Position numbers and translations under genes: made by a program
The notes under the pieces: model-generated
What the model saw: only the letters and a program-made list of their open reading frames with translations
Told to the model about the DNA's origin: nothing
Databases searched by the model: none
NCBI RefSeq assembly: GCF_002305895.1
Contig: NZ_CP022203.1
Coordinates: forward strand, 5,434,501-5,498,500
Direction of reading: 5' to 3'
DNA length: 64,000 nucleotides
DNA from: Corallococcus macrosporus DSM 14697
GTDB lineage: Bacteria; Myxococcota; Myxococcia; Myxococcales; Myxococcaceae
Shown: piece after piece, positions 1 to 64,000 of the stretch
How positions within the stretch are numbered: position 1 is the first letter of the stretch
How the letters are laid out: every line of letters begins with the position of its first letter

Positions 1-2255
1 TCCAGGGCTGGAGCCAGGTGCCGCGCGGCACGCCGCTCTTCGAGAGCCTCGTCGTCTTCGAGAACTACCCCGTGGAGGACTCGGTGCGGCAGGGCGCGGG
101 CGCGCTGGAGGTGCGCGACGTCACCGCCCAGGAGCGCACCAACTACCCGCTGACGCTCTCCGCCCACGCGGACAAGGAGCTGATGCTGAACCTGGACTTC
201 GAGTCTCCGCGCCTCGGCGTGGAGGCCATGGAGCGGCTGCTGGCGCAGCTCCAGATTGTCCTGGTGGGCATCCTCGACGCGGAGGACAAGCGCCTGTGGG
301 AGCTGTCGCTGCTCACGCACGAGGCGCGCCGCGAGGTGCTGTTCGACTGGAACGACACGCGTGTCCCCGGGCTGGGTGCCTGCCTCCACGAGCTGTTCGA
401 GGCCCAGGCGCGGCGGACGCCGGACGCCATCGCCGTGGTGGCGCCGGAGGCGGGCTCGCTCACCTACGGGCAGCTCGACGCGAAGGCGAACCAGCTCGCG
501 CACCACCTGCGTGCCCGGGGCATTGGCCCCGAGGTGCTGGTGGGCGTGTGCCTGGAGCGGACCCCCGAGCTGCTGGTGGCGCTGCTGGGCATCCTCAAGG
601 CGGGCGGCGCCTACGTCCCGCTCGACCCCACCTACCCGGCTGAACGCCTGGCGCGCATGGCCTCCGAGGCCCGGCTGTCGCTGCTGCTCACCCAGCAGTC
701 CCTGGTGGAGGCCTTCGCCAACCCCGAGGTGTCCCTCTACCTGCTGGACACGGAGGCACCGGCGCGCGCCGCGCTGTCCCCGCAGGCGCCCACGCGGCTC
801 ACCACGCCCGACGGGCTGGCCTACGTCGTCTTCACCTCCGGCTCCACGGGCACGCCCAAGGGGGTGATGGTCTCCCACCGGAGCTGGGCCAACGCGTACC
901 TGGGCTGGGAGCGGAGCTACGGCCTGCGCGAGCACTGCCGCGGCCATCTCCAGATGGCCAGCTTCTCCTTCGACGTGTTCGCGGGCGACCTGTCCCGCGC
1001 GCTGTGCTCGGGCGGCAAGCTGGTGTTGTGCCCGCGGGAGTGGCTGCTCGAACCACCTCGGCTACTCGCGCTGATGAAGGAGCAGGCCGTGGACTGCGCG
1101 GAGTTCGTCCCCGCCGTGCTGCGCGGGCTGCTCCAGCACCTGGAGGAGACGGGCCAGAAGCTGGACTTCATGCGCGTCCTCGTGGCGGGCTCCGACGCCT
1201 GGTACGTGAACGAGTACCACCGGCTCCAGGCCGTCATTGGCGACGACACGCGGCTCATCAACTCGTACGGCGTCAGCGAGGCCACCATCGACAGCACGTG
1301 GTTCGAGAGCGGCGAGCTGGGCCTCGCCGAGACGCAGCTCGTCCCCATTGGCCGGCCCTTCGCGAACAACCGGCTCTACGTGTTGGACGCGCACCAGCAG
1401 CCGGTGCCCGCGGGCATCGCGGGCGAGCTCTTCATCGGCGGCGAGGGCGTGGCGCGGGGCTACTGCCGCCGTCCCGACCTGACGGCGGAGCGCTTCGTGC
1501 CCGACCCGTTCTCCACCGAGCCCGGCGCGCGGCTCTACCGCACGGGCGACCGCGCGCGGTATCTCTACAGCGGGGACCTGGAGTTCCTCGGCCGCGCGGA
1601 CACACAGGTGAAGCTGCGTGGCTTCCGCGTGGAGCTGGGCGAAATCGAGTCGGCGCTCGGCAAGCACCCGGCCGTCCAGGGCGCGGTGGTGCTGCTGCGC
1701 GAGGACCCGGGGACGCCGCGCCGGCTCGTCGCGTACGTGGTGGGGCCGGACCTCCACGACACGGCGGTGCTCCGCGACCACCTGCGAGAGCGGCTGCCGG
1801 ACTACATGGTGCCCGCCGTCTTCGTCCGGCTGGAGGCCATCCCCCTCAGCCCGAATGGCAAGGTGGACCGCAAGGCCTTCCCGGCGCCGGACGCGGCGCA
1901 GCGCACGGGCGAGCAGCAGCTCGTCGAGCCCCGCTCGGAGACGGAGGCGAGCCTGCTCACGCTCTGGAAGGAGGTGCTGGGCCTGACGTCGCTGGGCGTC
2001 ACGGACGACTTCTTCGACGTGGGCGGGCACTCGCTGCTGGCCACGCAGATCATCTCGCGCACCAACGCGATGTTCCAGGTGACGCTGCCGCTGCGGGTCC
2101 TCTTCGAGAACCCCACCATCGCGGGGCTGGCGGAGCAGGTGGTGCTCTCGCAGTTGGAGGGCGTGGACGAAGCCGCGCTGGCCTCCGCCATGGAGGAGGT
2201 CGGCGACCTGTCGGACGCGGACCTGGCGAAGCTCCTGGAGGGGACGAATGAGTGA
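1..2255 (+). CDS. Nonribosomal peptide synthetase, 3' part (C-end, A, PCP)
   Basis: The gene enters the window already open; the frame runs from base 3 without a stop, and the first residues (WSQVPRGTPLFESLVVFENYP) are the end of a condensation-type domain. A complete adenylation domain follows, with core motifs LTYGQL, LKAGGAYVPLDP, YVVFTSGSTGTPKG, NSYGVSEATI, RLYRTGD, GRADTQVKLRGFRVELGEIE and NGKVDRK. A carrier domain comes next, with the phosphopantetheine serine in GGHSLL (codon at 2031). By-eye alignment to GrsA gives the pocket code DVGELASIDK, 8 of 10 positions shared with the ornithine code DVGEIGSIDK, so a basic residue is inferred. The acidic tail (EEVGDLSDADLAKLLEG) looks like a docking helix. 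The stop overlaps the start of the next NRPS by 8 bases. It acts in the cytosol in an assembly line. Confidence 0.93.
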   Translation, partial: QGWSQVPRGTPLFESLVVFENYPVEDSVRQGAGALEVRDVTAQERTNYPLTLSAHADKELMLNLDFESPRLGVEAMERLLAQLQIVLVGILDAEDKRLWELSLLTHEARREVLFDWNDTRVPGLGACLHELFEAQARRTPDAIAVVAPEAGSLTYGQLDAKANQLAHHLRARGIGPEVLVGVCLERTPELLVALLGILKAGGAYVPLDPTYPAERLARMASEARLSLLLTQQSLVEAFANPEVSLYLLDTEAPARAALSPQAPTRLTTPDGLAYVVFTSGSTGTPKGVMVSHRSWANAYLGWERSYGLREHCRGHLQMASFSFDVFAGDLSRALCSGGKLVLCPREWLLEPPRLLALMKEQAVDCAEFVPAVLRGLLQHLEETGQKLDFMRVLVAGSDAWYVNEYHRLQAVIGDDTRLINSYGVSEATIDSTWFESGELGLAETQLVPIGRPFANNRLYVLDAHQQPVPAGIAGELFIGGEGVARGYCRRPDLTAERFVPDPFSTEPGARLYRTGDRARYLYSGDLEFLGRADTQVKLRGFRVELGEIESALGKHPAVQGAVVLLREDPGTPRRLVAYVVGPDLHDTAVLRDHLRERLPDYMVPAVFVRLEAIPLSPNGKVDRKAFPAPDAAQRTGEQQLVEPRSETEASLLTLWKEVLGLTSLGVTDDFFDVGGHSLLATQIISRTNAMFQVTLPLRVLFENPTIAGLAEQVVLSQLEGVDEAALASAMEEVGDLSDADLAKLLEGTNE

Positions 2256-5200
2256 GCTGCTCAAGAAGCTCGCGGGCCTTCCCCCCGAGAAGCGCGAGGC
2301 CATCCTCAAGAAGCTGCGCCAGCAGAACGTGGTCGCCGCGCCGAAGGAGGAGGCCCGCGCGCCCGGCATCCCGCGCGTGTCCCGGGAGCAGCCGCTGCCG
2401 CTCTCCTTCCCGCAGCGCCGGCTCTGGTTCCTGGACCAGTTCGAGCCCGGCACGCCCGCCTACAACATCCCGGAGTTCGTGCGCCTCACGGGGCCGCTCC
2501 ACGTCCCCTCCCTGGAGCGGGCGCTGAACGAGGTCATCCGGCGCCATGAGGTGCTGCGGACGACGTTCGTCGCGGAGGACGGCGAGCCCCGGCAGCGCAT
2601 CCTCCCGGCGCTGACGCTGTCCCTGGGCGTGCTGGACCTGAGCTACCTGCCCGGCGCCAGGCGCGAGCCGCTGTGTCAGGAGCTGGCGCTCCAGCTCGCG
2701 GGGACGTCCTTCGACCTCGCCGCGGGCCCGCTGCTCCACGCGAGGCTCGTCCGCATGGGCGAGGAGGACCACGTCCTCCTGCTGGTGGTGCACCACATCG
2801 TGTCGGACGGCTGGTCCACCGGCATCTTCATCCAGGAGCTGACGGCGCTCTACGCCGCCTTCTCGCGGGACAAGCCGTCACCGCTGCCGGAGCTGCCGCT
2901 CCAGTATGCGGACTTCGCGGCCTGGCAGCAGCAGTGGATGCAGGGCGATGTGCTGACTGCCCAGCTCGACTACTGGCGCCGCCAGCTCGAAGGCAGCGAC
3001 AGCGCGCTCATGCTGCCCACGGACCGGCCGCGGCCTCGCGTCCGCACCTACGCGGGCGGCAAGCAGGGCTTCCAGGTGGACCCCGGCGTGGCCCAGCACC
3101 TGAAGGCGCTGGGGACGCAGGAGAAGGCGTCGCTCTACATGGTGCTGCTGGCGGCGCTCCAGACGCTGCTCCACCGCTACACGCGTGAGCCGCGCGTCAG
3201 CGTGGGCACGTACATCGCGAACCGGAACCGGACTGAGGTGGAGCCGCTCATCGGCTTCTTCCTCAACACGCTGGTCATGCGCACGGGGCTCGAGGGCAAC
3301 CCCAGCTTCCGGGAGCTGCTGCGGCGCGTGGTGGACGTGACGCTGGGGGCCTACGCCCACCAGGACATCCCGTTCGAGAAGCTGCTGGAGGAGCTGGCCC
3401 CGTCGCGAGACACCAGCCACTCTCCCTTCTTCCAGGTGATGCTGGTGCTGCAGAACACGCCCACGCCGCCCGCGGAGCTGGGCGCGCTGCGCATGGAGTC
3501 CTTCAGCGTCTCCGGTGAAGCCTTCGCCCAGTTCGATTTGACGCTCTGGTTCTCCGAGGAGGCCGGAGGGCTGCAAGGCATCTGGGAGTACAACCGGGAC
3601 CTCTTCGACGCCGCCACCGTGGAGCGGATGGTCGCCCACTTCCAGACGCTGCTCGCGGGCATCGCTTCGAATCCGGGCCAGCGGCTCCTGGACCTGCCGC
3701 TGCTCCCCGCAAGCGAGCGCCAGCGCATCCTGCGTGAATGGAACCAGGCCCGGCTCGACGTGCCCGCGGGCACCTGCCTCCATCACCTCATCGAGGCGCA
3801 CGCGGCGCGAACGCCCGGCGCCATCGCCGTCACGGACGCCGAGCGCCGGCTCACCTATGCGGAGCTGAACGCCCGGGCCAACCAACTGGCGCACCACCTC
3901 CGCGCCATGGGCGTGGGCCCGGAGCGCATCACCGGCGTCTTCCTGGACCGCTCCGTGGACATGGTGGTGGCGGTGCTCGCCGTGCTCAAGGCGGGCGGCG
4001 CCTACGTGCCGCTGGACCCGTCGTATCCACCCGAGCGCACGGCGTTGATGCTCGAGGACAGCCGGCCCGCGGTGCTCGTCACCCGCCAGGCGCTGGCGGC
4101 GCTCCTCCCCGCGCCGCTGCCGCCGGTGGTGCGCATCGACACGGACGCGGAGGCCATCGCCGCGCGGCCCGCCACCACCCCCGAGGGCGGCGCGAGCCCC
4201 GAGCACCTGGCCTACGTCGTCTACACGTCCGGCTCCACGGGCCGCCCCAAGGGCGTGATGATTTCGCACCGGAGCTTCACCAACGCCTTCCTCGCGTGGG
4301 AGCGCGACTACCGGCTCCCCGAGCTGCGCGCGCACCTCCAGATGGCGAGCTTCTCCTTCGACGTGTTCTCCGGCGACCTCGCCCGGGCGCTCGGCTCGGG
4401 GAAGACGTTGGTGCTCTGCCCTCGAGACTGGTTGCTGGAGCCCGAGAAGCTCTACGGGCTGATGCGGCGCGAGCAGGTGGACGCGGGCGAGTTCGTCCCC
4501 GCCGTGGTCCGCCTGTTGATGGGGCACCTCCAGGAGCGCGGGCTCCGCCTGGACTTCATGCGGCTGCTCATCGTCGGCTCGGACACCTGGGACATGCGCG
4601 AGTACCACCAGCTCCGAGGCCTGTGCGGCCCGGACACCCGGCTGGTCAGCTCCTACGGCCTGAGCGAAGCCACCATCGACAGCACGTACTTCGAGCAGCC
4701 CGAGCCCACGCCCAGCGAACAGATTGTTCCCATTGGCCGCCCCTTCGCCAACTCGCGGATGTACCTGCTGGACGCCGCGATGCAGCCGGTGCCCATCGGC
4801 ATCCCAGGCGAGCTGTTCGTGGGAGGAGAAGGCCTCGCGCGTGGTTACTCAGGGCAGCCGACCCTGACCGCCGAACGCTTCGTGCCCGACCCGTTCAGCG
4901 CCACGCCGGGCGCGCGGCTGTACCGGACGGGCGACCTGGCGCGCTACATGGCGGACGGCACCCTCGCCTTCATCGGCCGCAACGACACGCAGGTGAAGCT
5001 CCGCGGCCATCGCATCGAGCTGGATGAAATCAAGGCGAAGCTCCTGGAGCATCCGGCGGTCCAGTCCGTGGAGCTGCTCGTCCATGAGGACGCGGGCAAC
5101 AAGCAGCTCGTGGCCTACCTCACGCTCACCGCGCGGGACGCGGCCTCGGCGGACGACTTGCGACAGCACCTCAAGAAGCACCTGCCGCCGTACATGGTGC

Positions 5201-6408
5201 CCGCGGCCTTCGTCATCCTGGACGCCTTCCCGCTCACGCCCAACGGCAAGGTGGACCGGAAGGCGCTGCCCGCGCCGGTCAGCGTCCGCCGCGACGCGCA
5301 GGAGGGCTATGTGGCCCCACGCGACGACGTGGAGACACGGCTCGCGGCCCTCTGGGAGGAGCTGCTGTCGGTGCGTCCCATCGGCGTGCACGACAACTTC
5401 TTCGACCAGGGCGGCCACTCGCTGCTGGCCGTCCGGCTGATGGTGCGCATCCGCGAGCAGTTCGGCCGCGCCCTCCCGCTGTCGGTCCTCTTCCAGAACC
5501 CCGCGCTGGAGCAGCTCGCGAAGGCGCTCCAGGAAGAAGCCGCGCCTCGGCCGTGGTCGCCGTTGGTGACGCTCCAGGCAGGCGGTGACCGCCCCGCGCT
5601 GTTCTGCGTGCCAGGTGCCGGTGGCAATGCCGTCTATCTCCGCGAGCTGGCGCAATCCCTGGGCCCCACCCTGCCCGTGCATGCCTTCCAGGCAAGAGGA
5701 CTGGATGGACGCGCGGAGCCGCACCGCTCCGTCGAGGAGATGGCGGCGTGCTACGTGGCGGCGCTCAGGCAGGTGCAACCCCAGGGCCCCTACCACCTGC
5801 TGGGCCACTCCTTCGGAAGCTGGGTCGCCTTCGAGATGGCGCAGCAGCTCCGGAAGCAGGGCGAGACAATCGCCTTCCTGGGCATCCTCAACACCACCGT
5901 CCCCGTGAACGAGGTGCCACCAACCGAGGCGCCCGCGCTCGACGACGCCGACTGGATGGCGTCCGTCGCGAGCACCGCGGGCCGGCTCTACGGCGTGAAC
6001 CTGGACGTCTCCGCCGAGGCGCTGCGGCCCCTGTCCGCGGAAGCGCGTCGCGAGCTCCTGACGCGCCGCTTGGTGCAAGCGGGCCTCCTTCCCGAGGGCG
6101 CGGACAGCCAGCAGGTGCAGGGCTTCATCGACGTCTACAAGGCCGCGTACCAGATTGACTACGTCCCCCGGGACACCCTCCCCGTGCCGGTCGCCCTCTT
6201 CCGGGCCCAGGAGCGGCACGAGGAGGACGGCATCGTCCCCGAGTCCTTCACCGGCGATCCGACCTGGGGCTGGGGCCGCCACGCCTCCGAAGCCGTCACG
6301 CCCGTGACGGTGCCCGGAGACCACATGACGATGCTGGCCGCGCCGCACGTCCAGGTGCTGGCGGAGCACGTGCGCCAGGGGCTCCTCCGGGCCGGAGCCC
6401 GTCAATGA
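2248..6408 (+). CDS. Terminal nonribosomal peptide synthetase module (C-A-PCP-TE)
   Basis: This 1386-residue protein is a complete terminating module. A charged N-terminal helix (about 1-40) could dock to the upstream NRPS. The condensation domain (about 45-480) has SFPQRRLWFLDQ and the catalytic HHIVSDG at 182-188, and looks like an LCL type. The adenylation domain spans about 505-1010, with YVVYTSGSTGRPKG near 655-670. Its pocket code reads DVGELVSIDK, again ornithine-like. The carrier serine is Ser1058 (GGHSL). A type I thioesterase occupies about 1110-1386, with nucleophile Ser1188 in GHSFGS and a late GDH histidine, and would release the peptide by hydrolysis or cyclisation. The ATG is coupled to the upstream stop and the MFS gene overlaps its end by 4 bases, so these are one operon. 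Confidence 0.96.
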   Translation: MSELLKKLAGLPPEKREAILKKLRQQNVVAAPKEEARAPGIPRVSREQPLPLSFPQRRLWFLDQFEPGTPAYNIPEFVRLTGPLHVPSLERALNEVIRRHEVLRTTFVAEDGEPRQRILPALTLSLGVLDLSYLPGARREPLCQELALQLAGTSFDLAAGPLLHARLVRMGEEDHVLLLVVHHIVSDGWSTGIFIQELTALYAAFSRDKPSPLPELPLQYADFAAWQQQWMQGDVLTAQLDYWRRQLEGSDSALMLPTDRPRPRVRTYAGGKQGFQVDPGVAQHLKALGTQEKASLYMVLLAALQTLLHRYTREPRVSVGTYIANRNRTEVEPLIGFFLNTLVMRTGLEGNPSFRELLRRVVDVTLGAYAHQDIPFEKLLEELAPSRDTSHSPFFQVMLVLQNTPTPPAELGALRMESFSVSGEAFAQFDLTLWFSEEAGGLQGIWEYNRDLFDAATVERMVAHFQTLLAGIASNPGQRLLDLPLLPASERQRILREWNQARLDVPAGTCLHHLIEAHAARTPGAIAVTDAERRLTYAELNARANQLAHHLRAMGVGPERITGVFLDRSVDMVVAVLAVLKAGGAYVPLDPSYPPERTALMLEDSRPAVLVTRQALAALLPAPLPPVVRIDTDAEAIAARPATTPEGGASPEHLAYVVYTSGSTGRPKGVMISHRSFTNAFLAWERDYRLPELRAHLQMASFSFDVFSGDLARALGSGKTLVLCPRDWLLEPEKLYGLMRREQVDAGEFVPAVVRLLMGHLQERGLRLDFMRLLIVGSDTWDMREYHQLRGLCGPDTRLVSSYGLSEATIDSTYFEQPEPTPSEQIVPIGRPFANSRMYLLDAAMQPVPIGIPGELFVGGEGLARGYSGQPTLTAERFVPDPFSATPGARLYRTGDLARYMADGTLAFIGRNDTQVKLRGHRIELDEIKAKLLEHPAVQSVELLVHEDAGNKQLVAYLTLTARDAASADDLRQHLKKHLPPYMVPAAFVILDAFPLTPNGKVDRKALPAPVSVRRDAQEGYVAPRDDVETRLAALWEELLSVRPIGVHDNFFDQGGHSLLAVRLMVRIREQFGRALPLSVLFQNPALEQLAKALQEEAAPRPWSPLVTLQAGGDRPALFCVPGAGGNAVYLRELAQSLGPTLPVHAFQARGLDGRAEPHRSVEEMAACYVAALRQVQPQGPYHLLGHSFGSWVAFEMAQQLRKQGETIAFLGILNTTVPVNEVPPTEAPALDDADWMASVASTAGRLYGVNLDVSAEALRPLSAEARRELLTRRLVQAGLLPEGADSQQVQGFIDVYKAAYQIDYVPRDTLPVPVALFRAQERHEEDGIVPESFTGDPTWGWGRHASEAVTPVTVPGDHMTMLAAPHVQVLAEHVRQGLLRAGARQ

Positions 6409-7733
6409 CGGCGGCTCCGTCCTTCCCCCTGAAGTCCGCCGTCGCCATCTGGCTGGGACAGGTGCTGTCCCTGCTGGGCTCGGGGCTGACGAGCTTCGCG
6501 CTCGGCGTGTGGACGTACAAGACGACGGGGGATGTGACGCAGTACGCGCTGGTCATGCTCGCCGCGACCTTGCCTGGCATCCTGCTCGGGCCGGTGGCCG
6601 GCGCGCTCGTGGACCGTTGGAACCGCCGCTGGGTGATGGTGCTCAGCGACACGGCCGCGGGATTGTCGAGCCTGGCGCTGGCGCTGCTGCTGTTCAACGG
6701 ACTGCTCCAACCCTGGCACGCCTACGTGACGACGGCCGTCGTGTCCACGGCGAGCGCGTTCCAGCAGCCCGCCTTCGCCGTGCTCGTCTCCACCGTGGTG
6801 CCGCAGCAGCACCTGGGACGGGCCAACGGGCTGGTGCAGGTCGGGCTCGCGTTCTCACAGCTCGTGGCGCCCCTGTTGAGCGCCACCCTGCTGGAGGTCA
6901 TCGAGCTCAAGGGCATCCTGCTCATCGACGCGACCACCCTCGTGCTCGGCACGCTGCCCCTGCTGCTGGCGCGCATCTCCCGGGAGCACCTGGTGTCGTC
7001 CTCCGGCGAGGCGCACCCGTCCCTGCTGGAGTCCGTCCGGGCGGGCGGCGCCTACCTGCGCGCGTCACCGGGGCTGCTGGCGCTCATCGGCTTCCTCGCG
7101 GTCAGCAACTTCCTGACCGGCACGGTGGAGGTCCTCGTCACGCCGCTGGTCCTGTCCTTCGCGGACGTGCGGACGCTGGGCGCGCTCACCACGGCCGGGG
7201 GGGTGGGCATGTTGGGAGGGAGCGTCCTCATCAGCGCCTGGGGCGGCCCCAAGCGGTTGGTGCATGGCGTGCTCGGGTTCCAGTTCACCTGTGGGCTCGC
7301 GCTCGTCTGTGTCGGGCTGGCCACCGCCGTCCCCGTGCTGGCGGGCGTCGCCTTCGCGTTCTTCTTCGGCCTCCCCATCATCAACGGCGCCAGCCAGGCG
7401 CTCCTCCAGCGCATCGTGCCGCTGGCGCTGCGGGGCCGTGTCTTCGCCTTCACCGGCACCATCACCGGCGCCATGTTGCCGTTGGCGTATTCCATATCCG
7501 GGCCGCTGGCGGACCACGTCTTCGAGCCGGCCATGGCCTCGGGAGGAAGCCTCGTCCCGCTGCTGGGCCCCCTGCTCGGTGAGGGCCCAGGCCGAGGCAT
7601 CGCCTTGATGTTCGTCATCGCGGGAGCGCTGTCGCTCCTGCTGACGCTGCTGTCCACGCTCTACCGGCCGCTGCGTGAGCTGGAGGCGCCCCTTCCGGAC
7701 GCGCCTTCCGCCGCGCCGGCGATGAACCCCTGA
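6405..7733 (+). CDS. MFS exporter of the NRPS cluster
   Basis: A 442-residue integral membrane protein with about ten to twelve hydrophobic segments from residue 10 on. It has an MFS loop motif GALVDRWNRRW after the second segment (about 65-75) and resembles the macrolide-efflux/transmembrane secretion effector branch of the superfamily. It overlaps the NRPS stop by ATGA, so it is translationally coupled to the synthetase. Proton-driven export of the cluster product, which would also give self-resistance, is the natural reading from context. Substrate identity cannot be seen in the sequence. The C-terminal 20 residues are proline and acidic rich and probably cytosolic. Confidence 0.88.
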   Translation: MTAAPSFPLKSAVAIWLGQVLSLLGSGLTSFALGVWTYKTTGDVTQYALVMLAATLPGILLGPVAGALVDRWNRRWVMVLSDTAAGLSSLALALLLFNGLLQPWHAYVTTAVVSTASAFQQPAFAVLVSTVVPQQHLGRANGLVQVGLAFSQLVAPLLSATLLEVIELKGILLIDATTLVLGTLPLLLARISREHLVSSSGEAHPSLLESVRAGGAYLRASPGLLALIGFLAVSNFLTGTVEVLVTPLVLSFADVRTLGALTTAGGVGMLGGSVLISAWGGPKRLVHGVLGFQFTCGLALVCVGLATAVPVLAGVAFAFFFGLPIINGASQALLQRIVPLALRGRVFAFTGTITGAMLPLAYSISGPLADHVFEPAMASGGSLVPLLGPLLGEGPGRGIALMFVIAGALSLLLTLLSTLYRPLRELEAPLPDAPSAAPAMNP

Positions 7734-7777
7734 TTGATACCCCACCCCGTTCCAGGTCTTCCTCAAGGAGCCCCGCC

Positions 7778-9508
7778 GTGCCGAGTCCCAGCCATTCCGT
7801 GCAGACCCTCACCGACCTGCTGCGCTGGCGCGCCTCGAACCAGCCCGAGGCCAACGCCTATACCTACCTCCAGGATGGAGAAGGCCAGGAACTCACCTGG
7901 ACCTATCGCGAGCTGGACCGCCAGGCCCGCGCCATCGCCGCGGCGCTCCAGGAGCACAAGGGCGCCGGTGAGCGGGCGCTGCTGCTGTATCCGCCGGGGC
8001 TCGACTACATCGCGGCGTTCTTCGGCAGCCTGTACGCGGGCGTCGCCGCGGTGCCGGCCTATCCGCCCGCGCAGCTCCAGGCCGTCAACCGCATCCTCTC
8101 CATCCTCCAGGACGCGAAGCCTCGCTTCGCGCTCACCACGCGCGAAATCCTGGAGAGCGTGAATGCGCTGGCGGACGCCTACCCGGTGCTGCGCGACATC
8201 CGCTGGATTGCCACGGACGCGCTGGAGGAAGGACTGGAGGACGGCTGGAAGCGCCCGGCCATCACCGGCGATTCGCTGGCCTTCCTCCAGTACACCTCCG
8301 GCTCCACGTCGACGCCCAAGGGCGTGATGGTGCTGCACCGGAACCTGATGTCCAACGAGTCGATGATTCAGCAGGGCTTCAGCCACGACGAGCAGACGAC
8401 GGTGTGCGGCTGGCTGCCGCTGTACCACGACATGGGCCTCATCGGCACGGTGCTCCAGCCGATGTACATGGGCGTCCACTCCGTCGTGATGTCGCCCTGG
8501 TCCTTCCTGCAGCGGCCCATCCGCTGGCTGTCCGCCATCACGAAGTACCGCGCGACGACCAGCGGTGGTCCCAACTTCGCCTATGCGCTCTGCACGCGGA
8601 AGGTGAAGCCGGAGCAGCTCGCGTCGCTGGACCTGAGCTCCTGGCGCGTGGCCTTCAATGGCGCCGAGCCCGTGCGCGCGGAGACGCTGTCGCAGTTCGC
8701 GGACACCTTCGCGCCCGCGGGCTTCCGGCGGGAGGCCTTCTACCCCTGCTATGGGCTGGCGGAGGCGACGCTGTTCGTGTCGGGAGGCCTCGCCTCCGAA
8801 GTGCCACGCGGCCTCACCGTGGAAGCGGCGGCGCTGGAACAGAACCGCGTCGTGCCGGCGCAGCCGGGCCCGTCCACCTGGACCTTCGTCAGCGCCGGGC
8901 GAAGCTGGGGGGACTGCCTCATCCGCATCGTGAATCCGGAGACGCTGGTGGCCTGCGCCCCGAACGAGGTGGGCGAAATCTGGACGGCCGGTCCCCACGT
9001 CACCCACGGCTACTGGGGCCGCGAGGACACGAACGCGGAGACCTTCCAGGCCCGCATCCAGGGCAGCGAGGAAGGCCCCTTCCTGCGCACCGGCGACCTG
9101 GGCTTCATGATGGACGGCGAGCTGTACGTCACGGGCCGCATCAAGGACCTCATCATCGTCGACGGCCGGAACCACTACCCACAGGACATCGAGCTGACGG
9201 CCGAGCGCCAGCACGAGGCCCTGCGTCCCGGCTGCTCGGTGGCGTTCTCCGTCGACCACCCGGAGGGAGAGCGGCTGGTGGTGCTGGTGGAGGTCAACGC
9301 CCGCCACGCACCGGCCGACCCCGGCGCGGACGCGAGCGCGCTCCAGAAGACCCTCCGGCAGGCGGTGGCCGCCGCACACTCCGTGGATGTCCACGAGGTC
9401 GTCCTGCTCCAGCAGGGCGAGGTCCTCAAGACGTCCAGCGGCAAGGTCCAGCGGCGCGCGTGCAAGGCGAAGTACCAGGAGGGCAGCCTCCAGCGCTGGC
9501 CGGCGTAG
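7778..9508 (+). CDS. Fatty-acyl-AMP ligase (FAAL family)
   Basis: 576 residues, close to the usual FAAL length. ANL-superfamily motifs are clear: LQYTSGSTSTPKGVMV (about 170-185), GWLPLYHDMGLIG, YGLAEAT, RTGDLGFMMDGELYVTGR and IVDGRNHYPQDIE. The last two match fatty-acyl-AMP ligases better than acyl-CoA ligases. It would activate a fatty acid as acyl adenylate for transfer to a carrier protein. The GTG start is chosen because AAGGAG lies 7 bases upstream; the MFS stop is 44 bases away, so it is probably in the same operon. No carrier domain is fused, so the acyl acceptor must be an ACP or loading module outside the window. Context suggests lipo-initiation of the NRPS product. Confidence 0.88.
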   Translation: MPSPSHSVQTLTDLLRWRASNQPEANAYTYLQDGEGQELTWTYRELDRQARAIAAALQEHKGAGERALLLYPPGLDYIAAFFGSLYAGVAAVPAYPPAQLQAVNRILSILQDAKPRFALTTREILESVNALADAYPVLRDIRWIATDALEEGLEDGWKRPAITGDSLAFLQYTSGSTSTPKGVMVLHRNLMSNESMIQQGFSHDEQTTVCGWLPLYHDMGLIGTVLQPMYMGVHSVVMSPWSFLQRPIRWLSAITKYRATTSGGPNFAYALCTRKVKPEQLASLDLSSWRVAFNGAEPVRAETLSQFADTFAPAGFRREAFYPCYGLAEATLFVSGGLASEVPRGLTVEAAALEQNRVVPAQPGPSTWTFVSAGRSWGDCLIRIVNPETLVACAPNEVGEIWTAGPHVTHGYWGREDTNAETFQARIQGSEEGPFLRTGDLGFMMDGELYVTGRIKDLIIVDGRNHYPQDIELTAERQHEALRPGCSVAFSVDHPEGERLVVLVEVNARHAPADPGADASALQKTLRQAVAAAHSVDVHEVVLLQQGEVLKTSSGKVQRRACKAKYQEGSLQRWPA

Positions 9509-9529
9509 CGCGTCCGCGGCCCTGAAGCA

Positions 9530-9552
9530 GGCCCTCGCTACCGGCGAGGGCC
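9530..9552 (+). terminator. Hairpin after the NRPS operon
   Basis: Perfect 9-bp stem GGCCCTCGC/GCGAGGGCC with a 5-base loop, 21 bases after the fatty-acyl-AMP ligase stop. There is no clear U tract, so termination here is possible but not certain. Confidence 0.5.
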
Positions 9553-9721
9553 GTGGCTTGACCCGGACCTCCGGAATCGGCTCACCCGCGGACAGTCCGG
9601 GAGCGAATCGGACTCGCTGCCATGCTGGCGCCTTGTCTGCGCGCGCCGGCTGAGGCATCCGGTAGGAGGCGGGAGACAGCACCCGCGCTGCTTCCTGGAC
9701 ATCCCATCGGGTCCCCGCGAC

Positions 9722-11545
9722 ATGACGCTCATCCCGCCACCAGACGTCCAGGACACAGCCCCTGCTCGCAAGAAGCGATGGCCTCGCGCCGTGGTGTGGA
9801 CCCTGGGCGCACTCCTGGTGCTGGAAGTCTCCCTCAACGTGGCGCTCAACCTGGGCGCCGTCCAGGCCATCATGCGCCGGTCCACCAGCCGGACCGAGCT
9901 GGCCTGGAGGCGCGCATACTGGCTCTGGCCCTTCGGGCAGCTCCACCTGCGCGACTTCACGCTGACCCAACAGAATCAAAACCAGTGGTGGCAGGTGAAG
10001 ATGGACACGTTGGAAGCCAGCGTGTCGCTGACCGCCTTGCTGCGCAAACGCGTCGAGGTGCAGCGCATCGACGGGCGGGGTGCGCGCTTCCGGATGGAGC
10101 CGTCGTACGGCATCGAAAAGGAGCCGCCACCGGGCCCGGGCTACCGCCCCTGGGTCATCCAACTGGCGGAGGTGACGGTCCACGAGGTTCGCGAGCTGGA
10201 CTTCGGCCGGGTTCGCTTCGTGGGGAACCTGGACGTGCAGGGCTCGCTGGACATCAAGGGTCGGGAGAGCGTCTACGTCGAGACGCCCTCGATTCGCGTG
10301 GTCTCCGGTGCCATGGAGTTCGACCGGAAACCCGTCACCCGGCTGGAGCGCCTGGAAGCCAAGGCCACGCTGGAAGTGCCATTCACGGAGGAGAAGGGCT
10401 GGGACCTGTCACGGGCGCTCAGCGCACAGGTGACGAGCCAGATGGCCTTGCTCCCGCTGGACTGGCTGAACGAGCACCTGGGGTCGGACAACGCCGTCTC
10501 CCTCAGCGGGGGTGAAGGCAAGCTGGAGCTGGACCTCCGCCTCCAGGATGGCGCGCTGGCGGATGGCAGCCAGCTCGACGTCGACGGGACGGAGGTGAAG
10601 CTGCGGGCAGGTCCCATCCGGGCGCGCGCGCCCTGGGCACTCAAGGCCTCGCTGGAATCGAGGACTCCCGAGGAGCGGCAGGGCAACCTCCGGCTCACCT
10701 TCGCCCCCGTGCGCGTGTCCGGGCCCGAGGGCACGGGAGCGGAGGTCCCTGAAATCATCCTCACCGTCCTCGCGCGGCGCACCGCGGAGCAGTCTGACTG
10801 GGAGCTGGAGCCGGACCTCCACGTGGCCAGGAGCCGGCCGTTGGACTTGAGGATGCTCAATCCCTGGCTCGCGCGGACGATTGAAATCGACTCTGGCTCC
10901 ATGACGGTGCGGAGCCGCGAGCGCGCGAAGGCCGCGAAGGCCCGGGACGCGCTGCGGCTGAGCGTGGACTCGGACCTCGTGTCCGGGCGCATGGGCCGCG
11001 TCAAGGTCCTGCTGCGCGCCGAGGCGGACGTGGACGCCCGGAACCTGTCGTGGGACACGAAGTCCCTGACGTTGACGGGCACCACGCTCCGGCTGACGAA
11101 CGTGTCCACCAATGGCCCCGTGCCCATCCGCGCCTGGAGCGGCGTGTTCACCCTGCCCCAGGCCCGGCTGTCCCTGTCCCCCACGGTGCTGTCGGCGCGC
11201 TTCTCCAGCAAGCTCACGGACACCCAGCCCGTCGCCGCGCTGCTCACGTCCGCGAAGAACCTGCCGCGTTTCCTGTCGTCGCTGCTCAACATCCGGGACG
11301 TCACGGTGACGGGCCGGGTGCAGATTGACGAAGGCGGGCTCCAGGTGCGCGAGCTGAAGGCGGACGGTGATGGCTTCTCCCTGCAGGGGCACCTGGACCT
11401 CGCGCAGGGCGAGCTGACGGGCGCGCTGTTGACCTCGCTGGGCGCCCTCACGGGTGGCATCGAGTTCAAGCCCGGCGGCCCGGACCTGCACCTGCTGAAC
11501 GCGAAGCAGTGGTTCGCGAAGCAGCCCGAGCCGCCGTTCCGCTAA
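9722..11545 (+). CDS. AsmA-like membrane-anchored protein
   Basis: 607 residues with one N-terminal membrane segment (about 22-45, WTLGALLVLEVSLNVALNL) after a short basic cytosolic tail, then a long beta-rich periplasmic part. Repeated phrases such as VEVQRIDGRGARFRM, VTVHEVRELDFGRVRF and LNIRDVTVTGRVQI resemble the AsmA/YdbH/TamB type repeating beta groove proteins, which are thought to act in lipid transport or outer-membrane maintenance. The assignment rests on architecture rather than on a diagnostic motif. The ATG at 9722 has no strong ribosome site; other starts are possible. It stands alone, 213 bases from the NRPS operon, facing a LysR gene 24 bases beyond its stop. Confidence 0.6.
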   Translation: MTLIPPPDVQDTAPARKKRWPRAVVWTLGALLVLEVSLNVALNLGAVQAIMRRSTSRTELAWRRAYWLWPFGQLHLRDFTLTQQNQNQWWQVKMDTLEASVSLTALLRKRVEVQRIDGRGARFRMEPSYGIEKEPPPGPGYRPWVIQLAEVTVHEVRELDFGRVRFVGNLDVQGSLDIKGRESVYVETPSIRVVSGAMEFDRKPVTRLERLEAKATLEVPFTEEKGWDLSRALSAQVTSQMALLPLDWLNEHLGSDNAVSLSGGEGKLELDLRLQDGALADGSQLDVDGTEVKLRAGPIRARAPWALKASLESRTPEERQGNLRLTFAPVRVSGPEGTGAEVPEIILTVLARRTAEQSDWELEPDLHVARSRPLDLRMLNPWLARTIEIDSGSMTVRSRERAKAAKARDALRLSVDSDLVSGRMGRVKVLLRAEADVDARNLSWDTKSLTLTGTTLRLTNVSTNGPVPIRAWSGVFTLPQARLSLSPTVLSARFSSKLTDTQPVAALLTSAKNLPRFLSSLLNIRDVTVTGRVQIDEGGLQVRELKADGDGFSLQGHLDLAQGELTGALLTSLGALTGGIEFKPGGPDLHLLNAKQWFAKQPEPPFR

Positions 11546-11569
11546 GCCACCGACGGCCCCCGCCACGAA

Positions 11570-12472
11570 TCAGGCGGAGATGCCGGGCTGATGCCGAAGG
11601 TGCGTGCGGATGGCGTCAATGGCATGGCGGACCTTGGCCGGCTGGCCTGAACGCCGAGGCGTGACGGCCCAGAGCTGGAGGGGTGACAGGCGCCATTCAG
11701 GCAGGAGCACCTCGAGCCGCCCCAGCCGCAGGTCGTCCTCCACGTCGGGCAGGATGCAGCGCGCGATGCCCAACCCGGCCGCGCACATCTGGTGGAGGGT
11801 GACCTGGTTGTTGCTGGAGCTTCGCGGCGTCACCTGGACGGGACGGTTCACCCCCGAAGGCCCCTGGAGGTCGAACGCCATGGACCGGCCGTCCGCGACG
11901 ACGCCGAGCCACTCATGGGCACGCAGGTCATCGGGGACCTTCGGCCGTCCTGCCTTCTTCAAGTAGTCGGGGGCGGCACAGAGGCCCAGCAGCACCTGGC
12001 ACAGGGGCTGCGCCACCCACGATGAGTCCTCCAGACGGCCCGCGCGAAGCGCCAGGTCGATGCGCTCGTCGATGAGGTCGACCAGCCCATCATCCGCCTC
12101 CAGGCGAAGCTTCAAGGACGGGTGCCGCGCGAGCAGCGGCGCCAGCGAGGGCGTCACATAACGGGCGAGCCCGAGCGGCAGCGAGATGCGCAGCTCTCCC
12201 GAGGGCGTGTCCTTCGCGAGCAGGAGTTGCTCACGGGCGCGCTCGGCCACCTCCACCATCTCCCGGCAGTGCGCGGCGAACCGGGCACCGGCATCCGTGA
12301 GCGACAGCTTTCGGTTCGAGCGCCGCACCAGGATGACGCCGAAGGCCTCCTCGAGGATTCGGAGCTGTTGGCTCACCGCGGAGGTGCTGATGTGAAGGCG
12401 CCGCGCCGCCGCGCTCAGCGAGCCCGCTCGGGCAATCTCCGCGAAGAGCGCCATGCGCTTCAGGTCGTCCAT
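11570..12472 (-). CDS. LysR-family transcriptional regulator
   Basis: 300 residues, the standard LysR length. The N-terminal winged helix is typical: FAEIARAGSLSAAARRLHISTSAVSQQLRILEE at about 9-42 with the usual SxxAAARRL and S-AVSQQ residues. The rest is a periplasmic-binding-protein-like effector domain. It lies divergently 76 bases from an NmrA-like oxidoreductase gene, the classic LysR arrangement, so that gene is the likely target. The effector is unknown. Confidence 0.93.
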   Translation of the reverse strand: MDDLKRMALFAEIARAGSLSAAARRLHISTSAVSQQLRILEEAFGVILVRRSNRKLSLTDAGARFAAHCREMVEVAERAREQLLLAKDTPSGELRISLPLGLARYVTPSLAPLLARHPSLKLRLEADDGLVDLIDERIDLALRAGRLEDSSWVAQPLCQVLLGLCAAPDYLKKAGRPKVPDDLRAHEWLGVVADGRSMAFDLQGPSGVNRPVQVTPRSSSNNQVTLHQMCAAGLGIARCILPDVEDDLRLGRLEVLLPEWRLSPLQLWAVTPRRSGQPAKVRHAIDAIRTHLRHQPGISA

Positions 12473-12548
12473 GTTGAAGCGCAGCTTAAAGTTGATTCAG
12501 GGAGGCGGTCACTGCCGGCGTGCGTCTCACCGCCGTACCGTGGCGGCC

Positions 12549-13382
12549 ATGACACCTCAACGCATCGCAGTCTTCGGAGCAACCGGCACCGTGGGTTCGC
12601 TCCTGGTTGAAATCCTCGTGAAGCAGGGGCACCAGGTCCGGGCGCTGTCCCGCGGGGCCACCCCCCTCCCCGGCGCGGAGGCCGTGCGCTTCGACTTCGC
12701 CCAGCCTGACCAGCTCGGCGCCGTGCTGGAGGGCGTCGACGCAGCCTATGTCCTCATGCCCGCGGACAACCTGAGCGTCACCGAATACCTCACGCCCGTC
12801 ATCCGCGCGGCGGCCGTGCGGCGCGTGAAGGTGGTGCTCCAGTCCGTCATGGGCGTGGAGGCAAACGAGGAGGACCCCTACCGGCAGGTCGAGCTCCAGT
12901 TGGAGCGCTCGGGCCTGCCCTACGTCATCCTCCGGCCCAACTGGTTCTCCGACAACTTCCACCTCATGTGGAGCCATGACGTCCGCGTGGGACGGCTGAT
13001 GCTCCCGGCGGGCGCCGGCGAGACGAGCTTCATCGACGCGCGCGACATCGCGGAAGCCGCCGCCGTGGCGCTCACGTCCCACCGGTTCGACAGGCAGGCC
13101 TTCACCCTCACGGGCCCCAGGGCGCTCAGCTTCAGCGAGGCCGCGGCCGTCGTGTCACGCGTGACGGGCCAGCCGCTCGAATACGTCGCGATTTCCGAGG
13201 GTGCCTTCATCCAGCGCATGTGCGACGCCGGCTTCGACGCCCCATATGCGGAGATGCTCGCCGCGCTCTGCGCCGCCGTGCGTGAACAATGGACCGCGGC
13301 CACCACGGACGGCGTCCAGGTGCTGACCGGCCACGCGGCGCGCTCGTTCGAGCAGTACGCCCAGGAGCGCTTGAAGCTGTAG
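12549..13382 (+). CDS. NmrA-like NAD(P)-binding oxidoreductase
   Basis: 277 residues starting at MTPQRIAVFGATGTVGSLL. The glycine-rich nucleotide motif GATGTVG at about 9-15 marks an atypical short-chain dehydrogenase fold of the NmrA/NAD(P)H-azoreductase-like group. The conserved later part includes RPNWFSDNF and ARDIAEAAAVAL. The catalytic Tyr-x-x-x-Lys of classical SDRs is not evident, so it may be a redox sensor or a quinone/ether reductase. I chose the ATG at 12549 because the frame upstream overlaps the LysR promoter region. The gene is divergent from and probably regulated by the LysR protein. Confidence 0.8.
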   Translation: MTPQRIAVFGATGTVGSLLVEILVKQGHQVRALSRGATPLPGAEAVRFDFAQPDQLGAVLEGVDAAYVLMPADNLSVTEYLTPVIRAAAVRRVKVVLQSVMGVEANEEDPYRQVELQLERSGLPYVILRPNWFSDNFHLMWSHDVRVGRLMLPAGAGETSFIDARDIAEAAAVALTSHRFDRQAFTLTGPRALSFSEAAAVVSRVTGQPLEYVAISEGAFIQRMCDAGFDAPYAEMLAALCAAVREQWTAATTDGVQVLTGHAARSFEQYAQERLKL

Positions 13383-13438
13383 GGCCCCCCCCCCCGCTGC
13401 GTGGCCAGCCGGCAGGAGGCGCGGCGGGTGTCACGGCG

Positions 13439-14644
13439 TCACGCGCCCACCGTCCGGAGCAGCAGCCCGGTGAGCGCGCCGCCCAGGACCAGCCAGACGG
13501 AGTTGAGCCGGAAGCGCAGCAGCAGCACCGCGCTCAGGAGCGCCAGGCCCACCGTCCAGGCGTCCACCAGCGCCGAGCGGCCCAACTGCCACGTCACCAC
13601 CGCCATCAGCGCGAGCGAGGCCACGTTGACGCCGTCCAGCACCGCCCCCGCCACCCACGAGCGGCGCAGGCGCGGCACCACCGGCCCACTCACCGCGACG
13701 AAGAAGAAGGCCGGCAGGAAGATGCCCACGGTGGCCACCACCGCCCCCACGCCGCCGCCCAGGAGGTAGCCGATGAAGGTCGCCGTCGTGAAGACGGGGC
13801 CAGGGGTCACCTGCCCCACGGCCACGGCGTCGAGCAACTGTGTCTCCGTCAGCCAGCCCCACCGCTCCACCAGGTCCGCGCGCAGGAAGGCCAGCAGCAC
13901 GTAGCCGCTCCCGAAGAGCACCGCGCCCACCTTCACGAAGAAGAGGAACAGCCCGCCCAGGCTGAAGGGCACGGCGCCCGCGGCGCCAGCCGCCAGTCCC
14001 TGGAGGGCCAGGGGCATCCCCAGCATCATCTGCCCGGGCCCCTGCTGTCTCCCGCCAGCGCCCGCCGCCCGCGTCCCCCCGCGCCAGAGCGCCATGAGGA
14101 CCCCGGCACAGAGCAGGACGAGCAGCTCGTTCACCCCCAGCGCGCTCGCGATGACGGCGGCCACGCCCACGGCGGCGAGCACGCGCGTCTTCACCGCGAC
14201 GCGGCCCAACCCCCAGAGCGCCTGGAGCACCACGGCGATGATGACGGGCTTCACGCCGTACAGCACGCCCTCCGCCGAGGGCAAGCTCCCGAAGCGCACA
14301 TACGCCCAGGCCGCGGCCAGCGTGATGAGCATCGCGGGGAGGATGAAGCAGACCCCGGCCACCAGCAGGCCCGGCCATCCGCCTCGCCGGTGCCCCAGGT
14401 GGATGGCCAGCTCCGTCGAGTTCGGCCCCGGAATGAGGTTGGCCGCCCCGAGCAGGTCGAGGAACTCGTCGCGCGTCAGCCAGCGGCGGCGCCGCACCAC
14501 CTCGTCCTCCATCATCGCGATGTGGGCCGCCGGCCCCCCAAACCCGGTGAAGCCGAGCCGCAGGAAGAGCAGCGCCACCTCCACCAGGCCGTGCGCGCCG
14601 TGACGCGGCGGCCCATGCGCCTCCACCCGCCCGGCCTCAGACAT
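13439..14644 (-). CDS. chrA: Chromate transporter ChrA
   Basis: 401 residues, the length of the long-chain CHR family. Both halves of the duplicated CHR domain are present: FTGFGGPAAHIAMMEDE near 35 and FGSGYVLLAF near 265. The proline-rich LIPGPNSTE and QVTPGPVFTTAT follow at matching positions in each half. There are about ten hydrophobic segments. The family exports chromate in exchange for sulfate. The start overlaps the stop of the DoxX gene by 8 bases, so it is the last gene of a coupled DUF202-DoxX-ChrA set. The central linker (AGAGGRQQG) is a flexible cytosolic loop. Confidence 0.92.
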   Translation of the reverse strand: MSEAGRVEAHGPPRHGAHGLVEVALLFLRLGFTGFGGPAAHIAMMEDEVVRRRRWLTRDEFLDLLGAANLIPGPNSTELAIHLGHRRGGWPGLLVAGVCFILPAMLITLAAAWAYVRFGSLPSAEGVLYGVKPVIIAVVLQALWGLGRVAVKTRVLAAVGVAAVIASALGVNELLVLLCAGVLMALWRGGTRAAGAGGRQQGPGQMMLGMPLALQGLAAGAAGAVPFSLGGLFLFFVKVGAVLFGSGYVLLAFLRADLVERWGWLTETQLLDAVAVGQVTPGPVFTTATFIGYLLGGGVGAVVATVGIFLPAFFFVAVSGPVVPRLRRSWVAGAVLDGVNVASLALMAVVTWQLGRSALVDAWTVGLALLSAVLLLRFRLNSVWLVLGGALTGLLLRTVGA

Positions 14645-15095
14645 GAGCGTCCTCGCGCCGCCGCATCAGCCAGGTGTCCATCGACCTGGGGCCCGCGCCC
14701 ACCATGAGGAGAAAGAGCGCGCCGAGCAGCATCGAGAAGTCCGTGCGGGACTCATGCGCCATCTTCCAGAAGCCACTCGCCAGGAGGATGGGCACCTTGG
14801 TGGTGGCCATGGCCACCAGCATGGTGATGATGAGCGGCACGGCGGCCAGCCGCGTCACCAGCCCCAGGAGCACCAGAACACCGCAGAGCACCTCCACGGC
14901 TCCCACGAAGGGCCCCAGCACCTCCGGCGCCGGGAGGCCGATTCGCGCGAACCGGCCGGCCCCCACCTCGGCGGGGATGAGGAACTTCTGGAGGCCCTCG
15001 GACACGAAGACGGCGCCCACCATCCACCGGATGAGCAGCGTGGCGGCGGGTGCCCGCGTCGCGAGGAGGCGCTCCCACAGGACGACCAGGGGCAT
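14637..15095 (-). CDS. DoxX-family membrane protein
   Basis: 152 residues with four hydrophobic segments. The hallmark first part LLIRWMVGAVFVSEGLQKFLIP (about 22-43) is typical of DoxX/TQO-like proteins, as is the PEVLGPFVGAVEVLCGVLVLLGL stretch. Members are inner-membrane proteins linked loosely to redox and thiosulfate chemistry; the precise role is unknown. It starts with ATG just after the DUF202 stop (TGATG); a GTG three bases earlier is also possible. It ends overlapping the chrA start, so translation of the three genes is probably coupled. Confidence 0.85.
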   Translation of the reverse strand: MPLVVLWERLLATRAPAATLLIRWMVGAVFVSEGLQKFLIPAEVGAGRFARIGLPAPEVLGPFVGAVEVLCGVLVLLGLVTRLAAVPLIITMLVAMATTKVPILLASGFWKMAHESRTDFSMLLGALFLLMVGAGPRSMDTWLMRRREDAHV

Positions 15096-15574
15096 CACCG
15101 GGCTCCCGTGAAGCCAAAGGGCAGCAACGCGCCGCCCAGCAGGAGCACCAGGACGGCCCCCAGGAACGCGGCGAAGAGGGCCAGCGCGACGGGGCCCGCG
15201 GGAGAGGGGTCCACGGGCTCGCCCCGGGAGAGCGCCCGGTGGTTGCGCAGGAAGCGCTGGACGGCCACGACATTGGCGGCCACGCCGAACGCCACCATCA
15301 GCACGCCGGCCACCATGGACGCGGAGGACTGCCCCGCGTCTGGCGCCGCGCCGGGCACGGAGCCGCCAAGCACCCGGAGGAAGGCGCCGAAGCGCGCCAC
15401 CACGAAGCCGAAGCCCATCATCGCCAGGCCCGTGCGTATCCAGGCCAGCAGCGTGCGCTCCGCGGCCCAGTCGTAGCGTGCATCCCGCGCTGGCCGCATG
15501 GCGACCGGCGTGACGGGCGAAGGGACTGGCGGGGCTGACGTGTCGGGAGGAAGCTGCTCGGCGGGGAGGCTCAC
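15095..15574 (-). CDS. DUF202 (YidH-like) membrane protein
   Basis: 159 residues. After a proline-rich N-terminus the DUF202 signature YDWAAERTLLAWIRTGLAMMGFGFVVARFG appears at about 33-62, followed by two more hydrophobic segments. Proteins of this family are small inner-membrane proteins with no assigned function. It uses a GTG start and is the first gene of the coupled DUF202-DoxX-ChrA cluster. No clear promoter is visible in the 54 bases before it. Confidence 0.8.
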   Translation of the reverse strand: MSLPAEQLPPDTSAPPVPSPVTPVAMRPARDARYDWAAERTLLAWIRTGLAMMGFGFVVARFGAFLRVLGGSVPGAAPDAGQSSASMVAGVLMVAFGVAANVVAVQRFLRNHRALSRGEPVDPSPAGPVALALFAAFLGAVLVLLLGGALLPFGFTGAR

Positions 15575-15628
15575 CCCGCCATCACATACCGTTCGCGGGG
15601 GCCCTACAAGCCGGGGGTGTCCGTCGCA

Positions 15629-16615
15629 TCAGAAGATCACCGGAACCAGCGTCATCACCCAGGCATCCTGGGCGCTGGCGTCGCGGCCCCACTGCAGGCG
15701 CTGATAGCCCACGAGGAGCTGCACGTCCTCGCTGGCGATGAGCTCCACGCCACCGCCGAGCGTGACCTCCGTCGTGGACACGTCCCGTATCTCCAGGCCG
15801 TCCAGGCGCGGGGGGCCTTGGTGGACGCCGCTCACCTCCACCATCAAGACGAGCGCGCCTCGCAGCAGGGGCCACTCGCCCGCGAGGCTCCATGCCAAGG
15901 AGTCACCCGCGGCGATGGAGACGCCCCCCACCCGGGCTGGAAGCGGATGGGACCAGGTCACCTGCAGGTGGAGGAGGACGGGGCGGACTCCCCGGGTCAG
16001 GTCAACGCCCAGCAGCAGGTCGGTGCTGCCCGTTCCACGGACGTCGGTGTCCAGCAGCGCCGGGTCGGCGCTCACGGCCCGCCCGGTGGGGAGCTTCACC
16101 AGGCCCAGCAGCGTCAGCTCGGGCAGGCCCCCCACCGTTTCCTGGAGCAGCACCGCGCGCGCGAAGAGGTCGGCGTCCGCCAGGCCGGAAGACGCCGCCC
16201 TCCGCGAGTCTTCGCGGCGCCGCTGGTGCCGCCACTCCAGCTCCGCCCCGACGGCGAACCGGGTGGACAGCCCATATTCCAGGAAGAGCTCCAGGGCCGC
16301 CGCGCGCTGTGATGCACCCCGCTCCAGGGACTGGTAGCGCCCGCGCTCGTCGAACTCCCCGCGGATGGACTCGAGGCGAAGCAGCGGCTGCGCCGTCATC
16401 CGCCCCGGCGCGGTAATGGGCGCGGAATAGGCGACCAGGGGGCCGGCCGTGGTGGGGCGGTACACCTCCTCCACGGGGCCCTGGTCAGCACGGGGAGCGG
16501 ATTCCGGTGCGTCCCGTGCCGCGTCTACCGCTCCCGGAGGGACTGCACGCGCTGGGGCTGGCAACAACAGGAGCGCCGCGACTGTGATCGGCCAGACATC
16601 CAACTGCCCTGGCAT
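15629..16615 (-). CDS. Secreted outer-membrane beta-rich protein
   Basis: 328 residues from the start chosen here. A signal peptide (MPGQLDVWPITVAALLLLP ending ARA at about 24) is followed by alternating hydrophobic strands, for example LELFLEYGLSTRFAVGAELEWRH, LLLGVDLTRGVRPVLLHLQVTWSHP and VQLLVGYQRLQWG. It ends WVMTLVPVIF, with a terminal phenylalanine typical of outer-membrane barrels. It resembles transporter/phenol-degradation MetA-like barrel proteins in general style, but I do not recognise a family. An ATG 20 codons upstream is possible but would bury the signal peptide. Confidence 0.65.
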   Translation of the reverse strand: MPGQLDVWPITVAALLLLPAPARAVPPGAVDAARDAPESAPRADQGPVEEVYRPTTAGPLVAYSAPITAPGRMTAQPLLRLESIRGEFDERGRYQSLERGASQRAAALELFLEYGLSTRFAVGAELEWRHQRRREDSRRAASSGLADADLFARAVLLQETVGGLPELTLLGLVKLPTGRAVSADPALLDTDVRGTGSTDLLLGVDLTRGVRPVLLHLQVTWSHPLPARVGGVSIAAGDSLAWSLAGEWPLLRGALVLMVEVSGVHQGPPRLDGLEIRDVSTTEVTLGGGVELIASEDVQLLVGYQRLQWGRDASAQDAWVMTLVPVIF

Positions 16616-16805
16616 CGAAGGGGCCTCCGTGCGGAACGGGCAGGATCCGTTGACCAGGGCGTGGTGGCAACCCAATCACAGCGGGACGCTGCCCAGCCGT
16701 CAGAAAGACGTCGGTGCGGGGCATCGCGGCGCACAGGAGGAGGCGGGAGAGCACGAGGTCGTCCTGACCGAGCTCAGCGGCCTGCACGCTGGGCACTGGA
16801 AGTTG

Positions 16806-17482
16806 TCACACCACGGGCTGGCGCCAGGCGCGAGACAGGTGCCCCTGACCTTCCTCGACGAAGCGCCGCAGCAGCTCGTCACGACCGTGCTTCCCGTTCT
16901 CCAGCAGGTACGCCAGCTCCCCGGGCATCAGCACCTTGACTGTGACCAGGCGCACCTCTCCGGCCGGCATGGCGAAGCGGCCTGGCAGCGTGCTCGACGC
17001 CATGCCCAGCAGCACCCCCACCCTGCCTTCTCTCCCGCGCCCTGAATCTCGCCGATGACGTCCTCGCCCAGCAGGTGCAGGCAGTCCCGTGGCTCCTTCA
17101 GGCGCTGGCACCAGCGTCCGTAGGCGCTCGCCAGCTCCGCTTCTCCGTTCGGCTCCTCGGCCACAAGAAGACGGCCCCGTCGCGGATCTTCGATGGAGAC
17201 CAAGCCCAGGCGTCCTCGCACGGGGGAGTCCGCGCGGGGCACGTCCAGGCCGAAGAGCCTCAACGCCGACTCCCTTGGCCGAGGAGACGGCGGCGCGGTG
17301 CGAGCCATCTTCTGGACCGCCTCCGCGAACTCGTCCTCGTCCAACTCGACGGGCTCAGCATCCGCTCGCGGCGTGTAGACGCTGGGCCGGCCCTCGCCGG
17401 TGTCCAGGCGCACCACCCGCGAGGTGGCACAGCCCGTGCCCACCAGCATCAGCAGGACCACCGCTCCCCAGCGCAGCGTCAT
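16806..17482 (-). pseudogene. Frameshifted SitA-like lipoprotein toxin remnant
   Basis: The intact N-terminus is a lipoprotein (MTLRWGAVVLLMLVGTGC, lipid Cys18) followed by ATSRVVRLDTGEGRPSVYTP, VELDEDEFAEAV and YGRWCQRLKEPRDCLHLL. This matches my recollection of the N-terminal delivery part of SitA-type polymorphic toxins, myxobacterial lipoproteins passed between cells by outer-membrane exchange. Near 17035 the reading frame breaks: the first frame runs on as a basic, unlikely sequence, while another frame takes over with a plausible 70-residue stretch (MPAGEVRLVTVKVLMPGELA and onward) ending at 16806. The hydrophobic middle part expected of SitA is missing, so this is read as an internally deleted and frameshifted gene. 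No immunity gene is evident. The family call is from memory of motif style. Confidence 0.6.
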
Positions 17483-17617
17483 GTCCTGCTCCGCGTCATC
17501 GCTCAACATCCCGAGGAGCGAATCCACTCAACTTCAGAGAAGACTGACCCTGCACCAGGGCATGAGGAAAAGGCGCCTCACGCCCGCCATGTGGCGTCGA
17601 GCCGCCCCGAAGCGCGG

Positions 17618-18631
17618 CTAGAAGCTCGTGAAATCAATCTGCAGGACGGGTGTGTCCGCTTCGATGTCGCGCCGGAACCGCCCCCACCGGTCGAGCGTGC
17701 TCTCGTCGAGCACGGCCGGGTCGCGATACTGGTGGAACAGCGCGTAATTCATCGAGCGCTGGAGGGCGAGCAGGTCCGGCACTGCCGCGAGCCACTCGCG
17801 CTCCATGGGTCGGAGCTCCCGATACCCTTCGAGGAAGGGCCCCAGGAACGCAGCGACCGCTTCGTCGCGCGCCTCTCGCTCCTCGCCTCGCGCGATGTAG
17901 AAGAGGAGCACCGCGATGTCCTTGACGAACCACGCGTACTCGCAGTTGTCGAAGTCGAACGCGGTGACCTTCCCTTCGGCGAAGCAGAAGTTGTGCATGT
18001 GGAGATCGGCGTGGATCAGCCCGTAGCTCTCCGGTGTTCGCGGGAGCTGGTTCAATCGCGCGATGATCGCCGCGGTGCGCTCGCGAACGAGCTTCTCCTC
18101 GGGAGGCGCGAACCGGTCGATGTCGACCACGTCGTACTCATGCCATTCCTGGCGCTTGAGCCTGGGGCTCGAAGGCGCGTAGGTCTGGGCGCGGTTGTGG
18201 AGCCGCGCGAACAGCCGGCCCAGGTCGCGGAATAGGGGGGGCTTCCAGTAGCGCTCCTTGAGCGGAGGCGCGTCGTCGAAGACGATGCCCGGCGCGCGCT
18301 CGAACGCGGTGGCGACGAAGTAGCCGCCGGGCTCGCGGTCTTCGATCCGCTCCACGAACTGCCCCGCCTCGGAGAGGACCGGCGAGGCGATGGGAATGCG
18401 CGCGGCGGCTAGATAGCGAACGAACTCGACCTCACCCAGCGTGTAGTCAATCGTTCGCCGCGTGCTGTGCGAGATGCGCAGAATCAGGCCCTCGCCGTCG
18501 TCGTTCTCCGCCTCGTAGACGAAGTTCTCGAAGGCCGCGAGCTCGGTGAGCTGCTCGGGCGACAGGCCGTACCGGCGCGCGGCCTCATCGCGAATCGGTT
18601 CGTGGAAGCGGCGGACAAGCTCTGGATGCAT
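17618..18631 (-). CDS. APH-like phosphotransferase, last gene of peptide-export operon
   Basis: 337 residues with an aminoglycoside phosphotransferase/homoserine kinase-like fold. The catalytic loop is GLIHADLHMHNF (about 205-216), the equivalent of HGDLHxxN, and the metal motif is AFDFDN. The N-lobe part FENFVYEAENDDGEGLILRISH resembles the nucleotide loop and Lys/Arg region. It would transfer phosphate from ATP to a small molecule or peptide side chain. It follows the 582-residue protein by 8 bases in a six-gene operon, so a tailoring, activation or self-immunity role for the exported product is plausible. The substrate is not visible. Confidence 0.8.
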   Translation of the reverse strand: MHPELVRRFHEPIRDEAARRYGLSPEQLTELAAFENFVYEAENDDGEGLILRISHSTRRTIDYTLGEVEFVRYLAAARIPIASPVLSEAGQFVERIEDREPGGYFVATAFERAPGIVFDDAPPLKERYWKPPLFRDLGRLFARLHNRAQTYAPSSPRLKRQEWHEYDVVDIDRFAPPEEKLVRERTAAIIARLNQLPRTPESYGLIHADLHMHNFCFAEGKVTAFDFDNCEYAWFVKDIAVLLFYIARGEEREARDEAVAAFLGPFLEGYRELRPMEREWLAAVPDLLALQRSMNYALFHQYRDPAVLDESTLDRWGRFRRDIEADTPVLQIDFTSF

Positions 18632-18639
18632 CGAACCCT

Positions 18640-20388
18640 CTAGTCCTTCAACGTGAGGCTGCTCTCACCGTAGCCCAGCACGGTCGAGGCAGCGTCGCTG
18701 GTGACCGAGACGCCCAGGCCGCGCGCGAGGGTCTCCGCCAACGGGGGGCCATTGCGCGGCCGCGTGAACACAGCCAGGTCCGCGCCGGTCAGGGGGCGAT
18801 CCGGGCGCTGGAGCCGCTGGTTCAGCAGCGCCTGCTCGCGCTCGACGACGCGCAGGCATCGGCGCTCCAGGGCGAACGCGCTGGCGGCGACGCCAGCGAG
18901 TTCACCGCGGAGGGGCTCCGCCACGACCTTGTCTCCCGGCAGCCCGTGCGCGAAGAGCTCGGCCAGTCGCCGCTGGCTCGTGGCCTGCTCGGCGGGGTCC
19001 AGCTTCGCCAGCTCGTCCAGCGAGGTGCCTTGTGGCGTGCCGGGGAATGCCTCGCCGATGCGCGCGAACAACCAGCGGCTGAGCTTGATCTCACGCTGGT
19101 ATGTCTCGGCGAGTGGGAAATCGTCCCGGAGCAACGGGTAATGCGCGACATCGATGGGCGCCTCCACGAACTCCTGCAGCGCGGTGCGCGGGAGGTGTCC
19201 GGCGAACGCCGCCCGGAGCCGTTCGTGGAGCAGCCCCTGGGTCGCGCCGAGGAAGCGGACCACCGATTCGACGCGCTGCCCGAGCAGGCCGTAATCGAGC
19301 GCGGCGTCGAGATCGCCGAGGCGCGCCGCGATGTCGGGCTGGGCCTCGATGGGTGCCGGGGCCGAGCCGGTCAACACCTGCATGTATTCGTTGATCAGCG
19401 CCGGCGGCCCGGCGCACACGCCGTGCGGACCATGGAAGACCGCGTGACGCTCGGCATAGTCCACGATCGATTGCGCGGTGACGGGCTGCTCGGGGGCGTC
19501 GCGCACCAGGTCGTTGGTGACCAGGCGAACTCCGTCGATCAGCCGGAACATGGCCGCGAGCCCGCTGTCGAGCGCTCCGTTCGGCACCGGCTGGACGCCC
19601 CGCACCAGCACGTACCCGACCGACGCGAGCGTGCAGACGACCATCATGTGGAGCTCGCCCGCGGTGAGCACGCCCGGGGTCCGGGGCGGCATGCGCGCGA
19701 AGAAGGCCTTGCGGAACTGCTCGGTCAGCGAGAGCAGGTCCGGCCACTGACGCGCCATGCCCTTCATCGCGGTCACGTTCATCGGGCGTTCGCTCTGGTA
19801 GCGGCTCCCCGCGTAGTGGCACTGCTTGCGCACGGTGGGGAGATCGAGGAACAAGGTGCGCGGCGCGACGTTGTTCTCGCCCACTTGCCGGCCGTCACTG
19901 TCGAGCGCCGGATGCGCCACGCGGTAGACCGGCACGACCACCTCGAGGTTCGAGACCTCGAACGCCCGTCCGAACGCCTGTTCGGTCAGCACGGGGCAAC
20001 GGTTGTCGCGGGCGCTGAACGTGAGCGGCTCACGCCCGGCCGGCACCTCACCCAACCGCTCCGGGAAGGACACCGTGGTGCGGCCCGTGGGCGCATCCGA
20101 GACCCGCCTCAAAACCCCCTGTTCGATCAATGCTTCGAGCAGGTCCCGCATCTTGTCCCAGGAATGGGGCGCGCCGTCCGACCACGCCATGGCGTCAGCG
20201 GCTTGAAATTGCTCGACCTGAAGCAGCTTCTCACCCAGGGGCGCGATGTCCGGCTCGTCGAAGATGAGCTCCACCTCGCCATAGAAGAGGTGCAGGACCT
20301 GCTGGCCATTCCCCGCGTCGAGCCGGTCGTGCGTGAGCCGCCTTCGATTGGGAATGTAGAGCATCTCATCCGCTTGCAGCTGTGCCAT
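18640..20388 (-). CDS. Unrecognised 582-aa protein of the peptide-export operon
   Basis: I do not recognise this family. The first ~100 residues (MLYIPNRRRLTHDRL, LHLFYGEVELIFDEPD, LLEALIEQGVLRRV) look like a small beta-plus-winged-helix module, which in RiPP clusters would suggest a PqqD-like peptide-binding domain; that is a guess. The middle holds RTLFLDLPTVRKQCHYAGSR and WPDLLSLTEQFRKAFFARMP, and a long helical C-terminal part follows. There is no signal peptide and no obvious membrane segment, so it is probably cytosolic. The gene sits 6 bases after the TolC gene and 8 bases before the APH-like kinase. Its position makes it the best candidate for a modifying or precursor-handling enzyme in this system. 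Confidence 0.75.
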   Translation of the reverse strand: MAQLQADEMLYIPNRRRLTHDRLDAGNGQQVLHLFYGEVELIFDEPDIAPLGEKLLQVEQFQAADAMAWSDGAPHSWDKMRDLLEALIEQGVLRRVSDAPTGRTTVSFPERLGEVPAGREPLTFSARDNRCPVLTEQAFGRAFEVSNLEVVVPVYRVAHPALDSDGRQVGENNVAPRTLFLDLPTVRKQCHYAGSRYQSERPMNVTAMKGMARQWPDLLSLTEQFRKAFFARMPPRTPGVLTAGELHMMVVCTLASVGYVLVRGVQPVPNGALDSGLAAMFRLIDGVRLVTNDLVRDAPEQPVTAQSIVDYAERHAVFHGPHGVCAGPPALINEYMQVLTGSAPAPIEAQPDIAARLGDLDAALDYGLLGQRVESVVRFLGATQGLLHERLRAAFAGHLPRTALQEFVEAPIDVAHYPLLRDDFPLAETYQREIKLSRWLFARIGEAFPGTPQGTSLDELAKLDPAEQATSQRRLAELFAHGLPGDKVVAEPLRGELAGVAASAFALERRCLRVVEREQALLNQRLQRPDRPLTGADLAVFTRPRNGPPLAETLARGLGVSVTSDAASTVLGYGESSLTLKD

Positions 20389-20394
20389 GGCTTC

Positions 20395-21894
20395 TCACTC
20401 CCGCTTCAGTGTGACGTCGCGCGACCAGGTGCCGCCGAGCGAGCGATAGACCTCGACGCGATGGTTGAGCAGCAGCCGTTGCGCCTGCAGGCTTGCGCGC
20501 TCGAGCCCGACCAGATTCGTCAGGGCGGTGAGCACCGTCAGATAGTCCGAATGCCCCTGCTCGAAGAGCCGCCTCGCCTCATCCAGGAGCTGCTGCCCGA
20601 GCTGGACCTGCGCCCGCAGGCTGCGCAGGCTCGTCGCCTCGTTCTCCTCCCGAACCACGGCATCCTGCACCCGTCCGATCGCGGTGTGCAGCGCGAGCTG
20701 GTATTGGATTTCGCGACGCTGGAGCTGGATCGGCAGTCGCATGTACTCGGTGACGCGCCTTCCGTCGAACAGGGCCCAGGTCAGGTTCACCCCGACGACG
20801 GACTCGCGCAGGGCCGGCTCCGAGAGGCCGACCTTCAACGCGCCCACGTTGCCCACCAGTTGAATCGTCGGGAGCCAGCTCGCCAGGTTCGCGTTGATGC
20901 GGTGATCGATCTCCGCGACGCGAAGCTCCGCGAGCCGCATCTCGGGCGTGTTCACGTTCAGGTCGCCCGGCGTTCCGAGCTCCGGTGGGGGCGGGAGATC
21001 GGGAAGCTGTCGATCGAGTGGAACAACGTCGTCGGCGGGAGTGGGTACCCGGCCCAGCAGCGCCTTCAGCTCCGAGTTCAAGAGCGCGTTCCGGGTGGCG
21101 ATCAGCGGCACCTGCGATTCGAGGTTCACCAGCAACTGCTCCTGCTGCAGCACCACGAGCCGGGGCGTGAGGTGCTGCTCGAACCGCGCTCGAACCAGCC
21201 GGAGCAGCTCCTTGTTGTAGTCAATCTGCCGCAGCGTGAGGTCCCGGAGCGCGCGGGCCTCGAGGATGTCGAACCAGACCTGGGTGATCCGCACCGCGAG
21301 GTCCTGGATGCGGCCCTCGGTGAGCTGCCGCTGCTGCTCGGCGAAGTTCATTCCCGCGCGCCGCTGCGCACCGAGGGCTCCAAACAGGTCGACCTGGTAG
21401 GTCACGCCGAAACCGACGGTGGCCAGGTCGTACTCGGCCCGGGTTGGCGGCGCGGGCGGAAGGTTGGCGTTGGCGACGACATGACTCAGTCCCGCCGGGT
21501 TCAGGATGCCGACCTGGAGCGGGTACCACCAACCTTGCGGCACGTTGGGGTCGAGCTGGTTCTCGTAGATCAACTCCCGCACCTCGCGCAGGACCAGGTT
21601 GTCGCCGAAACACTCCTGGATGGCCATGTCGAGCGCCGGATCGGCGAACGCCGTCCACCAGACTGCGTCCTGGGTAAGGCGCTCGGCTGGCTGCGCGGGC
21701 ACGCCCTCCTTCGACGGCCGCGGGCTTGGAACTCTGCCCTCGGGTGCGCTGGACGGTGGGGGCGGCTCGGTGCGCAGTTCGCTGGAGGTCGAGTAGCTGC
21801 TCGGCGTCGGAGGCGGTTTGACGACGACGGGACGAACCAGCTCGCAACCGGAGCAGGTCATCACGAGGAGGGCGAGCGTAAGTCGAAGTCTCAT
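20395..21894 (-). CDS. TolC-family outer-membrane lipoprotein
   Basis: 499 residues. It starts at MRLRLTLALLVMTCSGC with a lipidated Cys17, then a proline/serine linker and two TolC-type halves of long helices and short strands (TYQVDLFGALGAQRRAG, VNLTWALFDGRRVTEY). This is the outer-membrane factor (NodT/OprM type) of a tripartite exporter. The ATG overlaps the stop of the upstream ABC gene (ATGA), which fixes the start although the frame is open about 290 bases further. Together with the HlyD protein and the two ABC proteins it forms a complete route from cytosol to outside. Confidence 0.92.
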   Translation of the reverse strand: MRLRLTLALLVMTCSGCELVRPVVVKPPPTPSSYSTSSELRTEPPPPSSAPEGRVPSPRPSKEGVPAQPAERLTQDAVWWTAFADPALDMAIQECFGDNLVLREVRELIYENQLDPNVPQGWWYPLQVGILNPAGLSHVVANANLPPAPPTRAEYDLATVGFGVTYQVDLFGALGAQRRAGMNFAEQQRQLTEGRIQDLAVRITQVWFDILEARALRDLTLRQIDYNKELLRLVRARFEQHLTPRLVVLQQEQLLVNLESQVPLIATRNALLNSELKALLGRVPTPADDVVPLDRQLPDLPPPPELGTPGDLNVNTPEMRLAELRVAEIDHRINANLASWLPTIQLVGNVGALKVGLSEPALRESVVGVNLTWALFDGRRVTEYMRLPIQLQRREIQYQLALHTAIGRVQDAVVREENEATSLRSLRAQVQLGQQLLDEARRLFEQGHSDYLTVLTALTNLVGLERASLQAQRLLLNHRVEVYRSLGGTWSRDVTLKRE

Positions 21895-24002
21895 GGGTGG
21901 CTGACGACCACGAGGGCTTTGGCGTGGTTGAGGACGCAGCGCTGCGCGACCCGCATGGTCTCGGGATCGAGGGAGGCGAAGCTCTCGTCGAGGATGACCA
22001 GCTCGACCCCCTGCAGCAGCGTGCGCGCGATGTAGAGCCGGCTCTTCTCGCCGTGCGAGAGCTGCCAGCCGGTCTCGCCGATCATCTCCTCGAGGCCGGC
22101 GGGCATCTTGGCGACCAGCTCGTCCAGCCCGAGCTCCTTGCACAGCGCGGCGGCCTTGGCCCGCAGCTCGGGCGAGGTCGGCCACTCGCGCCCGAGCAGG
22201 AGGTTGTACGCGAAGCTGCCGGACAGGACGTGGTTCTCGTGGAACTGCGGCGCGGCGGTGATGCGCTTGCGCCAGCCCGAGGCGCCGAACGTCGCGCGGT
22301 CCAACGCGTGCAACAGCATCACACCGCCCTGCGGCGTCCTCAGGCCCGTCAACAGCGACACCAGCGTCGACTTGCCACCGCCCGATGGGCCCTCCAGCAG
22401 GATGCGGTCGCCCTGCGCGATCTGGAACGAGCAGTTCTCGAGCACCGGCCGGGTGCGCGCGTCGTGCCGGAAGGTCACGCCCCGCGCCTCGATGAGGGTT
22501 CCGCTGGCGGCGTCGGTCTGCTTGCCGCCCTCCATGTCGAGAGGGACTTTCGATTCGAGCTCGGGGCGGCCCACCGCGAGCAACAAGTCGCGGATCTGCT
22601 CGAACGACACCGCCGCCTGGGAGACCTGCTGGAAGTAGACGGCGACCTCGTCGAAGGCTCGCAGCGCGAGCAAGATGCCGCCCACGGACACCGCCAGCGC
22701 GCTGGCATTGGCCGTGCCGATGCTGAACGCCGGCAGCAACGACAGCAGGGCGATAACCAACCAGCCGTCGCGCAGGAGCGCGGTCAGCTGCATGGTCCGG
22801 CGGTCCATGACCTTCGAGGTCTCGGAGTAGGAGCTCAAGCGGACGTCTTCGCCATCATGCCAGCGCTCGAGTGGGAGCTGCGCCAGCCGCGTTCGATGGC
22901 CGAGCATGCGCTCGAGCAGGTCGTGGGTGATGTCGACGCGCGCGCTCGACCACGCCCGTTGGACGCCGTAGTGGCGGCGCGCGAGGACGAACGCGACCAC
23001 GACCCACAGGACGAGCACCATCGCCTGGGGCCACCCTCCCGCCCCGAGCACGAGGATGACGCCCGCCAGGAGCAGGTCGACGAGCGACAACACCGCGAGC
23101 AAGGCGCCGCCGACCGCGAGCTGCTCGACGACCTCGGCCTCGGCGACGCGGCCGAAATGGCGGCCGATGCCGTCGAGCCGCACCTCGTCGGGGGTCAGCT
23201 TGAGGGTTCCCGCGAGGAGCTGCTGCTTCAGCAGCGTTCCGAGCCGGATCGAGAACACGCCCTGCCACCACACCTCGAGCATGCGGAGCGGAATCGCGCA
23301 CGCGATGACGGCGATCCACCCCAAGAACCAGCCGGTCTCGAGGCGGGCCTGGAGCGCGGCGCGGCCGAGCAACCAGAACGAGCCAGCCAGCACCAGCGAG
23401 AGCAGCGTGTGGCTCACGAGGATGCCGGCCACGAGCGACGGGATGTCGCCGAGCAGCGTCCGCCGGCTCGCGGTGCGCCTGGGGCGCATGATCCAGCCGG
23501 TGCGCAACTGCGCCTGGCCGAGCCGCTGCAGCAGCATCTTTGAGCGGGCGTGCTCGCGCGCACGGGGCGACATCTCCACGCCGCCGAGCAGCTGGTCCAC
23601 CTCGGAGACGGTGGCTTCCTGCTCTTCTCGCAGGAGCGCGAGCGCGCTCTTCGTCTGGAGCGAAACCACCGTGGCGTCGCGCGCGAGCAGGCGCAGCTTC
23701 CCGCGCCGCGTCCCCAGCAGCACCAGATAGGACGGGACGCCGTCTCGTCGGACCTGGAGGATGCAGGGCGCGGCGCGTTCGAGGACGTCGGGCAGCTCGT
23801 GGTAGAGCGGCGTGATGGGCTCGAGCTCCACGCCGAGTCGATCTCCGAGCGCGAACATCCAGACCCGGCTCGGCTCGACGGCCGCCGCGGGCGGGGCGAT
23901 CTCGCCCGCAGGCCTGCCATAGCCTTGCCTCTGCGCCAGCTGCTCCAGCGCGTCGGACAGTCGCTCGACCGGCCACAACAGTTCGGAGTGCGAGCGCGTC
24001 AT
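21891..24002 (-). CDS. ABC transporter, second half-transporter (NHLM ABC2-like)
   Basis: 703 residues. About 150 N-terminal residues resemble a degenerate C39 domain (PCILQVRRDGVPSYLVLL, LRLLARDATVV) with no catalytic cysteine and with serine where the active paralogue has histidine. Six hydrophobic segments span about 185-470. The ATPase domain has Walker A GPSGGGKST, Walker B LVILDESF and a switch histidine at the very end (VVSHP). The signature motif is LSHGE rather than LSGGQ, so this half may be a weak or non-canonical ATPase. The start is set by ATGA overlap with the upstream ABC gene. It matches the ABC2 partner of NHLM-type peptide export systems. Confidence 0.9.
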   Translation of the reverse strand: MTRSHSELLWPVERLSDALEQLAQRQGYGRPAGEIAPPAAAVEPSRVWMFALGDRLGVELEPITPLYHELPDVLERAAPCILQVRRDGVPSYLVLLGTRRGKLRLLARDATVVSLQTKSALALLREEQEATVSEVDQLLGGVEMSPRAREHARSKMLLQRLGQAQLRTGWIMRPRRTASRRTLLGDIPSLVAGILVSHTLLSLVLAGSFWLLGRAALQARLETGWFLGWIAVIACAIPLRMLEVWWQGVFSIRLGTLLKQQLLAGTLKLTPDEVRLDGIGRHFGRVAEAEVVEQLAVGGALLAVLSLVDLLLAGVILVLGAGGWPQAMVLVLWVVVAFVLARRHYGVQRAWSSARVDITHDLLERMLGHRTRLAQLPLERWHDGEDVRLSSYSETSKVMDRRTMQLTALLRDGWLVIALLSLLPAFSIGTANASALAVSVGGILLALRAFDEVAVYFQQVSQAAVSFEQIRDLLLAVGRPELESKVPLDMEGGKQTDAASGTLIEARGVTFRHDARTRPVLENCSFQIAQGDRILLEGPSGGGKSTLVSLLTGLRTPQGGVMLLHALDRATFGASGWRKRITAAPQFHENHVLSGSFAYNLLLGREWPTSPELRAKAAALCKELGLDELVAKMPAGLEEMIGETGWQLSHGEKSRLYIARTLLQGVELVILDESFASLDPETMRVAQRCVLNHAKALVVVSHP

Positions 24003-26728
24003 CCCGTCAGCTCCAGCTCGCCCGCGGCGGGCTCCGCGGCCGGCGTCTCCACCGGCTTCGGCGCCGGCCTCTCCACCAGTTGGCCGTCCGAAAGCCACCA
24101 ATGGCGCCAGCGCCCATCGCCCCAGAGCAGGGTGCGGTTCTCCTGGTCGGCGCGGAGGAGCACGGCGTACCGCGACTCCTTGTTCGCGAGCAGCTCCTTC
24201 GGCGGCCCGTTCTCGAGGATCCGACCGTTCTCGATCACGAGCACGCGATCGAACTCCTGGGTGTGCTCGACGTCGTGGGTGACACAGAGGAGCGTGATGT
24301 CTGCCCAGAGCCGCCGGGACTCGGCGAGGAGCCGCGCGCGCCGGTCGCGATCGAGACCGCGAAAGGGCTCGTCGAGGATGGCCAGGCGTACGCCGGAGCG
24401 AAGCATCGCGCGCGCCAGGCGCACGCGCTGACCCTGGCCGCCCGAGACCAGCCCTCCGCCTTCGCCCAACGACGTCTGCAGCCCGTCTGGAAGCGCCTCG
24501 AGGATGTCGAGCATCTCAGCCCCCTTGAGCGCCCCCGACAGTGACCAGCCCTGCGCACCGTCGTTGCCATACCGGATGTTGTCGATGAGGCTCTGGTTCC
24601 AGAGACTGATTGCCGGATCCACCCAGGCCGTGGTGCGCCGCAGCCGCTCGACAGCGGCCTGATCGAGCACCTTCCCGTCGACCTTGATCTCGCCGCGCGC
24701 CGGCCGGAGCCAGCCGAGCAAGAGGCCGACCAGCGTCGACTTGCCTGCTCCGGAGACCCCGACCACGGCCACGTGCTCGCCGGGGGCGATGTTCAAGGAG
24801 ACCTTGTCGAGGATGGTGTGACCTCCGCCTTTGACGCGGACCTTCTCCATCACGATCGAAACGCCGCTCGTGGCGTCCGCGGACGCGGCGGGCTCCTGCA
24901 CTGGCGCCTCGGGCCGGGCCGGCGGCGCCTTGATGTCGCCGATGACGTCGAGGAGCCGGCGTACCCGGTTCATCGCATTCGGGAACGTGCGGCTCAGCAG
25001 CATCAGCCGCTGGCCGAGGATGGGCAACCGCAGCGCCCAATAGACGACCAACAACACCAGCGAGGCCCGATCGGTGCCCGCGAGGTACGAATAGACGAGC
25101 AGCATGACGAGGCCGTAGCCCACCAGCATCAGCCCGCCTTCGAACCCGACCGACAACGTCTGGAGCCAATAGCGCGCCTTGGTCCAACTGACGAGCAAGG
25201 TCTCCTGCGCGCGGCGCAGCGACCGCTCGGCGCCGTGGATGCGGATCGGCGTGAGCCCGACGAGCGCGTTCAAGGTGAATCCGCTGAGCGCGCCTGCGTG
25301 CATTTGCACGCGCAGGTCGGGCTCGAAGAGCAGCTTCTGCGCGACCAGGGGCACGAGCAGCGTGACCGCCGCGAGCGCGAGCACGAGGTGCCAGGCGTGC
25401 GGTGCGGCCCAGATGAGCGCGGCGGTGATGCTCGCGACTTCGAGCGACAGGATCGAGGCCTGCGCGAGCAGGAGCGGCAACGACCGCATCGCCTGGATGT
25501 TGTGCGTGCGAGACGCCATGTCGGAGGCGAGCCGGCTCTGGAAGTAGCGGTCCTCCATCTCGGGGAGCTTCTCGAAATACGCCTTCCGCAGCCGCACCTC
25601 GAGCCGGCGGCCGATGCCGAGCAGTCCCAGTGAAATGGGGATTTGGATGAGCATGAAGCAGAGCGCGACGCCCGCGAGGACGGCCATGCCCGTCGCGCGC
25701 TGCGCGAACGTGCCGAGGTCGCGCCCCAGGTCGAGCACGCCACGGAGCATCAGCGCTTGCAGGATCCGCCCGAAGGTGGCGAACACCAGTCCCACCGCGA
25801 TCAGGCCCGGAACGACCCACGAGTCTTCGCCTCGCAAGCGGAGCAGCGTGCGCGCCGGGCTCGTCTGCCTGGCGACGAGCTCCGTCGCCAGGTCGCTCGC
25901 GAGGACGGCTCTCGGCGCGTCTTCGCCTTCGCGCGGAGCCTCGCGCCAACCGCGAACCCGCATCAGCACCGCGCCGGACATCAACAGCTCGCCCTCCGCC
26001 TCGGGGTTGGGGCGAACGGACCAGTAGGCGGCGGGAATGGGCACTTCGCCGGAGTCGTCCTTCGCCATCATGGACTGAAGCAGGCCCGCCGCCGTCCGGC
26101 CTCGCCGGATGGCGCCCGCGCGGATCATCGCTTCGGACGCCCGGCACGCGGCGTCGAGCCTGGCGATCGACAAATACCCGGGGTCCTCAAGCGCCCGGGC
26201 CACCAGCGCCCGCGCCTGCGTCTCACCCAGGTTCAGCAGGCGGCGCTCGAACGTCGCGACCGCCTCCTCGGACCCGGCCCATTCACGCCAGCCGTCCGCC
26301 GGAACGGACGTGGTGTGCTGGTACAGGTGGCTCAGCAGCGTCGAGATCCGGGTCCAGTGCCGGCCCGCCGCCGGGTCCATGACCTGGATGAACGGGCCGA
26401 CGCGATTCCACAGCACCACGAAGTGCGGCCGTCCTCCCGCGCTGAGCGTGACGATGATGGCGGGAAGCGCCTTGGCTTCGGGGACCATCACGTGGTCGAG
26501 CGGAAGCATCACCTGCTCGGAGTCGAGCCCGAGCTGGTTCGCGACTTCATCCAAGGTGACGATCGAGGTGCCATCGACGTCCGTCTGACACACTTCGCGA
26601 AGGACGCGATAGTTGAGCTCGGCGCCCATCCCCGCGAACAGGCTCTTGAGTGAAGCGGGGCCACAATCCGTCGCCGAGATCTGAATCACCTCGGGAATTA
26701 TCGAGCGCCGGCGCCTGGGAGGAGTCAT
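23999..26728 (-). CDS. Peptidase-containing ABC transporter (C39; NHLM ABC1-like)
   Basis: 909 residues. The N-terminal C39 peptidase is intact: Cys22 in ATDCGPASLKSLF, His102 in PHFVVLW and Asp118 in VMDPAAG. Such domains cut leader peptides after a double glycine during export. A region of about 150 residues (150-300) separates it from the membrane domain (about 305-600). The C-terminal ATPase has Walker A GVSGAGKST, signature LVSGGQGQRVRLARA, Walker B LAILDEPF and VTHD. At 909 residues it is longer than typical ~700-residue peptidase ABC exporters because of that insert. It starts 2 bases after the HlyD stop. With ABC2 it should form the inner-membrane exporter and leader protease. Confidence 0.93.
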   Translation of the reverse strand: MTPPRRRRSIIPEVIQISATDCGPASLKSLFAGMGAELNYRVLREVCQTDVDGTSIVTLDEVANQLGLDSEQVMLPLDHVMVPEAKALPAIIVTLSAGGRPHFVVLWNRVGPFIQVMDPAAGRHWTRISTLLSHLYQHTTSVPADGWREWAGSEEAVATFERRLLNLGETQARALVARALEDPGYLSIARLDAACRASEAMIRAGAIRRGRTAAGLLQSMMAKDDSGEVPIPAAYWSVRPNPEAEGELLMSGAVLMRVRGWREAPREGEDAPRAVLASDLATELVARQTSPARTLLRLRGEDSWVVPGLIAVGLVFATFGRILQALMLRGVLDLGRDLGTFAQRATGMAVLAGVALCFMLIQIPISLGLLGIGRRLEVRLRKAYFEKLPEMEDRYFQSRLASDMASRTHNIQAMRSLPLLLAQASILSLEVASITAALIWAAPHAWHLVLALAAVTLLVPLVAQKLLFEPDLRVQMHAGALSGFTLNALVGLTPIRIHGAERSLRRAQETLLVSWTKARYWLQTLSVGFEGGLMLVGYGLVMLLVYSYLAGTDRASLVLLVVYWALRLPILGQRLMLLSRTFPNAMNRVRRLLDVIGDIKAPPARPEAPVQEPAASADATSGVSIVMEKVRVKGGGHTILDKVSLNIAPGEHVAVVGVSGAGKSTLVGLLLGWLRPARGEIKVDGKVLDQAAVERLRRTTAWVDPAISLWNQSLIDNIRYGNDGAQGWSLSGALKGAEMLDILEALPDGLQTSLGEGGGLVSGGQGQRVRLARAMLRSGVRLAILDEPFRGLDRDRRARLLAESRRLWADITLLCVTHDVEHTQEFDRVLVIENGRILENGPPKELLANKESRYAVLLRADQENRTLLWGDGRWRHWWLSDGQLVERPAPKPVETPAAEPAAGELELTG

Positions 26729-26730
26729 GG

Positions 26731-27948
26731 TCAGCGGGCCACGGCTTCGGGCCGGAACACGGTCACGGGCGGCTCTTCAGGCTGCGGATTCCATTCGCCG
26801 ACCGCCCGCATCAGCAGCGCGACAGGCGACGCCCGCGCGACCTCGACCTCCACCGCCAGGGTCATGCCGTGGCGCAGTTGGATGCGCGGATCCTCCGGCG
26901 GCGCGAAACTGAGCTCGACGCGCACCGTCCCGGGGATGGCCTCGGGCGTGGCGGTCTGGCCGGGCTCGGTCCCGACGGCCGTCACCCTGGCGGGGACCGT
27001 GCCGTAGATGGTCGTCGGGTAGCCGTCGAGCTTGAGGCGCGCCATTTGACCGGGATGGATCAATCCGACGACCTCCTTCGGGAACCGCGCGCGCACCCGC
27101 ACCTCGGCATCGCTCGCCAGGATGGTGCCGACCCGCTGCCCGTCGGCGATGAACGCTCCCGAGCCGAGCTCCGCCACGTCCACCATGTGGCCCGTGGCCG
27201 GCGCCCGATACAGCTTCTGCGCAATCTGGTACTCGAGGCGGTCGATCACGCCCTGGAGCTCCCGGATCCGCCCCTCGGCCCCCAGCGCCTCGCGCTCGAG
27301 TGCCAGCAACTGCGCGGCGAGGGCCTGACGGCGCACGTCCTGCTCGCGCCGCAGTCGGATGAGCGCCAGGCCCTGCGCCGTCTGCGCGAAGCGGAGCGCG
27401 TCGACATCGGTCGTGCGCTCGAGCTTCTCCATCTCCGAGACCGCGCCCGCCGGGCTCTTGAGGGCCAGCTCCGCGCGTTCCACCGCGAGCCGGTGCCTGG
27501 GCGCCAGCTCCTGCTCCCTCTCCAGCGCCTCCTTGACCGCGACCTCGTCCACCCGCGCCGTCAAAGCCGCCTCTTCCTGCTTGTTGGTGATCTGCTGGCG
27601 GATGATGGCGAGCTCCTTCTCGGTCGCGGCGAGCGTCGCCTTGCTCCGCTCGAGCTCGAGGCGCTCGGCCCGTGTGTCGAACTCGATGAGCAGGTCGCCT
27701 TCCTTGACCTCATGGTCGAGCTTGAGCCGCGAGAACACGACCCTGCCCGCGCTGGGCGGCTCGATGCGATGGACGGCGTTGTGTGGCTCGATCCGGGCCT
27801 GTGAGCTGGCTTTTACGAGCGGGACCTTGGCGAACAGCGACCAGGCGATGAGCCCGCCGGCGCACACCACCATCAGAGCGACGAACACGAGGCGCGTGTC
27901 CGACTCGTAATTCAGGGAACGAAGGGTTCGCTCGAAGGGATATGCCAT
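26731..27948 (-). CDS. HlyD-family adaptor of the peptide exporter
   Basis: 405 residues, first gene of the operon. It has a single membrane segment at about 21-42 (LVFVALMVVCAGGLIAWSLF), a lipoyl/barrel part (IEPPSAGRVVFSRLKLDHEV), a long coiled coil (about 105-235) and a C-terminal beta domain. It bridges the inner-membrane ABC proteins to the TolC-like protein across the periplasm, as in NHLM bacteriocin secretion proteins. The next gene starts only 2 bases after its stop. A TTGACA lies at 27985-27990 on this strand, but no good -10 is placed behind it. Confidence 0.92.
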   Translation of the reverse strand: MAYPFERTLRSLNYESDTRLVFVALMVVCAGGLIAWSLFAKVPLVKASSQARIEPHNAVHRIEPPSAGRVVFSRLKLDHEVKEGDLLIEFDTRAERLELERSKATLAATEKELAIIRQQITNKQEEAALTARVDEVAVKEALEREQELAPRHRLAVERAELALKSPAGAVSEMEKLERTTDVDALRFAQTAQGLALIRLRREQDVRRQALAAQLLALEREALGAEGRIRELQGVIDRLEYQIAQKLYRAPATGHMVDVAELGSGAFIADGQRVGTILASDAEVRVRARFPKEVVGLIHPGQMARLKLDGYPTTIYGTVPARVTAVGTEPGQTATPEAIPGTVRVELSFAPPEDPRIQLRHGMTLAVEVEVARASPVALLMRAVGEWNPQPEEPPVTVFRPEAVAR

Positions 27949-28107
27949 GGTCCGTCAACCAAAGTCGCCTTAATGGTCGCGCCCTGTCAACACCTCGGCC
28001 ACTGCTTTGCGATTCACGCTCCCGTTGTCTGAACAGGCGCGCTTCGATGTGACGCGGGAATTCGCTCTCATCGCCGCAATGCGTTGCAAATAAATCACGG
28101 GTTCGAT

Positions 28108-28137
28108 TTGACATCCCGTTTTGAGTACACGTAGCGT
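28108..28137 (+). promoter_or_regulatory. Promoter for the 14-codon peptide gene
   Basis: Perfect -35 TTGACA at 28108-28113, an 18-base spacer and -10 TAGCGT at 28132-28137, leaving about 27 bases to the tiny ORF. The surrounding DNA is clearly lower in GC than the flanking genes. Confidence 0.55.
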
Positions 28138-28163
28138 TCAACACGAAAGAAAGGAGGCACGAC

Positions 28164-28208
28164 ATGAAGATCAAGATCCACGTTCGCGGCGGCCCCAAGG
28201 CGCGCTAG
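28164..28208 (+). CDS. Tiny 14-aa ORF, candidate double-glycine peptide precursor
   Basis: The ORF reads MKIKIHVRGGPKAR and then TAG. It is preceded by AAGGAGG with a 6-base spacer, one of the strongest ribosome sites seen in this window, and by a sigma70-like promoter; a strong hairpin with a T-rich tail follows. The GG at residues 9-10 is what a C39 peptidase recognises. The neighbouring divergent operon encodes such a peptidase-exporter, which would leave the tetrapeptide PKAR if it cut after GG. The peptide is very basic (3 Lys, 2 Arg, 1 His). Its codons are GC3-rich like host genes. I know of no named family. Alternatives are a regulatory leader peptide or a chance ORF. Confidence 0.6.
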   Translation: MKIKIHVRGGPKAR

Positions 28209-28223
28209 TAGTCAGTCGTTTTG

Positions 28224-28267
28224 ACGCCCGCTGTTGAGTCTGGGCGTTCCTCGTTTCAGATCAACAG
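28224..28267 (+). other. Two mutually exclusive stem-loops after the tiny ORF
   Basis: Stem A pairs ACGCCC (28224-28229) with GGGCGT (28242-28247). Stem B pairs CTGTTGA (28231-28237) with TCAACAG (28261-28267). The two share bases, so only one can form at a time. This may be simple 3' UTR structure or a switch before the terminator. Confidence 0.4.
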
Positions 28268-28270
28268 AGG

Positions 28271-28312
28271 GGGGGTTGATGGGATTCTCCATCAACTCCT
28301 CTTCTCATTTCT
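28271..28312 (+). terminator. Intrinsic terminator of the tiny peptide transcript
   Basis: Stem GGGGTTGATGG (28272-28282) with CCATCAACTCC (28289-28299) and loop GATTCT, followed by TCTTCTCATTTC. It lies about 63 bases after the tiny ORF stop, so the transcript would be roughly 170 bases long. Confidence 0.65.
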
Positions 28313-28645
28313 GGCAACGTCTTGATCTTGCAGGTGCTCGCTCCTGCCAGTGGCTTCCCGGAGTCGTGTGGCTCCTCAACCACAACCTTGCAAGTCGGGC
28401 AGGTTCGCCCGCCGTTTCATCCCTGCTCCGCTGTGTGCCACGCAATCATTGCTGAGTGAATCGGCCTGTTTGAAACGACTCAACACCCTCCTCCGACCTG
28501 CTGAGTCAGCCACTTCGGCCACTCATTGCAGTTTCAATATTTCAATGACAGCAGCTCGCCTCCATCCAGGGGATGCAGCGTTCGGAAAGCCATCACGCCG
28601 TCCCGGGTGATTCCTGCCGCTGCATCTGCCGCAGGAGGCACCCGT

Positions 28646-28962
28646 TGAAGTCGAACGACACGTTGAAGCTTGGAATCGAGCTGGACCGCGCGAACCTCAC
28701 GCGCACCGAGGTGGCGCGCCGGCTCAACATCCCGCCAACGGCACTTGGAAGCTGGGTCCGTGCGGTCCATCCACCGCCCGTCGACCGCTCACAGCTCCTT
28801 CAATCTCATCGCCGACACCTGCGAGGCCCGCGACTCCGCCATCCGGGCGTCCGCCGCCGGCATGTTCTCCACGCTCCTCTCGCAGGGCGTGGCGTTGCCC
28901 TGGGGCACTCAGCCCCTGAGACCTGCGCTGTACTTGCTGCGGCTGGGGGCTACCGGACATAG
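28646..28962 (+). pseudogene. Helix-turn-helix fragment, transposase-like
   Basis: A TTG start behind GCAGGAGG opens MKSNDTLKLGIELDRANLTR, followed by TEVARRLNIPPTALGSWVR. That section resembles the DNA-binding start of IS3-type OrfA proteins or a small HTH regulator. After about residue 45 the frame turns into arginine-rich filler, so the protein is probably truncated or frameshifted. The family cannot be named safely from this length. Confidence 0.35.
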
Positions 28963-29455
28963 AGGCGGCCGGGAACTTCAACGGCATGCTGCTGCGTCTG
29001 TAGAACCAGCCGCGGACACTCTCGCTCAGCACGCGGCGTGAGCAGGTCACCGCCACCCATCCGCTCGCCGTCATCCTCGGCGCTTCCACGTACTCGTACA
29101 TGGGCCGCGCGCTTTCCTGCGTCCTCCTCGTCCACGGCGAGCCCGGCGACCCCATCCCGGTGCGGCCTCCCACCAATCAGCAGGAGCACATGGCCTCGCT
29201 GGCCGAGCTGTGCCTGGGGCCCGACGGGGTCCAGGCGCAGACGGGGGCACGTTCGCCATGGCGGAGGTGCCGGCGCGGCTCAAGGGTGGAACGGCCTGGA
29301 AGCACGCGGGTTCAACGCGAGCGTGGGGTCGCACTCCGTGCGGCCCTGGCGATTGAAGTGTTCACGGAGCGGACTCACCCGCACGCGTCCAGGCCCGACT
29401 GGCGCAGACGTCAGGCCCGCCCCTGAACCCCGTCAGCCCCCCCACATCGTTCCCG

Positions 29456-29483
29456 TTGCCCTCCGGCGGCCATGTGGTATAGA
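29456..29483 (+). promoter_or_regulatory. Possible tRNA promoter
   Basis: TTGCCC (29456-29461), 16-base spacer, TATAGA (29478-29483), about 120 bases upstream of the tRNA. It is the best sigma70-like pair in the stretch, but the distance is long. Confidence 0.35.
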
Positions 29484-29602
29484 GCCGCTCCGAAGCGCGA
29501 AGTACCCGTCCCGTTGTCAAAGCTGTTGCACGGACACCGGGCGAGCAGGTAGGAAAGCAGTGGAAGTTCCGCAGTAAAAGCCGTAGGTTGCAGTCCACTT
29601 AC

Positions 29603-29676
29603 GGCCAGGTAGCTCACCTGGTTAGAGCGGCGGTCTCATAATCCGCAGGTAGTCAGTTCAAGTCTGACCCTGGCCA
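29603..29676 (+). tRNA. tRNA with CAU anticodon (Met, or Ile2)
   Basis: The acceptor stem GGCCAGG (29603-29609) pairs with CCTGGCC (29669-29675) and the discriminator is A. The D arm is AGCTC...GAGC, the anticodon stem GCGGT/...CCGC encloses loop CTCATAA, and the T arm is GTCAG-TTCAAGT-CTGAC. CCA is not encoded. The CAU anticodon with this D loop suits elongator tRNA-Met or the lysidine-modified tRNA-Ile2; it lacks the mismatch at the top of the acceptor stem expected of initiator tRNA. A strong terminator follows directly. Confidence 0.92.
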
Positions 29677-29679
29677 CTA

Positions 29680-29718
29680 CCCCGGCGTCACCTCACGGTG
29701 ACACCGGGGTTTTTCTTT
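29680..29718 (+). terminator. Intrinsic terminator of the tRNA gene
   Basis: Stem CCCCGG-c-GTCACC with GGTGAC-a-CCGGGG (one mismatch) around loop TCAC, followed by TTTTTCTTTT. This is a textbook rho-independent terminator. Confidence 0.93.
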
Positions 29719-30153
29719 TCAGCCCACCTTCTCCAGCATCCACACGTGGCCGTCCGGGTCCTTGAACGTCCCCGAGTAGCCCCAGGGCTTCCGGCCTGGC
29801 TCGGACGGGATGCCGGCCCCAGCCGCCCGAGCCTTGGCGACGAACGCGTCCACCTCGGCCTCCGTCGCCAGGGACAGGCTCAGGATGCACTCCGAAACAC
29901 CCTGCTCCGCGACCGTGTTGCCCCCCGCCACCCAGCCGAAGCCTCCGGTGGGGATGAGCATGAGGCTGACGCCCGCGTTGAGCGAGAAGTGGACGGGCTC
30001 CGGCATCGAGCCGTCCGCCGGCTCAGCGACGAGCCGGAAGCCGAGCCCCTCCCGGTAGAAGCGAAACGCCCGCGCCAGGTCCCGCGTCGGCAGGCTCACG
30101 ACGACATGGGGACCGCGCGGTGCCAGGTCCTGCGGAGAAGCTTGCGAAGCCAC
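29719..30153 (-). CDS. VOC-family (glyoxalase/PhnB-like) protein
   Basis: 144 residues from the chosen GTG, which has TGGAGG five bases upstream; the frame is open further but without a ribosome site. A vicinal-oxygen-chelate fold is seen in HVVVSLPTRDLARAFRFYREGLGFRL at the start and YSGTFKDPDGHVWMLEKV at the end. Members bind a metal and serve as dioxygenases, isomerases or drug-binding resistance proteins; which one this is cannot be told. It is transcribed toward the tRNA terminator and ends next to it. Confidence 0.8.
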   Translation of the reverse strand: MASQASPQDLAPRGPHVVVSLPTRDLARAFRFYREGLGFRLVAEPADGSMPEPVHFSLNAGVSLMLIPTGGFGWVAGGNTVAEQGVSECILSLSLATEAEVDAFVAKARAAGAGIPSEPGRKPWGYSGTFKDPDGHVWMLEKVG

Positions 30154-30221
30154 GATGACCTCCAGAAAAGGGGTTCCTGTGCGTAGACGCCCCTGAGCGC
30201 CCGGAATCATCGCCTGCCCCA

Positions 30222-30256
30222 CGGAAAAGGGCCGGGGCTGACGCCTCCCCGGCCCG
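30222..30256 (-). terminator. Intrinsic terminator after the lipoprotein gene
   Basis: On the minus strand a perfect 9-bp stem GGGCCGGGG/CCCCGGCCC with a 9-base loop is followed by TTTTCCGT, just after the stop at 30265. Confidence 0.8.
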
Positions 30257-30264
30257 GCTACGGC

Positions 30265-30789
30265 CTACTGGCAGTCGCTCAGCGGGAAGTCGTAGTCGCG
30301 GCGCGGCGTCTGACCCGGCTCCTGGTTGATGGCCGCGACGCTCAGGTCGCTGTAGCTCACCGTCGTGCTGCTGCCGAGGACCATCTGCGTCCGCTGCACG
30401 CGCGTGGTCGACAGGATCACCTTGCCCAGGTAGTTGCCCGGCCGCACGCTGAAGCAGTTCAGGATGCGCGCGTCCACCGTGGACCGCCGGCACTGCTCGT
30501 ACTGCCCCAGCACGAGGCGCGTCATTCCGTCGGGGGACTCGGAGTTCCGGTCCTCGTACGTATACGTGGCCTCGAAGCCGGTCGCCGTCTGGACGACCTC
30601 CAGGTACGAGCCGCCCTGGAACTCGTCACAGCGCAGCACCAGGTCGCCCACGACGCCCTGCTTCACCTCGACCGTACCGCCCACCACCTCGGCGCCGGCC
30701 ATCGGGTCCTGCTGCTGCTCGCCGTTGCAGCCCGTGCCCAGAACAGCGCTCATCAGAATCATCGCGGAGAAACGAAGGGGGGAACGCAT
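30265..30789 (-). CDS. Hypothetical lipoprotein
   Basis: 174 residues. The signal sequence MRSPLRFSAMILMSAVLGTGC ends in a lipid-attachment Cys21. The mature part contains four further cysteines (in LRCDEF, YEQCRR, LNCFSV and LSDCQ) that could form disulfides, and a mostly beta character. No family is recognised. An AGGAG-type site precedes the ATG used here. It is a single gene with its own terminator, probably anchored in the cell envelope. Confidence 0.75.
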   Translation of the reverse strand: MRSPLRFSAMILMSAVLGTGCNGEQQQDPMAGAEVVGGTVEVKQGVVGDLVLRCDEFQGGSYLEVVQTATGFEATYTYEDRNSESPDGMTRLVLGQYEQCRRSTVDARILNCFSVRPGNYLGKVILSTTRVQRTQMVLGSSTTVSYSDLSVAAINQEPGQTPRRDYDFPLSDCQ

Positions 30790-30908
30790 GCCAGCTCCTG
30801 AAGAAAGGTCCGGGTCATCCCGGACCTCACACATAGGAGCTTTTCCGGAGATGGAGCGCAATCCACTTCTCCGTCACATCCCGCCATCCACCCGGTGAGT
30901 CCCAGCGC

Positions 30909-31481
30909 TCACGGCATCCGCAGCGCCGTCCACAGCGACAGGGCCCCGAAGACGAAGAAGAGGCTGGCGGCGGCCCAGCGCACCCAGGCCATCTGCACGC
31001 GGCCCGCGAGCCGGTCCCCCAGGAACACGGCCAGCCCGTCCGACAGCAGCATCCCCAGCGTGGTGCCCATCGTCACCGTCACCGGGGCCTGGTAGCGCGC
31101 GGCCACCGCCATGGTGGCGAGCTGCGTCTTGTCCCCCATCTCCGCCAGGAAGAAGAGGACGACGGTGGTGAGGAAGGCCCCGAAGCGCGGCGGCTTGCCA
31201 CCGTCCTCGTCCAGCGTGTCCGGCTTGAGCGTCCACAGGCCGAAGCCGATGAAGAGCACCGCCAGGAGCAGCGCCATCCACTTCGCGGGGACGTGCGCGG
31301 ACACCCAGCTCCCCACGCTGGAGGCCAGCGCGTGGTTGGCCACCGTGGCGACGAAGATGCCCGCCAGCACATGCCACGGTTTGCGAAACCGCGTGGCCAG
31401 CGAGAACGCGAGCAACTGCGTCTTGTCCCCCATCTCACTGGCGGCCACCAACACGAACGAACCCACGAGCGCTTCCAGCAT
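30909..31481 (-). CDS. GDT1/UPF0016-family manganese exporter
   Basis: 190 residues, six hydrophobic segments and the duplicated family motif E-x-G-D-K-T at 16-20 (SEMGDKTQ) and 114-118 (AEMGDKTQ), which forms the cation site. Bacterial members (MneA/Mnx type) export Mn2+. An acidic cytosolic loop (DTLDEDGGKPP) links the two halves. The ATG at 31481 is chosen because GAGGGAG lies just upstream. A yybP-ykoY type riboswitch and a good promoter precede the gene, which supports Mn control and Mn export. Confidence 0.92.
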   Translation of the reverse strand: MLEALVGSFVLVAASEMGDKTQLLAFSLATRFRKPWHVLAGIFVATVANHALASSVGSWVSAHVPAKWMALLLAVLFIGFGLWTLKPDTLDEDGGKPPRFGAFLTTVVLFFLAEMGDKTQLATMAVAARYQAPVTVTMGTTLGMLLSDGLAVFLGDRLAGRVQMAWVRWAAASLFFVFGALSLWTALRMP

Positions 31482-31554
31482 CACCACTCCCTCGCGACAT
31501 CAGGGCCGGGGTTCAGGCTCGTGGGAGACGCCAGGGCAGCACGCGCGCACGACA

Positions 31555-31700
31555 GACCTCGGCCAGGAAGAATCGACAATCCCTGTCCGAAGGTCTCGTT
31601 CGTCTCGCGGACATCACGAGGTGGGGGCCCGGGCCGTCTCCGGCCAGTGTGTCGAGCTTCCCGCCGCCAGCGCCGCTGGCGTGAACTACTCCCCTAAGGC
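31555..31700 (-). promoter_or_regulatory. yybP-ykoY (Mn2+) riboswitch
   Basis: The transcript begins with the diagnostic TTAGGGGAGTAGTTCACGCC, and later has GAGACGAACGAGACCTT. The sequence AGACCTTCGG can then pair with CCGAGGTCT further on, a likely expression platform. Known yybP-ykoY aptamers bind Mn2+ and switch on Mn exporters of the GDT1/MntP kind, which fits the gene downstream. The limits are approximate. Confidence 0.8.
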
Positions 31701-31707
31701 AAGCCGC

Positions 31708-31736
31708 GAAGTAGCAGCGCGATATCGCCCTGTCAA
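31708..31736 (-). promoter_or_regulatory. Promoter of the Mn exporter transcript
   Basis: Minus-strand TTGACA (31731-31736), a 17-base spacer and TACTTC (31708-31713). It sits directly before the riboswitch aptamer. Confidence 0.65.
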
Positions 31737-31781
31737 CGCGAGGTGCGGGGTGGCTCGCGTGCCCGGGCACCGGCGCATTTT

Positions 31782-31824
31782 TTGACGGCGTGCCTGTCCG
31801 CCCGCCTAATGCCGCGGACAGGCA
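31782..31824 (+). promoter_or_regulatory. Promoter with overlapping palindromic operator
   Basis: TTGACG (31782-31787), 17-base spacer, CCTAAT (31805-31810). A perfect 11-bp inverted repeat, TGCCTGTCCGC (31791-31801) and GCGGACAGGCA (31814-31824), brackets the -10. That placement fits a repressor site; the RHH protein encoded just downstream is the obvious candidate (autoregulation, inferred). Confidence 0.55.
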
Positions 31825-31862
31825 GGTAGCGGCCTGTAGCAGCCACGCCCGGAGGAAGTCCG

Positions 31863-32120
31863 ATGCAGGATGGAAGCGCCAGTCCCCTGAGCCCCGAGGC
31901 TCCGTCGTCCCCGGCGGCCACGGAAGTGTCTGTCGAGGTCCGTGGCCCGGACGCCGACATTGTCTCCACCCACGTCCTGGTCCCCGAGGAGCAGGTCCAG
32001 AAGCTGCGCGAGCTGGCGCGGCGGACCCGCATCCACCAGAGCGAGTACCTGCGCGAGGCCGTGGAGGACCTGCTCAGCAAGTACGGCCGGGGCACGCCCA
32101 AGGAGGAAGGCCAGTCATGA
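31863..32120 (+). CDS. Ribbon-helix-helix DNA-binding protein
   Basis: 85 residues. The C-terminal half is a ribbon-helix-helix fold: a strand (STHVLVPEEQ) then helices QVQKLRELARRTR and HQSEYLREAVEDLLSKYG (about 38-78). A proline/serine-rich N-terminal tail precedes it. Such proteins bind palindromic operators as dimers, often as antitoxins or autoregulators. GGAGGAAG lies just before the ATG. The next small gene overlaps by ATGA, so the pair is co-translated. No toxin-like partner is visible. Confidence 0.82.
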   Translation: MQDGSASPLSPEAPSSPAATEVSVEVRGPDADIVSTHVLVPEEQVQKLRELARRTRIHQSEYLREAVEDLLSKYGRGTPKEEGQS

Positions 32121-32293
32121 GGGCAGCCGCTGTCGCGCCTCGCGTGTCGCTCCTTCCTCGCACGCCCGAGCTGATTCCCGCCTCGATGCTGCGCGACGCC
32201 GACGCGGCCCGCACGCCTCGCACCCGCCTGGCGGCCGAGCGGCCGGCCTCCATTCGCGAGGCCATCATCCGCTGGCTGGCCCACGAGCTCTGA
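32117..32293 (+). CDS. Small 58-aa protein coupled to the RHH gene
   Basis: The ATG overlaps the RHH gene stop (ATGA) and has AGGAGGAAGG upstream, so it is very likely translated. The C-terminal part RPASIREAIIRWLAHEL resembles the last helix of a ribbon-helix-helix protein. The N-terminal part (RVSLLPRTPELIPASMLRDA) is unassigned. It could form a mixed dimer with its neighbour or act as a small partner. No toxin signature is seen. Confidence 0.6.
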   Translation: MRAAAVAPRVSLLPRTPELIPASMLRDADAARTPRTRLAAERPASIREAIIRWLAHEL

Positions 32294-32300
32294 CACCCCG

Positions 32301-32328
32301 CGTCCGGCCCCCACCTGGAGGCCGGACG
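32301..32328 (+). terminator. Hairpin after the RHH pair
   Basis: Perfect 9-bp stem CGTCCGGCC/GGCCGGACG with a 10-base loop, 7 bases after the stop. There is no U tract. Confidence 0.45.
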
Positions 32329-32381
32329 TGACGCCGGGGTAGGCTCCGCGACTCCTTTCATCAGCAGGAGCCCCACACCCC

Positions 32382-32879
32382 ATGCGTCTCCCGTTCGTCA
32401 GCGCCGCGCTCGCGCTCGCCGCCGCCGGCTGTGCCACCTCCGGCTTCGACAAGCTCTACCCTGGCATGTCGTCCCATCAGGTCGTCGAGGCCATGGGCTC
32501 CGGCCCCACCCGCGCGCAGGAGTTCCCGGACAGCTCCACCGCCTGGTACTACGGCGAGGACCGCTGCGTGCTGATGCGCGAGGACAAGGTCGTCGCCAAG
32601 GCCACGTCCGAGGACAGCACCACCCTCAACACCCCCGTCGTCTCCGTGCGTGACACCTCGAAGGCGCTCTGCGCGCCCGAAGGCCACGCCTCCGCGGAGC
32701 AGCGGGAGCAGACCATCGAAACCCCCTTCGGCAGCCTCAAGGGCAACATCGACCCGAAGGCCGCCATGGAGAAGGTGAAGAACGTGGTGACGGGCAAGAG
32801 CGGCAGCGACACCGCCCCCGCCGCGAAGACGGAAGGCGCGCCCGCCGAGACGGAGCAGGCCGCGTCGCCCACGCCGTAG
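32382..32879 (+). CDS. Lipoprotein with SmpA/BamE-like domain
   Basis: 165 residues. The signal peptide ends at lipid Cys17 (ALAAAGC). The segment FDKLYPGMSSHQVVEAMGSGPTRAQEF followed by TAWYYGEDRCVLMREDKVV is the typical start of small outer-membrane lipoproteins of the SmpA/OmlA (BamE) fold, though the match is only to the pattern G-M-s-x-x-x-V. The C-terminal 40 residues are alanine, proline and glutamate rich and probably disordered. It is a single gene facing the flippase-like gene across a hairpin-rich gap. Confidence 0.7.
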   Translation: MRLPFVSAALALAAAGCATSGFDKLYPGMSSHQVVEAMGSGPTRAQEFPDSSTAWYYGEDRCVLMREDKVVAKATSEDSTTLNTPVVSVRDTSKALCAPEGHASAEQREQTIETPFGSLKGNIDPKAAMEKVKNVVTGKSGSDTAPAAKTEGAPAETEQAASPTP

Positions 32880-32895
32880 GTGACGATGCGCGAGG

Positions 32896-32983
32896 GGGGG
32901 CCGGAAGCAGCACCGGCCCCCGCGCCGCTAACCCAAGCGGCCGGCGCCGCCGCGATGGCCGGGGCCGTAGAACCCACGGCCCC
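32896..32983. terminator. Two hairpins between convergent genes
   Basis: GGGGGCCGG/CCGGCCCCC (32896-32921, loop 8) and GGGGCCGT/ACGGCCCC (32961-32983, loop 7) lie between two converging genes. No T tracts are present, so they may block transcription in either direction. Confidence 0.5.
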
Positions 32984-32995
32984 CGCGCCCCGGAC

Positions 32996-34063
32996 TCAGG
33001 CGGACGGAGCCGCCGCCTCGCCGTCCTTGTCGTCCAGCTTGCCGGCGATGTCCTTGAACGACAGGTGGCCCATGGACAGCAGGATGAGGCCCAGGCCCAC
33101 CTGCTGCACCGTCTGGCACAGCCACATCACGTTGGCGTAGGCCAGCCCGCTGGCGTTCACCGCGGCGGCCGGCAGGAAGAGGCTCAGGCCCACCTTCGTG
33201 GCCGCCTGGAACGTGCCCATCATCCCCGGCGCCGCGGGGATCATCAGCCCCACCACCAGCACGCCCAGCACCACGTAGGCCTGGAAGAGCGTCAGGTCCA
33301 TGGGCTCGCAGACGGTGCCGGGCGCCGCGCCCGAGCAGTCAAAGGCGTTGGCCAGCAGGGACATGCCCGCGCCATTCACGCCCCAGTACAGCGCCGTGTA
33401 GAGGAAGAAGAGCGCGATCTGCCGCCCCTTGGGGAGCTGCCGCATGGCGCCCACGAAGGTGTCGACGATGTCCGCCACCTTGTCCGCCACCGGCGGCGCC
33501 AGCCGGCCCACCGTGGCCCGGACCAGGTTCACCGTGCGCTGCTGCTGCCACAGGCCGAAGAGGAGGAACGCCAGGCCACCGCCGAACACCGCGAACATCA
33601 GCCACGAGCCCAGCTTGACGTAGCGGATCTCCGGCGTCTCGGTGGGGACGAAGAAGAGCAGCACCCGCAGCATCAACGCCACGAAGAGGCCGTCCACGAT
33701 GCGCTCCAGCACCACCGACGTCATGGCCGCGCTGCGGCGGATGCCACTGCGCTGCGCGATGAGGAAGGGCCGCGCGAACTCCCCCAGGCGGAAGGGCAGC
33801 ACCAGCAGCATCATGAAGCCGATGCCGGACGCCTCGTTCAGCTTGCGGAACGGGACGTGCTCCAGCCCCGACAGCAGGCACCCCCAGCGCAGGGTGCGGA
33901 ACAGGTGGATGGCCAGCAAGCAGCCGAAGTACGGCACCAGCCACGCGTAGTTGGCCGACTTCAGGCTGGCCAACTGCGTGGCCCAGTCCGTGTCCCGGAA
34001 GGCCCACCACATGAAGAGGAAGGTGACCAGGAGGCTGGCCAGGAGTTTGACGGCACGTTTCAC
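32996..34063 (-). CDS. UPF0104/YbhN-like flippase-domain membrane protein
   Basis: 355 residues with about eight membrane segments. The family pattern is visible in LFRTLRWGCLLSGL (about 55-68), LVLPFRLGEFARPFLIAQRSGI (about 87-108) and LGVLVVGLMIPAAPGMMGTFQ, as in the lysylphosphatidylglycerol synthase membrane domain and YbhN/AglD proteins. The catalytic aminoacyl-transfer domain of full MprF is absent, so it is more likely a lipid or glycan-lipid flippase-type protein. The CpsB-like phosphatase gene stops a few bases away on the same strand, so an envelope polysaccharide link is possible. Confidence 0.85.
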   Translation of the reverse strand: MKRAVKLLASLLVTFLFMWWAFRDTDWATQLASLKSANYAWLVPYFGCLLAIHLFRTLRWGCLLSGLEHVPFRKLNEASGIGFMMLLVLPFRLGEFARPFLIAQRSGIRRSAAMTSVVLERIVDGLFVALMLRVLLFFVPTETPEIRYVKLGSWLMFAVFGGGLAFLLFGLWQQQRTVNLVRATVGRLAPPVADKVADIVDTFVGAMRQLPKGRQIALFFLYTALYWGVNGAGMSLLANAFDCSGAAPGTVCEPMDLTLFQAYVVLGVLVVGLMIPAAPGMMGTFQAATKVGLSLFLPAAAVNASGLAYANVMWLCQTVQQVGLGLILLSMGHLSFKDIAGKLDDKDGEAAAPSA

Positions 34064-34080
34064 GGCGGCCGGGTATACCG

Positions 34081-34812
34081 TCAGTCCGGGTCGGACTCCA
34101 GCGACTCACCTGCCAACAGGCTCGCGGGATTGTCCCTCATGAGACGTGCGCAGGCCGCGTCCCCCGCCCTGCTCCGCAGCTCCGCCAGCGAGCGGCCCAC
34201 CCAGTCCCGCGCCCCCACCGGGCCATGCAGGTCCGTGGCCCCCACCGCGTAGAGCCCGTCCTCCAGGAAGGCGCGGGACAGCTTCTTCGCCGTACCGCCA
34301 TAGCGGCCGATGAGCGCTCCGATATCCAGTTGCAACAGTGCCCCGGCTTGCACGGCCTGGGCGGCGCGGCCCTTGCGCTCGAACTCCAGGCAGCGCTCGG
34401 GGTGCGCCAGCAGCGGCACCACGCCCTTGGTGCGGATGCGGAAGAGGATGTCCGGCAGCGCGGGCACGGGCGCGGTGTAGGGCAGCTCGACGAGCACGTA
34501 GCGGCCCGGGCCCAGCTTGCGCGCCTGCGGCGTGCCAATGCCACGCAGGAAGGCCTCATCCAGCACGTTCTCCGCGTTGCGCCCCAGCGCCAGGGGGATG
34601 CGCTCGCGCTCCAGGGCCTCCGCCAGCTCCGCGCGGCGCGCGTCCACCACCTCCACGGGGGCGTATTCAGGGCGCGCGTGCGGGCTGGGCGCGACGGTGG
34701 AGAAGCCAAGGTCGACCAGCGCACGCGCCATCTCCAGCGCGTCTTCCAGTGTGCGTGCCCCGTCATCCACGCCGGGCAGCAGGTGGCAGTGCAGGTCGAC
34801 GAAGCCGCTCAT
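34081..34812 (-). CDS. CpsB/CapC-type PHP tyrosine phosphatase
   Basis: 243 residues, the family length. The PHP metal motifs are present: DLHCHLLPGVDDGA (6-19), SPHARPEY (about 43-50), ENVLDE, LLAHPERC and GATDLHGP. In other bacteria CpsB/YwqE enzymes are Mn-dependent phosphatases of capsule tyrosine kinases and control polysaccharide export. It starts with an ATGA overlap on the yacG stop and lies just upstream of the flippase-like gene, giving a three-gene minus-strand set. Confidence 0.9.
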   Translation of the reverse strand: MSGFVDLHCHLLPGVDDGARTLEDALEMARALVDLGFSTVAPSPHARPEYAPVEVVDARRAELAEALERERIPLALGRNAENVLDEAFLRGIGTPQARKLGPGRYVLVELPYTAPVPALPDILFRIRTKGVVPLLAHPERCLEFERKGRAAQAVQAGALLQLDIGALIGRYGGTAKKLSRAFLEDGLYAVGATDLHGPVGARDWVGRSLAELRSRAGDAACARLMRDNPASLLAGESLESDPD

Positions 34813-35018
34813 GCGTCGCCGCGCTGGCGCTCCGGGTGGCTGTCGGCGGGCAGCTCGTCCTCCCGCTCATCGGCTTGCCGGTCGGGCACGCGGTACTCCT
34901 CGCCCAGCCACCGGCCGAGGTCCACCGCGCGGCAGCGCTTGGAGCAGAAGGGAAACGCGGAGTTCTCCGTGCGCGGAGGAACGGGCTTCTGGCAGATGGC
35001 ACACGTCGGGGTCGTCAT
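34809..35018 (-). CDS. yacG: DNA gyrase inhibitor YacG
   Basis: 69 residues, the usual size. The zinc site is a pair of CxxC-type motifs, CAICQK at 6-11 and FCSKRC at about 28-33, followed by the conserved RAVDLGRWLGEEYRVP. YacG binds GyrB and blocks gyrase from DNA. The start at MTTPTCAIC is set by the motif position; the longer open frame upstream is arginine/serine filler. The stop overlaps the start of the CpsB-like gene. Confidence 0.93.
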   Translation of the reverse strand: MTTPTCAICQKPVPPRTENSAFPFCSKRCRAVDLGRWLGEEYRVPDRQADEREDELPADSHPERQRGDA

Positions 35019-35100
35019 GATGGACAGTGTTCTAGATAAGCGTTGACGCTCTCGCGAGCCAGGATGTTTCGTGCCCGCCATCCCGCTGGAGGTCCCCGCC

Positions 35101-36090
35101 ATGAAGGTCCTGCGCATCACCCGCCCGGGAGGGCCCGAGGTCCTCGCCGAGGAAGAACGTCCCGAGCCCGTACCAGGCCCGGGTGAAATCCTCGTCCGGG
35201 TGCGGGCCTCCGCGCTCAACCGCGCGGACCTTCTGCAGCTTCGTGGTCACTACCCTGCCCCGCCGGACGTGGCGCCGGACGTCCCGGGCCTGGAGTACGC
35301 CGGCGAGGTGGTGGCCGTGGGCCCGCGTGCCCGGCGCTTCCAGCCGGGTGACCGCGTCATGGGGCTGGTGGGCGGAGGCGCCTGGTCGGAGCTGCTCGTC
35401 ACCCACGAGCGCGAGGCGATGCCCGTCCCGGACGGCATGGACTTCGCGGACGCGGCGGCCCTCCCGGAGGCGTACCTCACCGCGTTCGACGCGCTGGTGC
35501 TTCAGGGCGAGCTGAAGCCAGGGGAGACGGTGCTCGTCCACGCGGTGGCCAGCGGCGTGGGCTCGGCTGCGGCGCTCATCTGCCGGGCCATGGGGGCGCG
35601 GGTGGTGGGCACGGGGCGCAACGCGGAGAAGCTGGCCCGCGCGGCGGACTGGGGCGTGGCGCGCACGGTGCTCTGCGACACGAAGCCCCCGCGCTTCGCG
35701 GACGCGGTGCGCGAGGCCACGGGCGGCCGGGGCGCGGACCTGTGCCTGGACCTGGTGGGCGGCGGCTACGTGCCGGAGACGCTGGACGCCCTGGCGCCCC
35801 GGGGCCGGTTGATGCTCGTGGGGCTGGTGGCGGGCACAGCGACCGAGGTGAACCTGGGCACGGTGCTGACGAAGCGCCTGCGCGTAACGGGCACCGTGCT
35901 GCGGAGCCGGCCGCTCGAGGAGAAGATGGCCCTGGCCCAGAGCGCGGAGCGGCACCTGCTGCCGCTGTTCCGCTCGGGGGCGCTGCGCCCCGTGGTGGAC
36001 GCCGTGGTGCCGCGCTCGGACATCCGGCAGGCGCTGGAGCGCATGGCGAGCAATGACTCGGTGGGCAAGCTGGTGGTGCGCTGGGCGTGA
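35101..36090 (+). CDS. NAD(P)H:quinone oxidoreductase (zeta-crystallin-like)
   Basis: 329 residues of the zinc-free medium-chain dehydrogenase family. The N-terminal GroES-like part has ALNRADLLQLRGHYP and PGLEYAGEVVAVG. The Rossmann part has HAVASGVGSAAALICRAMGARVVGTGRN at about 145-172. The zinc ligands of alcohol dehydrogenases are missing, as expected. It likely reduces quinones with NADPH (PIG3/QOR type). The ATG at 35101 follows CTGGAGG; an upstream start would add only ten residues. Confidence 0.9.
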   Translation: MKVLRITRPGGPEVLAEEERPEPVPGPGEILVRVRASALNRADLLQLRGHYPAPPDVAPDVPGLEYAGEVVAVGPRARRFQPGDRVMGLVGGGAWSELLVTHEREAMPVPDGMDFADAAALPEAYLTAFDALVLQGELKPGETVLVHAVASGVGSAAALICRAMGARVVGTGRNAEKLARAADWGVARTVLCDTKPPRFADAVREATGGRGADLCLDLVGGGYVPETLDALAPRGRLMLVGLVAGTATEVNLGTVLTKRLRVTGTVLRSRPLEEKMALAQSAERHLLPLFRSGALRPVVDAVVPRSDIRQALERMASNDSVGKLVVRWA

Positions 36091-36120
36091 GCCTGACGGC
36101 ACGATGAAGGAACGGTTTCG

Positions 36121-37224
36121 ATGACTGAACAGCAGTACGAACTCGAGAAGCTCCTCCGACAGCTCGACGACCTCCACTACATCCAGACCTATGGCCGGGT
36201 CGAGCTGCCTGAGGCCGAGTACCGCCAGCGCCTGGCCAAGGCGGAGCAGAAGAACGCGGAGGTGGTGACGAACATCCGGAAGCTGCTCGCCACCGGCGTC
36301 AGCCTGGACTTCAGGACCGTCAACGGCCACACGCCGATGATGATCGCCGTCCCCCAGAACAACGTCGAAGTCATCCAGGTGCTGATGGCGCACGGCGCCG
36401 ACATCCGCGCGGGTTCGAGCTACGAGTCCCCCATCCACCGCGCCGCGGAGTTCGGCGCCGACCGTGTCGTGCGCTTCTTCATCGAGCAGGGCATCAGTCC
36501 TCGTCTGAAGACAGAGGGCGGCAGGTCCGTGCTCTCCGCGGCGCGCGCCTCGCGGCACAGCAAGAACGTGGTCCCCTTGCTCGTGGAGCACCTGAAGCAG
36601 TCGAGGGACCAGCGCGGCCCTCCGCCCAAGAAGGTGAAGGAGCTCTCCGAGGAGCGCGTCCTCCAATACCTGTCGGGGGATGCGCCCGCCGGGGTCAGCC
36701 CCAAGACGTGGGAACAGCTCCGCGCGTTCATGGAGAGCGTCTTCGTCGAGGAGTACTCCGTCACCATCGACCAGCTCTACGAGAGCATCTCGGAGCACGG
36801 AAACACGAACGGCCCGCTCGTCTTCGCCATCATCGGCCTCATCCAGACCGTCTCGACTCGGGAGCCCAAGAGCAAGACGCTCAAGAAGGTGTCCAGGAAC
36901 CCCTTCATCCACCACGGGGACCTGGTGGTGGAGGGCCCGCTGAAGGTGCTGTCACTCCTGGTGACGGGGAGCCTCACGGTGAAGGGCAAGGCCTCCAACG
37001 TCCAGGGGTGCCAGCTCTTCGTGGGCGGCGACTTCGAATGCGACACCTTCTACACCGAGGGCCCCGTCATCATCGGAGGGAACCTCAAGGCCTCGGTCGT
37101 GGACGCCTCCTACAACGACTACAGCCTGGACGTCCGGGGTGTGCTGACGGCGGACCGGCTGGTGGTTGAGAAACATCAGGTGCTGGCCGGGCGTTTCGAC
37201 GTCCAGGAACGCATCGAGAAGTAA
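36121..37224 (+). CDS. Ankyrin-repeat protein with bactofilin-like beta domain
   Basis: 367 residues in three parts. An N-terminal coiled/acidic segment (1-60) precedes about three ankyrin repeats: NGHTPMMIAVPQNNVEVIQV (from about 68), SSYESPIHRAAEFGADRVVR (from about 99) and a weaker third from about 133. After a helical linker (165-275) the C-terminus from about 285 forms a repetitive beta stretch: GDLVVEGPLKVLSLLVTGSL, LFVGGDFECDTFYTEGPVII and GGNLKASVVDASY. This resembles bactofilin or other polymer-forming right-handed beta helices. The combination suggests a scaffold that binds partners through ankyrins and assembles through the beta part. It has no signal peptide. The fusion is unusual and the functional call is inference. 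Confidence 0.7.
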   Translation: MTEQQYELEKLLRQLDDLHYIQTYGRVELPEAEYRQRLAKAEQKNAEVVTNIRKLLATGVSLDFRTVNGHTPMMIAVPQNNVEVIQVLMAHGADIRAGSSYESPIHRAAEFGADRVVRFFIEQGISPRLKTEGGRSVLSAARASRHSKNVVPLLVEHLKQSRDQRGPPPKKVKELSEERVLQYLSGDAPAGVSPKTWEQLRAFMESVFVEEYSVTIDQLYESISEHGNTNGPLVFAIIGLIQTVSTREPKSKTLKKVSRNPFIHHGDLVVEGPLKVLSLLVTGSLTVKGKASNVQGCQLFVGGDFECDTFYTEGPVIIGGNLKASVVDASYNDYSLDVRGVLTADRLVVEKHQVLAGRFDVQERIEK

Positions 37225-37267
37225 CAGACCATTGCGCCCGGAATCCGGGCCCTTATCCTGCGCCGCC

Positions 37268-38305
37268 ATGGCTACCCACTTCGACCCCAGCGCCGCCGCC
37301 CAGCCGGACTCCGGCGTGTTCGGCCTCCCCCACTCCCCGGAAGAGGCGCACGTCGTCCTCATCCCCGTCCCCTTCGAGGCCACCACCAGCTACGGCGGCG
37401 GCACGTCCGAGGGCCCGGCCGCCGTCCTGGAGGCCAGCCGGCAGGTCGACCTCTTCGACGTGGAGACGGGCCGCCCCTATGAGCGCGGCATCGCCATGCT
37501 CCCCGAGCCCCAGGAGCTGCGCGACTGGAACACCCGCGCCAAGGAGCGCGCCCAGGTCGTCATCGAGGCCGGCGGCATCCACTCGGGCGAGGCCACGCTG
37601 CTGCAGGCCGCGCAGGACGTGAATGTCCTCTGCGACCAGATGAACGAGCACGTCTACCGCACCACCAAGCACTGGCTGGACCAGGGCAAGCGCGTGGCCG
37701 CGGTGGGCGGGGACCACTCCATCTCCTACGGCATCATCCGCGCGCACGCGGAGAAGTACCCCGGCATGGGCGTGCTGCACCTGGACGCGCACGCCGACCT
37801 GCGCGTGGCCTACGAGGGCTTCACCTGGTCCCACGCGTCCATCATGTACAACGTCGCGGAGCGCATCCCCGGCGTGAAGACGCTGGTCCAGGTGGGCCTG
37901 CGCGACATGAGCGCGGAGGAGCACCAGTACATCGCCGACTCCAACGGCCGCGTCCACGGCTTCTTCGACGCCGCGCTCCAGCACAGGCGCTTCGACGGCG
38001 TGCCCTGGAACAAGCAGGTCGATGAGATGGTCTCCCTGCTGCCGCAGCAGGTCTACCTGTCCTTCGACATCGACGGGCTGGACCCCGTGCTCTGCCCGCA
38101 CACCGGCACCCCGGTGCCTGGCGGCCTGTCCTTCCCGGAGGCCGTCGCGCTCATCTCCGGCGTGGTCCGCTCCGGACGCACCATCGTGGGCTTCGACCTC
38201 ACCGAGGTGGCCCCCGACCCGGAAGGCGGCGAGTGGGACGGCAATGTCGGCGCCCGCCTGCTCTACAAGATGATTGGCTGGATGCTGAAGTCGCAGCGCG
38301 CTTGA
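37268..38305 (+). CDS. Agmatinase/arginase-family ureohydrolase
   Basis: 345 residues. All manganese ligands are present: GGDHS (147-151, His150), DAHAD (173-177: Asp173, His175, Asp177) and SFDIDGLDP (Asp267, Asp269). The family hydrolyses agmatine, arginine or related guanidino compounds to urea. The substrate loop does not let me choose between agmatinase and other ureohydrolases, although agmatinase-like (SpeB) is most likely. The ATG at 37268 lies 43 bases after the ankyrin gene stop. Confidence 0.9.
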   Translation: MATHFDPSAAAQPDSGVFGLPHSPEEAHVVLIPVPFEATTSYGGGTSEGPAAVLEASRQVDLFDVETGRPYERGIAMLPEPQELRDWNTRAKERAQVVIEAGGIHSGEATLLQAAQDVNVLCDQMNEHVYRTTKHWLDQGKRVAAVGGDHSISYGIIRAHAEKYPGMGVLHLDAHADLRVAYEGFTWSHASIMYNVAERIPGVKTLVQVGLRDMSAEEHQYIADSNGRVHGFFDAALQHRRFDGVPWNKQVDEMVSLLPQQVYLSFDIDGLDPVLCPHTGTPVPGGLSFPEAVALISGVVRSGRTIVGFDLTEVAPDPEGGEWDGNVGARLLYKMIGWMLKSQRA

Positions 38306-38318
38306 GGCGCCGCCGGGC

Positions 38319-39317
38319 CTACGTGCTCCGCGGCAGCCTCAGGCTGAACGTGGAGCCCTGCCCGGGCCAGGACTCGACGGAGAGCGTGCCCCCATGGAGG
38401 CGCGCCAGCTCCGACGCCACGTACAGCTCCAGCCCCGCGGCGCCCTCCGCGTCCGTCCGGAAGGGCGTGAAGAGCCGCGCCACCACCTCCGGGGCCAGGC
38501 CCGGCCCGGAGTCCTTCACGCGCACCGTGACGTGCGCGGGCGCGGGTTCGAGCGACACCTCCGTCGCGCCGCCGTGACGGACCGCGTTCGCCAGCAGCGC
38601 GTCCAACACCCGCCGGATGCGCGGCACGTCCAGGGGCAGGCGCACCGGCGCCTCGGGCGCTTCCAGCCGGATGCCCGGGCCCCGCGCCGCCACCGCTTCG
38701 CGCAAGGACTGGCCCAGGTCCGTGTCCACGCGCGTCAGCGACACGTCCGCCGACGACAGCCACGCCAGCTCCCGCAGGTCGCGGCCCACGGACTCCAGCG
38801 ACTGGAGCTGGACCTCCAGCGTGGCCAGCGCGGCGCGATCCACGGCGGGCGAGTGCTCCAGGCGGCGAAGCTGCTCGCGCGCGGTGTCCAGCGGGCCCTG
38901 GAGCGTCCTCGCCACCCACTGGCCCAGCGCGCCCAGGGGAGAGACGTCGCTGTCGGCGCGGGGCTCCGGCGAGGCGGCCAGGGACTTGTGGATGACCGAT
39001 TCGAAGTCGGTGATTTCAAAGGGCTTGTGGAGGAAGGCGAACGCCTCGGGCGCGCCCTGCGGCAGCACCGCGCTCAGGAGGATGACGGGCACGTCCTTGA
39101 GCTGGGCCTCCTGCTTCATCCGGCGGCACAGCTCCACGCCGCTCAGCCGCGGCATCATGTGGTCCGTCACCACCAGCCGCGGGCGCCGATCTCTCGCCAG
39201 GCCGAGCGCCTCCTCCCCATCCCGCGCCGTCAGGACGTCATGCCCCAGGTCCTCGACGACCTGACTGAGCACCTCCAACACCGCCGGCTCATCGTCCGCG
39301 ACCAGGACGAGACTCAT
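38319..39317 (-). CDS. Receiver plus HATPase hybrid lacking a clear phosphoacceptor His
   Basis: 332 residues. A receiver domain comes first (acidic DDE at 8-10, phosphoacceptor Asp52 in VTDHMMP, Lys98 in LHKPF). A helical dimerisation-like part and a histidine-kinase ATPase domain follow (N box LDALLANAVRHGG, G1 VKDSGPGLAPE, then GAAGLELYVASELARLHGG). In the helical part the usual S-H-E-L-R-T-P is replaced by WVARTLQGPLDTAREQL, with no histidine. It may therefore be a pseudo-kinase or phosphate sink whose ATPase module senses ligand or partner. It is divergent from the HtrA gene. Confidence 0.8.
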   Translation of the reverse strand: MSLVLVADDEPAVLEVLSQVVEDLGHDVLTARDGEEALGLARDRRPRLVVTDHMMPRLSGVELCRRMKQEAQLKDVPVILLSAVLPQGAPEAFAFLHKPFEITDFESVIHKSLAASPEPRADSDVSPLGALGQWVARTLQGPLDTAREQLRRLEHSPAVDRAALATLEVQLQSLESVGRDLRELAWLSSADVSLTRVDTDLGQSLREAVAARGPGIRLEAPEAPVRLPLDVPRIRRVLDALLANAVRHGGATEVSLEPAPAHVTVRVKDSGPGLAPEVVARLFTPFRTDAEGAAGLELYVASELARLHGGTLSVESWPGQGSTFSLRLPRST

Positions 39318-39562
39318 GCTCCCTCTCCCCTCGACTCGGCGCGCTCCGACTGATGGCGCGCCGCCAGGAAAACAATCCGCTCTCACGGTGTACCGGCCCC
39401 CCGAGAGGGCGTGCATCCCAGAGATGCAATCGTTCACGGATGACCGGAGTGGTTTATGTAGAGCGAGACACCGCATCCAGGGGGCCCCGGGTAGGCTGCG
39501 GCCTTCCCGACAGTCAGAATGTCCTTCGCCCGACAATCCCTGGCGGCGCACGGAGGGTTGGA

Positions 39563-40909
39563 ATGAAGCACGCAGTCATGAGGTGGAGCCTGCTAATGGT
39601 GGCCCTGCTGACCTCGGGCCCGGCGAGCGCGGACCTGGCGCGGCGGCGCGACGCCATCGTCGAAGTCGTCCAGAAGGTCTCCCCCGCGGTCGTCTACATC
39701 GGCACCGAGCAGGAGGTGGAGTCGCGCTTCCGCGGACGCCGCTCCCCCTTGGAGGAGTTCTTCGGTGGCATGGGCGCGGAGCCGGAGCGGCAGAAGATCT
39801 CCGGCCTGGGCAGCGGCGCCATCATCGACCCCGCTGGCATCATCGTCACCAATGACCACGTCATCCGGGGCGCCTCCGCCATCCACGTCATCCTGGCGGA
39901 TGGCCGCTCGTTCGACGCGGAGGTCATCGGCAGCGACGCGGCGAACGACCTCGCCGTGCTCAAGGTCAACGCCAAGGAGGCCCTGCCCATCGCGAAGCTG
40001 GGCACCAGCTCCGACCTGATGATTGGCGAGACGGTGATTGCCATTGGCAGCCCGTTTGGCCTCAGCAAGACCGTCACGGCGGGCGTCGTGTCCGCCGTGG
40101 GCCGCACCTTCCGCGCGGACAACCGCGTCTACAACGACTTCGTGCAGACGGACGCCGCCATCAACCCCGGCAACTCCGGCGGGCCGCTGCTCAACGTGGA
40201 CGGGGAGATCATCGGCATCAACACCGCCATCTTCGGCGGCGGCGCGCAGGGCATCGGCTTCGCGATTCCGGCCGACAAGGTGCGCCGCATCGTCGACGAG
40301 CTGACCCGCTTCGGGAAGGTCCGCCCCGCGTGGGTGGGCATCGACACGGCCGACCTGCCTCCGCGCGTCGCCCGGCAGCTCGGGTGGGACCGGGCCTATG
40401 GCGCGCTGGTGACGGCCGTGGAGGCCGGGAGCCCCGCGGCCGCGGCGGGCGTGAAGCGCGGTGACGTGGTGGCGGAGCTGGGCGGCTCGCGCATCCAGGA
40501 CGCCGAGGACTTCGACACCCGCGTGCGCGGCTACCCCGCCCGCTCCGCCTTCCCCGTGGTGCTCTTCCGCGACGGCGCCCTGCGCACCGTCCAGGTGACG
40601 CCGGTGGAGTTCCCCGCTCGCATGGTCGAAGGGCTGGCGTGGGAGCGGCTGGGACTGCGCGTGAAGGAGGTTCGAGGCGTGCTGGCCGTGTCCGGCGTGC
40701 GGCGGGGCTCGGCGGCGGCGGACATCGGGCTGGAGCCGGGAGACATCATCCTCCGAGTGAACAACCAGCCCGTGGCGACGCAGGACGCCTTCCGGGAGTC
40801 GCTGCTCACGGCGCGACGGGGACGTAGCGTGCTGTTGCTCGTGCGGCGCGGTCGCTACGGCTACCACGTGACGCTGCCGTTCGAGCAGGAAGCAGGCTAC
40901 CGGCTGTAG
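39563..40909 (+). CDS. HtrA/DegP-type periplasmic serine protease
   Basis: 448 residues. The signal peptide runs to about residue 23 (MVALLTSGPASA). The trypsin-like triad is intact: His99 in TNDHVI, Asp129 in ANDLAVL and Ser205 in NPGNSGGPL. Two PDZ domains follow (about 280-360 and 365-440; AGVKRGDVVAELGG and IGLEPGDIILRVNNQP). It is a periplasmic protein quality-control protease. GGAGGG lies just upstream of the ATG. The 245-base gap before it is shared with the divergent REC-HATPase gene and must hold both promoters; no clear consensus pair was found there. Confidence 0.93.
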   Translation: MKHAVMRWSLLMVALLTSGPASADLARRRDAIVEVVQKVSPAVVYIGTEQEVESRFRGRRSPLEEFFGGMGAEPERQKISGLGSGAIIDPAGIIVTNDHVIRGASAIHVILADGRSFDAEVIGSDAANDLAVLKVNAKEALPIAKLGTSSDLMIGETVIAIGSPFGLSKTVTAGVVSAVGRTFRADNRVYNDFVQTDAAINPGNSGGPLLNVDGEIIGINTAIFGGGAQGIGFAIPADKVRRIVDELTRFGKVRPAWVGIDTADLPPRVARQLGWDRAYGALVTAVEAGSPAAAAGVKRGDVVAELGGSRIQDAEDFDTRVRGYPARSAFPVVLFRDGALRTVQVTPVEFPARMVEGLAWERLGLRVKEVRGVLAVSGVRRGSAAADIGLEPGDIILRVNNQPVATQDAFRESLLTARRGRSVLLLVRRGRYGYHVTLPFEQEAGYRL

Positions 40910-40977
40910 CCGCGGGGGAATGGGGACGGGCTCCCCGTATTTCAGGACCCGCGTGACTCGCACTAAAGTGCGCGGCC

Positions 40978-43350
40978 ATGAGTTCCGTCCGTTACCAGTC
41001 CCTCGGTCCCCTGCTGGCCGGGGAAGGCTCGCGTGCCTTCCTTGGCCTCGCCCTGGAGGACGGCGCGTCTCCCCGTCCCGTGGTGCTCATCTGGGCGCCG
41101 CAAGATGTCGTGCAGAACCCCGAGCTGACGGCGACGCTGCGTCGCGAGACGGCTCGGGCGCTCGTCTTCGAGCATCCGCACATCCTCCGTGTCCACGCCC
41201 TGGCCGAGCAGGATGGTGGGCTGGCCCGCGTCACCGAGTTCGCCGACGGCGAGCCCCTGCGCAAGCTGCTGGAGGCCCACCCGCGCCTGCCGCCCCACTT
41301 CGCGGCGCTCGTCGTGGCGGACGCCGCCGTGGGTCTGCACTACGCGCACGTCGCGGGCAATGACGACGGCACGCCCTTGGTGCACGGTGACGTCCGCCCC
41401 GAGACGCTGATGATCTCCTTCGGCGGGCTGACGAAGGTGACGGGCTACGGCGCGCTCGGCGTGGCCCCGCGTGAGCGCGGCGGCAAGCGCGTGAAGAACC
41501 GGCGGCTGTACAGCGCTCCCGAGCAGCTTCTGGGTGGACGCGAGGCGGTCAACGTCCAGTCGGACGTGTTCCTCCTGGGCCTGGTTCTGCACGAGTGCCT
41601 CTCCGGGAAGATTCCCTTCAAGGACGCGGCGGACCCGGACAAGGCGGTGCTCACGCGCTCGCTGCCGCCCATGGCGCAGGACGTGCCGCTGAAGCTGGAC
41701 GCGGTGCTGCGCCGGGCGACGGCGAAGCGGGCCAAGGAGCGCTACCCGTCCGCGCTCGCCTTCCGTGAGGCCGTGGTCGAGGCCGTGGGCTCGCTGCCCA
41801 CGCACGCGGAGTTCTCCGAGTTCCTGGCGAAGTACTTCCCGCCCGAGAGCGAAGCACGCGCGGCGCGGCGCCGGGTGATTGAAGCGGGCATCGCGGACGT
41901 GATGCAGAAGGCCGGCATCTCGCCGCCCGCCGTGGCCGAGTTCCTCGCGCGCGGCGCCCTGCCCCCGGGCCTGATGCCCGCGAAGTGGCCGGAGCTGCCG
42001 GGGCTGCTGCGGGCCTCGGGTTCCGCCGGTGGCGATGATGGCGCGGGCTCCGGGAGCGGTGCCGCGGGCGGCAACGTGACGGCGGGCTCGGGCAGCACGG
42101 CGGCGCCGGGCTCGTCGTCACATGCGGGTGCGACCAGCGCCGGGCCCCAGGCGCACGGTGGAGGCAATGCCCTGGCGGGCGCGGGCAACCAGGCGCAGTC
42201 CGGCGCGGGTGCGCAGGGCCAGGCAGGCACGGGGGCTCAGACGCAGGCGGGTGCGGTCGCGCAGGGCCAGGCAGGCACGGGGGCTCAGACGCAGGCGGGG
42301 GCGGGCACGCAGAGCCATGCAGGCACAGGAGCACAGACTCAGCCGGGTGCGGGAACACAGAGCCACGCGAGCACGGGAGCTCAAGCACAGTCCGGCGCGG
42401 GTGCGCAGAGCCACGCCAGCGCGGGTGCCCAAGCACAGTCCGGCCCGGGTGCGCAGGCGAGCATGGGCGCGCAGAACCACGCTGGCGCAAACACTCAGTC
42501 CCACGCCGCCGCGCAAAGCCACGCCAGCGCGGGTGCTCAGTCCCACTCCGGCACGGGCCCGCAGAGCCACGCCAGCGCGGGTGCGCAGAACCCTACTGGC
42601 ACCGGCGCACAGGTGAACGCTGGCGCAAGCGCACAGGTCCACTCCGGCCCGAGCGCTCAGCCTCACTCTGGTGCGGACGCGCACGGCCATCCGGGCGCGG
42701 CAGCCGCGGGCCCCCACGCGACGCCGGTTGCGCCCTCCGCGCAGAAGTCCTCCCGCTCGTGGATGGCCTTCGTGGGCGTGGGCCTGGCGCTCACGGTGGG
42801 CGCGGCGGCCGTCGTGCTCAACCGGCTGCCCTCCAACATCGAAGCGGAGCTCGAGGACGCGGGCGTCGCCGACGCCCTGCCCGTGGACGCGGGCGTCATC
42901 GTGGTGACGGCCCCCGTGGACGCGGGCATCCCCATGGGCACGCTGGACGTCACGGTGGACCCGCGCGTGGAGGTCTCGATTCCTGGCCAGTATCTGGGCC
43001 GCACCCCGGTCTCCGCGGCCGTTCCCGCGGGCCGTCACGTCCTGACGCTGAGCAACCCGCTGCTCGGCATCCAGACGACCCGGATCGTCACCGTGCCCGC
43101 GGGCGGCCGTTCATCGCAGCAGATCTTCCTCAACAAGGGCTTCGCGAACGTGCGCGCGCCCGAGGGCGCCATCGTCACGGTCGACGGCCGGCTCATCGGC
43201 GCCGCCCCTGTCGAGGAGCTGGACCTGTATGAAGGCACGCACCAGCTCCTGGTCATCGTGAACGGCTCCCGCTGGCAGAAGACCTTCAAGGTGGAGCCCG
43301 GCCAGCGCGTCAACTTCGACGTCAACTTCGAGCAGCCCGAAGAGGAGTAG
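40978..43350 (+). CDS. Membrane pseudokinase with octapeptide repeats and PEGA-like domains
   Basis: 790 residues. Residues 1-275 have a Ser/Thr-kinase fold, but key residues are altered: the VAIK lysine region reads PVVLIW, HRDLKPEN reads HGDVRPET (Asp138 kept), and DFG reads GYG. Catalysis is therefore unlikely although the APE-like SAPEQLL and following helices remain. After a helical part, about 172 residues (from about 400) are 22 near-perfect 8-residue repeats rich in Gly, Ala, Gln, Ser and His. A single membrane segment follows at about 597-617 (WMAFVGVGLALTVGAAAVVL). The C-terminus has two PEGA-like modules (VDPRVEVSIPGQYLGRTPVS and RAPEGAIVTVDGRLIGAAPV), presumably extracytoplasmic. 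It starts 68 bases after the HtrA stop. Confidence 0.85.
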   Translation: MSSVRYQSLGPLLAGEGSRAFLGLALEDGASPRPVVLIWAPQDVVQNPELTATLRRETARALVFEHPHILRVHALAEQDGGLARVTEFADGEPLRKLLEAHPRLPPHFAALVVADAAVGLHYAHVAGNDDGTPLVHGDVRPETLMISFGGLTKVTGYGALGVAPRERGGKRVKNRRLYSAPEQLLGGREAVNVQSDVFLLGLVLHECLSGKIPFKDAADPDKAVLTRSLPPMAQDVPLKLDAVLRRATAKRAKERYPSALAFREAVVEAVGSLPTHAEFSEFLAKYFPPESEARAARRRVIEAGIADVMQKAGISPPAVAEFLARGALPPGLMPAKWPELPGLLRASGSAGGDDGAGSGSGAAGGNVTAGSGSTAAPGSSSHAGATSAGPQAHGGGNALAGAGNQAQSGAGAQGQAGTGAQTQAGAVAQGQAGTGAQTQAGAGTQSHAGTGAQTQPGAGTQSHASTGAQAQSGAGAQSHASAGAQAQSGPGAQASMGAQNHAGANTQSHAAAQSHASAGAQSHSGTGPQSHASAGAQNPTGTGAQVNAGASAQVHSGPSAQPHSGADAHGHPGAAAAGPHATPVAPSAQKSSRSWMAFVGVGLALTVGAAAVVLNRLPSNIEAELEDAGVADALPVDAGVIVVTAPVDAGIPMGTLDVTVDPRVEVSIPGQYLGRTPVSAAVPAGRHVLTLSNPLLGIQTTRIVTVPAGGRSSQQIFLNKGFANVRAPEGAIVTVDGRLIGAAPVEELDLYEGTHQLLVIVNGSRWQKTFKVEPGQRVNFDVNFEQPEEE
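42175..42690 (+). repeat. 22 tandem degenerate 24-bp units inside the pseudokinase gene
   Basis: The encoded units follow the pattern [A/S]-G-[T/A]-G-A-Q-[S/T/A]-[H/Q], for example AGTGAQTQ, SGAGAQSH, ASAGAQAQ. Twenty are 8 residues and two are 6. DNA copies such as those around 42225-42300 are nearly identical, so unit number may vary between strains. The stretch forms a flexible linker before the membrane segment. Confidence 0.9.
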
Positions 43351-43434
43351 CCACCGTGACAACCTCCGCGGCGTGAACAGTCGCTTCACGCCGCGGTTGC
43401 GGTGCCATGGCGGCGCGACCAGACTCCCGCGCCC

Positions 43435-44694
43435 ATGACCACCCCCTCCCCGGAGTTCGACGTCATCGTCTGGGGCGCCACCGGCTTCACCGGGCGCCTG
43501 GTCGCCGAATATCTCGCCAGGACGCAGGACACCCACCGCGCACGATGGGCCCTGGCCGGCCGAGATCGTGGCAAGTTGGAGAAGGTCCGGCAGGGACTCG
43601 CGGCGATTGCCCCCGCGCTCGCGGAGCTGCCGCTGCTCATCGCGGATGCGCGCGACGCCGCGTCACTGGACGCCCTGGTTCCTCGCGCCCGCGTCGTCTG
43701 CACCACGGTGGGCCCCTATGCACGCTATGGCAGCGAGCTGGTCGCCGCGTGCGTCCGCGCTGGCGTCAGCTACTGCGACCTGACGGGCGAGGTGCAGTGG
43801 ATGCGGCGGATGATTGACGCCCACCACGAGCAGGCCCAGAAGAGCGGCGCGCGCATCGTCCACACCTGCGGCTTCGACTCGATTCCGTCGGACCTGGGCG
43901 TGTTGATGATGCAGGACCACATGCGGGCGCACCACGGCGGCCACCTCGATGCCGTCCGGCTCTACATGGGCCCCATGCGCGGAGGCGCCAGCGGCGGCAC
44001 GGCGGCCAGCATGGTGCAGGCCTTGGAGGAAGCCTCGACGGACCGCTCGGTGCGCAAGATCATGGCCCACCCGCACGCGCTGGACCCCGTCCCCGGCCGC
44101 TGGCGGCCCGAGTCCAAGGACGAGCTGGGCGTCTACTTCAGCCAGGAGCTGGGCCAGTGGACCGGCCCCTTCTTCATGGCCACGGTGAACACGCGCGTCG
44201 TCCGGCGCAGCAACGCGCTGCTCGGCCACCCCTGGGGCGAGGGCTTCCGCTACACGGAGGTCGCCAGCTACGGCGCCGGGCCCAAGGGCCTGCTGCGAGC
44301 CGGCGGCGTCACCGCGGGCCTGGGAGGACTGGTCGCCGCGATGCAGGTGAAGCCCCTGCGCACGCTGCTGGAGAAGAAGGTCCTGCCCGCGCCGGGTGAA
44401 GGCCCGTCTCCCGAGGCCCGGGAGAGAGGCTTCTTCGTCGCGCAGCTCCGGGGCGAGGGCACCTCCCCCAACACGGGCAAGCAGGTGAAGCTGAAGGGCA
44501 AGGTGGCGGCGCAGGGCGACCCGGGCTACGCGGCCACGTCGCGGATGCTCGCGGAGTCCGCGCTGTGCCTCGCCTTCGACGACGTTCCGTCCACGGGCGG
44601 CGTGCTCACCCCGGCCTCCGCCATGGGCATGAAGCTGGTGGAGCGGCTGCGCCGCGCGGGCATGACGTTCCAGGTGGAGGCGCTGTCCACCTGA
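43435..44694 (+). CDS. Saccharopine dehydrogenase-like (trans-acting enoyl reductase type) protein
   Basis: 419 residues. The Rossmann motif is DVIVWGATGFTGRLVAEYLA at about 8-27, followed by ALAGRDRGKLEKV and TTVGPYARYGSELVAACV, and later CGFDSIPSDLGVLMM. These are typical of the saccharopine dehydrogenase-like family that includes mycobacterial trans-acting enoyl reductases. It likely reduces a lipid-linked double bond or acts on a lipid substrate; true lysine metabolism is less likely. The ATG at 43435 is chosen over an upstream GC-rich extension. It faces the MshEN gene convergently. Confidence 0.85.
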   Translation: MTTPSPEFDVIVWGATGFTGRLVAEYLARTQDTHRARWALAGRDRGKLEKVRQGLAAIAPALAELPLLIADARDAASLDALVPRARVVCTTVGPYARYGSELVAACVRAGVSYCDLTGEVQWMRRMIDAHHEQAQKSGARIVHTCGFDSIPSDLGVLMMQDHMRAHHGGHLDAVRLYMGPMRGGASGGTAASMVQALEEASTDRSVRKIMAHPHALDPVPGRWRPESKDELGVYFSQELGQWTGPFFMATVNTRVVRRSNALLGHPWGEGFRYTEVASYGAGPKGLLRAGGVTAGLGGLVAAMQVKPLRTLLEKKVLPAPGEGPSPEARERGFFVAQLRGEGTSPNTGKQVKLKGKVAAQGDPGYAATSRMLAESALCLAFDDVPSTGGVLTPASAMGMKLVERLRRAGMTFQVEALST

Positions 44695-44721
44695 GCCACG
44701 CCGCCGGGAGCGCGGGACGCC

Positions 44722-46140
44722 CTACGCGCTCTTGCGGCGCCGCATCATCGCCTCGTACGAGCGGCCCACGCTCTGCGAGAGGATGAGCAGCTCGCCCACG
44801 TCGGGCGGCGTGAGCTGGTCCGGGCCGTTGTCCACGTAGAGCAGGTGCACCACCTTGCCGCGCACCAGCAGCGGCAGGATGACGGCCGTCTTCGGGAAGC
44901 CACCTCCCAGCAGCTTGTAGAACACGCCCATGGCCGCGTCGCGGCGCACGGGGCCGATGTAGTGCGACCGCGTGTCCCGCACGAGCCGGAACGTGCTCTG
45001 CTCCCGCAGCGGCACGCCGATGCGGCGCACCACCGCGTCGCGGACGCCCGTCCCCATGCCGTGCCAGCCCGTCACCAGGCTGCCCTGCACCGACAGCAGC
45101 AGGTTCCGCTTCCACTTGCCCAGCGCGAAGCGCAGCACCGTGCGCGCCACGTCCTCGCGGTCCGAGCTGCGCGCCAGCTCCGCCTGCGCCTCCGCGAAGG
45201 TGAGCGGCGTCGGCGGCGGCTCCGGCGGACGCGCGGCCTGCGCGGGCGACTGAGGACCGCCCATCGCCCCAGCCGGAGCGGCGGGAACCTGCGGACCGCC
45301 CGGTACGCCCACCGGCACGGCGGGAGCCTGCGGACCACCCACCGGCGCGGCGTGCACCTGCGGAGAAACCGGCGGCTGCGCCATCGGCGGAGGCACCACG
45401 ATGCCCTGCGGCGGTGGCGGCGGCGCCACGGGGACCTGCGGACGAACAGCCGCCGGAGGAGGCACGGGCGCGGCCGGCCGCTGCGCCACGGGCGCCACCG
45501 GCGCGGGCGCGGGCTCCAGCACCTCCACGCCGGTGATGATCTCCTCCTCGCCCATGTCCCCTTCGTAGTCGGCGCCACCGCGCAGCGCGGAGGCGTAGAC
45601 GGACTGGAACTCCTCCTCGCTCATCAGGTCCGGCGGCTTCTCCGCGGCCTTCGCCAGCTCGGCCTGCGAGCCCGGCGCGGGCCGGGGCCGCACCGCGTTC
45701 ATGTCGATGGCGCGCAGCGGCCGGAACGCCTTGCAGTAACGGCGCAGGAGCTGGTTCATCCGGAACTCGGGGATGACCACCGGCACCACGCGCTTGCCCG
45801 TCTTGAAGGCGATGGAATCCAGCGTCGTGAAGTCGTGCGGGTTGACGACGGCGATGCTCAGCCGCGTCGCGTCCACCCGCATGGGCAGGTACTCCTTGTC
45901 GTCCGCGTGGTTCGAGGAGACGAGCTCCATCGCCTTGGGGTCCGGCACCATCTCCCCGGACGCGAACGCGCTGTTGTGGAGCTTCCCCAGCGTCTTCGCG
46001 AGGTCCTGCTCGGACAGCAGCCCCAGCTCCACCAGGTTCGTGCCCAGCCGCCCGCCATGCACCACCTGGGCCTCGAGCGCTTCTTCGAGTCCCTCGGCGG
46101 TGACGAGACCATCCTTCAGGAGCTGTTCACCCAGGCGCAT
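44722..46140 (-). CDS. MshEN-domain protein with proline-rich linker
   Basis: 472 residues. The N-terminus carries two MshEN-type motifs, RLGEQLLKDGLVTAEGLEEA (from residue 2) and RLGTNLVELGLLSEQDLAKT. In MshE these bind cyclic di-GMP. The T2SSE N-terminal fold then continues to about 150. A proline/alanine/valine-rich linker runs about 215-335, and the C-terminal domain (about 345-472) resembles a GAF-like fold (LLLSVQGSLVTGWHGMG, LPLLVRGKVVHLLYVDNGP). There is no ATPase domain, so it is not a secretion motor. It may read cyclic di-GMP or act in pilus/secretion control. The start at MRLGEQLL is set by the motif. Confidence 0.78.
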   Translation of the reverse strand: MRLGEQLLKDGLVTAEGLEEALEAQVVHGGRLGTNLVELGLLSEQDLAKTLGKLHNSAFASGEMVPDPKAMELVSSNHADDKEYLPMRVDATRLSIAVVNPHDFTTLDSIAFKTGKRVVPVVIPEFRMNQLLRRYCKAFRPLRAIDMNAVRPRPAPGSQAELAKAAEKPPDLMSEEEFQSVYASALRGGADYEGDMGEEEIITGVEVLEPAPAPVAPVAQRPAAPVPPPAAVRPQVPVAPPPPPQGIVVPPPMAQPPVSPQVHAAPVGGPQAPAVPVGVPGGPQVPAAPAGAMGGPQSPAQAARPPEPPPTPLTFAEAQAELARSSDREDVARTVLRFALGKWKRNLLLSVQGSLVTGWHGMGTGVRDAVVRRIGVPLREQSTFRLVRDTRSHYIGPVRRDAAMGVFYKLLGGGFPKTAVILPLLVRGKVVHLLYVDNGPDQLTPPDVGELLILSQSVGRSYEAMMRRRKSA

Positions 46141-46205
46141 GGGGCCCGCTTGTAGCCGCGCCCCATCCCCGTCCGCAAGCAGACCCGCACCCCTGGCACG
46201 GTGCG

Positions 46206-46592
46206 CTAGTCCTCCGGGTGATGGCTGAGCGCCACGCGGTTGCCCTCGGGGTCCCGGACGTACACCGTCCACCGCGTCTCATGCTCCAGCGGTACGCCCA
46301 CGCTGGCGAAGGCGGCCACGACCTCGGACCGGGCGGCCTTCGGGATCCGGAACGCCAGCAGGAGCAGGCCCGGGGCCTCGTGCCGGAACGGCGTCGGCAC
46401 TGGCTCGCCGCCCGCCGCCTCGATGGCCAGGAAGCCGCCCCCGGGCACCCCCACCCAGATGCTCCGCAGGGAGCCGTCCGGCCGAAGGTGGCGGGTCAAC
46501 TCGGGAAAGCCCAGCAGGTCTCGGTAGAAGCCGGTGACCCGCTCGATGTCCCGCGCCTGGATGGCCACGTGGTGGAAGCCCTGAACGTCCAT
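46206..46592 (-). CDS. VOC-family (glyoxalase-like) protein
   Basis: 128 residues, the size of a two-module vicinal-oxygen-chelate protein. The opening FHHVAIQARDIERVTGFYRDLLGFPE and closing WTVYVRDPEGNRVALSHHPE are characteristic, with likely metal ligands His7 and a glutamate near the middle (FLAIEAAGG). The substrate is unknown. It is divergent from the REC-DUF4388 gene with only 27 bases between the two start codons, so at least one promoter must lie inside coding DNA. Confidence 0.85.
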   Translation of the reverse strand: MDVQGFHHVAIQARDIERVTGFYRDLLGFPELTRHLRPDGSLRSIWVGVPGGGFLAIEAAGGEPVPTPFRHEAPGLLLLAFRIPKAARSEVVAAFASVGVPLEHETRWTVYVRDPEGNRVALSHHPED

Positions 46593-46619
46593 GACGCGGA
46601 TGCTATGGTCTGCGCGCCC

Positions 46620-47993
46620 ATGGCGCGACTGCTCATCGTCGAAGACAACCACGAGCTGGCCTCCCTCATCGTCGCCATGGCGCAGAGCCGTGGCCACGAC
46701 GCGAAGGCCGCATCCACCGGCGAGGCCGCCCTGGAGGCGCTCGGCCCCGGACAACCCTGGGACGCCGCCCTGGTGGACCTGCTGCTCCCGGACATCCGCG
46801 GCAGCGAGGTGCTGGCCGCGCTGCGCGCCCACGGCATCCCCGCCATCGCCGTCAGCGGCGTGTACAAGGGGGACCGCTTCGCCCAGGAGGCCGTGCAGGT
46901 CCACGGCGCCCGGACCTTCTTCGAGAAGCCGTTCGAACTCATCACCGTCATGGAGGCCCTGGAGCAGGCCGGTGGCGTTGCACCTCAACCCCGCGCTCCG
47001 CCGCCCATCGCGGAGAGCGTGCTGCTGGACGAGCTGCTCGACGCCGAGGACCTCATCGTGCTGGAAGAGTTCCCCCCCGAGTCCGAAGAGGCCGCCGAGC
47101 CCCTCCAGGTCGTCCCCAGTACGGACCCGCTGCCCGAGCCCGCCGACGCCGAGCACGCCCTCCCCCTGCCCTTCGCCAGGCGGGAGCAGGTGTGGAGTGA
47201 ATCCGCCGCGGCCCCGACGCCGTCCTCTCCCCGGCGCGCGCTGCCCGAGTGGTCCCTGAGCGGCGTCCTGGGGGACACCACCCTCGCGCGCCTCCTCAAC
47301 GCCTATTACGAGTCCCGCCACCACGGCGAGCTGAAGCTCCAGCAGGGCCAGGTGCTCAAGGTCGTCTACTTCGAGTCCGGCCGCATCGTGTACGCCGCGT
47401 CCAACCTCGCCGCCGAGCGCTTCGGCCGCTTCTGCGTCCGCCAGGGCGTGCTGTCCGACGCCCGGCTCGCCGAGGTCGCCGCCTTCGCGAAGGAGCACGG
47501 CCTGCGCACGGGGGAGGCCATGCTGCGCCTGGGCATCCTGGACGCGGCCCGGCGCAAGCAACTGCTCGAGGAGCAGGTGAAGGAGATCATCTGGTCCACC
47601 TTCCCCTGGAAGGACGGCCGCTTCGGCTTCAGCGCCATGCGCCCCCGCCGCACGGACCTGGTGAAGCTGTCCGTGTTCCCTGGCGACCTGGTGCTGGAGG
47701 GCGTGGCGAAGACGGAGACGCTGGTGACGCTGCGCCAGCACGTGCCGCGCACGCGCCGGCTGTTCCCCACCGCGGACGCGCCGTACGGCCTGCATGAGCT
47801 GAAGCTGGAAGGTCCCCAGGCGCTCGTGCTGGCCTACGCGGACGGCAGCAAGACGGTGGAGGACCTGCTCTCCCTCACCGACCTGCCCGAGCGGCAGACC
47901 CTGGCCACGTTGCGCGCGCTGGAGCTCCTCGGCGTGCTGGAGGAGCGGCCCGACACGCCGAGCCGCCGCCACCGCATCAGCTTCGGCCTGTAG
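46620..47993 (+). CDS. Response regulator with DUF4388 (PatA-like) domain
   Basis: 457 residues. The receiver domain spans 1-120 with phosphoacceptor Asp53 (LVDLLLPD) and Lys103 (FEKPFEL). An acidic proline linker follows (about 125-210), then a DUF4388/PATAN domain from about 215: LSGVLGDTTLARLLNAYYES, GELKLQQGQVLKVVYFESGR and IVYAASNLAAERFGRF. A helical C-terminal part follows. Such regulators are abundant in myxobacteria and usually act by protein-protein contact rather than DNA binding. The ATG at 46620 begins MARLLIVEDN, the natural start of a receiver. Confidence 0.88.
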   Translation: MARLLIVEDNHELASLIVAMAQSRGHDAKAASTGEAALEALGPGQPWDAALVDLLLPDIRGSEVLAALRAHGIPAIAVSGVYKGDRFAQEAVQVHGARTFFEKPFELITVMEALEQAGGVAPQPRAPPPIAESVLLDELLDAEDLIVLEEFPPESEEAAEPLQVVPSTDPLPEPADAEHALPLPFARREQVWSESAAAPTPSSPRRALPEWSLSGVLGDTTLARLLNAYYESRHHGELKLQQGQVLKVVYFESGRIVYAASNLAAERFGRFCVRQGVLSDARLAEVAAFAKEHGLRTGEAMLRLGILDAARRKQLLEEQVKEIIWSTFPWKDGRFGFSAMRPRRTDLVKLSVFPGDLVLEGVAKTETLVTLRQHVPRTRRLFPTADAPYGLHELKLEGPQALVLAYADGSKTVEDLLSLTDLPERQTLATLRALELLGVLEERPDTPSRRHRISFGL

Positions 47994-47998
47994 CCGCC

Positions 47999-50900
47999 CT
48001 ACTTCCGGCGGCGCAGCACCCGCGCCAGCGCCGCCAGGCCAAAGACAGCCGCCCCCGAGCCGCCGCCCGAGCAGCCACACCCGGACACCGGCGCCGGACG
48101 CCCGGCGTCACCGGAGACGGGCACGCCGTTGAGGCTCACCTCGCCGTCCAGCCGAGGCGTGGACAACAGGGTCGAGCGCCCCACGTACGTCAGCGTCCGC
48201 GCGCCTTGGGCGGGCAGGCGCAGGTCCTCCAGCACGAAGCCCCCGTCCACCGCCCGCACCTCGACGCCGGCGCCATCCAGCTTCACGCTGCCGGGCACCC
48301 ACTCCAGCCCCTCCACCCGCTCCAGGTAGCGGAGGCCGCCCACCTCGCACCCGGTGGTGTTGCGCAGCGCCACCACCACGCCCACCAGGCCCTTCTCCGA
48401 CGCGGTGGGCGACTCCGTCGTGTGCCGCACGTCCACGAAGCGCTCGGAGCCAATCGTCAGCACATGCTCGGTGCTGGCCGTGTTGCCCCCGCCCGCGTCG
48501 GCGAGGACGCGCAAGGTGATGGACTGCCCCACCAGCGCCTCCAGCCCCGTCTCCAGCGTGCTCACCGTCACGCTCGGGCCCGCCAGGGCCACCTCCGCGA
48601 GCGCGGGCCCTGACACCTGCGACCAGGAGAGGGCCACGTCGCCACAGGCCTCGGGCGGAATCGTCTGCGTCAACGTGGCGCTCGCGCCCTCTCCACAGCG
48701 GGCTACCAGCGTGCCGGCCTCCAACGCGCCGAGCCGCGCCGGGAGGGGCTGGTTGGGCACCTCCGCGGACGCCCGGCCCCCTTCGCGAACCGGGCCCTCG
48801 CTGTCGTCGAAGAGCTCCCCGCGCACGCGGTAGGACGCCGCGGTGCAGGACGGGGGGAGCGCCGGACGCCACGTCCCGGGCACCGGCACCACCGCCGAGT
48901 CCAGGACCTCCCCCGCCGGCGTCTCCAGGAACACCCGGGCCTTCAGCGCGCGCGCCTCCACGCAGTTCAGCGACGTGTCCAGGGCGATGTCCACGGCGCC
49001 ATCTCCCGAAGGCACCACGCCCAGCTCCAGGCTGCCGGTGGACACGTCCTCCAGCGACGGCGCCACCTGGACGCGAAGCTCCGCCTCGGGGCCCTCCTGT
49101 GTGCCGCCGCCGTTGATGGACATCCGGTTCCTCACCGTGAGGGACAGCGTCCCGTGCGCGCACTCCGCGGCCTCCACGCGCAGCCGCTCGGTCCCCACGG
49201 CCGTCTCCAGCGACACCGGCGTTCCATCCGCGGCGCGCACGGTGACGCCCGCGGGCAGGCCCGAAGCGCCGTCGGTCAGCCGCCACTCCGTCAAGACGGT
49301 CGGCAGGCCGGGGGTGCCAACGCAGGCGTGCAGCGCGTCGGGGACCAGGTCCACGCTGGCGCCATCGCCCGAGGTGAGCGTCCGCGTCGCGCCCGGGCCG
49401 AAAGGCGCCATCGGCCGGCCCCACGGCTCCACGTCCACGGTGAAGATGGCGGGGGTGCTGGACGCCACGCCGCCCTCGTCCACGCCGCGGACCTCATACG
49501 AATAGCTGGCGTTCGACGACTGGCACACCACGTCGGGCGGCGTGAAGGTGGCCTGCGCGCCCCCGTCGTGGGTGAGCTGCGGCGCCCCGGATTGACCGGA
49601 GACGGGGGCCCAGGTGTACCGCACCGCCGGACACGCCTCGGTCGCCGGCCGCGCGGTGAACACAATCGGCTCGCCCGAGGCGAGGGTCGTCGTCCGCGAG
49701 GGCGACACCGTGGGCCGCGCGGGGCCTTGCGTGTTCACCACCCGGAACGCCACCGTGGACGACACGTCGTGCGAAGCGAGCCCATCCGAGGCGAAGACGC
49801 GGAGCTCACCCTCTTCGTCGCGACAGACTGGCCGCTGAGGAACGAGCGTCACGTCAAGCTGATCCGGGTGCTCGAAGATGTTCACGCCAATCAGGTCCCC
49901 GCCTGGGGACGCGGCTGCATCCACCGACACACGCACCGCGTCGAAGTCGGCGTCGGTCGCGGTGAAGCGGGCCGCCGCGGAGCCCGTCTCCTCCACCACG
50001 ATGGGCGCCGACCCCACGTCCAGCACCGGGGCGTGGGCGTTGACGTACGTCACGACGTTGAAGCCCGGCTGGTCCAGGATGAACAGGCAGAACGCGGCGC
50101 CGATGCACGACACCTCCAGCGGCACCGCCTGCGACGCGCCCGGGAGCGCCGAGCCCTCGAAGGCCGGGTGGAACCGCCACTGGAGGCCCGCGTTGTCCGC
50201 GCTGCTCGCGGGCACGGCGCCCAGCACCGCCGGCTCGCCATTGGCCCCCACCCCCACCGCCAGGCCAAAGCCCTCGCCGTGGGGACTGCCGTGGCCGGTG
50301 TTGACGTCCACCGAGGTGATGCTGACCGACATGCTGTCGGGGAGCATCACCGGCGAGAAGGTCGTCCCGGCGGGGTCCAACGCGCCCCGGAACAAGCCGT
50401 CCGCGTTGCCGAACAGCGCGATGGGATGGGGGCCCGTTCCCGCGAAGAGGTCCACCGTGCGCGGTGACTGGCTCGTCAGCGGCGCCGGCACCGACACCTG
50501 GGCCTGACGCACGTCCCGCGTGTACCAGAGGAGCTCCGTGCGAGAGACGCCCGTCACGCTGAAGAGGGCATGGGGCGCCCCGTCCGCCGTCTCCGCCACG
50601 CCCAGCACGTCCGTGGGGGACAGCAGCCCCGCGCCGATGTCCAGCGAGGTCCAGGGCGTGGCGCCCTCGACGCCCTCCTGCGCCGTCAGCAGGGAGAGGC
50701 CGCCACCGGAGAGGGCCACCGAGGCATAGCCCGTGCCCGACGGGGTGTGCTTCACCCGCCGGACGCCCACCACGGTGTTCACCGGGTCTGGCGGGATGAT
50801 GTTGCCGGCAGCCAGGCAGTTCTGGTGGCTGATGATGTCACCCGGGCGCACGACGACGGCGAAGCAGCCCGCTGGCGACAGGAAGGTGCCGAACACGTCG

Positions 50901-51091
50901 CTGTGAAGGAACACGGCGGACTGGATGCCGTTCTCGTACAGCTCCGTCTGCGTCGACGTGGACACCGCGTAGACGCCCGGCGCGAAGACGTCCACCGAGC
51001 GGGCGATGCCTGGCACCTCGGTCACGTCCCATTCGGCGCGTGCCGCGCTGGCCACACCCAGGCAGAGGCTGATGATGACGAGGCGACGCAC
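47999..51091 (-). CDS. Large secreted MYXO-CTERM surface protein
   Basis: 1030 residues. A signal peptide (VIISLCLGVASAARA, to about 19) precedes a long beta-rich ectodomain with Ig/cadherin-like segments; for example, the stretch before residue 540 ends SYEVRGVDEGG. The C-terminal tail has GCGCSGGGSGAAVFGLAALA and then RVLRRRK: a Cys-Gly-Cys motif, hydrophobic helix and basic end, typical of the MYXO-CTERM sorting signal for surface anchoring. The GTG start has AGGAG 8 bases upstream. It is the last gene of a four-gene operon headed by a cyclic di-GMP riboswitch, and its stop lies 5 bases from the convergent regulator gene. Confidence 0.85.
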   Translation of the reverse strand: MRRLVIISLCLGVASAARAEWDVTEVPGIARSVDVFAPGVYAVSTSTQTELYENGIQSAVFLHSDVFGTFLSPAGCFAVVVRPGDIISHQNCLAAGNIIPPDPVNTVVGVRRVKHTPSGTGYASVALSGGGLSLLTAQEGVEGATPWTSLDIGAGLLSPTDVLGVAETADGAPHALFSVTGVSRTELLWYTRDVRQAQVSVPAPLTSQSPRTVDLFAGTGPHPIALFGNADGLFRGALDPAGTTFSPVMLPDSMSVSITSVDVNTGHGSPHGEGFGLAVGVGANGEPAVLGAVPASSADNAGLQWRFHPAFEGSALPGASQAVPLEVSCIGAAFCLFILDQPGFNVVTYVNAHAPVLDVGSAPIVVEETGSAAARFTATDADFDAVRVSVDAAASPGGDLIGVNIFEHPDQLDVTLVPQRPVCRDEEGELRVFASDGLASHDVSSTVAFRVVNTQGPARPTVSPSRTTTLASGEPIVFTARPATEACPAVRYTWAPVSGQSGAPQLTHDGGAQATFTPPDVVCQSSNASYSYEVRGVDEGGVASSTPAIFTVDVEPWGRPMAPFGPGATRTLTSGDGASVDLVPDALHACVGTPGLPTVLTEWRLTDGASGLPAGVTVRAADGTPVSLETAVGTERLRVEAAECAHGTLSLTVRNRMSINGGGTQEGPEAELRVQVAPSLEDVSTGSLELGVVPSGDGAVDIALDTSLNCVEARALKARVFLETPAGEVLDSAVVPVPGTWRPALPPSCTAASYRVRGELFDDSEGPVREGGRASAEVPNQPLPARLGALEAGTLVARCGEGASATLTQTIPPEACGDVALSWSQVSGPALAEVALAGPSVTVSTLETGLEALVGQSITLRVLADAGGGNTASTEHVLTIGSERFVDVRHTTESPTASEKGLVGVVVALRNTTGCEVGGLRYLERVEGLEWVPGSVKLDGAGVEVRAVDGGFVLEDLRLPAQGARTLTYVGRSTLLSTPRLDGEVSLNGVPVSGDAGRPAPVSGCGCSGGGSGAAVFGLAALARVLRRRK

Positions 51092-51100
51092 GGCTTGCTC

Positions 51101-54100
51101 CTAGTAGGCCACTTCGGCTCGCAAATAGAGCCGGTCCTGATTGTCCGACGAGCCGGGGGTCAAACCCAAGCCGCTGAAGCCCAGGAGTGTGTACCCGGTG
51201 GCCAATCGCAGCCGCTCATCCACCCGGTAGGCGACCTCCGCGCGGACCGCGCTCAGCCGCTCTCCCTCGGGAGACGCCGTCCGCCGCGCCAGCTCGGCCC
51301 CCACCTCCAGGCCCCCCACGACACGCACGGCGGGGCGAATCGTTCCCGTCCACACCCAACGCGCCGAGTCCTCGACGTGGGTGCGGCCCGCATGCAGGCC
51401 CGCCGCCACGGAGAGCCGGTCCCCCAGGCGCACGGCCGGCAGCAGGGAGAAGGTCTGCAAGGCCCGGTCTCCAAAGGCGGACCGGACGCCCGGCAGCAGC
51501 TCGCGGGTGATGCCGTAGCGCGCCACCACCAGCCAGGGCCCCGGGCGCCACGCCACCGCGGCGTAGCCTTCCACCAGCCGCGTCTCCAGCACGTCCGCGT
51601 TGACGGTGCGCGCGAAGTCCACCCGGCCGGACGCCGTCAGGTCCTCCAGCAACCGCGCCTGCGCCGCCAGCGCCACCACCGCCTGGAGCCGGTCCACCGC
51701 GACGCCCGAGCCTCGCTCCGGCGTGCCTTCTTCCCGGCGCAGCTCCACGCGCCCATCCAGGCGAAGGCGCGGCAACACGAGCTGCCCGAAGACGCCTCCG
51801 GCCTCGCGCTCCAGCGGGCTGCCCACGTCCAGCAGGCTGCGCACACCGCGCTCGTAGCGGGCGCCCACGCTGAAGCCGCCGCTCACCTGCTGCTGGAAGC
51901 CCACGGCGCGGGCCAGCCGCACGGCCGTGGCGTCGTGTGAGCCCACGTCCTCCACGAACAGCGCGGTGCCGCTCCCCGGCAGCTCGGTGCGCGCGCCCGT
52001 CAGCGTGCGGCCCGCGCCGAAGTCGGGCCCGTCCACGTCGACGGAGTAACCGCCGTAGAACACGTCCTGGCCTCGCCGCGACTCGACGTTCGCCCAGGCC
52101 CGGGGCCCCAGCTCCGGCCCCCAGCCACCGAACACGCCGGCCCGCGTGTCGCGGTCCACCTGCACGTCCACGCCCGCGGACGTGAAGGTGTCATCGAAGC
52201 GTCCGGGCCCCTCACCATGCAGCGCCAGGGCCTGCCGGTGCGCGGCGCGGAGCTGGAGCCGCTCGAACACCCGCAGCGAGCCCGCCACGCCCGCGGAGGT
52301 GCGGCCACCGAAGAGCGTGGGCCCCACGCCCGCCACCCGCGCAGCGTTCAGTCGCGAGTCCCGGACCTCGGCGCGCACGCCCCACCGCGCTTCCTCCCAC
52401 CCGACACCGGCGGCGAGGACGCGAGCGGAGAACGGCGAGTCCATGAAGGGCGCTCGCGGGTCCGCCGAACGCCGCTCGTCCGCCAGCAGCGTCAACCGGA
52501 GCTTGCCCAGCGGCTGACTCACCCGCAGGGACGACTGCCGGAAGAGCGCCGCGTCGGTGTGCGCGCCATCGGAGAAGCCTCGACCGCGCAGGCGGAACGC
52601 GGCGTCCACCGTCCCCTCGCCGTGCAGCCCGGGGCCGGAGAGCTGGAGACTCACGGCCTCCGCGCCGGTGCCCGCTTCCGGGCGGGGGCGCAGGAAGCTG
52701 AGGCCCCCGTCATCCGAGACACCGAAGAACGAAGAGTCCACGGCGGTGCCGCGGCTGGACGCCACCTCCGCCGCCACACGGTAGCCGCCCAGCGCCGTGC
52801 TCGCGCGGCCCGTGTAGAGCGAATACGGCTGGCCCTCCCGGCCTTCGCGCACCGCGCCCACGCCCAGCCGCGCGCCGCGCCACTCCGCCCAGACCTCGCC
52901 CCCCGCCGTGTCGCCCGAGTCCGCGAGCCGCAGCGCCGCGTAGTCCACCACCAGCACCGGCTCCGGGGCCTCCGTGGGCGCGCTCGTCCTCAGCCAGGCC
53001 TCCCCCGCGAGGAACGACAGCGGACGCGCCAGGAGGATGCGCCCCGCGAAGTAGTCGATGTCGTAGTCGACGCCGCGAATCAGGTGCCGCTCGCCCAGCG
53101 GCAGGCCGGTGACGCCGTCCCGCACCTCCACGCGCACCAGCTCCGAGCCCTCCGCCACCGAGGCCGCGCCCAGGTAGTACAGGCTGCCGCCCGTGGCGCG
53201 CAGCTCCTCGTGCGCGGGCACCGCGGACACCTGCCGCACGGGGTCCGTCAGGCTCCCGCCAAACGCCTTCACGCCCACGCGTGCCTGCTCCGAGCCCGCC
53301 TGGAGCTCCGCGTAGGGCCCGAAGAGCGGCCGGTGGTAGCGGCCCACCTCGCGGTCATGAAGCCGCGCGCGGTAGGTCCCCAGGCCCGCGCGCCCGTGCT
53401 CCGCGTGACGCGCCTCCACGCGCAGGCGCGCCTCCGTGGGGTTGGGCGTCAATGACACGGAGTCGTCGCCCCACTCCGCGGGCGCCAGGTCCGGGTCCGC
53501 GGCGCGGTCGAAGCGCTCCGGCACGCGCGGGCGCAGCCAGTCCGGCGGGCTGGCGCCGTTCAGCGTGCGCCCATCCGTGTCGCGCAGGTCCAGCTCGCCC
53601 ACCACGTCCACCGCGCCCAGCCGCAGCTCCGCGTGCGCGGAGCCCCGTCCGCGGAGCTGCACGCCGCCGCTCCCCAGCGCGTAGGTGGCCTCCACGTCCA
53701 GCAGGCCCACGGCGAAGGGACGCACCGACGCGGCGATCTCCAACGTCTCTTCGCGCGGCGGGCCCTCCGGCAACGTGAGCCGGACGGGAACCTGATTGCG
53801 GCCCGGCGACAGCACCACCACGGCATCCGCGCGGCCCTCGGGCCCCACCACCACTTCGCCCTCGGGGGTGTGGATGCGCGTGCCCGCGGGCGCCTCCACC
53901 TGCACGCGAGAGGTGCCGCTGGCCGCGGCCGAGTCCCGCCCGGCGGGGAGCCGTAGCGAAGCGACGGGGAGCATCGGCCGAGGGGCCACCAGCCACCCAC
54001 CGTCGCGCGGCACCACGTCCACGCGCTGGCGGTACAGGCGCACCGCGCCCTCGGCCCCCGAGGCGGTGATGGGGAGCAGGTTCTCTCCAGCCACGAGCGG

Positions 54101-54697
54101 CACCTGGGCCTGCCATGCGCCCTTCGCGTCCACCTGGGCCGCCACACCCGCCACGGTGACGACGTCGCCGGCCGCCGCCTGCCCGGCCACGCGGAAGCGC
54201 ACGGCGCCCTGCCCCGGCGCGACCTCCGCCACGGGCGGCGCCTCGGTGAAGGAGAGCCGCACGGGCGCGGCCTCCACCGCCACGCTGCGCACGGCGAAGT
54301 CCTGGAGGACGACCGCGCCCCAGGGCACCTCCACCGTCGCAGCCTCCGGGCTGACGCGGCTGGAGACGGGCAGCGAGCGCGCATCCACCTTCAACCGGTG
54401 ACGTCCCGGCCGCAGGTGCAGTCCGCCCGTCGCGTCGGGCACGCGGGAATCGACACCGGTGACGTGGAAGCGGCCCGTCGCGTCCGTGCGGACCTCACGG
54501 CCGGTGGTGAGCACCAGGCGCACGTCGGGCAGTCCCGGCTCGTCCGCGCCGCACAGCCCATCACCGTCGAGGTCCTGGCACACGCGGCCCGCGATGGTGG
54601 AGGCCTGCGACGGCGTGTCCAACGACAGCGCCTGCGCACGGACGCCCAGGGGCAGCAGGCACGCGGCGGCGAACAGGCAGGCCAGCGCGCGCTTCAT
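51101..54697 (-). CDS. Outer-membrane beta-barrel protein with SdrD-like N-terminal domain
   Basis: 1198 residues. The signal peptide (LFAAACLLPLGVRAQA) is followed by an SdrD/Cna-like module at about 35-110, GRVCQDLDGDGLCGADEPGL then RTDATGRFHVTGVD, whose Asp-rich loop probably binds calcium. Further Ig-like modules lead into a long C-terminal barrel from about 550 with alternating strands, ending YLRAEVAY with a terminal aromatic residue as in BAM-inserted proteins. It resembles the outer-membrane usher or secretion-pore style of myxobacterial surface operons, but no family is recognised. Its start overlaps the stop of the upstream gene by ATGA. Confidence 0.78.
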   Translation of the reverse strand: MKRALACLFAAACLLPLGVRAQALSLDTPSQASTIAGRVCQDLDGDGLCGADEPGLPDVRLVLTTGREVRTDATGRFHVTGVDSRVPDATGGLHLRPGRHRLKVDARSLPVSSRVSPEAATVEVPWGAVVLQDFAVRSVAVEAAPVRLSFTEAPPVAEVAPGQGAVRFRVAGQAAAGDVVTVAGVAAQVDAKGAWQAQVPLVAGENLLPITASGAEGAVRLYRQRVDVVPRDGGWLVAPRPMLPVASLRLPAGRDSAAASGTSRVQVEAPAGTRIHTPEGEVVVGPEGRADAVVVLSPGRNQVPVRLTLPEGPPREETLEIAASVRPFAVGLLDVEATYALGSGGVQLRGRGSAHAELRLGAVDVVGELDLRDTDGRTLNGASPPDWLRPRVPERFDRAADPDLAPAEWGDDSVSLTPNPTEARLRVEARHAEHGRAGLGTYRARLHDREVGRYHRPLFGPYAELQAGSEQARVGVKAFGGSLTDPVRQVSAVPAHEELRATGGSLYYLGAASVAEGSELVRVEVRDGVTGLPLGERHLIRGVDYDIDYFAGRILLARPLSFLAGEAWLRTSAPTEAPEPVLVVDYAALRLADSGDTAGGEVWAEWRGARLGVGAVREGREGQPYSLYTGRASTALGGYRVAAEVASSRGTAVDSSFFGVSDDGGLSFLRPRPEAGTGAEAVSLQLSGPGLHGEGTVDAAFRLRGRGFSDGAHTDAALFRQSSLRVSQPLGKLRLTLLADERRSADPRAPFMDSPFSARVLAAGVGWEEARWGVRAEVRDSRLNAARVAGVGPTLFGGRTSAGVAGSLRVFERLQLRAAHRQALALHGEGPGRFDDTFTSAGVDVQVDRDTRAGVFGGWGPELGPRAWANVESRRGQDVFYGGYSVDVDGPDFGAGRTLTGARTELPGSGTALFVEDVGSHDATAVRLARAVGFQQQVSGGFSVGARYERGVRSLLDVGSPLEREAGGVFGQLVLPRLRLDGRVELRREEGTPERGSGVAVDRLQAVVALAAQARLLEDLTASGRVDFARTVNADVLETRLVEGYAAVAWRPGPWLVVARYGITRELLPGVRSAFGDRALQTFSLLPAVRLGDRLSVAAGLHAGRTHVEDSARWVWTGTIRPAVRVVGGLEVGAELARRTASPEGERLSAVRAEVAYRVDERLRLATGYTLLGFSGLGLTPGSSDNQDRLYLRAEVAY

Positions 54698-56592
54698 GGG
54701 CGCACCTCGGCCAGCGCCGTGACGCCCGTGGCGACATCCGCGACGGACACGCTCACCGGCCCCGGCGCGCGCACGGTGAAGGACGTGCGCCCGCCCTCCA
54801 CCCGCGCCTCGACGCGCTCACCGCCCGTCAGCGAGACGAAGACCTCGCGCCCGGGCAGCACCTGTCCGTTCGCGTCCTCCACCCAGTACGTCACGCGGGT
54901 GCCGCTCACCGTGAGGCGCACGTTCACCGGAATCTCGGGCGCCAGCCGCACGCGCACCGTCGCGTCGGACGGCACCAGCGGGCCCTCCAGCGGGAACACG
55001 GGCCCCAACGGACCCAACACGTGGACCGTCCGCGTCAGGCCCGTCCACACCCCGTGCGAAATCTCCAGCGTCGCCGGGCGCGCCGGCCCCAGAGGCACCG
55101 TGCCATCCCAGCTCGTCGTCACCTCGCGGCCATTCACACGCAGCGGCTGCTCCGGCACCGGAAGGCCCGCCAGGTCGGACACGCCCGCGTACAGCTCGTC
55201 GTCGGTGCGCCAGACGGTGATGCGCGCGGGCTCGGTGCCAGCGGGCCCCCACGCGCGGGCATGCAGGTCCACTTCCGTCGCCTCGCCCGTTGCCGGCAGC
55301 GTCCAGTCGCTGATGAAGCCGCCGGGTCGCGGCTCCTCTGGCGGCGTGAAGGCCCCCACCGGCGCGCGCAGCTCCACCGTGGCCCCCGGCCGAGGCCGGT
55401 TGAACGCGTCGCGCGCCGTCACCGCCACGCGCGTGCGAGCCCCGTAATGCACCAGCGCCTCGGCCCGCTCGATGCGGCTCTCCGCGACCGGCCCCTGCAC
55501 CAACTCCAACGCCGGCGTCTCGCGCGAGCCGGGACCGCGCTGCGGCCATGCGACTTCGATGCGCTCGTCGTCCGCCAGCGTCCGCGGCGCGGTGTAGCGC
55601 CACTCCAAGAGGCCGCCTGGCGAGCGCGTGGGGCCCCGCAGGGTGCCGTGACGCACCTGCGTGGTGACGCGCGCGTCCTCCACCGGCAGGCCCATCGCGT
55701 CACTCGTCGCGCAGACGAGCCGGGCCTGGGACACGCCGTCCGCGGGGAGCCGCTGCGGCTGGAGCACACACGCCAGACCGTCCGTGGGCGGCAGCCGCAG
55801 GTCAATGGGCATCCGCCGCACGTTGCCCACCTTGTCCACCACCCGCCCCTGCCCGATGCGATGTCCGGGCGGCACGATGATGGGCACGCGGAAGCGGCCG
55901 TCGGGGCCCGCCGCCACCGGGCCGAAGGTCCGCCCCGCGATGTCGATGGCGATCTCCGCGTCGGGCTCGGTCGTCCCTGGCAGGTTCACCGACGCGGCCA
56001 GCGGCACGAGCACGCGCCCGTAGGCCCCGTGCACCGACTGCGGGCTGGGCCAGGCGGAGAAGGCCACCAGGATGGCCACCTCGGGGTAACGCGTGTCCGG
56101 CAGGACATAACGCGCGCGGTACGTGCCCGGCCCCGTCCGCTCCAGTCCCTCCACGCGGCCCACGCTCACCCGCACCACGGGCGGCGCGCCGCTGTCATCC
56201 GCGGTGCCATCCGGCCGCACCAGTTGGACCGTGAGCCGCGCCTCCTTGTCCCTGCCCTTCACCGGCGCGGGGGGCTCCAGCGAGAGCCGCACCTCCGCGG
56301 CCGGCGGGCCCAGCACGTAGCGCGCGCGGGCCTCCAGGCCATCCACGCTCGCGCGGACCACGACGTCGCGGGCGCCCGCGCGCGGCACCACCACGTAGGT
56401 GCGCAGCGGCGGCTGCGCGGCGCCGTCACGCAGCTCCGCGCCGTCGGCCCGCACGGAGGGCTTGCCCATCGGAACCGGACGGCCCGCGGCGTCCTTGCGG
56501 ACGAGCGCCACGGGGAATCCATCCGGCGCCACGGCGGACGACGGCCCGAGAATCTCGAGCGTGTCCGCCCAGGCCGGGGCACACAGCAACAA
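54694..56592 (-). CDS. Secreted Ig-like domain protein
   Basis: 632 residues from a TTG. The first residues LLCAPAWADTLEILGPSSAV are the end of a signal peptide. The frame stays open back to a TAG at 56632, and a CTG at 56619 would add NRFLLLGWL, making a complete signal peptide; no ATG or GTG is available. The rest is a chain of Ig/invasin-like beta domains, with repeated phrases such as GDAGR-type turns and LPADGVSQARLVCATSDAMG and VAVTARDAFNRPRPGATVEL. It lacks a membrane anchor and is probably periplasmic or surface exposed. It is coupled by ATGA to the barrel gene and is likely a partner of it. Confidence 0.72.
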   Translation of the reverse strand: MLLCAPAWADTLEILGPSSAVAPDGFPVALVRKDAAGRPVPMGKPSVRADGAELRDGAAQPPLRTYVVVPRAGARDVVVRASVDGLEARARYVLGPPAAEVRLSLEPPAPVKGRDKEARLTVQLVRPDGTADDSGAPPVVRVSVGRVEGLERTGPGTYRARYVLPDTRYPEVAILVAFSAWPSPQSVHGAYGRVLVPLAASVNLPGTTEPDAEIAIDIAGRTFGPVAAGPDGRFRVPIIVPPGHRIGQGRVVDKVGNVRRMPIDLRLPPTDGLACVLQPQRLPADGVSQARLVCATSDAMGLPVEDARVTTQVRHGTLRGPTRSPGGLLEWRYTAPRTLADDERIEVAWPQRGPGSRETPALELVQGPVAESRIERAEALVHYGARTRVAVTARDAFNRPRPGATVELRAPVGAFTPPEEPRPGGFISDWTLPATGEATEVDLHARAWGPAGTEPARITVWRTDDELYAGVSDLAGLPVPEQPLRVNGREVTTSWDGTVPLGPARPATLEISHGVWTGLTRTVHVLGPLGPVFPLEGPLVPSDATVRVRLAPEIPVNVRLTVSGTRVTYWVEDANGQVLPGREVFVSLTGGERVEARVEGGRTSFTVRAPGPVSVSVADVATGVTALAEVRP

Positions 56593-56631
56593 CCATCCGA
56601 GGAGGAGAAACCGGTTCAGGGCCGAGGCAGT

Positions 56632-58293
56632 CTACAGGGCGCGCTCGCTGTGCCGAAGCGCCTTCCGCATCGACGCGCGCGGCCGAAGCCAGCACGCCAG
56701 CAACAGGATCACCCCGGAAAGCGTCAACGGCCCGCCCCCTGTGCTACAGCCCCGAAGCGCCTCGTCGCGCCCAGGCCCCTCCGCGACGAAGGTCACCGGC
56801 GACACCGAGGAGGACGAAGATGACACCGGCTTCAGCGCGCGCCCCGGGATGACGCGCGCTCCCGTGGGCGCGTCCGCCACGGGCTGACACACGGTGGGCG
56901 GTGCATACACGCGGAGCCGGAAGGCGCTGCCCGGCCTGCCGGAGATGAGCGCCGCCAGCGAGTTGTGACCATCCAGCGGCGCGCGCGTGGCCACCAGCGC
57001 GACGCCCTGCTTGAAGCGGGACGGGTCCACCAGCTCGCGGCCGTTGATCCACACCCAGCCCGCGGTGGAGTCCTGGCCGTTGTAGCCGTTGTCCACGCAC
57101 AGCACGCCGTCACCGGTGCCCGCGAAGCCGAGCGCCACGCCGTTGGGCTGACCGCTGGTGCGCGCAACCTCCAGCGCCGCGAGCAGCGGCCAGGCGCCCG
57201 GCCGCGTACACACCTCCTCGGGCGAAGGCGCGTCCACCGCCGCGAGCTTGCAGCCCGGCGCGTCATCCAGCCTGAAGGTGAAGGCATGGACGTTGAAGTC
57301 ACCGTTCTCCGAGACGGTCCACACCACGCGCACCGTGCCGTCCGCGTCCATGCTCAGATCGGTGAGGCTCTCGTTCTCCGGCGTCTCGGTGATGGCGTAG
57401 AGCGTCTGCGTGCTCACGTCATACAGCACGATGTCGAAGTCGTTCTTCGCCGGATCCCTACGCTCGAAGGCGATCAGCGAGCCGCTGATGCTGGGGTTCG
57501 CGTCCATCCCCGGCAGCGCCAACCGCTGCTCCGCGCCGCCGTTCAGCGGCTTCCAGTAGATGTCCCGGTCCGTCACGCCCTCAATGGTCCGCGTGCTGGC
57601 ATAGACGGCGATGTCGCCGTTGGTGTCCGGCTGGGACTCCTCGCCTTCGCTGCCCGTCAGGGCCTGCGAGGTGAAACCGTGGGCGCTCCGCCGCGCCTGC
57701 CAGATGTCGCAGCGCAGCCCCTGCTCGTCGCACTTGGCCCAGACGATGGCCGAGCCATCCGGCGACACCGCGGGCGTGCGGTCCTGGAACGTGTCGTCCG
57801 TGAGCCGCGTGAGCGTGCCCTGGTCCAGGTCATACACGGCGAGCTCCGGCTGCGACGTCACGCCGGTGTAGCCGAAGTCCTGCCACGCCACCGTGCGCCC
57901 ACCAATCACCGCGGAGCGGCGGCTGCTCCCCGCCTCCGGCGCCAGCTCGCGGGGCGCCGAGTCCACGCCCACGTCGAACGTATAGATGGCGCTGGAGGTG
58001 CTCACGCGCGTGAAGACGATGGTGCCGCCGGAGACGTCCGACACGAAGTCGAACGCGCCGCCGTTGGGGATGGCGGCGTCCACGAACGTCTTCAGGTCGT
58101 GGTAGCGAATCTCGCTCGTGCCTCGGGCTTCGTTCGTATAGGCCACCAGCGGCCCGCTGACGTGCGGGTCCGTCTGGTCCCCCGGCCCCCCGGCCACCAC
58201 CTGCAGGGTGCCTGTCAGGGTGCGGAGCTCCGGAGTGGAGGCGAAGGCGAGCGGGGAAAGCAGGCAGCAACTCAGGGCCAGTGTCCGCAGCAT
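56632..58293 (-). CDS. Secreted beta-propeller protein with MYXO-CTERM-like tail
   Basis: 553 residues, first gene of the riboswitch operon. A signal peptide (MLRTLALSCCLLSPLAFAS) is followed by WD/TolB-like propeller blades: GPLVAYTNEARGTSEIRYHD, GGTIVFTRVSTSSAIYTFDV, DGSAIVWAKCDEQGLRCDIW and NGDIAVYASTRTIEGVTDRD. The C-terminus has a serine stretch, RGCSTGGG, a hydrophobic helix (LSGVILLLACWL) and a basic end, which looks like a MYXO-CTERM-type sorting tail. GGGAGG precedes the ATG. The protein probably sits at the cell surface with the other three operon products. Confidence 0.8.
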   Translation of the reverse strand: MLRTLALSCCLLSPLAFASTPELRTLTGTLQVVAGGPGDQTDPHVSGPLVAYTNEARGTSEIRYHDLKTFVDAAIPNGGAFDFVSDVSGGTIVFTRVSTSSAIYTFDVGVDSAPRELAPEAGSSRRSAVIGGRTVAWQDFGYTGVTSQPELAVYDLDQGTLTRLTDDTFQDRTPAVSPDGSAIVWAKCDEQGLRCDIWQARRSAHGFTSQALTGSEGEESQPDTNGDIAVYASTRTIEGVTDRDIYWKPLNGGAEQRLALPGMDANPSISGSLIAFERRDPAKNDFDIVLYDVSTQTLYAITETPENESLTDLSMDADGTVRVVWTVSENGDFNVHAFTFRLDDAPGCKLAAVDAPSPEEVCTRPGAWPLLAALEVARTSGQPNGVALGFAGTGDGVLCVDNGYNGQDSTAGWVWINGRELVDPSRFKQGVALVATRAPLDGHNSLAALISGRPGSAFRLRVYAPPTVCQPVADAPTGARVIPGRALKPVSSSSSSVSPVTFVAEGPGRDEALRGCSTGGGPLTLSGVILLLACWLRPRASMRKALRHSERAL

Positions 58294-58326
58294 CGGAGAG
58301 GACCTCCCGGGGATTCCGAAACGAAG

Positions 58327-58354
58327 ACCCACGCCTCGCTCAAGGCGCAGTGGG
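58327..58354 (-). terminator. Expression-platform terminator of the cyclic di-GMP riboswitch
   Basis: On the minus strand CCCACTGCGCCT pairs with AGGCG-TGGG around TGAGCG, followed by TCTTCGTTTC. A second hairpin, CCGGAA/TTCCGG (58356-58370), lies just before it. Together they can serve as terminator and antiterminator parts between aptamer and gene. Confidence 0.6.
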
Positions 58355-58374
58355 CCCGGAACCCTTCCGGTGCT

Positions 58375-58462
58375 GACTTCCCACGGCGGTCACGGCCGGC
58401 CGGACTTCAGGCCCCGCGGCTTTGCGCACCCGGGCTTTCGCCCGGGATTGCCCTTGAACAGG
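58375..58462 (-). promoter_or_regulatory. Cyclic di-GMP-I (GEMM-I) riboswitch
   Basis: The minus strand reads AAGGGCAATCCCGGGCGAAA, then GCCCGGG, then TGCGCAAAGCCGCGGGGCCT. This matches the GEMM-I core: GGGCAA, a GAAA tetraloop stem, and CGCAAAGCC with a tetraloop receptor, then the second stem closing at GACCGCCGTGGG. Deltaproteobacteria are rich in this class. It sits between a promoter and the beta-propeller gene, so cyclic di-GMP should set transcription of the four-gene surface operon. Confidence 0.88.
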
Positions 58463-58478
58463 AATGACTCCTCCCGGG

Positions 58479-58508
58479 AGTGTAGGGAGCCCCCTCGCCA
58501 TGGGTCAA
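58479..58508 (-). promoter_or_regulatory. Promoter of the riboswitch operon
   Basis: Minus-strand TTGACC (58503-58508), an 18-base spacer and TACACT (58479-58484). The aptamer begins about 20 bases downstream, the right spacing for a riboswitch leader. Confidence 0.6.
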
Positions 58509-58514
58509 GGCGAA

Positions 58515-58547
58515 CACCCGCTCGCCTCCACGGCTGCGGAGCGGGTG
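58515..58547 (-). terminator. Hairpin after the FecR-like gene
   Basis: 9-bp stem CACCCGCTC/GAGCGGGTG with a 15-base loop, a few bases after the stop at 58554, followed by TTCGCCTT. It separates the kinase/FecR operon from the riboswitch operon. Confidence 0.55.
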
Positions 58548-58553
58548 CTGGTG

Positions 58554-59504
58554 CTACTGATTCCAGATGTTCTCGGTATCCGTCTTGAGGGGCGGGGGTG
58601 TGGTGTCCACCACGACGTCCTTGGTGTCCTGTTGTCGGGTGCGCCCCACGCCGTGGGCCTGGACGTCCACCGTGTTGCGGCCCTCGCGCAGGACGACCTT
58701 TCGCTGGAAGTTTCCCTCCGCATCGGACGTGACGGTGACGCCATCCACCTGCACGCGGCTGCCGGGTGAGGCCTGGCCCCGCACGACGAGCTCGCGCTGG
58801 CGGCGGGTGCGCTCGGTGGGCCAGTCCACCTTGAGCAGGAGGCTGGTGGGGATGGCGGACGGCTCCGACGGCGCCTGTCCCGGCCGCACGACGGCCTGCT
58901 GCCCGGCGCGGACGATGACGACCTTGCCCTGGCCCACGAGCGTCACCTCGCCTTCGCGCGTGCCCACGGCCACGGTGCCCTCGCCGTTGTTGCTCATGGT
59001 GAACTCGCCGGCCTGCTGCAAGGTGGCCGTCGCGTCCGAGTTCGCCGCCTTCACCTCGAAGGTGTGCCGTTGTCCCGGGCGCACGACGGCGGTGGCCATG
59101 CCGCGCTGGAGCAGGATGCGGGAGAGCGACTCGGTCAGCGCGTCCACGGAGATTTCCGTGCCCGGGTCCATGTGCACCTCCACCGCCTCGCCGCCAATCA
59201 GCATGGCGTACGAGCCGTCATCGGTGCGCACCCGCTCGTCGCGGCGCAGCGTCGTGCCCACCGTGGCCTCGCGCCACGTGCCGTCCGTGTTCTGCACCTC
59301 CACCTTGCCGGACACCTGCGTCAGCTCCAGCTCCAGCGGCTTGTGCACCGCCGGCGCCTCCACGACGGGGGGCGCCACGGGCGGAGGGGGCGGCGGTGGC
59401 GGCTGGCGCAGGAAGACGAACCACCCCACCGGCAGCGCCGCGAGAATCAGCGCGAGGCCAATGAGGAAGGGCGCTTGACGGCGCGATGGGCGGGAATCAG
59501 CCAT
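58554..59504 (-). CDS. FecR-domain membrane-anchored protein
   Basis: 316 residues. One N-terminal membrane segment (about 12-34, FLIGLALILAALPVGWFVFL) and a run of eight prolines lead to a FecR-like domain (about 60-215). Its repeated phrases include VSGKVEVQNTDGTWREATVG, RTDDGSYAMLIGGEAVEVHM and ATLQQAGEFTMSNNGEGTVA. A C-terminal Ig-like carbohydrate-binding-style module (VRGQASPGSRVQVDGVTVTS) follows. It is anchored in the inner membrane facing the periplasm. It follows the histidine-kinase gene by 40 bases, so it may report envelope or surface state; no sigma factor gene is adjacent. Confidence 0.82.
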   Translation of the reverse strand: MADSRPSRRQAPFLIGLALILAALPVGWFVFLRQPPPPPPPPVAPPVVEAPAVHKPLELELTQVSGKVEVQNTDGTWREATVGTTLRRDERVRTDDGSYAMLIGGEAVEVHMDPGTEISVDALTESLSRILLQRGMATAVVRPGQRHTFEVKAANSDATATLQQAGEFTMSNNGEGTVAVGTREGEVTLVGQGKVVIVRAGQQAVVRPGQAPSEPSAIPTSLLLKVDWPTERTRRQRELVVRGQASPGSRVQVDGVTVTSDAEGNFQRKVVLREGRNTVDVQAHGVGRTRQQDTKDVVVDTTPPPLKTDTENIWNQ

Positions 59505-59544
59505 GGGCAGCCTCGTTAGCTATCACAGGCCCAGCGGAGGGCCC

Positions 59545-61392
59545 TCACGCCTTCGGCAGCTTCACGGTGAAGCAACTGCCCTGCTCGACCTCCGAGCGGA
59601 CCTCGATGCTCCCGCCCGCCTCCGTCACCACACGCCAGGCCACGCTGAGCCCCAGCCCCACGTTGGACCACACGTCCTTCGTGGTGAAGAAGGGCTCGAA
59701 GATGCGGGGCCGGTGGCTGGGGGCAATCCCCTTCCCCGTGTCCTCCACCTCCAGGAAGCCGAAGCCGTCGGCCTCGCCCGTGCGCAGGGTGAGCCGCTTG
59801 TCCGGTGACTTCAGCATCGCGGTGCGCGCGTTGGACACCAGCGCCAGCACCACCTGCGACAGGTGGCCCGGGTCCGCGCGCACGCGCGAGAGTCCGTCCT
59901 CCAGCACGCTGGTGAGCACCACGCCCTCGCCGCGCACCTGGTGCTCGGTGAGGGTGAGCGCGTCGCGCACCACGGCGTTGAGGTCCACCGGCCGCAGCTC
60001 CGCGCGCTCGCGCTGCTGGGAGAAGCGCAGCAAGTTCTGGGTGATCTCCTTGCAGCGCTTGGCGCTCTGCTCGATCTTCCGCAGCGACTCCAGGTCCGGG
60101 TCCGCGGCGCCGCGGTCCAACATCAGCAACTGCACGTTGCCGAGGATGCCGGCCAGCGGGTTGTTGATTTCGTGCGCCACCCCCGCGCCGAGCTGCCCCA
60201 CCGCGGCCAGCTTCTGCGCCTCCACGAGCTGCGCCTGGGCCGCCTTCAGCTCCGCGGTGGCCTCGTCCACGCGGACGCGCAGGTCATCGTTCCAGCGGAG
60301 CATCCGGGCGCGGGCCGCCTCCAGCTCCTCGCCCATGCGGTTGAAGGTGGTGGCCAGCTCGCTCAGCTCGTCCTGGCCCGTGACTTTCACGCGCGTGTCC
60401 AGCTCGCCGCGGCCGTAGGCCTCCGCGCCGCGCACCACCTCCGCCAGCCGCAGGTTGAGGCGGCGCGTGAAGAGCGCGCCCAGCCCCAGCAGCACCAGGA
60501 AGGTGGCGCCAATGGACAGCAGCACCGTGCGCCGCATGCCGTGGACGGGCGCCAGCGCGGCGGCCTCGTCCACCTCCACCAGCACGTCGAAGCGCATGCC
60601 ATGGGGCACGCGCGCCACGCTGACGCGCCGGGCGGGGGACTCCACGCGGAAGCTGCGCACCGGCTCCGCCAGCGGCGCCGCCGGGGCCAGCAGGCGCGCG
60701 CCCAGCTCCGGCGGCAGCACCTGGCCCCGGCGCTCGGGCACGGTGCTGGCGAGCACGCGGCGCTCCTCGTCCACCAGGTGGATGCGCCCCAGCCCGTCTC
60801 CCAGGCGGCGGCGCAGCACCGCCTCCAACGGCTGCAGCACCACCTCCGCGACGGCGAAGGGCGCGCCGTCCCCCTCCGCCAGCTTCACCGCCACGGCCAC
60901 CGCCGAGCGCCCCTCCTCCGCGTGGACGTACGCGCTGCCCAGCGCGGCCTGGCCCTTGCCGCCCCCCCGCAGCGTCTGCACGGGGATGGAGCGCACCAGC
61001 CTGTCCACGGAGTCGGGGGAGAAGGCCGGGTGCCCGTCGAACGCCCGCGCGCGGAAGACGGGCGCGCCCAGCGGGCGGCCCTCCGCGTCCAGCTTCAGCA
61101 CCGCGCTCACCGCCGGGGACTGGCCATACAGGAGCCGCAGCGCGCCCTGCGTCTCCGCGTCGCTCGCGGCCTGCCAGTCGATGAGCTCCGCCGAGCGGGC
61201 CAGCGCGTCCACCACCTCCATCACGGTGGCGCCCACGGACTCCGCGGTGGCGGTCGCCTGCGCGCGCTGCTCCGCGTCGATGCGGGCGGCCAGCTCCGCC
61301 TCCGCGCGCGAAAGCAACAGGAAGCCGACCGCGGCCAGGGGAAGCACCGTCGCGGCGAGCATGAACAGGACGAGTTGCTGGTAGAGCCTCAT
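59545..61392 (-). CDS. Membrane sensor histidine kinase (CACHE-like, HAMP, HisKA, HATPase)
   Basis: 615 residues. A first membrane segment (about 7-28) and a second (about 282-305) bracket a periplasmic sensor of about 250 residues, probably double-CACHE. A HAMP linker follows (RLAEVVRGAEAYGRGELDTR), then a coiled coil and a HisKA domain with phosphoacceptor His407 in GAGVAHEINNPLAG. The ATPase domain has the N-box VSNARTAML, G1 VEDTGKGIAPS and GLGLSVAWRVV. The NtrB-like H box suggests an enhancer-binding-protein partner. No response regulator is in the window. Its ATG overlaps the stop of the upstream hybrid kinase gene. Confidence 0.92.
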   Translation of the reverse strand: MRLYQQLVLFMLAATVLPLAAVGFLLLSRAEAELAARIDAEQRAQATATAESVGATVMEVVDALARSAELIDWQAASDAETQGALRLLYGQSPAVSAVLKLDAEGRPLGAPVFRARAFDGHPAFSPDSVDRLVRSIPVQTLRGGGKGQAALGSAYVHAEEGRSAVAVAVKLAEGDGAPFAVAEVVLQPLEAVLRRRLGDGLGRIHLVDEERRVLASTVPERRGQVLPPELGARLLAPAAPLAEPVRSFRVESPARRVSVARVPHGMRFDVLVEVDEAAALAPVHGMRRTVLLSIGATFLVLLGLGALFTRRLNLRLAEVVRGAEAYGRGELDTRVKVTGQDELSELATTFNRMGEELEAARARMLRWNDDLRVRVDEATAELKAAQAQLVEAQKLAAVGQLGAGVAHEINNPLAGILGNVQLLMLDRGAADPDLESLRKIEQSAKRCKEITQNLLRFSQQRERAELRPVDLNAVVRDALTLTEHQVRGEGVVLTSVLEDGLSRVRADPGHLSQVVLALVSNARTAMLKSPDKRLTLRTGEADGFGFLEVEDTGKGIAPSHRPRIFEPFFTTKDVWSNVGLGLSVAWRVVTEAGGSIEVRSEVEQGSCFTVKLPKA

Positions 61393-64000
61393 CCGGCCAC
61401 GGAGCGTACCACCCGCTCCTGGTCACTGCGCAGGAACACCGAGCCCGCAATCGCCTTGGCGCGCTTCTTCATGTCCGCGGCGCGCCGCGCCAGCTCCGCG
61501 TGGTCCTGCGCGCCGTCCGTCATCACCGCCACCACGGACACGCTCATGATGGGGAACCGCCGCTTCTCCCCGTAGCGGTCCTCCGCCTCGATGTGGCCGC
61601 GCTCCCGGTCCTGCCGGTCGTAATAGAGCGGGATGATGCGGTCGAACGTCTCGATGGCCTTCTGGCAGATGCGGTCCACCGTCTCCGGCGAGGTGATGAA
61701 GACGAAGTCGTCCCCCGCCACGTGGCCCAGGAAGTCCCCGGGCGCGCCGTCCTGGGCGAAGACCTCGCGCATCAAGTCCCCCGTCTGGCGCACCACGCCG
61801 TCCGCCTTCGCGAAGCCGTAGTAGTCGTTGTAGGCCTTGAGGTTGTCCAGGTCCAGGTAGCAGAAGGCGAAGGGCCGCCGCAGCGACAGGCGCCGCTGCA
61901 CCTCGCGCTCGATGGCGGTGGAGCCCGGAAGCTGCGTGGTGGGCGAGGCCGACAGCTCCTGCTCCTTGCGCCGCATCACGCTCTCCACGCGCGCGCCCAG
62001 CTCCAGCGCGTCGAAGGGCTTGGTGAGGTAGTCGTCGCCGCCCAGCTTGAGCGCGCGCACCTTGGAGGACGTCTCCGCGCGGGCGGAGATGAAAATGACG
62101 GAGATGTGGCCTCCGGCGCTCTCCGCCTTGATCTCCTCCAGGAAGACGAAGCCGTCCCCGTCCGGCAGCGTCACGTCCAGCAGCACCACGTCCGGACGGC
62201 GCTCGCGCAGGGAGCGGCGCCCCTCCTCGATGGAGCCCGCCAGCGCCACGTCGAAGCCGAGGTTCTCCAGCACCTCGCGGCAGATGGCGGCGATCTTCGC
62301 GTCGTCATCCACCACCAGCACGCGGCCGTGCGCCGGGCCCTGGCGTCCCCGCACCAGCGAGTCCACCGTGGCCAGCAGCTTGTCCGACGCCAGCGGGCGC
62401 ACCAGGAAGGCGTCCGCGCCGGCGCGGAAGGCGCGCTGGCGCTCGTCGAAGGCGGACGTCACCAGCAGCGGCGCCCGGCGCGTCTCCGGGTCGTGCCTCA
62501 GGATCTCCGCCAGCCGCAGCCCGTCCACGTCCGGCAGGCGCACGGACACCATCACCGTGTCCGGCTCGTGCCGGCGCGCGGCGGCCAGGCCGTCCTCCGC
62601 GTTGAAGGCCAGGCGCACGTCGTAGCCGCGCGCGGACATCAGCGCCTTGGCGATGAAGGCCACCTCCGGCTCGCCGTCGATGACGAGCACCCGCCCCCGG
62701 CTCTCCTGCCGGCGCGGGAGCTGGATGGCGTCCGCCACGTCGTCGGTGCGGCGCAGCTCCGGCGGCGGCTCGGTGGGCAGCACCACCATGAAGCGCACGC
62801 CGTCCGAGCATGGCTCGCACCAGATGCGGCCGCCGTGGGCCTCCACGATGTTGCGGCAGATGGCCAGCCCCAGGCCGGTGCCCCGCACGGTGCGGTTGGC
62901 CTTGGTGCGCGCCTGCTCGAAGCGGTCGAAGATGCGCTCCAGGCTCTCCTCGGCGATGGGGTCCCCGCTGTTCCAGCAGGAGATCACGACGTAGCCCGGC
63001 AGGCTGGAGGTGGCGTGCACCTCCACCCGCACCTCCCCGCCCTCCGGGGTGAACTTCACCGCGTTGTTGAGCAGGTTGTTGAGCACCTGGTCCAGGCGGT
63101 TGGGGTCCGCCACCACGCGCATCGGGTGGCGTGGCAGCACCGGCTTCACCAGCACGCGCTTCTCGCCGAAGGCCGGGCCGTACTTCTCCACCACGCGCTG
63201 GACGAGCTCGTCGAGGTACGACACCTCGAAGCTCATCCGCAGCCGGCCCTTGGCGAACTTCGACAGGTCCAGCAGGTCATCCACGATGGCGTTGAGCTTC
63301 TCCGTGGAGTCCCGCGCCAGCGACAGGTAGCGGCGCTGCCGCTCGTTGATGTCGCCGGCCATGAAGTTGAGCACCAGGTCCAGCGCGCCGGAGATGGACG
63401 TCAGCGGCGTGCGCAGTTCGTGGCTCACCATGGAGACGAACTCGTCCTTGCGCTCCTCCAGGCGCTTCTGCTCGGTGATGTCGCGCAGCACCACGCACAC
63501 GCCGCGCAGCGTGCCCCGCGCGTCCGTCACCGGCGTCACCGTCGTCTGGACGTGCCGCTCGAAGAGCTTCACCTCCTCGCGCAGCACCTGGCCGCCGCCG
63601 TACTCCCAGCCGCGCACCAGGTGGAAGGGCTGGAAGCCCAGGCGCTCCTCCATCAGCCGCGTCGTCTGCTCCTCGGGGTCCTCCCCCGCGTGCAGGAGGC
63701 GCCGCGCCGCCGGGTTCATCACCACGATGTCGTTCTTCTCGTCGGTGAGGACCACGCCGTCCGCCATGGACTCCACCATCCGCTCCATGCGGTGGCGGGC
63801 CTCCTCCTCCGCCGAGCGCAGGGACTGGATGGCGTCCGCCGTCTGGTTGGCGAGCACGTCCAGCAGCACGCCGTCGTCCTCGGAGAAGGCGTCCGGCTTC
63901 TGGCTGAACAGCGACAGCATGCCCACCGGGCGCCCGCCCGCCACCAGGTTGACGGTGAGCTGGCTGGGGTAGACGGACGGCGCCGCCGCGTCCCGCGTGG
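61389..64000 (-). CDS. Hybrid histidine kinase with GAF, PAS, two receivers and degenerate GGDEF (5' end outside window)
   Basis: At least 870 residues; the frame is open to the window edge, and the partial domain there (NLVAGGRPVGMLSLFSQKPD) is GAF-like. A PAS domain follows, then HisKA (SMVSHELRTPLTS, His codon at 63420-63422) and an ATPase domain (VLNNLLNNAVKFTPEGGEVR, GTGLGLAICRNIVEAHGG). The first receiver has serine in place of the phosphoacceptor Asp (MVSVRLPD); the second is intact (VLLDVTLPDGDG). The C-terminal GGDEF domain reads AGDDF (61704-61718) and lacks an RxxD inhibitory site, so it may bind rather than make cyclic di-GMP. It is the first gene in the window of an operon with the next kinase and FecR protein. 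Confidence 0.9.
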   Translation of the reverse strand, partial: TRDAAAPSVYPSQLTVNLVAGGRPVGMLSLFSQKPDAFSEDDGVLLDVLANQTADAIQSLRSAEEEARHRMERMVESMADGVVLTDEKNDIVVMNPAARRLLHAGEDPEEQTTRLMEERLGFQPFHLVRGWEYGGGQVLREEVKLFERHVQTTVTPVTDARGTLRGVCVVLRDITEQKRLEERKDEFVSMVSHELRTPLTSISGALDLVLNFMAGDINERQRRYLSLARDSTEKLNAIVDDLLDLSKFAKGRLRMSFEVSYLDELVQRVVEKYGPAFGEKRVLVKPVLPRHPMRVVADPNRLDQVLNNLLNNAVKFTPEGGEVRVEVHATSSLPGYVVISCWNSGDPIAEESLERIFDRFEQARTKANRTVRGTGLGLAICRNIVEAHGGRIWCEPCSDGVRFMVVLPTEPPPELRRTDDVADAIQLPRRQESRGRVLVIDGEPEVAFIAKALMSARGYDVRLAFNAEDGLAAARRHEPDTVMVSVRLPDVDGLRLAEILRHDPETRRAPLLVTSAFDERQRAFRAGADAFLVRPLASDKLLATVDSLVRGRQGPAHGRVLVVDDDAKIAAICREVLENLGFDVALAGSIEEGRRSLRERRPDVVLLDVTLPDGDGFVFLEEIKAESAGGHISVIFISARAETSSKVRALKLGGDDYLTKPFDALELGARVESVMRRKEQELSASPTTQLPGSTAIEREVQRRLSLRRPFAFCYLDLDNLKAYNDYYGFAKADGVVRQTGDLMREVFAQDGAPGDFLGHVAGDDFVFITSPETVDRICQKAIETFDRIIPLYYDRQDRERGHIEAEDRYGEKRRFPIMSVSVVAVMTDGAQDHAELARRAADMKKRAKAIAGSVFLRSDQERVVRSVAG

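Follow-up and report, generated by a model that had tools for sequence, protein, structure and literature searches.

A putative 14-codon precursor gene opposite a C39 exporter operon in Corallococcus macrosporus and an apparently undescribed family of short-leader peptides

The exporter operon and its divergent 14-codon ORF

The window (the whole 64,000-nucleotide stretch of Corallococcus macrosporus DSM 14697 DNA that was analyzed) contained a minus-strand operon of six genes, with intergenic gaps of 2, 6, and 8 bases and two 4-base ATGA overlaps. Its gene order and domains agreed with the initial annotation, which had described six tightly spaced or ATGA-overlapping genes. A divergent ORF of 14 codons reads MKIKIHVRGGPKAR and is preceded by AAAGGAGG.

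17618 to 18631, minus strand: APH-fold kinase, 337 aa (PF01636)
18640 to 20388, minus strand: U582, a 582-aa protein with an RRE-like N-terminal domain (residues 1 to 97) and a helical, probably catalytic domain (residues ~160 to 582), based on AlphaFold models, fold comparison, and alignments; no Pfam family
20395 to 21894, minus strand: TolC-like outer membrane lipoprotein, 499 aa (PF02321; ATGA overlap)
21891 to 24002, minus strand: second ABC half-transporter (ABC2), 703 aa (PF00005; ATGA overlap with the C39-ABC gene)
23999 to 26728, minus strand: C39 peptidase-containing ABC exporter (C39-ABC), 909 aa (PF03412, PF00664, and PF00005; Q16, C22, H102, and D118 intact)
26731 to 27948, minus strand: HlyD-type periplasmic adaptor, 405 aa (PF13437; TIGR01843 below cut-off)
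28108 to 28113, plus strand: TTGACA, possible -35 element of the putative precursor gene, invariant in 27 copies, without a recognizable -10 element
28150 to 28157, plus strand: Shine-Dalgarno region AAAGGAGG, invariant in 27 copies
28164 to 28208, plus strand: putative precursor gene of 14 codons, MKIKIHVRGG (leader) plus PKAR (predicted core), based on coding conservation in 22 orthologous loci

The intact catalytic residues of the exporter and the divergent ORF with its Shine-Dalgarno sequence were likewise as first annotated. The promoter and intrinsic terminator proposed for the ORF held only in part: the TTGACA hexamer was found, but a consensus scan gave no acceptable -10 element, and a hairpin folds behind the ORF but is weak, receiving no score in the terminator scan. 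Neither a full promoter nor a standard terminator was therefore recovered at the ORF by consensus scanning. Beside the operon, a minus-strand ORF at 16928 to 17527 resembled the SitA5 escort domain of a polymorphic toxin family (NF050093; 122.8 bits versus a cut-off of 160, with half of the profile covered).

U582 was searched for in 145 genomes of the order and was present in 32. Recurrence of the ORF upstream of homologous operons, which had been proposed as a check, was found throughout: the 14-mer with AAAGGAGG was conserved and held the same position in each of the 22 close orthologous loci retrieved (U582 90 to 97% identical), with two copies in four of them. Over 27 copies of the ORF, 1 of 14 first, 0 of 14 second, and 5 of 14 third codon positions were variable, while the flanks varied at 62 of 85 upstream and 74 of 104 downstream columns; the Shine-Dalgarno core and TTGACA were invariant across the same copies. 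Because the second codon position is fixed, the third varies, and the flanks diverge, this pattern is, as judged from the alignment, the signature of a translated, selected peptide. Two of the additional copies (L045:12991-13599 and L047:1610-2259) lie beside HlyD fragments and are remnants of tandem duplication.

Short peptides with a common leader and their association with U582

Searching with U582 as the query revealed 115 distinct short peptides (13 to 53 aa) with a common 10-residue leader, M[KQ]IKTxVR[GA]G, and hypervariable cores. These peptides adjoin U582 homologues in Myxococcus, Corallococcus, and Archangium, as well as in Nitrospira, alphaproteobacterial, and Burkholderiales assemblies, and an SD-like motif precedes all 115. 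Within the leader, Gly10 was invariant, Arg8 was present in 113 peptides, and position 9 was Gly, Ala, or Ser in 88, 26, and 1, respectively. The Gly-Gly cut site originally proposed for the ORF thus applies to the window member and to 88 of the 115 peptides, but the motif of the family as a whole is xG, with leader ends of GG (88), AG (26), and SG (1) compared to the GG, GA, or GS expected of double-glycine leaders. Core lengths ranged from 3 to 43 residues, placing the 14-mer near the shortest end of the family. Arg occurred in 113 of the 115 cores, R-x(0,1)-C in 95, exactly one Cys in 97 (for example, MKIKTKVRGGPRGCGPGGISIYYEL), and K-x-R in 11. Systems with distant U582 homologues (~31 to 38% identity) carried longer peptides with the same start (MKIKTKVRGGPRGCGPGGISIWYDEV, MKIKTTIRGGLLSTVRTGPIIGRGCGGGGGFPILQLAKTVVVE, and MKIKTRVRAGPIATSGGRGCGGGIIIAAPLDI), and some loci contained arrays of precursors, 13 of which are listed for locus L066.

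Since the 115 relatives keep the leader and the SD-like motif while their cores vary freely, the ORF is read as a leader-core precursor, and a ribosomal precursor with a conserved leader and variable core, as in RiPPs, was found in both the peptide set and the coding signature. The 14-codon ORF is very probably such a precursor, with predicted cleavage after Gly10. The earlier proposal that it encodes the peptide substrate of the operon gained accordingly, as it is a conserved gene tied to the operon and almost certainly its substrate. Three leader peptides with NPQP[DE]PPG cores (MKVKTHIRGGFNPQPDPPG and relatives; L148:4016, L148:4108, and L149:4245) were found in two genomes with no U582 nearby. 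In a further genome (G120, loci L139 to L147), 15 leader-pattern matches were spread over many contigs. Most of these are distant from both U582 genes of that genome, so U582 may serve numerous precursors in trans there.

The short length of the ORF, its strong Shine-Dalgarno sequence, and the hairpin behind it would suit an ORF that regulates from upstream, belongs to a small RNA, or arose by chance. Such an origin is extremely improbable: the ORF is transcribed away from the operon, its protein sequence rather than the RNA alone is conserved, and leaders of this kind precede unrelated cores in separate genes that form arrays. A reversed-pattern control gave no matches in 96 genomes, and the leader pattern matched only once, at the ORF, in its own 9-Mb genome, which together place the ORF far beyond chance.

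Among the 96 genomes of the taxonomic family, the leader pattern was found in 31, comprising all 29 genomes with full-length U582 and 2 of the 67 others (G098 and G108). The matches in these two genomes, plus one in G100, fall inside a long unrelated protein and were discarded. Co-occurrence of the leader pattern and U582 was highly significant (Fisher's exact test, P ~1.5e-22), with the relatedness of the genomes lowering the true significance, and within each genus the two were present or absent together. A scan of 84,980 species placed U582 relatives in Myxococcus, Corallococcus, and Archangium and, going by record titles, in Nitrospira, Paracraurococcus, an Asaia metagenome-assembled genome (MAG), Phenylobacterium, other Alphaproteobacteria, and a Burkholderiales MAG, where the MAG names may be wrong; one Myxococcus-like U582 record was labeled Comamonas. 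On contigs that were long enough, the U582 loci of Nitrospira, Alphaproteobacteria, and Burkholderiales mostly contained exporter genes and leader peptides (such as MKIKTNVRAGQSIDGGGSTRCGGSTRCGGSTRCGGTKAI and MKVKTNLRAGAGQKRSSSTDSTSLDASGKVVAPPPVSRCLGI), so that the set of U582, C39-ABC, ABC2, HlyD, and leader peptides recurs in other phyla. The system was rare outside myxobacteria (a single genome among 385 of one class and two among 249 of one family, all of them already known), and no relative was found in the viral contigs and plasmids searched. Linkage of the tiny ORF, U582, and the exporter is close to certain.

The leader peptides appear to be a previously undescribed family of small peptides that are secreted and that gene finders can easily overlook; they would have stayed hidden because their genes (13 to 53 codons) fall below the usual annotation limits. 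Searches for the leader strings in openly licensed PubMed Central texts found no description of the family, and within that literature its novelty is likely. A match to MKIKTT in a paper on signal peptides for human somatropin was judged unrelated from its title and abstract.

Core type was associated with the last gene of the operon. Systems with K-x-R cores (PKAR, KARL, KVR, LTKIR, and VLVKGR) had an APH kinase and lacked a core Cys; the kinase was present in 22 of 22 orthologous loci plus L055 and L091, and no match to it was found in Cys-core loci within the stretches searched. APH-fold kinases are often self-resistance enzymes. By analogy, a cationic antibiotic peptide with kinase-based immunity would be a reasonable interpretation, with tailoring of the product as an alternative role for the kinase.

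The exporter and recognition of the leader

The C39 residues Q16, C22, H102, and D118 were kept in 49 of 49 exporter relatives. The "NHLM-type" label first given to this exporter was not upheld, with scores of 188, 175, and 38 bits against curated cut-offs of 853, 709, and 156 (TIGR03796, TIGR03797, and TIGR03794, respectively). No Nif11-type leader was found in the genome, nor was an NHLP-type leader, for which control genomes were equally silent.

In LahT, a well-studied case, the C39 domain recognizes a helical leader by way of hydrophobic residues at -4, -7, and -12, and a Lys at -7 is strongly detrimental (PMC6363468). The leader family departs from this helical double-glycine pattern: all 115 peptides had V, I, or L at -4, but all had K, Q, E, or R at -7, and -12 was absent. 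Because -7 is polar or charged in every peptide and -12 is nonexistent, leader reading by this C39 subgroup would have to be different, unless the substrate is delivered by U582 or by the membrane domain.

A longer Gly-Gly leader precursor elsewhere in the genome, named at the outset as what would count against the tiny ORF, was looked for and not found for the window exporter. The genome has just one other C39 peptidase; it belongs to a class II lanthipeptide exporter that lies 2.1 Mb away and is accompanied by a separate LanM and precursor. That cluster (L153, C1:3338000-3352000) encodes a LanM (TIGR03897, 943 bits) and its own C39-ABC exporter, and its mersacidin-type precursor ends ...LSDEVLESISGA|DSCERFGSYHCTPCPPYVCL. 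Profile searches found no lanthionine domain, and hence no LanM as in class II lanthipeptides, in the window operon.

U582 and a candidate RiPP pathway

No Pfam match above noise was obtained for any member of a 26-sequence U582 alignment. NCBIfam held no family for U582 (one relative gave a chance-like match below cut-off), PADLOC returned no match, and PDB sequences gave no convincing one. The AlphaFold model (pLDDT, 81.8; pTM, 0.74) consisted of an N-terminal winged helix, a poorly modeled linker (residues 100 to 121), and a helical domain. The best fold matches to residues 1 to 100 were the winged helices of the ribosomal oxygenases MINA53 (Z, 9.7) and NO66 (Z, 8.2), followed among RRE or leader-binding domains by ThcOx (7.4), McbB (7.0), MccB (6.7), TbiB1 (6.4), PbtF (6.2), and lasso B1 (5.2). 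The model suggests that the winged helix resembles RREs, and RRE-like is a fair word for it; the label was kept at that since these Z-scores are modest (5.2 to 7.4, all <8), low enough for a merely common arrangement to account for them. RRE domains are frequent, but not universal, in RiPP systems. It is quite probable that U582 contains a leader-binding RRE-like domain. This domain is acidic (17 D/E versus 9 K/R), and a cationic, alternating leader would suit beta-strand addition onto it.

Across U582 homologues, including two without the RRE-like domain (L082:9565-10965 and L080:8838-10136), 22 residues were invariant; D163, R167, E171, C190, R196, N204, W215, R263, and C325 persisted even in these two divergent proteins. 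One of the two clusters with an L-amino-acid ligase, a PLP enzyme, an M28 peptidase, and an ABC-2 exporter, and the other lies near methyltransferase-like genes and a JmjC protein. Because the invariant residues persist in RRE-less homologues within such neighborhoods, U582 would fit a natural-product enzyme domain onto which a leader-binding domain has been fused. The helical part matched only assorted helical proteins and may yet have a known fold. U582 was the sole non-transport protein common to all systems, and among ten neighbors scanned in Cys-core systems, only transport was common, with no extra tailoring enzyme. Modification of the core by U582 is likely.

The position of U582 as the one shared non-transport protein would also suit a chaperone or escort that hands unmodified bacteriocins or signals to the exporter in place of a helical leader. 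The lack of canonical C39 contacts in the leader makes a delivery protein plausible, and no known modifying domain was recognized in U582. The many invariant polar residues (those listed above except W215) and the natural-product-like clusters of homologues without the leader-binding part point instead to catalysis, and an escort function alone is considered unlikely. More unlikely still is conversion of the precursor, in the way that PqqA yields PQQ, into a small metabolite or cofactor that U582 would make and release in place of a secreted peptide. Such a product would be compatible with the window core, which has just four residues and is strictly conserved in its orthologues, and with the occurrence of U582-like domains in gene clusters beside an amino-acid ligase and a PLP enzyme, but the long, highly diverse cores found in arrays with the same exporter in related systems are a better fit to exported peptides.

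The preferred reading, with a composite probability of about 0.72, is a RiPP-like system in which U582 binds the leader and modifies the core and the C39 exporter cuts after residue 10 and secretes the product; the estimates for precursor and cleavage, RRE-like domain, and core modification are interdependent. We infer binding, modification, cleavage, export, and a kinase role as follows. The alternating cationic and hydrophobic leader (K-I-K-x-x-V-R) would dock as a beta strand on the acidic RRE-like domain, the C-terminal domain of U582 would alter the core, and the exporter C39 domain would cut after Gly10. The HlyD/double-ABC/TolC machinery would then carry the core out, here Pro-Lys-Ala-Arg, and the APH-like kinase of the K-x-R subtype would tailor the product or protect the producer. 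Against this reading stand the unusually short four-residue core, the modest RRE-like Z-scores with better matches to ribosomal oxygenases, the missing -7 and -12 contacts of the leader, and the FNPQPDPPG-type leader peptides, whose loci have no U582 gene close by. A bolder version is put forward tentatively: a new RiPP class over several phyla, with a 10-residue strand-like leader, U582 as a new enzyme family, and non-helical C39 recognition, in which the window member would release a modified tetrapeptide and the APH kinase would provide self-resistance.

The leader family, the RRE-like domain of U582, and the tie between the APH kinase and the Lys-x-Arg subtype are new relative to the initial annotation. 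If correct, the reading would provide an unreported class of secreted peptides with >100 ready sequences, an enzyme family (U582) without known relatives, a test of the minimum leader length for a leader-binding domain and a C39 exporter alike, and natural arrays of hypervariable cores as a source of bioactive peptides. The leader motif combined with U582 is a search pattern directly usable on any genome.

Double-glycine (C39/PCAT) RiPPs, such as class II lanthipeptides and the LahT system (PMC6363468 and PMC10885120), share the C39 peptidase-ABC exporter, the xG leader end, and arrays of one leader with diverse cores. Their leaders are helices of at least 13 residues, whereas the leader here has 10 and lacks hydrophobic -7 and -12 contacts, and U582 takes the place of LanM or another known modifying enzyme. 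The HlyD, C39-ABC, and second ABC gene set is that of NHLM/NHLP systems, from which the locus differs in its sub-cut-off profile scores and in that no nitrile-hydratase or Nif11 type of leader was found in the genome. The modeled N-terminal winged helix of U582 resembles in arrangement that of RRE-containing RiPP proteins (McbB, TbiB1, PbtF, ThcOx, and TruD), and the leader would likewise lend itself to strand addition; in U582, however, the RRE-like domain is fused to a helical domain without a recognized relative. Biarylitides such as myxarylin (PMC8708641 and PMC12951456) also occur in myxobacteria and also have tiny precursor genes missed by automatic annotation, but they derive from a 5-residue precursor cross-linked by a cytochrome P450, whereas the operon described here has no P450 and is paired with a conserved 10-residue leader and a C39 exporter.
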